The notes beneath the pieces are model-generated. The model was given only the letters and a program-made list of their open reading frames with translations, did not search any database and had not been told where the DNA came from. From positions 1-21,251 of the IMG/VR virus record IMGVR_UViG_3300020477_000158: a DNA stretch of 21,251 nt. One strand, written 5' to 3'. The translations under genes and the position numbers were made by a program. Within the stretch, counting starts at the first letter, position 1; each line of letters begins with the position of its first letter. The DNA is from a virus. This document shows positions 1 through 21,251 of this stretch, in pieces.

Positions 1-365
1 GCCTCAATACAGATGTAGAGGTTATCGGTACTGGCTCCCGCCGCTCCGTCTACCACTACGTCACGGAGTGCGTATGCAGTAGAAGTAGCCCAAGTCCCTT
101 CCCAGTTACCTACTCCGGTCTGGAGTTCAAGGTTTCCAGAAGTATCAAATCCTAATGCTTTGCCAGCCCGGTTAGTTGCGTTCTCGGTGATCTGCCAATC
201 GGTCTGTGGCGTACCTTCGTTGGGAAGTTTGAGCGCACGTTTGATATTGGTTTCGCCTGAGTCCCATGCCGTGACAAGTGCATCAAAATCAGACTTAACA
301 ACGTCACCTCTGGCAAGAGAGCCTTTCTGATAACTTCCAATCCTAGTGTAATAATCGTTAGCCAT
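1..365 (-). CDS. Tail fibre / receptor-binding-like protein, N-terminal part (cut by window edge)
   Basis: I read an open frame of 121 codons from an ATG at 365 to the left edge; the C-terminus lies outside the window. The ATG directly follows the TAA of the upstream hub gene, so the two are almost certainly co-translated. The visible part begins MANDYYTRIGSYQKG and includes a stretch with NRAGKALGFDTSGNLEL, a type of segment common in phage fibre and tail proteins. It then has W-x-T-x(3)-YALRDVVVDG followed by NLYICIE, which resembles the Tyr/Trp/Cys pattern of small carbohydrate-binding modules. Last position in the tail cluster also fits a fibre or spike. The role is inferred from these motifs and from gene order, and no enzymatic domain is visible in the part present. 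Confidence 0.6.
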   Translation of the reverse strand, partial: MANDYYTRIGSYQKGSLARGDVVKSDFDALVTAWDSGETNIKRALKLPNEGTPQTDWQITENATNRAGKALGFDTSGNLELQTGVGNWEGTWATSTAYALRDVVVDGAAGASTDNLYICIE

Positions 366-2480
366 TTAGCGGCGTATCCTCCGGGGGCTGTAATGCACCG
401 TCACACCCTGCAAGATGTGAGGCTGTTCATATGTTGCTTCTGACAAGATCAGCATTCCCATGTTGGTTCCGATCCCATCTAAGTTTTCTTCTGAGGTGGA
501 AATGATTTGTCCTGTCCAGTTAAAGTCATCCCAGTTATCGATGTTCCAATAGCCACCACTCCCTTCGATGTTTAAATTCCTGCTTCTTGCCGCAGGAACA
601 TCTGGGTCTGAGTACGAATAGTCAGGCTGAAACTGAAGCGCAATGCTGGAATCGCCGGATAACTCAAACTGAATCTTTCTGAACCGCTTGTCTCTGGTTG
701 GCGAGTCGTAGTGATAGTAGGAAAACCGCAACATCGCCTCGACAGTAGAGCCATCAAAGGATGTGCCTTTATCCATTTGGTAGACGTATCCGTCATCTGA
801 CCCAAAGAAAAGGATTTCATCTCCTACTGAGTCTTCAGAGGAACAAACCGTGTAGACCACTTTGCCAAGATCGACACGAATAAATCCTGCGATCTTGTTT
901 CCAGAGAACGTGGCATATATTCCAGTGCCATCGTTAAAAAACAGTCTGTACTGGCCTTTGGCTCTCACCCGAACCGAGGCAATGGACTTTCCCTTCTTGT
1001 CGGAAATGATCGGGCGAATCTTTTTGCTGATGGAGTTCATCGCAAAGTCGCCGTAGGCATTTACCGCTGAAAGCGTTGTCACGCCTCGATCATCCAGAAA
1101 CATGGTTTCCGTTAGGTTCTGTATCGTGTACTCCCCTGCCCCAGAATCATTGGAAAATGTTTTTAGATTCCAGTCAGAAGAACTTGTCCCATAAAGAACG
1201 TAGATGCGGTTGCGGTTGAATACCGCCATTGCATCTCCGGGCTGAACCTGTAGCCCCGTTATTTCCCCGCCAGTCCCAATCTCAGATGCGCCGGTTACTA
1301 CTGAGTAACCGTAGGGGTCACCAATAGATGAGTGTTGTAACGAGCCTTTTTGGAATGCTAGGAAAAGGTGTTTCTTATGCGCCGCGAGATGTCGCGGTGT
1401 ATCTACGGACATACCAGTGAACAATGGCACTGCGTAGGTTCCATCCCATTCAAATGCCGTGTTGAATCCATCAACCCAGTACATCCGGTTAGTCGTGGTA
1501 GAGCCGCCAAAGTTGTAGTTGACGAATTCGTACCGACCACCGGGAACGAGAGAGATCGTGACTAAGGCGCTTGTTGAAACTGCGACAGTAGAAGAACTGA
1601 CTTGAAGGTTTTCCGCAGACTGAAATGTCCCGGTGACCCCCGTAAGAACGAAGACCCCAGTGGCGTCACTAGTTCCAACGGTTCCTGTCGTGATTGTTAC
1701 ACGTTGAACAACCCCAGTAGCGCCAGAGGTGGCTCCAGTAATTGTGTCTCCTTCCGAAACAGCAACGGAGCCAGTGTTGTACCTGATGTACTGACCCAGA
1801 TCGACAGCCGTCCATCCTGATGTGGATGACTTGTACATCTTGCATTCGGTTCCGCCCGCGTTATCGCGAAACGCATAGGTCGATCCGTTATAAACCCAGA
1901 CCCCCCTCATGGCCCCAGAGCCGGGAACCGTTCCAATCTTGGATCGCGCTCTTTCTATAGAGGCTTGAGAGTAGGTTGAATCAAGAGCGTCAGTGGTTGC
2001 GCCCAGAGCGTTTTCAGCCGTCTTAACGACTGCCACAGTGGATGCGCTGACTTGGATGTTTTCGCCTACGGTAAAAGTACCTGTCAGCAAGGCAACAGCC
2101 ATGTAGCCAACAGCATCTCCACCCGCGTATGAGCCGCTTTCAACTACCGCATCTGCGATAAGTTCTGCTGTGGCTCCAGATGTCGCGCCAGTAATAACGT
2201 CGGTGTCTACTGAAGCCGTTGATCCGGTTTCAAACTCAAGAATCCAGTAAAGGCTTTCTGATGGTTTGGTTCTTCCGTCAAACCTTTCAAATCCATCAAT
2301 GCGCCTGTAACCACCTTCTGGATACACCTCGTAGTTCTTTCCATAAAGAAGACTACCGGGAGGCTGTGACAGGGCCGGATCAGTAAGTATCTCTCCCCCC
2401 ATAAAAGGGAAGTACTTGATCCGCATTGACGATGGTGGGAAAGGACTCCTTTCAATTATGTTTGAATAGATATTAGTCAT
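366..2480 (-). CDS. Tail-hub / stabilisation beta-propeller protein (P22 gp10-like)
   Basis: This 704-residue protein probably forms part of the tail tube or hub that plugs the portal of a short-tailed phage. From about residue 310 onward it carries repeated strand patterns typical of phage tail propellers: MYWVDGFNTAFEWDG, HLAAHKKHLFLAF, SIGDPYGY, AVFNRNRIYVLYG and FFGSDDGYVYQMD. Two related segments of roughly 55 residues lie at about 94-150 and 246-300; both begin ITGATSGAT and end with ENxQVSxSTVAV. They look like a duplicated small beta domain inserted in the N-terminal half. The start ATG overlaps the stop of the adaptor gene (ATGA), indicating coupled translation. Length and position after an adaptor fit P22 gp10-like or tubular-protein-B-like hubs. 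The exact family would need a profile search. Confidence 0.7.
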   Translation of the reverse strand: MTNIYSNIIERSPFPPSSMRIKYFPFMGGEILTDPALSQPPGSLLYGKNYEVYPEGGYRRIDGFERFDGRTKPSESLYWILEFETGSTASVDTDVITGATSGATAELIADAVVESGSYAGGDAVGYMAVALLTGTFTVGENIQVSASTVAVVKTAENALGATTDALDSTYSQASIERARSKIGTVPGSGAMRGVWVYNGSTYAFRDNAGGTECKMYKSSTSGWTAVDLGQYIRYNTGSVAVSEGDTITGATSGATGVVQRVTITTGTVGTSDATGVFVLTGVTGTFQSAENLQVSSSTVAVSTSALVTISLVPGGRYEFVNYNFGGSTTTNRMYWVDGFNTAFEWDGTYAVPLFTGMSVDTPRHLAAHKKHLFLAFQKGSLQHSSIGDPYGYSVVTGASEIGTGGEITGLQVQPGDAMAVFNRNRIYVLYGTSSSDWNLKTFSNDSGAGEYTIQNLTETMFLDDRGVTTLSAVNAYGDFAMNSISKKIRPIISDKKGKSIASVRVRAKGQYRLFFNDGTGIYATFSGNKIAGFIRVDLGKVVYTVCSSEDSVGDEILFFGSDDGYVYQMDKGTSFDGSTVEAMLRFSYYHYDSPTRDKRFRKIQFELSGDSSIALQFQPDYSYSDPDVPAARSRNLNIEGSGGYWNIDNWDDFNWTGQIISTSEENLDGIGTNMGMLILSEATYEQPHILQGVTVHYSPRRIRR

Positions 2481-3163
2481 ACAGGCTGTACAACTTCATC
2501 CATATCAAGATTGCCGAATCTTCTGATTCTCTGGCCCGGAAGAGACTGCGATTCCAATTTGTCCAACAAATCTTGGTATTCAGCAGAAGACCCAAGCAGT
2601 ATTTCTGGCGCTTCCTCTCTCTCGGCCCACATCGTTTTTGCTCTTGCGACGATAATTCTGTGGTACTGAGAAGGAATCACAGACTCATCTGTGTTCGCGG
2701 TCATCTTCGTTGGGGTTTTCCAGTAATCCGCAGTAATCGTGTACGCCTTGTCTGGCGGTGGATCGACAATCAGACTGCTGTCTGGTTGAACCACGACATA
2801 TGTCGGAGAATCATTTGTGGCAACTCCTTGACGAAAGTCTGCTCTCCACTCCACATAACTAAGTGTGGAAAGACTGATCGAATCATCTGTCGTGTAGTCC
2901 AGATAAAACGAGCGCATGTCCCAGTTGCCTAAATCAGTAGGCTTTGTAGTTGCGGGCGCTCTTGTTCCTGTCGATAGCGTTGACGAGTACTGCGCCCAAA
3001 GGAAGTTCCAGTCGTGCCATAAGGCTTGAATCTGGTAATCGGCTTCCGCAACGAAATCGACAATGACTTTTAGTTGTCCTTCCTGTCCAACTACTGTAGA
3101 TGGCCCAGTGCCGGATATACCGACTTCTTGCCTAACCGTTTGACAGAGTTCTAGAAATGTCAT
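2477..3163 (-). CDS. Head-to-tail adaptor (P22 gp4-like tail accessory factor)
   Basis: The 228-residue product begins MTFLELCQTVRQEVGISGTG and continues with a segment containing VDFVAEADYQIQALWHDWNFLW. The N-terminal 'vrqevgisGtgPstv' block followed by a helical 'A..qIQ..h.dW.fl' block is a recurrent signature of adaptor proteins below the portal of podoviruses. Known relatives (P22 gp4 and similar) bind the portal ring and receive the hub protein, which is encoded immediately downstream here. The start lies 32 bases inside the end of the glycosyltransferase gene, in another frame. The Shine-Dalgarno is weak, so re-initiation after the upstream stop is likely. Family membership comes from pattern and context. 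Confidence 0.65.
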   Translation of the reverse strand: MTFLELCQTVRQEVGISGTGPSTVVGQEGQLKVIVDFVAEADYQIQALWHDWNFLWAQYSSTLSTGTRAPATTKPTDLGNWDMRSFYLDYTTDDSISLSTLSYVEWRADFRQGVATNDSPTYVVVQPDSSLIVDPPPDKAYTITADYWKTPTKMTANTDESVIPSQYHRIIVARAKTMWAEREEAPEILLGSSAEYQDLLDKLESQSLPGQRIRRFGNLDMDEVVQPV

Positions 3164-4205
3164 TCTTTAAGTTCCAGTGGTAGTCGATGCTATCGACTAC
3201 TTTGCGTGGGTCTAACCGTGCGGTACACATCGCGCCGCCTGTTTCTTCGTGCCTGTTGCAAGTGGCGAATCCATAGTGCAACTTATGGCAGGGGTAACAC
3301 TCTGCGTCTGACGTGACTGCTGTTGTGTTAACCCAGTGTTTTGTCAGGTTCTCTTCCGATGAGTGGCTCAACATGACCACTTTCGCTACGTCTTCTGAAC
3401 TTACCGCATTCAAGACCCCTGTTTCCGGGCCAACCACTAAATCGGCAGTTTGAGCAAAAGCGAGGGATTGTCTTATTGACCAGTCACCACTTTTGCAGAA
3501 CACTTTTGGTTCTTTTTCCCAACCTACCTCAAGCATCTTGCATAGTTCTTCGCCTACCAAAACGAATCTCGCCATTGGCTCTTCCATTAGGTAGTACGCA
3601 ATAACCGAATCCATGTACGGATAGGCTTTATGGACTGACGATCCAGACAGGGCCACAACAATGACGTAATGCCCTGCGCCAAAACGCATGTTTCTCCGTT
3701 GTTCCGCGACCCATTTTCTTTCTGTAGAACTTGGGTAAAATTTTGTTTCAAATATGTGCGGAACTTTCGCCTTGCTGTGAAGTGCTTCAGAGTAGTTCTT
3801 ATTTAATTTCTTGTGCCGCTCTTCTTTGTCACCGTTGTACAAAGAGTGGTTTGGCAACAGCAATAATCCCTGCTCGATAATGCAACTTAGATTTATGACG
3901 CTAGGGAAAATCCTACGAAGTCGTTTCCAGTAAGGCCCAAGTTCTTCGTTAGGAATTTGATCCGTGGCTTGGATCAAGAGTTCATCGACATTCGGGTCGT
4001 TTTTTAGAATGGAGTACCCGTTCTCCGTGACATTGACGCAAACCTTTTTCCCCTGCGCTTTTAAAAGAGGAAAGATTGAACTTATTTGAAGTAGATCACC
4101 AAAACCGCCGTACCTAATTAAGCAGACGGTATTTTCCCGTTTACCCCCTAGTTCTTCGTTGCTTATGTCTTGCCATTTCTTTTTAGGGAGATGAGTTACC
4201 CTCAT
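3132..4205 (-). CDS. Glycosyltransferase family 9 (heptosyltransferase-like)
   Basis: This 357-residue protein has the two-lobed layout of GT-B family 9 enzymes, which transfer heptose or a related sugar from a nucleotide donor. The N-terminal lobe holds RYGGFGDLLQ (residues 31-40), matching the R-x-G-x-x-GD loop of heptosyltransferases. The C-terminal lobe holds LVVALSGSS-like donor-site strands near 182-190 and DLVVGPETGVLNAVS (255-269), the usual 'D..VgpdTG..H.A' donor-binding motif with Asn in place of the common His. Four Cys at about 303, 306, 316 and 327 (C-x2-C...C...C) form a tail that could bind a metal. It starts directly after the TAG of the upstream gene and overlaps the adaptor, so it is embedded in the tail operon. 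Substrate is unknown: host surface glycan, lipid or virion protein are all possible. Confidence 0.78.
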   Translation of the reverse strand: MRVTHLPKKKWQDISNEELGGKRENTVCLIRYGGFGDLLQISSIFPLLKAQGKKVCVNVTENGYSILKNDPNVDELLIQATDQIPNEELGPYWKRLRRIFPSVINLSCIIEQGLLLLPNHSLYNGDKEERHKKLNKNYSEALHSKAKVPHIFETKFYPSSTERKWVAEQRRNMRFGAGHYVIVVALSGSSVHKAYPYMDSVIAYYLMEEPMARFVLVGEELCKMLEVGWEKEPKVFCKSGDWSIRQSLAFAQTADLVVGPETGVLNAVSSEDVAKVVMLSHSSEENLTKHWVNTTAVTSDAECYPCHKLHYGFATCNRHEETGGAMCTARLDPRKVVDSIDYHWNLKNDISRTLSNG

Positions 4206-5027
4206 CTACACATCACTCGATTCAACTTTTTCACAGGTTTTGGTTTCAGTGTTCCATTGGTAGCCGGGAGTGTTATTACAAAGTTGCATTAACTGCCCTT
4301 CAGTTGGCTCAGTGGCTTCTTTATCTAATAAACCCAAATTACGAGCCTCCTGCTCCAAAGCGTCCATTGCCGGGGTATTGACTCCGGGGGTAAGCCCCAT
4401 TTTTTCAAAGAGGCCCATCATTAAGTTGCGAGACATATTCAATATGCCCACACCCGGAAGCATGCCGAACAAGCCCAAATCTGTGTCTTGAGCGTTTTTA
4501 ACTGAGAGTTGACGAAGCCCCATTCTGTGCTTTTCCATGAAGGCTTTAATGGCTCTCTCTTTTTCTCTTGGATTACGGATTGTTCTAACTCGATCAACGA
4601 AGTCTTTTACTGTGGACTCTTTGATACTTATTGTGTTGTCTTCGTGACGGTCGTAACCCAGAGGAGAAAACCCTCTTTTCCCCGGCCCTTTATACCCGGC
4701 GCTTTTTGCCGACTTTGATTTTGAGAGATTACTCTCCTGTGTAGACATCGGAGATGTCATGCCAGTAAACGTTGGCCCATGAGTTTCGGTTTCGGGATTG
4801 TCGTAAGCGTCGTAGTTAGGACTTTCTGTTGGATTGGCATCGGTTCCAATAGCATCCGTATCAGTGGAACTGCCAAAACCTAGCCCATCAAACTCGCCTT
4901 GACCTCCGTAATCAGCGGAAGGGCCACCTTCGGTTCCGTCTTGATCTGCGCCTTGCGCTCCAGCGCCATGCCCTAACCCATCAGCATCCGTACCGGGGCC
5001 GTCTAAATTTCCGTTTCCTAAAGCCAT
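4206..5027 (-). CDS. Gly/Asp-rich virion-associated protein of unknown function
   Basis: I do not recognise this 273-residue protein. Residues 1-85 are rich in Gly, Asp and Asn and probably disordered. Residues 100-120 are basic, and about 135-175 are charged and helical (TVKDFVDRVRTIRNP). A hydrophobic stretch follows at about 183-215 (DLGLFGMLPGVGILNMSRNL). The C-terminus has two Cys in a CNNTPGYQWNTETKTC frame, a short G-Y-x-W-x(3)-T-x-x-C pattern found at the ends of other phage virion proteins. The ATG is preceded by AAGGGAT at suitable spacing. Position between the capsid block and the tail genes suggests a virion or DNA-ejection protein, but this is inference. The hydrophobic segment could also be membrane-active. 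Confidence 0.6.
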   Translation of the reverse strand: MALGNGNLDGPGTDADGLGHGAGAQGADQDGTEGGPSADYGGQGEFDGLGFGSSTDTDAIGTDANPTESPNYDAYDNPETETHGPTFTGMTSPMSTQESNLSKSKSAKSAGYKGPGKRGFSPLGYDRHEDNTISIKESTVKDFVDRVRTIRNPREKERAIKAFMEKHRMGLRQLSVKNAQDTDLGLFGMLPGVGILNMSRNLMMGLFEKMGLTPGVNTPAMDALEQEARNLGLLDKEATEPTEGQLMQLCNNTPGYQWNTETKTCEKVESSDV

Positions 5028-5043
5028 TGTTTAAATCCCTTAC

Positions 5044-5262
5044 TTAGGCTTTGTTCATTACCTTTCGAACAGTGGTCGGCCAAGTCCATGACATATAGAC
5101 AGAGCCATTCATCGGTTGCGGATAGACCACACCAGATTCCCATTCATCGCCTTCGACATGATGCGCTTCTTTCGGCTGATCCCAGCCCATGCGACAAGAG
5201 ATGGATGAATCGCTTGTTTCGGCTTTCGATTCAAAGCCAACTTTGTATTTGATTTTGTCCAT
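5044..5262 (-). CDS. Small protein of unknown function after the capsid terminator
   Basis: This is a 72-residue product with no family I can name; it includes SISCRMGWDQPKEAHHVEGD and a Trp-rich end (YMSWTWPTTVRK). The ATG at 5262 has AGGAA eight bases upstream on the minus strand, a good ribosome site. It is the first gene after the rho-independent hairpin at 5274-5302, so its expression relies on read-through or a promoter I cannot identify. The stop is followed within a few bases by the Shine-Dalgarno of the 273-residue gene, so the two are probably co-expressed. Confidence 0.6.
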   Translation of the reverse strand: MDKIKYKVGFESKAETSDSSISCRMGWDQPKEAHHVEGDEWESGVVYPQPMNGSVYMSWTWPTTVRKVMNKA

Positions 5263-5273
5263 GTTGTTCCTGA

Positions 5274-5302
5274 AAGAAAAAAGGGGGGCTAATGCCCCCC
5301 TT
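5274..5302 (-). terminator. Rho-independent terminator after the capsid genes
   Basis: On the minus strand a seven-base GC stem GGGGGGC / GCCCCCC (arms 5294-5300 and 5283-5289, loop ATTA) is followed by a run of T (TTTTTTCTTT). The arms pair perfectly and extend by two A:T pairs. It lies just after the 57-residue gene that follows the major capsid gene, the usual place for a terminator that sets capsid expression apart from tail expression. Confidence 0.9.
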
Positions 5303-5314
5303 CTCTCGTTGCGG

Positions 5315-5488
5315 TTAACGCTTGGGGTCTAACGTAGTCCCGTGAGGGGCTTTGCTAGAAGTTCCAACACCCATCGGGCGCTGATTCTTGCCAGTAGAGG
5401 CAAGACCCAACTCCTTCAAAGATGAAGTGATCTTCTGCTGATCCGAAAGACCTGACTTTACGCCGACTCCTTGAGTTGACTGTGCCAT
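5315..5488 (-). CDS. 57-residue protein following the major capsid gene
   Basis: A short frame from ATG at 5488 to TAA at 5315 gives 57 residues, beginning MAQSTQGVGVKSGLSDQQK and ending APHGTTLDPKR. AAGGGGG sits about seven bases upstream of the ATG, a strong ribosome site. It lies 12 bases after the capsid stop and directly before the terminator, so it shares the highly expressed capsid transcript. It is polar, with no Cys and no membrane segment. A small head-decoration or head-completion role would fit the position, but nothing in the residues proves it. Confidence 0.65.
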   Translation of the reverse strand: MAQSTQGVGVKSGLSDQQKITSSLKELGLASTGKNQRPMGVGTSSKAPHGTTLDPKR

Positions 5489-5500
5489 AACGTACCCCCT

Positions 5501-6478
5501 TTAAGCCGCCGAATCCCACATAACAACGCGGGCTTCAGATGCAGTAGAGTGAACGAGGCCAGCGCCTCCCAAGTAGTACCACGCAATCCCACGGCTTCTT
5601 CCGTAGTCGGTCGGAATTTTTCCACGAACTTCTTCGGGAATTGCAACCGCTTCAGCAACCGTATCGGAGCCAAAGAAGACTGCCCAGTCCGACTTGGAAT
5701 TCGTCCATGCGCCAGCGGCAGTACCCATGCCAGTGGCGGCTCCGCCTTTGGCACGATAAGTCTGCTCGATAAAGCGAACACCCTCGTAACGACCAGTTTC
5801 ACCGTTGCGGATCATCTGGAACCCGGACTCGACGTACTGATTGATCGACTCCAAGTTGTTTTTGAGGTTGCGGAACGTGGTAGGCCACGCGAGACAAAAA
5901 TAGTCATCGCCTTCGTAGGAAGGAATATTACGCTCCTTCATTACATCTACGATTGCTTTGACGTGATCCTTGCCAAGAGCGACATTGTTCGTCAGCGTAG
6001 CAGTACCGTTAGTGGTCAAAGTGACCGCATCGGTTGCCGTACCCGCAGTCGGAACAACACGCAAAGGCGTAGCGTCGATCTGGTCTGCAACCAAACCGTC
6101 CAACACCTGTGCCGCGTCGATCTTGAGGACTTTGTGAATGATCTCCTTCACAGGATGCTCAGACAAATCATCCAATTTGGAGGTGAAAGGAATGCTGTTA
6201 CCATATTCCGTGATGGACATGGTTCCCTGCGTGATTGTGAAATTCGTTTCAGCAATCGCAGTGCCTTCGGTAAGTGCCGCACCTCCGGTAGCAACAGTGG
6301 AGTACACGTTCCAGTGGAAAGTGTCGCCCTTGTTAAGACCTTGGTGTGACGCATCTTTAACATCTGCGAACTGACGGAATTTAACAATCGGACGCAAAGA
6401 CATACGCAATTCCTTGGAGAGATTGAGGGAGTACATATACCCACCGAGGGTATTGGTTCCCCAAACTTGTCCAGCCAT
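5501..6478 (-). CDS. Major capsid protein (N4 gp56-like, HK97-fold family)
   Basis: The 325-residue product is the shell-forming coat protein. After MAGQVWGTNTLGGYMYSLNL come a helix with RMSLRPIVKFRQFAD, a strand block KGDTFHWNVYSTV, the segment GGAALTEGTAIAE and then TMSITEYGNSIPFTSKLDDL. 'Gd...w......a.LtEG......' followed by a '.eYG..ip.t..l.' strand is the hallmark of N4-gp56-type capsid proteins, which adopt the HK97 fold. The C-terminal part has IPEEVRGKIPTDYGRSRGIAWY, consistent with the closing P-domain strand. AAAGG lies eleven bases before the ATG. The gene follows the scaffold and precedes a terminator, as expected for a highly expressed capsid gene. Confidence 0.85.
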   Translation of the reverse strand: MAGQVWGTNTLGGYMYSLNLSKELRMSLRPIVKFRQFADVKDASHQGLNKGDTFHWNVYSTVATGGAALTEGTAIAETNFTITQGTMSITEYGNSIPFTSKLDDLSEHPVKEIIHKVLKIDAAQVLDGLVADQIDATPLRVVPTAGTATDAVTLTTNGTATLTNNVALGKDHVKAIVDVMKERNIPSYEGDDYFCLAWPTTFRNLKNNLESINQYVESGFQMIRNGETGRYEGVRFIEQTYRAKGGAATGMGTAAGAWTNSKSDWAVFFGSDTVAEAVAIPEEVRGKIPTDYGRSRGIAWYYLGGAGLVHSTASEARVVMWDSAA

Positions 6479-6515
6479 TGTTTATGTACCTTTGGTCAAA
6501 AGTTAAAAGAAGAGA

Positions 6516-7505
6516 TTAGGCGGGTTGATTCCTGCCCTGTCTCATTTCCGAGATGATGTCGGAGTAAGTCATTTCCACTTCGTCTTCGCCAATCGAGGCT
6601 CTGACGGTCTTGGGAACAACTTCATCCATGTTCTGCTTGCGCTCTTGACGTGATACGTCTTTCGATTCACCGCCCACTTTTGCAACGTAGGACTTCAGCC
6701 AGTCACGGGCAAAATTGCCGCACTCCTGCATGATGTCCCAAGGATCGCGGGTAGGATTTTCTTTATAGAGTTCTGCGGAACGGCGGTCAGCGACAGCGAG
6801 TAATGATGCGTCACCGGAGATGTCGGGATATTCTTCATGGAACATCTTCACAGCATCTTGGCGACGGTTTTCATAACCGCGTTCTCTGGCCTGTCTCTCC
6901 TCTTCCCGCATTTCGGCCTTCGTCCTTTCAATGATGGTTGTGACATCAATCTGGGGTTCCGGCTTTTCTGCGGAGCGAATCTGTTTAAGCAAGTTGCTTG
7001 CTTTTTCTTCATCGCCTTGGAAAAGGGCATCATGGTATTGCGCGTATAGCGCGTCAGTCGCGTCCGAAGATAGCGATTCTGTAGGTGTGCCAACGTCCGG
7101 GGATGGTTGGCGGGTTCTCGCTTCTAGGTCAGACCTATAAGCGTTCAACTTGGCCTCATATTCTTCCAACTCACGTTGGCGTTCTGCGGCCTCTTGAAGT
7201 CGTTTGTCTGCGGCAGAGTTCTTTTGGTACTGGGCTAACACCTCATCCCAAGGAACATCTACCTCTTCCCCATTCACTTTTGCAGTGGCATAGTAGATGC
7301 CATCTTCATTTCTGAGTGGATTACTTAATTCTTCAGTAGAAGGTTCGTCTTCATCGCGAAACGATCCTTCGGTTTCGTGATCTTCTCCTACCTTCTCAGC
7401 AATTCGTTCCAGTTCTTCTTGCTGTCTGGACATTTGCTGTGGTGCATCTTGAGGGGTTTCCTCAGTCACTACTTCGTTGTCCACGTCCTGTTGGATAGCG
7501 TCCAT
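6516..7505 (-). CDS. Capsid scaffolding protein
   Basis: This 329-residue protein is highly charged and acidic at the N-terminus (residues 1-65, rich in Glu, Asp, Gln). A long predicted coiled coil covers about 90-130 (DKRLQEAAERQRELEEYEAK), a second helical charged block about 185-225 (TIIERTKAEMREEERQARER), and a short C-terminal tail ends MRQGRNQPA. Acidic start, coiled-coil middle and basic tail are typical of phage scaffolds, which bind coat protein through the C-terminus and leave the procapsid during maturation. The location between portal and capsid genes is the classical one. A strong AAAGGAG precedes the ATG, and the upstream stop is two bases away. No protease domain is visible. 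Confidence 0.82.
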   Translation of the reverse strand: MDAIQQDVDNEVVTEETPQDAPQQMSRQQEELERIAEKVGEDHETEGSFRDEDEPSTEELSNPLRNEDGIYYATAKVNGEEVDVPWDEVLAQYQKNSAADKRLQEAAERQRELEEYEAKLNAYRSDLEARTRQPSPDVGTPTESLSSDATDALYAQYHDALFQGDEEKASNLLKQIRSAEKPEPQIDVTTIIERTKAEMREEERQARERGYENRRQDAVKMFHEEYPDISGDASLLAVADRRSAELYKENPTRDPWDIMQECGNFARDWLKSYVAKVGGESKDVSRQERKQNMDEVVPKTVRASIGEDEVEMTYSDIISEMRQGRNQPA

Positions 7506-7507
7506 CT

Positions 7508-7783
7508 TTACTCCTTTAACTCGTTTAGCGCGTTTTCTGCGTATTGCGCTTGGTTGATAGCCTCGTCAAGCCATCCAGTAACTAAAGCGGGCAATCGCGC
7601 CCGAAATTGAAGTTCTGCTATGGTCGATTCATCAGAAGGACTAGCAGATACCCAAGCGTCAAATGCTTCTTCTCTGGCTTTGTTCGCTCTTCCAACGATG
7701 TATCTACCAACAGGAGACTTCAAAAATTCTTGTGTTTGGAGGCCAAGTCTTGCCTCCGCAAGTAGCAAATCTGTTTCGTCCAT
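7508..7783 (-). CDS. Helical 91-residue protein between portal and scaffold
   Basis: The product is short, all-helical by composition and acidic, with SPVGRYIVGRANKAREEAF and VTGWLDEAINQAQYAENAL. I do not recognise a named family, although small helical proteins often sit between portal and scaffold in podovirus-like genomes. Its ATG shares one base with the TAA of the portal gene (TAATG), so it is translated by coupling. Its stop is two bases from the scaffold start. A head-assembly role is suggested by position only. Confidence 0.65.
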   Translation of the reverse strand: MDETDLLLAEARLGLQTQEFLKSPVGRYIVGRANKAREEAFDAWVSASPSDESTIAELQFRARLPALVTGWLDEAINQAQYAENALNELKE

Positions 7784-10041
7784 TAACCCTCTGCACCGGG
7801 AACCTTCCCGTATTGATCATTCATTAGGACATCGGACATTTGTTTCCCTTCGTCATTACCGGGAGACACTCCAATGTTTGGTTCCTCCATGAGCATCTTA
7901 TGAACTAGGGCTTCTTTTTGTAGTAGTAGTTCGCCCCTCAAAATGTCATTTTTCTCTGCCTTCAATCTGGCATCAATCAATGACAACTGTTGCTTCATGC
8001 CCTCAATACCTTCTCTGGAGTTGGCGGCAATCTGGGTAGACATGATATCGCCCAGTGCTTTCTCTTTAGCCGCCGCAACATCAGACTGACCTTTAATCTG
8101 TGCCGCAACGATTCGCGACTCAGCATCGATCTGTTTGAGAGCGCCTTTATCGGTAAGTTGCTGTACAACACCAGACAGTTCTTCGACCTGTGCTTGCAAC
8201 TGACCAATGATTGTTTGATCTTGCTCGGTAATAAACCTCTTGGAATCTTTGTATCCAAGAGCGCCGAACACTTCTTTTGTCACTTCGGGCTGGTTGATGG
8301 TTGCCACAATATCCGGATTGATCTCGCCCATCGTCCGTATGCCCAACAGCAACTTTTCAATCTTCCTTACAGGATCAGTAGCGCCAATACCGACATTCAC
8401 TCCCACCGTCATGTTATGAGCAAGAAGATTGTCGGCTTCTGCGCCTGTGAACCTCTGGAAGAATGCGGGTTCATTCGGATTCTCCTGCTCTGCTCTGTTG
8501 GTAGCAGTCGTCAGAATGACTTCATCCGTTTCGTAGTACTGCTCCAAACGAATTAGTTGGCTTAGTACAGGTTCAATCCACGTTTCCGCAAAGGTGCGAA
8601 TCATGTACTCGATGATCGAGTTGGCATTCGAAGAAATCATCTCCATACCGCCAACGGTTTCGTTCATAAGTCGATTGGTTTGAACCGTACCCTGAGAGAA
8701 GTTTCCTGCAATGTCGTCAAAATCTACATTCAGTCGATCCTGCTCTTCGTAAGCCGAGGCAGTAACATCTGGCGTGTTGACTATCTGCACATCACTCATC
8801 GGATCGTCCATCATCACTGAACCACCCGGCACACTTCTCTTTAGTGCGTGTATGTCGATGTTGGAACTTCTGCGAATGTGATATCGCTTGTTCAACACCA
8901 ACTGCACGTTGTCCGTTCTCTGGTTGGCAATATCGTTTGCGGAGGTCTGCAAGTCCTGAGTCATTTCAACCAAGGATGTTGGGTAGACCTTATGCGCCTC
9001 GATGGTTGCGCCGCCCATAACGTATGGGCGTTCTCCCACTCTCAAGTGGGGATAGGCTTCAGAAAGTGGAACGGGGTCGGTCAGCATATGCTCCGTACCC
9101 GCTGTATAAAAGAGCCAGTCTTTACCGTTTTTTCTGATGATGTTCTTGTGGATAAAGACCGTCGTGTAGTCGGTAATCTTCTCCTGTCGATCCGCAATAG
9201 GGTCTTGCCGCTTGCCCTGCCTTGTCTGACGAGTCGAGTCAAACTCACTGCGTACTGTTGCTTGCATCAACTCAGACATGGAAAGCCGTTTCCATTTTGG
9301 CTCTCCCGTCTTTGGATCAATGTCACCCATCTTTTCCATGACATCCTGCAAGTACATCGGCAGGACTTCGATCACAAACGGGGAAGTACTTACGGGATCA
9401 TTCCAGTCAGCGGCAGGGTCTATTCTGAAGTTCTCTGAAGCAACCAGCCGAACATACGGGCAGTCTTTTTCAATGGTCAAATCTTCTGCTTTGTCTACCG
9501 CAATCTCACCATTTTCATCGAGTACCGGATTACCCTGATCATCAACAATCTCGATGTTCCTTTTCTTTTTGCTTTCCTTGTACTCCCAGTACTGATGGGA
9601 AATGACAGAACCCATAACGAGGGCTTCTTGGTAAGCCGCGACAAGAGTCTGGAACCACGGAATAGTTTTGGTGAGTCGGTACTGAAGCAAATGCTTTAGG
9701 ACAATTGCAGATGCCCTTTGCTCTGGATCAGAATCGTTTTCTGGATAAACAGAAACAATGTCTTCAGTAGCAAAGAACGCCGCCGCTACTGCCGCTTCAT
9801 TAGTCCGTATGGCAGAGCGGGTCTTTGGTCTGAACAGTCTTGCTCGATGTTGGTATCCGCTAGTGTGGTACTTTGAACCAGTCGGATGCTCAGATTGGAA
9901 AAGAGAAATATTCCTTTCCCATTGCTTTCGATAGTTTGCGTCCAGATATGAAGTAGACGAGTTATACGCTTCTCTCGCCAGAGTCAGCCATGCAGACTTC
10001 CCCTCTTCGATATTCTGATTCAGTGGGACTTCTTCATTCAT
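7783..10041 (-). CDS. Portal protein (P22-like)
   Basis: This 752-residue protein forms the dodecameric DNA-entry ring at one capsid vertex. The N-terminal region contains YLDANYRKQWERNISLF, RARLFRPKTRSAIRTNEAA and AYQEALVMGSVISHQYWEYK, the stem/wing pattern of long podovirus portals. The middle has WLFYTAGTEHMLTDPVPL, RPYVMGGATIEAHKVYPTSL and DLQTSANDIANQRTDN, a strongly conserved portal block ('q...n...Nqr.Dnv'). The C-terminal third is coiled coil (about 630-720, QAQVEELSGVVQQLTDKGAL), matching the barrel helices of P22-type portals. Its ATG overlaps the stop of the 103-residue gene (ATGA). Length above 700 residues favours the P22 type over the shorter HK97 type. Confidence 0.88.
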   Translation of the reverse strand: MNEEVPLNQNIEEGKSAWLTLAREAYNSSTSYLDANYRKQWERNISLFQSEHPTGSKYHTSGYQHRARLFRPKTRSAIRTNEAAVAAAFFATEDIVSVYPENDSDPEQRASAIVLKHLLQYRLTKTIPWFQTLVAAYQEALVMGSVISHQYWEYKESKKKRNIEIVDDQGNPVLDENGEIAVDKAEDLTIEKDCPYVRLVASENFRIDPAADWNDPVSTSPFVIEVLPMYLQDVMEKMGDIDPKTGEPKWKRLSMSELMQATVRSEFDSTRQTRQGKRQDPIADRQEKITDYTTVFIHKNIIRKNGKDWLFYTAGTEHMLTDPVPLSEAYPHLRVGERPYVMGGATIEAHKVYPTSLVEMTQDLQTSANDIANQRTDNVQLVLNKRYHIRRSSNIDIHALKRSVPGGSVMMDDPMSDVQIVNTPDVTASAYEEQDRLNVDFDDIAGNFSQGTVQTNRLMNETVGGMEMISSNANSIIEYMIRTFAETWIEPVLSQLIRLEQYYETDEVILTTATNRAEQENPNEPAFFQRFTGAEADNLLAHNMTVGVNVGIGATDPVRKIEKLLLGIRTMGEINPDIVATINQPEVTKEVFGALGYKDSKRFITEQDQTIIGQLQAQVEELSGVVQQLTDKGALKQIDAESRIVAAQIKGQSDVAAAKEKALGDIMSTQIAANSREGIEGMKQQLSLIDARLKAEKNDILRGELLLQKEALVHKMLMEEPNIGVSPGNDEGKQMSDVLMNDQYGKVPGAEG

Positions 10042-10349
10042 TGATCGAATACCGCCTCGCCTCTAATATCCCTTTGAAGGCTGTCAAGTTCTTCCTGTTG
10101 TGCGGCCCCTCTTGAGAGTTTGGCTCTTTCCAATAACTCTCCGGCCCAACGCATGATGTTCTTGTACTCAGGGTCTATTTCGTTGACTCGTATCCACATG
10201 CCATAACGGGTAGAAAGAGCCTCATTCCATATCGCAAGCATTGAATAATCATTGCTCGGCCCGACTGCCCATGCGTGACCGGGGTAATGCTTCTCAAGTG
10301 TGTCAGCAACGTTTTTGACCAAACTCATCATTGTTGCTTCTTGCATCAT
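10038..10349 (-). CDS. 103-residue protein upstream of portal
   Basis: The protein starts MMQEATMMSLVKNVADTLEK and continues with HYPGHAWAVGPSNDYSMLAI and RYGMWIRVNEIDPEYKNIM. I know no function for it. I place the start at 10349 because AAAGGGAGC lies just before this ATG. The frame stays open upstream to 10577, but that extension runs through two other small genes in other frames and lacks a ribosome site. The conserved-looking 'G..W.v' and 'y.mwirvneiDP' strands followed by a helical C-terminus suggest a compact alpha/beta fold. The stop overlaps the portal ATG, so dosage is tied to portal translation. Confidence 0.65.
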   Translation of the reverse strand: MMQEATMMSLVKNVADTLEKHYPGHAWAVGPSNDYSMLAIWNEALSTRYGMWIRVNEIDPEYKNIMRWAGELLERAKLSRGAAQQEELDSLQRDIRGEAVFDQ

Positions 10350-10350
10350 G

Positions 10351-10357
10351 CTCCCTT
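10351..10357 (-). promoter_or_regulatory. Ribosome binding site that sets the start at 10349
   Basis: The minus strand reads AAGGGAG here, two bases before the tandem ATGATG at 10344-10349. Spacing to the second ATG (10346) is about five bases, and either ATG could be used. This site argues against the longer reading starting at 10577. Confidence 0.55.
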
Positions 10358-10378
10358 TGTGGGAGTCAACTAGAACCT

Positions 10379-10480
10379 TCATCCGAAGAAAACAGACAGC
10401 ACGATGAATACAACCAAACAAATCCCAACAACTTTTGCAGCCTTGGGATTGTCTTTGCACCATTCTTTGATTTTGTTCAT
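10379..10480 (-). CDS. 33-residue single-span membrane peptide
   Basis: A short frame from ATG at 10480 to TGA at 10379 encodes a peptide with a basic, polar head (MNKIKEWCKDNPKAAK) and one hydrophobic span of about 16 residues ending VFFG. Its ATG overlaps the TGA of the preceding 47-residue gene (ATGA), so translational coupling supports it despite its size. With a positive N-terminus it would sit in the inner membrane with the N-terminus inside. A holin or lysis-regulator role is possible for a peptide like this, but nothing specific shows it. Confidence 0.5.
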   Translation of the reverse strand: MNKIKEWCKDNPKAAKVVGICLVVFIVLSVFFG

Positions 10481-10620
10481 TTCTTCGTCCCGTATGGTCG
10501 TTTAGGGTTTTCGTAAAACTTTCTTGTAGGGAAGTTGTAAACAGGGATCGGTTCTTCCGGCCCTGCGGCTTTATCAACTAACTGCCGCCACAAATATTTT
10601 CTGGTTTTGACTTTTTCCAT
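10477..10620 (-). CDS. 47-residue basic protein
   Basis: ATG at 10620 to TGA at 10477 gives a basic peptide that begins MEKVKTRKYLWRQLVDKA and ends KFYENPKRPYGTKK. It lies two bases after the stop of the 54-residue gene and overlaps the next start by four bases, so it fits the gene train precisely. I recognise no family. Confidence 0.5.
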   Translation of the reverse strand: MEKVKTRKYLWRQLVDKAAGPEEPIPVYNFPTRKFYENPKRPYGTKK

Positions 10621-10622
10621 GA

Positions 10623-10787
10623 CTAATGAATTGTTGGCTCCTCTTCCGTAAGTATTCCGACTGTCTCTTTAACTACGGTAGAAAGGAGATCACTTAAACA
10701 GTGTGTAATTGCGAGTTCCTTTAATTCTTTTTCCGGCACATCAATAAAGTGTTCAAGAAACGATACGGCTAACTGATCTGTGTCCAT
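10623..10787 (-). CDS. 54-residue acidic protein after terminase
   Basis: ATG at 10787 to TAG at 10623 encodes a small acidic, helical peptide (MDTDQLAVSFLEHFIDVPEK at the start, VKETVGILTEEE near the end). GAGG lies about six bases before the ATG and partly overlaps the terminase stop region, which favours re-initiation. No family is recognised. The position directly after the terminase is suggestive of a packaging accessory factor but proves nothing. Confidence 0.5.
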   Translation of the reverse strand: MDTDQLAVSFLEHFIDVPEKELKELAITHCLSDLLSTVVKETVGILTEEEPTIH

Positions 10788-10794
10788 AAGTGCC

Positions 10795-12402
10795 TCAATA
10801 AGATGGCAACGCTTCCGGCTCTAGATCGTCGGAATAAAACGTTTGGGGTGGCGATGCTTGGATGTCATAGATGCGTGACATTGCATCTAGCATGTCTACA
10901 TGCACCGCAGGAAACAGGTTGTACTCGTTATCAATCATTCGTTGCGTAACGTCATACAGCCTTCCGTTTTCGTCTTTCTGTTTTATTGGGCGAACAATCA
11001 GCGATGCATCGCCCTGCTCAAAGGCAAGTTTTTGCTTTGAACTTAGTTGATCTGATGACGGGGCCAGAAAGAAGCGCCAGTTCTCAAAGTCGGGCTGTAA
11101 TCTTTGTACGCGATCCCGTTTAGAACCCGGCCCTTCTCTCGGCCACGCCAATTCTTCAATCGGAAAGTAGTTGTTCTCGATCTTCATCATCTCCTTGAAA
11201 TGCTCGATGTCTGAATCTTTTCCGTATCGCTCATACCCGACCTTTACGGTTTGAATTCCGGGTTGGCGCAACCAGCGGTGTCTTAACTTCGTTAACGCTT
11301 GCCAACGCTCTTTCAGATTCAGCCTGTGGCACAGGCCATCAAGGAGATACTTGTTAAATGCGTGATCAATTCCGATAATGGCTATTGCTGTCCTATCGGA
11401 TGAGGCTTTTTTAGAGTGCGCCGGGTCGCAAAGAATGTAGACATTCATTACGCGAGGGCGAATCTCAATTCGACGTAACCACTCTGGGTCGAATACCTGT
11501 TCAGAACCCGCAATCGGGTTTTGCAACATCTGACAGGCCAAAACGTACTGACCCATCGATGATTTTTTCTTGTCCCATTCCCTCTCTGTTAGAAGGATCG
11601 GGTTTCCATCCGGAGCGCCAGAGTCGGTTGCGGGGTAGATACGAGTCTCGGTTCCGCGTTCTATTAACTCGCGGTAGGTATCCGCGTAGTGATACCGCGT
11701 ACCGATATACCACTCCCTGTTTTGACCACCCGCCAAGTTTTGTGACAGGTCGAGAGACTCCGTAGTTTTTGCTATCTGATCCGGAGTGTTCACCGAGTCT
11801 CTGGTTACAACATCGTCGTAAATTCTTAAATCGTAGTGTCGGGATATGGGCTGTCCGTCTACCAAACCCCATGCTTCTACGGTTGCCTCTTTAGGATTTG
11901 CTTTCCTATTGACGATGATTCCAGCATCTTCACTCCATTGTGGAGAGTCTTGCCTCGGATTTTGGTAGCAAACATCGGGGAACAAATCGCGAAGAAATTC
12001 GTTTATCTCAAACTCGCGTTTTATCTGTTTAAGAAATCCCTTTGCGATAGGTCTTGTATGAGAGAAGATGCCTATCGTGATGTTGGGGTCTTTCAGTATT
12101 TCCTGAATCGTTCCTGCATAAGTAATGATTGTGGACTTGTAATGCCCCCTAGCCCACAGATCAAGATGGCCGTCTGGGTTCTTCTCTACTTCTCTGCATC
12201 GGTCATATAACCAAGGATGAACCGCATCCTTACGGTTTAGAAGAATTACAAGAAGAAACCAGCGGTCAATCTTTGCAAGTTCCCGAATAATGTTCGGGTC
12301 ATAATTTTTTTCTAGCAGGTTCTTGTAGAAAGTCCCTGCTTGTTCAAGCGTTGCAGTTGGTAAGTACCCTTTAGCCTTCTCAATAAATGCGTCAGGCTTC
12401 AT
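10795..12402 (-). CDS. Terminase large subunit
   Basis: The 535-residue ATPase/nuclease motor packages DNA through the portal. The Walker A region is WARGHYKST (residues 83-91), the divergent 'R-x-H-x-KS/T' form seen in some phage terminases. The Walker B strand is YDLRIYDDVVT (190-200) with adjacent acidic D196/D197. A C-motif-like block follows near 230 (REWYIGTRYHYAD). The nuclease domain begins around 320 with VYILCDPAHS, where D326 is the likely first metal ligand, and continues SSDRTAIAIIGID and QPGIQTVKVGYERYGKDSD. The start lies 11 bases inside the upstream P4H gene. No separate small subunit is obvious in the window; one of the small ORFs could serve. Confidence 0.88.
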   Translation of the reverse strand: MKPDAFIEKAKGYLPTATLEQAGTFYKNLLEKNYDPNIIRELAKIDRWFLLVILLNRKDAVHPWLYDRCREVEKNPDGHLDLWARGHYKSTIITYAGTIQEILKDPNITIGIFSHTRPIAKGFLKQIKREFEINEFLRDLFPDVCYQNPRQDSPQWSEDAGIIVNRKANPKEATVEAWGLVDGQPISRHYDLRIYDDVVTRDSVNTPDQIAKTTESLDLSQNLAGGQNREWYIGTRYHYADTYRELIERGTETRIYPATDSGAPDGNPILLTEREWDKKKSSMGQYVLACQMLQNPIAGSEQVFDPEWLRRIEIRPRVMNVYILCDPAHSKKASSDRTAIAIIGIDHAFNKYLLDGLCHRLNLKERWQALTKLRHRWLRQPGIQTVKVGYERYGKDSDIEHFKEMMKIENNYFPIEELAWPREGPGSKRDRVQRLQPDFENWRFFLAPSSDQLSSKQKLAFEQGDASLIVRPIKQKDENGRLYDVTQRMIDNEYNLFPAVHVDMLDAMSRIYDIQASPPQTFYSDDLEPEALPSY

Positions 12403-13015
12403 TTATGGGCTTCTCACGAAACCACAAAGTCAAGCACTTCTTTTCGCCTGTCCCAACTGGCATTCCGCCATGCAAAGAATCAGGGTGCGCTTTGGATTTG
12501 TCTTTCCCGACGTTACTGAAAACCAACATCCTTCGAGCGCGGGGTCTTACGCTGTAGCCTAAAACCGGAAACGCTGTCTCGCCGCCGCCATTTTCTGGAA
12601 CATCGTTGAGATAAACCATCGCGGTGTAAATTCTCTGACCGCCGTGGTTGTAGTGTTGCCACTGTTCAGAGGATTGATCAAACGCATCAAAGTGCGGATC
12701 GTATTTTTCTCCCTTCCCGTAATGAAGCAACTGCGCTTTCTCTGCGTGTGACAACTCTGAACCAACAAACTTAGCAATACGACTGCACATATTGAAAAAG
12801 GTTAACGACTCTGTGTGGTCTACCCATTTGCGATAACCCGTTCTTGCCTCAATCTTTTCCCCTGCCCCATCTTCAGTGCAAACCGTAGACTCTTCCATGT
12901 CTTCAAAGAAAGAAAGCACGTCTTCTTTTTCTTCCTCAGAGATAAAGTTATCCAGAACAGTAATCCCGATATCGCCTTGGTAAATCAGGGAATTGGGAAC
13001 AACGGGAACACTCAT
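12392..13015 (-). CDS. Prolyl-4-hydroxylase-like 2OG-Fe(II) dioxygenase
   Basis: This 207-residue protein matches the P4H catalytic core, which hydroxylates prolyl residues using Fe(II), 2-oxoglutarate and O2. The iron facial triad is visible: H108 and D110 in YDPHFDAF and H182 in LHGGMPV. K192, ten residues after the distal His in HGGMPVGTGEKKCLTLWFRE, is the expected 2-oxoglutarate-binding lysine. TAMVYLNDVPENGGGETAF is the typical beta-strand block before the distal His. It is close to the minimal length of bacterial and viral P4H proteins, and no substrate-binding extension is present. Its ATG overlaps the stop of the proline-rich protein gene (ATGA), so the enzyme and a very good candidate substrate are made from coupled translation. 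Another hydroxylated substrate, including host proteins, cannot be excluded. Confidence 0.85.
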   Translation of the reverse strand: MSVPVVPNSLIYQGDIGITVLDNFISEEEKEDVLSFFEDMEESTVCTEDGAGEKIEARTGYRKWVDHTESLTFFNMCSRIAKFVGSELSHAEKAQLLHYGKGEKYDPHFDAFDQSSEQWQHYNHGGQRIYTAMVYLNDVPENGGGETAFPVLGYSVRPRARRMLVFSNVGKDKSKAHPDSLHGGMPVGTGEKKCLTLWFREKPINEA

Positions 13016-13761
13016 CCTTGCAACAGGGAATGCGCTCGGTTGATTTCTAGGGCATGGGCGCGATTACCTTTCTTGTTTGCCTCCTTCATGGCGCGAACAT
13101 AGTTGGCGTAATACGCATCGTTGTTACGATCCCCTTTAAGAGACTTTCCGGAGTTAGGCCCGGAATGTCCCGACCCATGCATGTATGTCCCTTGGCTCTC
13201 CCACTGCGCTCTTGACGCTATCGGCACTGGACTCGGGGGCGGCGGCGGGCTTCTCCTCGGCGCTGGCGGCGGAGGCGGAGCCGGAGGCGGCGGGGGCGGG
13301 CTTGGCTGTGGCGCGGCCTGTGGCGCGGCCTGTGGCGCTGGCTCCGGGGCGGGCGGGGGCGGGCTTGGCTCCGGAGTCTCAAACGGCAAAGTCTGATCTG
13401 CGATAGGCAAACTTGCCGGGGGCGGTGGGGTCGGCTCTGGCTGTGTAAAGCGATCCCAGTACGACCAATCGATGTTCATCCCAGACGGTATTTGCGAAAC
13501 GTAGTTGGTAACGCCTTCTGCGGTTGCCACACTCGGATTCGGGTATGCCTTGCCAGTTACCGGATCGTAAACAATGCTCTGAACGGTATTTGCTTGCGCT
13601 CTGGCGAAGGCGGGTGCGCCTGTACCTACCATGCGCTGGCCTTCATCCACCGGATCAATAGGGTCACCAGTGTCTACGGTTACTTCAACTGCCGTAGCCG
13701 CTTGGTTAAGAGTCTGCTGACGAAGTTGGGCAAACCGTCGAAGAAAATCGGCTGAGTACAT
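13012..13761 (-). CDS. Proline-rich two-domain protein, paralogue of the 13952-14767 product
   Basis: The 249-residue protein has three parts. Residues 1-105 contain a helical start (LRRFAQLRQQ) and the shared block IVYDPVTGKAYPNP then IPSGMNIDWSYWDRF. Residues about 107-180 are a low-complexity linker, roughly half proline, with runs such as PSPPPPPPAPPPPPAP. Residues 181-249 are a polar, basic tail (NNDAYYANYVRAMKEANKKG). The first block is repeated in the 271-residue paralogue. I know no function. Long Pro/Ala linkers are extended, so a virion spacer between two domains is plausible. It shares one base with the upstream stop (TAATG) and overlaps the P4H-like gene downstream by four, which makes it the leading candidate substrate of that enzyme. 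The G-rich strand is the plus strand. Confidence 0.75.
   Translation of the reverse strand: MYSADFLRRFAQLRQQTLNQAATAVEVTVDTGDPIDPVDEGQRMVGTGAPAFARAQANTVQSIVYDPVTGKAYPNPSVATAEGVTNYVSQIPSGMNIDWSYWDRFTQPEPTPPPPASLPIADQTLPFETPEPSPPPPAPEPAPQAAPQAAPQPSPPPPPPAPPPPPAPRRSPPPPPSPVPIASRAQWESQGTYMHGSGHSGPNSGKSLKGDRNNDAYYANYVRAMKEANKKGNRAHALEINRAHSLLQG
13289..13370. repeat. Short DNA repeats inside the proline-rich linker
   Basis: The 19-base word GGCGGGGGCGGGCTTGGCT occurs at 13289-13307 and again at 13352-13370. Between them a 12-base unit (CTGTGGCGCGGC) is repeated twice perfectly at 13306-13329, with nine further bases of a third copy. On the coding strand the 12-mer gives the AAPQ periods of the linker. 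The layout suggests the linker changes length by slippage or unequal recombination. Confidence 0.8.
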
Positions 13762-13955
13762 TACCTTTCTGCCTTTCGCTTTGTTTGGTTGCGAAGCATC
13801 TCAATCTGGTTGATGGCTTTTTCAGTGTCGTCTTCCATCGCGCTACTGATCTCGGCAATCTTTATAGCCGCCTCATCCAGTTCATCGAACTTGGGCGGCT
13901 CCTTCCTTCTTGTCCAACCAATGTTTTTTCCGTTAGGTGAAACATTAACTTTCAT
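13761..13955 (-). CDS. 64-residue helical protein between the two proline-rich genes
   Basis: The product is charged, with a basic C-terminus. It starts MKVNVSPNGKNIGWTRRKEP and has one long helix, DELDEAAIKIAEISSAMEDD through NQIEMLRNQTKRKAER. I recognise no family. The start overlaps the stop of the 271-residue paralogue (ATGA) and its own stop shares a base with the next start (TAATG). The three are therefore a tightly coupled trio, and a small partner or chaperone of the proline-rich proteins is conceivable. Confidence 0.6.
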   Translation of the reverse strand: MKVNVSPNGKNIGWTRRKEPPKFDELDEAAIKIAEISSAMEDDTEKAINQIEMLRNQTKRKAER

Positions 13956-14767
13956 AAGAATGTCCGATCCTTACCTTTATCTTTTTTAGGTATTTTGGTT
14001 TTCCTTTGGTTGTACGCCCTTGCCGCCTGAGCCGCTATTGCAATGTGAACATCTTTATTCCAACTGCCCGCCCCATGCTTTTTCTCCCAGTCCCGTTTGG
14101 CTTTGCCCATTTGGACTTTTTGGGTGATTCCCTTGTCGCGTGTCGCGTCCATCACGCCATACTTTTTAACCATGTCGTTAATGTCGCTTTGATTTGCAAA
14201 ATCTCCGCCGTAATCCTGTTTGCCTTCAGCATCCTTTTTGAGTTGCCTGTGCATATCGCCTGTCCAAGTTCCTCCAGCCGATTCAACCGCCGCCTTTGCG
14301 CGACCAAACATCCCTGCGGCGGCAAAACGCTTTGCCTCATCGGGCATTTGGAACGATTCTGGAGCCGGAGCCGGAGCAGGAGCGGATTGCGCCGCTCCAG
14401 TAGAGTCATGGGTGAACGGAAGGGTTTGGTCTTGCACAGTCACGGTCTGTGCTGGAGCAGGGGCAGGAGCAGATGGCTGTGCAAACTGATTCCAGTAAGA
14501 CCAGTCCACATTCATTCCGGCAGGAATCTGATACGAAAAATTCTTTACTCCGGCAGACAAAGCCGCCGCAGGATTCGGGTACGCTTTTCCAGTTGCAGGG
14601 TCGTAAACAATGGCTTGTGCGGTCTGTCCTGTCCACGGAGCCGCATTCCATACACCTGTTCCCGTAGGTGCGGTTGGATTAGCCGCTTTCCATTTTTGAA
14701 AGTCTTGAGTTCTGAGTCTCGACTGTCTTAGTTCTCGAAGCCTTTTGATAAATTCTGGTGACATCAT
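13952..14767 (-). CDS. Pro/Ala-rich protein, paralogue of the 13012-13761 product
   Basis: The 271-residue protein shares its N-terminal module with the downstream 249-residue one: a helical start (FIKRLRELRQSR), then AIVYDPATGKAYPNPAAA and IPAGMNVDWSYWNQF, then a Pro/Ala linker (PSAPAPAPAQ, APAPAPAPE) and the word DQTLPF. The linker is shorter and less pure than in its paralogue. The C-terminus (about 140-271) is different: it is basic, with GMFGRAKAAVESAGGTWTGD, YGVMDATRDKGITQKV and a KKDKGKDRTFL end. A conserved head plus different tails looks like duplication followed by swapping or divergence of the tail. Function is unknown. A virion or ejected protein is likely from the neighbourhood. 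The ATG overlaps the upstream stop (ATGA). Confidence 0.72.
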   Translation of the reverse strand: MMSPEFIKRLRELRQSRLRTQDFQKWKAANPTAPTGTGVWNAAPWTGQTAQAIVYDPATGKAYPNPAAALSAGVKNFSYQIPAGMNVDWSYWNQFAQPSAPAPAPAQTVTVQDQTLPFTHDSTGAAQSAPAPAPAPESFQMPDEAKRFAAAGMFGRAKAAVESAGGTWTGDMHRQLKKDAEGKQDYGGDFANQSDINDMVKKYGVMDATRDKGITQKVQMGKAKRDWEKKHGAGSWNKDVHIAIAAQAARAYNQRKTKIPKKDKGKDRTFL

Positions 14768-15039
14768 TTTATTGCCCTGTTTCTTGATCTAGACATAACT
14801 CTAAGATTGGATGCTTTGTTGTCCGTAGGACGGCGATTTGCATGATGCACATCTTTCCCGTCACCCTTTCTGACCCGTCCTAGTTTGGTCAATTTCCTAC
14901 GCGCCTTATTCCTTGAACTTCTCTCAGCAATTGCTTTGGGAGAAGAATGAAATTTTTTGTACTCCTGCTTGTAGTTGCGGGGTTTACCGCCTCCAGTTTT
15001 GTATTCGCTGGGCTTTCTGGCCCTGATGAGTCCTGCCAT
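14764..15039 (-). CDS. Small basic HNH-like protein
   Basis: The 91-residue, very basic protein ends in GDGKDVHHANRRPTDNKASN followed by LRVMSRSRNRAIK. D63-V-H65-H66 then N74 and N78-L79 recalls the compact HNH motif 'G..vdHi(d)..p.dN...NL'. The usual CxxC zinc pairs are absent, and the N-terminal half (YKQEYKKFHSSPKAIAERSS) is helical and Lys/Arg-rich. HNH nucleases near terminases often help cut packaging ends, but small phage virion proteins with the same fold also exist. I consider it HNH-like, with catalytic activity unproven. It begins two bases after the stop of the glycosidase-like gene. Confidence 0.55.
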   Translation of the reverse strand: MAGLIRARKPSEYKTGGGKPRNYKQEYKKFHSSPKAIAERSSRNKARRKLTKLGRVRKGDGKDVHHANRRPTDNKASNLRVMSRSRNRAIK

Positions 15040-15041
15040 AG

Positions 15042-16100
15042 TTAAAATCTAAATTCGTAAGTAGCCATTACCCGGTTCTCGCTGTAACTAGCGCCAACCG
15101 AATGATTCCCGATCTGCTTCTTCGTCCCGATCTCGTAGCCGTCCTCCGTCGCCTGTAGCGTAAGAGGAAGGTCGAATTTGGTAACCGCATAGAGGGTTGC
15201 CATTGCGACCCCGGCAACGACCATCTCCTTCTCGTATTTCTCGTACCACTTCTCTTTCTTCGGTGGAATTTGCCCACAAGGAGTGACGTTCCGCCCGTTT
15301 CCAGTACCTATTGCTCCCATTTCGCAAGCGATATCTCCGAATCTTTTCGCAAGGGTTGAAGACGAATCCATGTGGTACTCAGAAACGACCACTGGCTTAC
15401 CGAGAGCGAGAGCCTCATTCACCCTCGCTCTGAACTGGGCTTCATTGAGATGAAATCCAGTCTGCAAAAAAATTACGTCGGCCCCTTGGTAATAGGCCGG
15501 TTTCACCCCCGGAGTGAGGTGAACGCCAACAGGTTTGCCTGTTCTGGTTTTAAGATCAGCAACCATCTGCTGGACTTGCGCCGCAGACCAGTATTCGTCC
15601 ACTTCCAGCCCAATGACATAGGCATCAACCTTGTCATCAAACCTTCTGACCATCTCTGCGTTGTGTGCTTTGTGGACTGAGAGTGGTTTTGAGGCTAAAT
15701 CTGGAGAGTCATCAGCCATCAGCCACATGATTGGCCGCAGACCCCTGCTATTCAGATGGTCTAATCTCAGTTCCCAGTCCGGCTGTGGAGAAACATTGCC
15801 AATTCCGTCATCCCCATTTTGGGAATAAACATAAATATGGGTATCGCCCTGTGCAATAAGCGCGTTTTCAATTCTCTGTCGCCATGTGTCGTCTACGTTT
15901 GTTGAAAGATAAGACAGGCTCATCCAGTTCCGCAGATCGTTATGCAGAAGAAAACTGGCCCTCGATCCGTATAAATCAGCGGCGGCGCTTCCTCCAAAGA
16001 ACAATGAAGCCAGTGGCAGAAACATAAGCAGAAACGCAACCAGCCCCCAGAAGAATTTAATTTCAGTCCGATGCGTTATTTGCATTTCGAACAGAGGCAC
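15042..16100 (-). CDS. Exported glycosidase-like TIM-barrel protein
   Basis: A 352-residue product. Residues 11-41 look like a signal peptide or anchor: basic RTEIK, a hydrophobic FFWGLVAFLLMFLPLASLFF core, then GGSAAA as a possible cleavage site. The next 220 residues alternate strands and helices in TIM-barrel fashion: THIYVYSQNG, LRPIMWLMAD, AYVIGLEVDEYW, KPVGVHLTPG, DVIFLQTGFH and KPVVVSEYHMD. Glutamates after strands 4 and 7 (E166 or E169, and E241) match the acid/base-nucleophile layout of clan GH-A glycosidases. Residues 283-352 are different: a basic helix, a hydrophobic stretch, then strands ending ATYEFRF, an aromatic C-terminus like outer-membrane beta proteins. The first codon at 16100 is GTG inside the upstream mini-gene; an ATG at 16085 is the alternative start. 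Substrate is unknown, and a lysis or envelope role is possible. Confidence 0.65.
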   Translation of the reverse strand: MPLFEMQITHRTEIKFFWGLVAFLLMFLPLASLFFGGSAAADLYGSRASFLLHNDLRNWMSLSYLSTNVDDTWRQRIENALIAQGDTHIYVYSQNGDDGIGNVSPQPDWELRLDHLNSRGLRPIMWLMADDSPDLASKPLSVHKAHNAEMVRRFDDKVDAYVIGLEVDEYWSAAQVQQMVADLKTRTGKPVGVHLTPGVKPAYYQGADVIFLQTGFHLNEAQFRARVNEALALGKPVVVSEYHMDSSSTLAKRFGDIACEMGAIGTGNGRNVTPCGQIPPKKEKWYEKYEKEMVVAGVAMATLYAVTKFDLPLTLQATEDGYEIGTKKQIGNHSVGASYSENRVMATYEFRF

Positions 16101-16180
16101 TCATCGCATTTCCCATCTGCCGTACAGGGGCAGTGACCCTCAAGGCAATCGGGGCAGTCACAGGATGTTTTGTCACTCAT
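16076..16180 (-). CDS. Metallothionein-like cysteine-rich mini-protein
   Basis: A 34-residue frame from ATG at 16180 to TAA at 16076 has nine Cys and one His. Its order is C-x-C-x2-C, then H-C-x-C, then C-x2-C-x-C-x2-C, with charged residues between (DGKCDECLCSKCK at the end). Such density and the C-x-C pattern are typical of metallothioneins, which bind Zn, Cu or Cd through thiolate clusters. It is shorter than the usual bacterial proteins (50-60 residues). Its first eight bases overlap the end of the 2OG-oxygenase gene (ATGAGTGA) and its end overlaps the start of the glycosidase-like gene, so it is neatly embedded. Metal binding is inferred. It could alternatively be a small zinc knuckle. 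Confidence 0.6.
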   Translation of the reverse strand: MSDKTSCDCPDCLEGHCPCTADGKCDECLCSKCK

Positions 16181-16667
16181 ATTTAACGAAGGTCTGAAGG
16201 GTTAACCGCTCCGGAGTATTCGGAAGACGGAGGGTTGTCTTATGGGGGATTTGCTCTAAGAAGATGACCAGTTTGTTTTGCTCTGGGGCAATCCATCTGC
16301 CGTCTTCCAGCATCAGTTCACCTCCCCAGTTCCGATCCCATTCGGAGACATAGAAGGTGATATTTGCGTCATGTCCGTGGTCGTCGTGCCACAGGATGCA
16401 GGAGCCGGGAGTCCAGCGATACATGAGGGTTTCGACATGCCCCACCTTCTGCCGCGACAGGCGGGAAACCAGATCGGCTATGCCCTCGTTGTAGTCCTTA
16501 AAACTACTCTTCCCTACGAAACAGGGGTTAACTTCGTTCCCGTCATACTCGTAGAGGGCTTTACTCCAGAACCGCGTAGACGTTTCCCAGTCGATATCCT
16601 CAAAAAATTGGTCGCGAATTTTTTCTAGCAAACTTCTTGGCAGGAAGTCTTTTATTTCGTGGATCAT
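16173..16667 (-). CDS. Second 2OG-Fe(II) oxygenase
   Basis: This 164-residue protein is a compact double-stranded beta-helix oxygenase. The Fe triad is H94 and D96 in ILWHDDHGHDANITFYV and H142 in LEQIPHKTTL. R154 in PERLTLQTFV is a good 2-oxoglutarate carboxylate ligand. WDRNWGGELMLEDG is the typical 'w...wGGel.l' turn of the 2OG-FeII_Oxy superfamily, and DFLPRSLLEKIRDQFFEDID is the usual N-terminal helix. It is distinct from the P4H-like protein 3 kb downstream, so the phage has two. Its ATG follows directly on the TAA of the 29-residue peptide, and its stop overlaps the cysteine-rich gene. The substrate is unknown and could be a protein, nucleotide or small molecule. Confidence 0.82.
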   Translation of the reverse strand: MIHEIKDFLPRSLLEKIRDQFFEDIDWETSTRFWSKALYEYDGNEVNPCFVGKSSFKDYNEGIADLVSRLSRQKVGHVETLMYRWTPGSCILWHDDHGHDANITFYVSEWDRNWGGELMLEDGRWIAPEQNKLVIFLEQIPHKTTLRLPNTPERLTLQTFVKYE

Positions 16668-16757
16668 TTATTCCAAAAGCATTAACGCGAGGATTAGCAC
16701 CACAAAAAAATACGGAACCGCAAATACGAACTCCCAAGAAAGAATTTTTTTTCTCAT
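16668..16757 (-). CDS. 29-residue single-span membrane peptide
   Basis: ATG at 16757 to TAA at 16668 gives a peptide with a basic head (MRKKILSWE) and one hydrophobic span (FVFAVPYFFVVLILALMLL). The ATG overlaps the TGA of the upstream gene (ATGA) and the TAA abuts the ATG of the oxygenase gene. That exact placement supports it as a real gene. It should sit in the inner membrane with the N-terminus inside. A holin-related or membrane-stress role is possible, but nothing in the sequence settles it. Confidence 0.5.
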   Translation of the reverse strand: MRKKILSWEFVFAVPYFFVVLILALMLLE

Positions 16758-16996
16758 AAGATTCTTTGTCTCATGCGGGGGAACCTATCTAGGATGCCCC
16801 CTACTACTCGGGAGTCCCAAAGTTCGGGATACGACACCGTTTTTCGGCCTTGTACGCGATATCTGATGTACCTACAGATACCCTCATTCCCATACCAAAC
16901 CCTTTCTCCCCAATCAGGGTCTAAAGGACAGATAGGAGCGTTACATTGCTCAAACTTGACGCAATCAGTAACTTGACTTCTTTTTCTTGTAGCCAT
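16754..16996 (-). CDS. 80-residue cysteine-containing protein of unknown function
   Basis: The gene encodes an 80-residue product that starts MATRKRSQVTDCVKFEQCNA and continues with PICPLDPDWGERVWYGNEGI. Four Cys (C-x5-C-x4-C then C near residue 46) and a 'C..f..CnaplCPLd....' run suggest a small metal-binding or redox fold; I recall similar small proteins in phage and bacterial genomes but cannot name the family. An ATG at 17002 gives two more residues. No strong Shine-Dalgarno is visible, and the start overlaps the upstream 44-residue gene by about 32 bases in another frame. The frame stays open far upstream, to 17629, but that extension is not coding. Confidence 0.6.
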   Translation of the reverse strand: MATRKRSQVTDCVKFEQCNAPICPLDPDWGERVWYGNEGICRYIRYRVQGRKTVSYPELWDSRVVGGILDRFPRMRQRIL

Positions 16997-17099
16997 TGGC
17001 ATATGCCGCTTTGGCCTGTTTCTGTGCGCCTTTCTTGGAGGGGTAGGTTTTTCCCTTAGAACCCCACTTGTATCCGCCTTTTGTTTTCTTAATTGGCAT
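16965..17099 (-). CDS. 44-residue Lys/Gly-rich protein, first gene of the minus-strand train
   Basis: ATG at 17099 to TGA at 16965 encodes a basic peptide that starts MPIKKTKGGYKWGSKGKTYP and ends with a K-rich tail (KKKKSSY). The 'KGGYKWG..GK.YpskkgA' pattern is one I have seen in small phage-encoded peptides, where it is annotated as unknown. AGGGA lies about seven bases before the ATG, a good ribosome site. It lies just after the palindrome at 17116-17131, so it is probably the first gene of the late transcript. DNA or RNA contact is plausible from its charge. Confidence 0.6.
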   Translation of the reverse strand: MPIKKTKGGYKWGSKGKTYPSKKGAQKQAKAAYANGYKKKKSSY

Positions 17100-17115
17100 T
17101 TATTTCCCTGTGTAT

Positions 17116-17131
17116 TTAAATGATCATTTAA
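17116..17131. promoter_or_regulatory. 16-base perfect palindrome upstream of the late gene train
   Basis: TTAAATGATCATTTAA is a perfect palindrome centred on GATC, 17 bases before the first ATG of the minus-strand train. Its symmetry and place suggest a dimeric repressor or activator operator at the transcription start of the late operon, or a methylation-sensitive site. Confidence 0.5.
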
Positions 17132-17174
17132 TCGATCAGTGGTCAAAGGAGAGAAAGTGTCCCTGAGAATGGCG

Positions 17175-17203
17175 GATTTATGCCGTTCTTGGGTACTTTT
17201 CAA
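17175..17203 (-). promoter_or_regulatory. Possible sigma-70-like promoter for the minus-strand train
   Basis: On the minus strand TTGAAA (17203-17198) is followed after 17 bases by TAAATC (17180-17175). The first box matches consensus in five of six bases, the second in three. It lies about 75 bases before the first gene. The weak second box makes this tentative, and a phage-specific promoter is equally possible. Confidence 0.25.
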
Positions 17204-17334
17204 AAATATCCTGAGAGATAGGGGATGTTTATACTGTTCGACGACTAAACCCCCCGTTGCGCGGCGGCGGGCGCGGTTTATCACGCTCGAAAAAAAAGCC
17301 ATGCGCGTGGGGCTGGGACTCCTTTGCGGACTCA

Positions 17335-17363
17335 GGCTGACCTCGGCTGATCGGCAGTCAGCC
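17335..17363. repeat. Seven-base inverted repeat (hairpin)
   Basis: GGCTGAC at 17335-17341 pairs with GTCAGCC at 17357-17363 around a 15-base loop. It is GC-rich enough to fold but has no T tract, so it is not a terminator. Confidence 0.45.
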
Positions 17364-17424
17364 AGCGGACCTATCGGGTGAGGGTTTCCGGCCCGACTGG
17401 GCGTCCAGTGGGCGTCGATCCCCT

Positions 17425-17450
17425 CCCCGGCCCTGTCCGGGGGTCTTTTC
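17425..17450 (+). terminator. Terminator-like hairpin, plus strand
   Basis: CCCCGG (17425-17430), loop CCCTGT, CCGGGG (17437-17442), then G and TCTTTTC. The stem is GC-rich and the tail partly T-rich, so it could stop a plus-strand transcript or process an RNA. No plus-strand gene is visible before it, so an unseen small RNA or read-through would be its target. Confidence 0.3.
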
Positions 17451-17581
17451 TGGGGTTCTTCGGGAGAATCGCCTCGGATGCCAGCCCGCCGCTGGCCGCA
17501 GTTCTTCGCTGATCCGCTCCCGCACCGGGCGACATAAAAGGTATCCACGCACCCAGCCCGCAGTCGGGTTGCGCCAGTGGC

Positions 17582-17666
17582 CGTGTAATGCCGCTTACCA
17601 CGTCGGCCCCGGCCCCTACCCCTATCCACTACTGTGTCTTCCCCTACTGTTAGGGAGCATTACACG
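17582..17666. repeat. Inverted repeat CGTGTAATGC / GCATTACACG
   Basis: Perfect ten-base arms at 17582-17591 and 17657-17666 are separated by 65 bases. The separation is long for a hairpin but suits a looped pair of protein-binding sites. Confidence 0.5.
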
Positions 17667-17738
17667 CTGTCCTATGCGGGTTTTTGTTCCGCTGGAATGT
17701 CTCGGATGGGGTCTGGCTGTCTTCGCGGCTTACCATGC

Positions 17739-17786
17739 TGTCAATGCCACTTAATTGCCACTTTCTTACCGTGTCAACGCCACTTA
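17739..17786. repeat. Repeated TGTCAAYGCCACTTA sites with 11-base phasing
   Basis: Two 15-base copies that differ at one position lie at 17739-17753 and 17772-17786, each preceded by TTACC. A third core GCCACTT(T/A) lies at 17757-17764. The three cores start at 17746, 17757 and 17779, so spacings are 11 and 22 bases, close to whole helical turns. That is the arrangement of iterons or cooperative operator sites. On the minus strand they contain TTGACA. Confidence 0.55.
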
Positions 17787-17882
17787 CAGCGGTCATATTC
17801 GGGCCTCCCCCAGCGCGGGGTATCCACCCGATCCTGACCGATCCGGGGCGGCTCTACCCTCAGTACGACGGCAGGGGGCCAG

Positions 17883-17910
17883 TTGACCGGGAGTCTGACC
17901 CTTGTGTAAA
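17883..17910 (+). promoter_or_regulatory. Possible sigma-70-like promoter for the plus-strand operon
   Basis: TTGACC (17883-17888) and TGTAAA (17905-17910) are separated by 16 bases, matching consensus in five and four of six bases. It would give a leader of about 230 bases before the first plus-strand gene, containing the hairpin at 17943-17988. Confidence 0.28.
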
Positions 17911-17942
17911 GCAGACGGTTGCGAGGCATCTCGCTTCTTCTT

Positions 17943-17988
17943 GTTGCCGGGATCAATCGATTGAGTAGCGCCCTTCGATTGATGCAAC
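17943..17988. repeat. Long bulged hairpin with palindromic TCAATCGATTGA
   Basis: ATCAATCGA (17952-17960) pairs with TCGATTGAT (17975-17983). Outside it GTTGC (17943-17947) pairs with GCAAC (17984-17988), with a four-base bulge on the left arm. The pair totals 14 base pairs around a 14-base loop. The left arm also lies in a perfect 12-base palindrome, TCAATCGATTGA (17953-17964). It could be an operator or an RNA leader structure for the plus-strand operon. Confidence 0.5.
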
Positions 17989-18138
17989 GCCCACCGCTCA
18001 AAGAGTGGGTGAAGGTTCAAACGAGAAGGTGAAAAACAACCAGCGTATCTGTGACCGAGCCGCGCAATGGCATTCGCCCTCACTCGAGGCGGCAAGGTGT
18101 TCTATCTATCTACCTGTTTACCTCTTTACCTTTTACTT

Positions 18139-18143
18139 GGAGA
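18139..18143 (+). promoter_or_regulatory. Ribosome binding site that sets the start at 18151
   Basis: GGAGA sits seven bases before the ATG at 18151. The in-frame ATG at 18067 has no such site and would add a non-conserved hydrophobic extension encoded by a pyrimidine-rich leader. Confidence 0.6.
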
Positions 18144-18150
18144 ACTTCAA

Positions 18151-19125
18151 ATGGCTAACGCCAAAGCATTCAAAGTTGTATCGACTGATCGTGGTATCCA
18201 ACTATCCAAGCCAGCCATGTTGGCGCGGGTTCAAATCTCAGTTCTTTCTCGGCACGTCCGTGATGAGGAAATCACCGCCGAAGTTTTGTCGAACCACAAT
18301 GCCGAGTCGGGTTCCGGCAAGTTTGTAAAAGAGTTGATGGCGGGCGTGTTCGTTGAAACGACTCGCGCTCAATCTCGACTTCGCGGTATCCACGAGAAGC
18401 GCACGTTCAAACTCCCGGCGACGGGCGGCGGTCAGATCAAGGGGCCGCGACTCATTCCCAATGACATGGTCGAGGACTACCTCACCGAGATGTACGCCGC
18501 CATCGATGACTTCGAAGTGGCAGTTGAGAAAGAGTGCTCTGCTCTCAGCAAGTTTGTTGCCGCTGAAAAACTTCGGCTGGGTGCGATGTTCAAAGCCGAT
18601 GACTACCCGTCGAAGGAATACGCCCGCTCTCAGTTCTCAGCAACGGTACACGTTGACGGTATGCCGACTGTCGAATCAATCGACGCTGGCAAGTACACCG
18701 CTGACCTTCGCGCCGATGCCGCCGAGAAGCAAAGCGAGATTGCGTCAACGGTTGCGCGTCAGTTGATCGTGCAGTTGCTAGAGCATGTCGGACATGCGGC
18801 CAACAAGTTGACCGAAGCCGAGAAGAACGAGAAGGCGAAAATCTTTCCCTCTCTTCTCGATAACGTCGATGACATTGTCAACAACGTGATCCCGAAAGTC
18901 GGACTCGAAGGTGACGATGATCTCGTGTCCCTTTGCGACAGTGTTCGCAAGATGCTGAACCACACTACCGCTGAGTTACAGGGCGGCAACCTCAAGGCGC
19001 TGGCGGCTACCCGCAAGGCGGCAGTCAGTGCGGCCAAGAAGATTGGCAAAGAAGCAAAGAAGCGCGGCGTAACGGTCAACGACTACACCGCAACCAATCA
19101 ATCAAAAGTTAAGTCGTACTTCTAA
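18151..19125 (+). CDS. 324-residue helical protein of the MoxR/VWA operon (possibly DUF3150)
   Basis: The protein begins MANAKAFKVVSTDRGIQLSK. It is mostly helical: N-terminal SVLSRHVRDEEITAEVLSNH, then EDYLTEMYAAIDDFEVAVEK, a charged middle (KQSEIASTVARQLIVQLLEH) and a basic C-terminus (KKIGKEAKKRGVTVNDYTA). It also has RAQSRLRGIHEKRTFKLPAT and PRLIPNDMVEDYLTEM. Helical proteins of about 300 residues upstream of a MoxR ATPase and a DUF2201/VWA gene are often assigned to DUF3150; I offer that from memory of gene order, not from a search. It is 24 bases from the ATPase gene and surely shares its transcript. Role is unknown; it may be a substrate or adaptor of the ATPase. Confidence 0.68.
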   Translation: MANAKAFKVVSTDRGIQLSKPAMLARVQISVLSRHVRDEEITAEVLSNHNAESGSGKFVKELMAGVFVETTRAQSRLRGIHEKRTFKLPATGGGQIKGPRLIPNDMVEDYLTEMYAAIDDFEVAVEKECSALSKFVAAEKLRLGAMFKADDYPSKEYARSQFSATVHVDGMPTVESIDAGKYTADLRADAAEKQSEIASTVARQLIVQLLEHVGHAANKLTEAEKNEKAKIFPSLLDNVDDIVNNVIPKVGLEGDDDLVSLCDSVRKMLNHTTAELQGGNLKALAATRKAAVSAAKKIGKEAKKRGVTVNDYTATNQSKVKSYF

Positions 19126-19149
19126 CCAACTACCCTGAGAGAAACAATC

Positions 19150-20175
19150 ATGCAAGACAACAATCAAATCTACGGCGCGTCTATCTTCCACACGAACTTC
19201 GATGACGTTCTTATCCCCTGCATCGAGGGCGGTCAGGCTATCCATATCTGGGGGCCGCCCGGAGTTGGGAAGTCAGCCCGCATCTATAACCTTGCTTCGC
19301 TGATCGATCACGAGGTGATTGAGATTCGACTGGCGCAGATGGACGCGCTCGATCTTCGCGGTATCCCTTACCAGATCGACGGCGTAACACATTACGCAAC
19401 CCCATCGTGGTTACCCGCCGAGGACTGCGGCCCAACCATCCTCTTTATGGATGAGTTCCAACAGGCCCATGCCACGGTCACTGGCCCTGCTGGGCAGTTG
19501 ATCTTTGAACGTCGGCTGGGTGACTACCGCTTGCCGGATAACGTGGTAATCATTGCCGCATCCAACCGGACATGTGACCGGGCTGGTGTGAATCGAATGC
19601 TGGCGCACACTGCGTCACGCTTCATTCACTTTGAGTTAGTACCGCAAGCCAACCATTGGCTGGAGTGGGCGCGGGACAATGACGTTGACCAGCGCGTAAT
19701 CGACTTCGTTAACTTCCGACGCGACTACGTCTACAAGTTCGATGCCAAAGCGCAGGAGATGGCATACCCCTGCTTACGCTCATGGGAGATGTTGTCTAAC
19801 GCCATTCGGAACGTCACTGATATCAACGTGATTGACGCGCTGGCAACGGGTGCTGTCGGACGTGAGGCGGGCGCTGAGTTTGTTCTGTTCTGCAAGTGCC
19901 TCGATAACTTGCCGAACATCGATGCAATCATCGCTGACCCGGACTCTGTCGAAGTACCTGAGAAGTTAGACATTCAGTTCGCCATCTCAGCGGCGCTGTC
20001 TCGTGCCGCTGATCCGGGCAACGTCGATAACGTCTGGAAGTTTGTCAGCCGGTTGCGTGATGAGTACTCGAGCATCTGGTTCACGGACACCAACAATCGT
20101 TCCGACTTCACCTTGAGTGATTGCGCTGTATTCCCGGCGATTGCAAACGCTCACAAAAATAATCTGGCGGCTTAA
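19150..20175 (+). CDS. MoxR-type AAA+ ATPase
   Basis: This 341-residue protein is an AAA+ ATPase of the MoxR type, a family that works with VWA proteins to remodel or activate target complexes. Walker A is WGPPGVGKS (residues 34-42). Walker B is TILFMDEFQQA (96-106) with D101/E102, and sensor 1 is IIAASNRTCDRAG with N139. RMLAHTASRFIHFELV (149-164) matches the arginine-finger/sensor region 'pal..Rf..f.l'. The C-terminal helical lid follows. PTILFMDEF-QQAH and the GRLGDYRLP-like segment before sensor 1 fit MoxR over DnaA/RuvB. GAGAG lies about seven bases before the ATG. Two bases separate its stop from the VWA gene. Confidence 0.88.
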   Translation: MQDNNQIYGASIFHTNFDDVLIPCIEGGQAIHIWGPPGVGKSARIYNLASLIDHEVIEIRLAQMDALDLRGIPYQIDGVTHYATPSWLPAEDCGPTILFMDEFQQAHATVTGPAGQLIFERRLGDYRLPDNVVIIAASNRTCDRAGVNRMLAHTASRFIHFELVPQANHWLEWARDNDVDQRVIDFVNFRRDYVYKFDAKAQEMAYPCLRSWEMLSNAIRNVTDINVIDALATGAVGREAGAEFVLFCKCLDNLPNIDAIIADPDSVEVPEKLDIQFAISAALSRAADPGNVDNVWKFVSRLRDEYSSIWFTDTNNRSDFTLSDCAVFPAIANAHKNNLAA

Positions 20176-20177
20176 TC

Positions 20178-21251
20178 ATGCAACACATCGAAGCACACAA
20201 TAAGATGTTAGATCGGCGGCGCTCATTTGTTGCCCGCTATCCTTTCTTCGGCACTCACGCCATGCGGCTGGAGTTGGTCGAAGATATCACCCAGCCCACG
20301 GGCTACACCGATGGCAAGGTGCTGGGGTACAACCCCCACTTTGTCATGCAGTTGACCGGCCCGCAGATCGACATGCTGTTCGCCCATGAGGTGATGCATG
20401 TTGTTCTCAATCACCCGTGGCGACGTGGTATCCGCGATCCGAAGTGCTGGAACATTGCAGGTGATCACGTCATCAACCTGATCCTAGTCGAAGAGAAGTT
20501 CTCGCTGATCCCCAACGTGCTGTGCAACCCTGACTTTGCTGGCCGCTCGACTGAGTGGGTGTACGGTCAGGTTTACCGGGAGCAGAACAAGCCGGACGAT
20601 GGCGATCAGCCCAGCGGTAACGACGGCGATCCCTCCGATGATCAGGGCGACGATCAAGACAGCGGTCAGCCCAGTGATCAGGATGGTGAGCCGTCCGATG
20701 ATCAAGGCGATGATCAAGATGGTGATCAGCCCAGTGATCAAGGCGGTGATCAAGATGGCGACCCCGGCGATCAGCCCGGTGACCCCGGCGGCAATCAAGG
20801 CGGTGATCAAGAAGATGATCAGCCGGGTAATTCTTCAAGTACTCCGACAGAGTATGGGCCGGACGATGTCCCTACTTTCGAAGAGGCGATGGAGTCCAGC
20901 AACATGGGCAACGTGCGCGACTGTCTCGATGATGACGGCCAGATCGATACGCAAGCCGAGATCGACAACAACCAAGCGGTGACGATCACGTCTTCGATGG
21001 AGCGCAAGCGTGGCGAAATGTCCGGCCCTCTCATGGAGCAGATCAACGGGCGGCTCGAATCGGTTGTTGAATGGCGCGAGTCGTTGCTGACTTTGCTTCA
21101 GAACTTCGGCAACGACTTCGACGTGACATGGTCGAAACCTAATCGTCGTTTTATCGGCGGCGGGGATTACTTCCCTACCGTGAAGCGCGAAGGGTTAGAG
21201 CATGTTGTGCTGGTCGTTGATTCGTCCTACTCGATGTCTGTCCGTGAGATC
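20178..21251 (+). CDS. DUF2201-type metallopeptidase-like/VWA protein (cut at right edge)
   Basis: The frame is open from ATG at 20178 to the window edge (358 codons). Residues about 18-135 form the DUF2201 N-terminal domain: FAHEVMHVVLNHPWRR carries an HExxH zinc motif (H70, E71, H74), and WNIAGDHVIN may supply the third ligand. Residues about 140-215 are an acidic Asp/Gln/Gly/Pro linker of repeated GDQ and DQPS units. After a helical region with RLESVVEWRESLLTLLQNF the VWA domain starts: HVVLVVDSSYSMS holds the D-x-S-x-S MIDAS loop (D348, S350, S352). Such proteins partner MoxR ATPases, as here. The rest of the VWA domain lies outside the window. Peptidase activity is not demonstrated for this family. 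Confidence 0.85.
   Translation, partial: MQHIEAHNKMLDRRRSFVARYPFFGTHAMRLELVEDITQPTGYTDGKVLGYNPHFVMQLTGPQIDMLFAHEVMHVVLNHPWRRGIRDPKCWNIAGDHVINLILVEEKFSLIPNVLCNPDFAGRSTEWVYGQVYREQNKPDDGDQPSGNDGDPSDDQGDDQDSGQPSDQDGEPSDDQGDDQDGDQPSDQGGDQDGDPGDQPGDPGGNQGGDQEDDQPGNSSSTPTEYGPDDVPTFEEAMESSNMGNVRDCLDDDGQIDTQAEIDNNQAVTITSSMERKRGEMSGPLMEQINGRLESVVEWRESLLTLLQNFGNDFDVTWSKPNRRFIGGGDYFPTVKREGLEHVVLVVDSSYSMSVREI
20593..20825 (+). repeat. GATC-rich low-complexity repeats in the acidic linker
   Basis: About 230 bases are built from short words such as GGCGATGATCAAG and GGTGATCAGCCCAG. Nearly every Asp-Gln pair is coded GAT-CAA or GAT-CAG, so GATC recurs about a dozen times, often as TGATCA. The uniform codons point to recent repeat expansion and not to selection on the peptide alone. 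Confidence 0.75.

Follow-up and report, generated by a model that had tools for sequence, protein, structure and literature searches.

A phage prolyl-4-hydroxylase gene and the proline-rich protein encoded just upstream of it as a candidate enzyme and substrate

Few auxiliary genes are as abundant in Baltic Sea phages as those for prolyl-4-hydroxylases (P4Hs), and their viral use "remains cryptic" (PMC9301287). What might such an enzyme act on? The locus described here raises the question in a simple form: a P4H-like gene adjoins a gene for a strongly proline-rich protein, and the initial annotation had proposed that the two make up a self-contained enzyme and substrate pair. The pair matters because phage P4Hs are abundant yet unexplained and because it can be tested in one experiment: two genes, a named candidate substrate and natural P4H-less relatives as controls put the question within reach of mass spectrometry.

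The window, by which we mean the whole stretch of 21,251 bases analysed, is an IMG/VR virus record in which SU10-type portal and adaptor genes are present. The order on the minus strand is a second 2OG oxygenase, a 352-aa gene, an HNH gene, a paralogue of the Pro-rich protein, a 64-aa gene, the Pro-rich gene, the P4H gene and the terminase large subunit gene (TerL), the start of which overlaps the end of the P4H gene by 11 nt; downstream of TerL, on the same strand, follow a 179-aa ORF, the portal and further genes up to the capsid. The features referred to below are these:

3132-4205, minus strand: 357-aa gene, glycosyltransferase-like by eye; no Pfam match, conserved in relatives
10795-12402, minus strand: TerL (phrog_38, E=2.9e-48)
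12392-13015, minus strand: P4H-like 2OG-Fe(II) oxygenase, 207 aa (Pfam PF13640, PDB P4H matches, fold match 3GZE)
13012-13015, minus strand: ATGA stop/start overlap of the Pro-rich gene and the P4H gene (sequence)
13012-13761, minus strand: Pro-rich modular protein, 249 aa, the proposed substrate (ORF and composition; no Pfam or PHROG match)
13015-13212, minus strand: its C-domain, approximately residues 184-249, of exchangeable type (C-domain clustering; predicted helical, model pLDDT ~79-93)
13216-13440, minus strand: its Pro-rich linker, residues 108-182, 39 Pro in 75 (composition)
13447-13761, minus strand: its N-domain, approximately residues 1-105 (alignment of relatives and paralogue)
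13761-13955, minus strand: conserved 64-aa neighbour (synteny)
13952-14767, minus strand: paralogue of the Pro-rich protein, 271 aa, with short PAPAPAP linkers (N-domain in common; 10 Pro in 60)
16173-16667, minus strand: second 2OG-Fe(II) oxygenase (PF13640, E=2.2e-8; phrog_274)

Is the first of the two gene products a working prolyl hydroxylase? It matches Pfam 2OG-FeII_Oxy_3 (PF13640, E=6.8e-16), falls in PHROG 61 (E=2.8e-19), and all eight of its sequence matches in the PDB are P4Hs (algal P4H-1, Bacillus P4H, human C-P4H-II and PBCV-1 vCPH). An AlphaFold2 model of moderate confidence (pLDDT 74, pTM 0.76) has as its best fold match 3GZE, an algal P4H with (Ser-Pro)5 (E=6.2e-16), and Foldseek ranks 1-36 are all occupied by P4Hs or prolyl hydroxylases, with a double-stranded beta-helix fold. 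The motifs are complete, as the initial annotation had it, with H108, D110 and H182 for Fe and K192 for 2OG, and all four are conserved without exception across 13 phage P4Hs (that of the window plus twelve others, 58-96% identical to it). Equally invariant in these proteins are E92, Y105, R128 and W198, which align with Glu127, Tyr140, Arg161 and Trp243 of Cr-P4H (chain position 114 in the alignment being His143), residues that touch the peptide proline or set its orientation (PMC5684110). Comparing relatives against the window's gene gives a dN/dS of ~0.04-0.17: the gene is under purifying selection. Given the P4H structure matches, the invariant catalytic and peptide-positioning residues and the low dN/dS, the product is very likely an active P4H. 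As had been supposed, it also falls within the P4H group in which the enzymes of known structure take extended Pro-rich or collagen peptides as substrates, and it retains the residues that position the peptide. On one related contig (L010, positions 1218-1840, the same contig as L036) the P4H frame is split into two overlapping ORFs, by a frameshift or a sequencing error.

The neighbouring product carries 47 prolines in its 249 residues, and residues 108-182 alone account for 39 (52% of that segment), which bears out the earlier description of a protein about half proline over some 75 residues. No other product in the window is strongly Pro-rich: the densest 60 aa of this protein hold 32 prolines, those of the runner-up, its paralogue, 10. 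Because the linker's Pro codons are mixed (CCG 21, CCA 10, CCC 5, CCT 4), the linker is not a simple DNA repeat. Searches of the protein against Pfam and PHROG gave no match, it has no counterpart among the isolated phages of the 'phages' collection, and a fold search with its full-length model, which is poor (pTM 0.32), found no viral fold match; two scans of genome contigs returned neither the terminase nor the N-domain in any cellular genome. The virion protein of the initial annotation thus has no family or fold match behind it. In relatives the architecture is modular, with a conserved N-domain followed by a variable linker and then a C-domain of several unrelated types. By alignment, the N-domain motif VYDPxTGKAYPNP...PSGMNIDWSYWD is common to the family and to the paralogue at 13952-14767, which stands in tandem with the Pro-rich gene, has mild PAPAPAP linkers and varies in presence among relatives. 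Elsewhere in the window, tandem repeats of 36-60 bases at 20598-20758 lie within a plus-strand ORF (20536-20982) and give a repetitive product.

Does the arrangement of the two genes tie them together? The P4H gene does start within the ATGA stop of the Pro-rich gene, the ORFs overlapping at 13015-13012, and this overlap had been read as a sign of pairing. That reading fails: where P4H is absent, TerL uses the same start position, the Pro-rich gene abutting or overlapping it in the same way. Since TerL occupies the same slot in P4H-less relatives, the overlap is uninformative about pairing and is a generic operon feature. The gene pair itself is found again in relatives, and this recurrence, together with the Pfam match and the low dN/dS of the P4H, means that it is not a product of chance.

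The relatives offer a better guide to whether enzyme and linker belong together. Our sample, anchored on the terminase, comprises 29 non-redundant relatives in which the linker is visible, window included; repeating the sampling with alignment gained few new close contigs. P4H lies between the Pro-rich gene and TerL in 13/29 and is absent in 16/29, where the Pro-rich gene runs into TerL directly or after a short gap. The densest 60 linker residues contain 22-49 prolines in 12 P4H-bearing loci and 13 in one (L054), versus 7-18 in 12 P4H-less loci and 22-38 in four. At a cut of at least 20 Pro per 60 aa, which was chosen after the data had been seen, this amounts to 12/13 loci with P4H against 4/16 without (Fisher p=5e-4; p=0.0016 counting L077 and L183 as P4H-bearing without a partner and L078 and L187 as neither). 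Tests independent of the cut gave p=0.002 (Mann-Whitney) and p=2.5e-4 (lambda 0) to 0.018 (lambda 1) in a PGLS regression, with p=0.008 against a Brownian-simulated null. A PF13640 search of the P4H-less contigs found no hidden second P4H, although the same search also misses the diverged ox2.

P4H state changes at least five times on the TerL tree, and nearly all independent pairs on supported branches have a linker that either shifts the same way as P4H or does not differ; there are only 4-5 independent contrasts, with which a sign test lacks the power to reach significance. The cleanest contrast is between two sister phages, L087 with P4H and a 44-Pro run and L069 with no P4H and an Asp/Ser linker, the C-domain of the latter being of the window's type. 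More broadly, P4H accompanies Pro-rich linkers across four C-domain types. The 12 low-Pro linkers of P4H-less loci are of Asp/Ser, Gly/Asp and Thr/Pro types, one with a 10-Pro run, while the four P4H-less relatives with Pro-rich linkers are L021, L067, L068 and L073, three of which have a KPKPKP block. Long Pro runs in P4H-bearing relatives (L006, L047, L087) use mixed codons, which argues for selection on the amino acid; those of P4H-less L021 and L068 consist almost entirely of (CCG CCG CCT)n. Four P4H-less relatives (L051, L056, L057, L074) have Thr/Pro-rich, mucin-like linkers (TTTPAPTT and TTKPPV repeats) in the same protein upstream of TerL.

Considering these patterns together, we think it more likely than not that the P4H hydroxylates linker prolines of the protein encoded just upstream. 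The proposal builds on the genes and their motifs, on the fold class and the purifying selection, on the modular architecture and on the association between P4H and Pro density. The earlier claim of an enzyme and substrate pair thus stands in part, carried by the P4H group, the peptide-positioning residues and this association, and weakened by the uninformative overlap, by the P4Hs of L077 and L183 and by the four Pro-rich linkers that lack P4H. At the site between Pro-rich gene and TerL, 13/13 linkers accompanied by P4H have at least 13 Pro per 60 aa, whereas the diverged P4Hs of L077 and L183 have no such partner. This asymmetry (no P4H at the site without a Pro-containing linker, Pro-rich linkers without P4H in existence) fits an enzyme and its substrate.

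Adjacent genes can move as one recombination cassette, so that part of the association may be linkage. Imagine that linker, C-domain and P4H simply recombined together, with no substrate and enzyme relation at all. A near-identical P4H is indeed common to the window, L034 and L035, though the terminase of L035 sits in another clade, and the KPKP block and C-domain of L021 are also those of the P4H-less L068 lineage. We nonetheless regard linkage by itself as distinctly unlikely, given that breakpoints differ and that the Pro linkers found with P4H have unrelated sequences (poly-P, (PT)n, PAPQ). Recombination acts inside the Pro-rich gene: between the window and L034, synonymous-site pS is 0.85 (saturated) for the C-domain, 0.18 for the N-domain and 0.09 for P4H, and the linker is still Pro-rich. 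With a saturated C-domain and a close P4H in the same comparison, the linker side and the P4H are therefore separately exchangeable.

How far does the pairing extend? It had been allowed that P4Hs kept by related phages without a Pro-rich neighbour would refute it, and in part this is what is seen, though at this site every P4H adjoins a linker that contains prolines. L077 and L183 (81-84% identity in the terminase) carry a diverged P4H upstream of an HNH gene (36% for L077), with no Pro-rich gene and nothing of comparable proline content encoded on the known contig, and the genes next to the P4Hs of Erwinia, Salmonella and cyanobacterial phages are not strongly Pro-rich. The pairing is therefore a property of this cassette and not of phage P4Hs in general. 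On L077 (3226-3897, 4555-5232, 5464-5796), where the P4H stands upstream of HNH, SET-domain-like and DXD sugar-transferase-like ORFs were noted by eye nearby.

The same unpaired enzymes, in L077 and L183 as in other phages, would be expected if the P4H were an auxiliary or takeover gene aimed at a host protein such as EF-Tu, with the Pro-rich neighbour a coincidence. Bacterial P4H structures that bind or modify EF-Tu (5v7y, 4iw3) are among the fold matches of the phage enzyme; however, the EF-Tu-bound P. putida P4H ranks 33, a weaker fold match than the algal P4H, and a host target leaves unexplained why P4H should track linker proline over at least five state changes. We consider a host target rather unlikely.

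Could the enzyme instead act mainly on another phage product, be it the paralogue with its milder Pro linker or some other substrate? In favour, a PAPAPAP linker is found in the paralogue too, and 2OG chemistry in this phage is varied, given that the window encodes a second 2OG oxygenase of sporadic occurrence. Against this, the paralogue is not seen in four P4H-bearing relatives with the region visible (L005, L034, L037, L048) and P4H tracks the adjacent linker, which makes such a target very improbable. The second 2OG oxygenase (16173-16667) can be dismissed as a partner of the pair: it is otherwise found only in L006 and a near-identical contig (L001/L079), with no match in the records of 20 other relatives. 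Two further candidates were discarded. A collagen-like substrate would need G-X-Y repeats, of which no window gene has a run of more than two triplets; and glycosylation of hydroxyproline by a co-inherited glycosyltransferase, the 357-aa gene at 3132-4205, finds neither a Pfam match nor a distribution to suit it, the gene being present in relatives with and without P4H alike.

If the P4H does act on the adjacent linker, how might it work? The Pro-rich protein and the P4H would be translated in series from one operon, and the linker, extended as a polyproline-II chain (P-P, P-A-P, S-P, Q-P, T-P), would be bound by the enzyme, which would convert its prolines to 4-hydroxyproline. The modification would probably stiffen or protect the linker, which would keep the conserved N-domain and the exchangeable C-domain apart. 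We infer the hydroxylation, its target, its mechanical effect and the final location of the protein. A more tentative extension, to which we give slightly less than an even chance, is that this phage lineage has a hydroxyproline system of its own, in which the P4H cassette is gained and lost in step with the Pro-rich linker and linker chemistry (Hyp-polyproline rod, KP, TP, acidic) is an evolving trait. Were this so, it would assign the first natural substrate to a phage P4H; were the pairing true, hydroxyproline-rich proteins would extend to bacterial viruses.

Several known systems help to place the pair. A literature search, with most subscription papers outside its scope, turned up no phage P4H described together with a Pro-rich partner. 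Other phage P4HA/2OG-Fe(II) oxygenases likewise belong to PHROG 61 and are phage-borne, but those examined are without a strongly Pro-rich partner. The EF-Tu-modifying P4Hs of Pseudomonas and Bacillus (5V7Y, 4IW3) have the same fold as the phage P4H; their substrate is a folded host factor, whereas that proposed here is a Pro-rich linker. Closer in kind is vCPH of the chlorovirus PBCV-1 (5C5T), a sequence and fold relative that is also a small virus-encoded P4H, although its virus, unlike the window's phage, infects a eukaryote. That a viral P4H can act on Pro-containing peptides is already known from PBCV-1, whose enzyme hydroxylates them in vitro (cited in PMC7019647); what is new here is the phage setting, a plausible Pro-rich substrate of the phage's own and the comparative evidence. 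PBCV-1 is also a sobering precedent, which may weigh against the pairing: the role of its P4H is unknown and its virions yielded no hydroxyproline (PMC7019647). The best match in both sequence and fold remains Chlamydomonas reinhardtii P4H-1 (2JIG, 3GZE), with which the phage P4H has the catalytic and peptide-positioning residues in common. The algal enzyme acts on hydroxyproline-rich glycoproteins, whereas the phage P4H, ~28% identical to it, is cytoplasmic, without a secretory route, and two residues past Trp243, where Cr-P4H has a His, the phage P4H has Arg200. By analogy, the likeness suggests that the phage may modify a protein of its own much as plants and algae modify the proteins of their cell walls.
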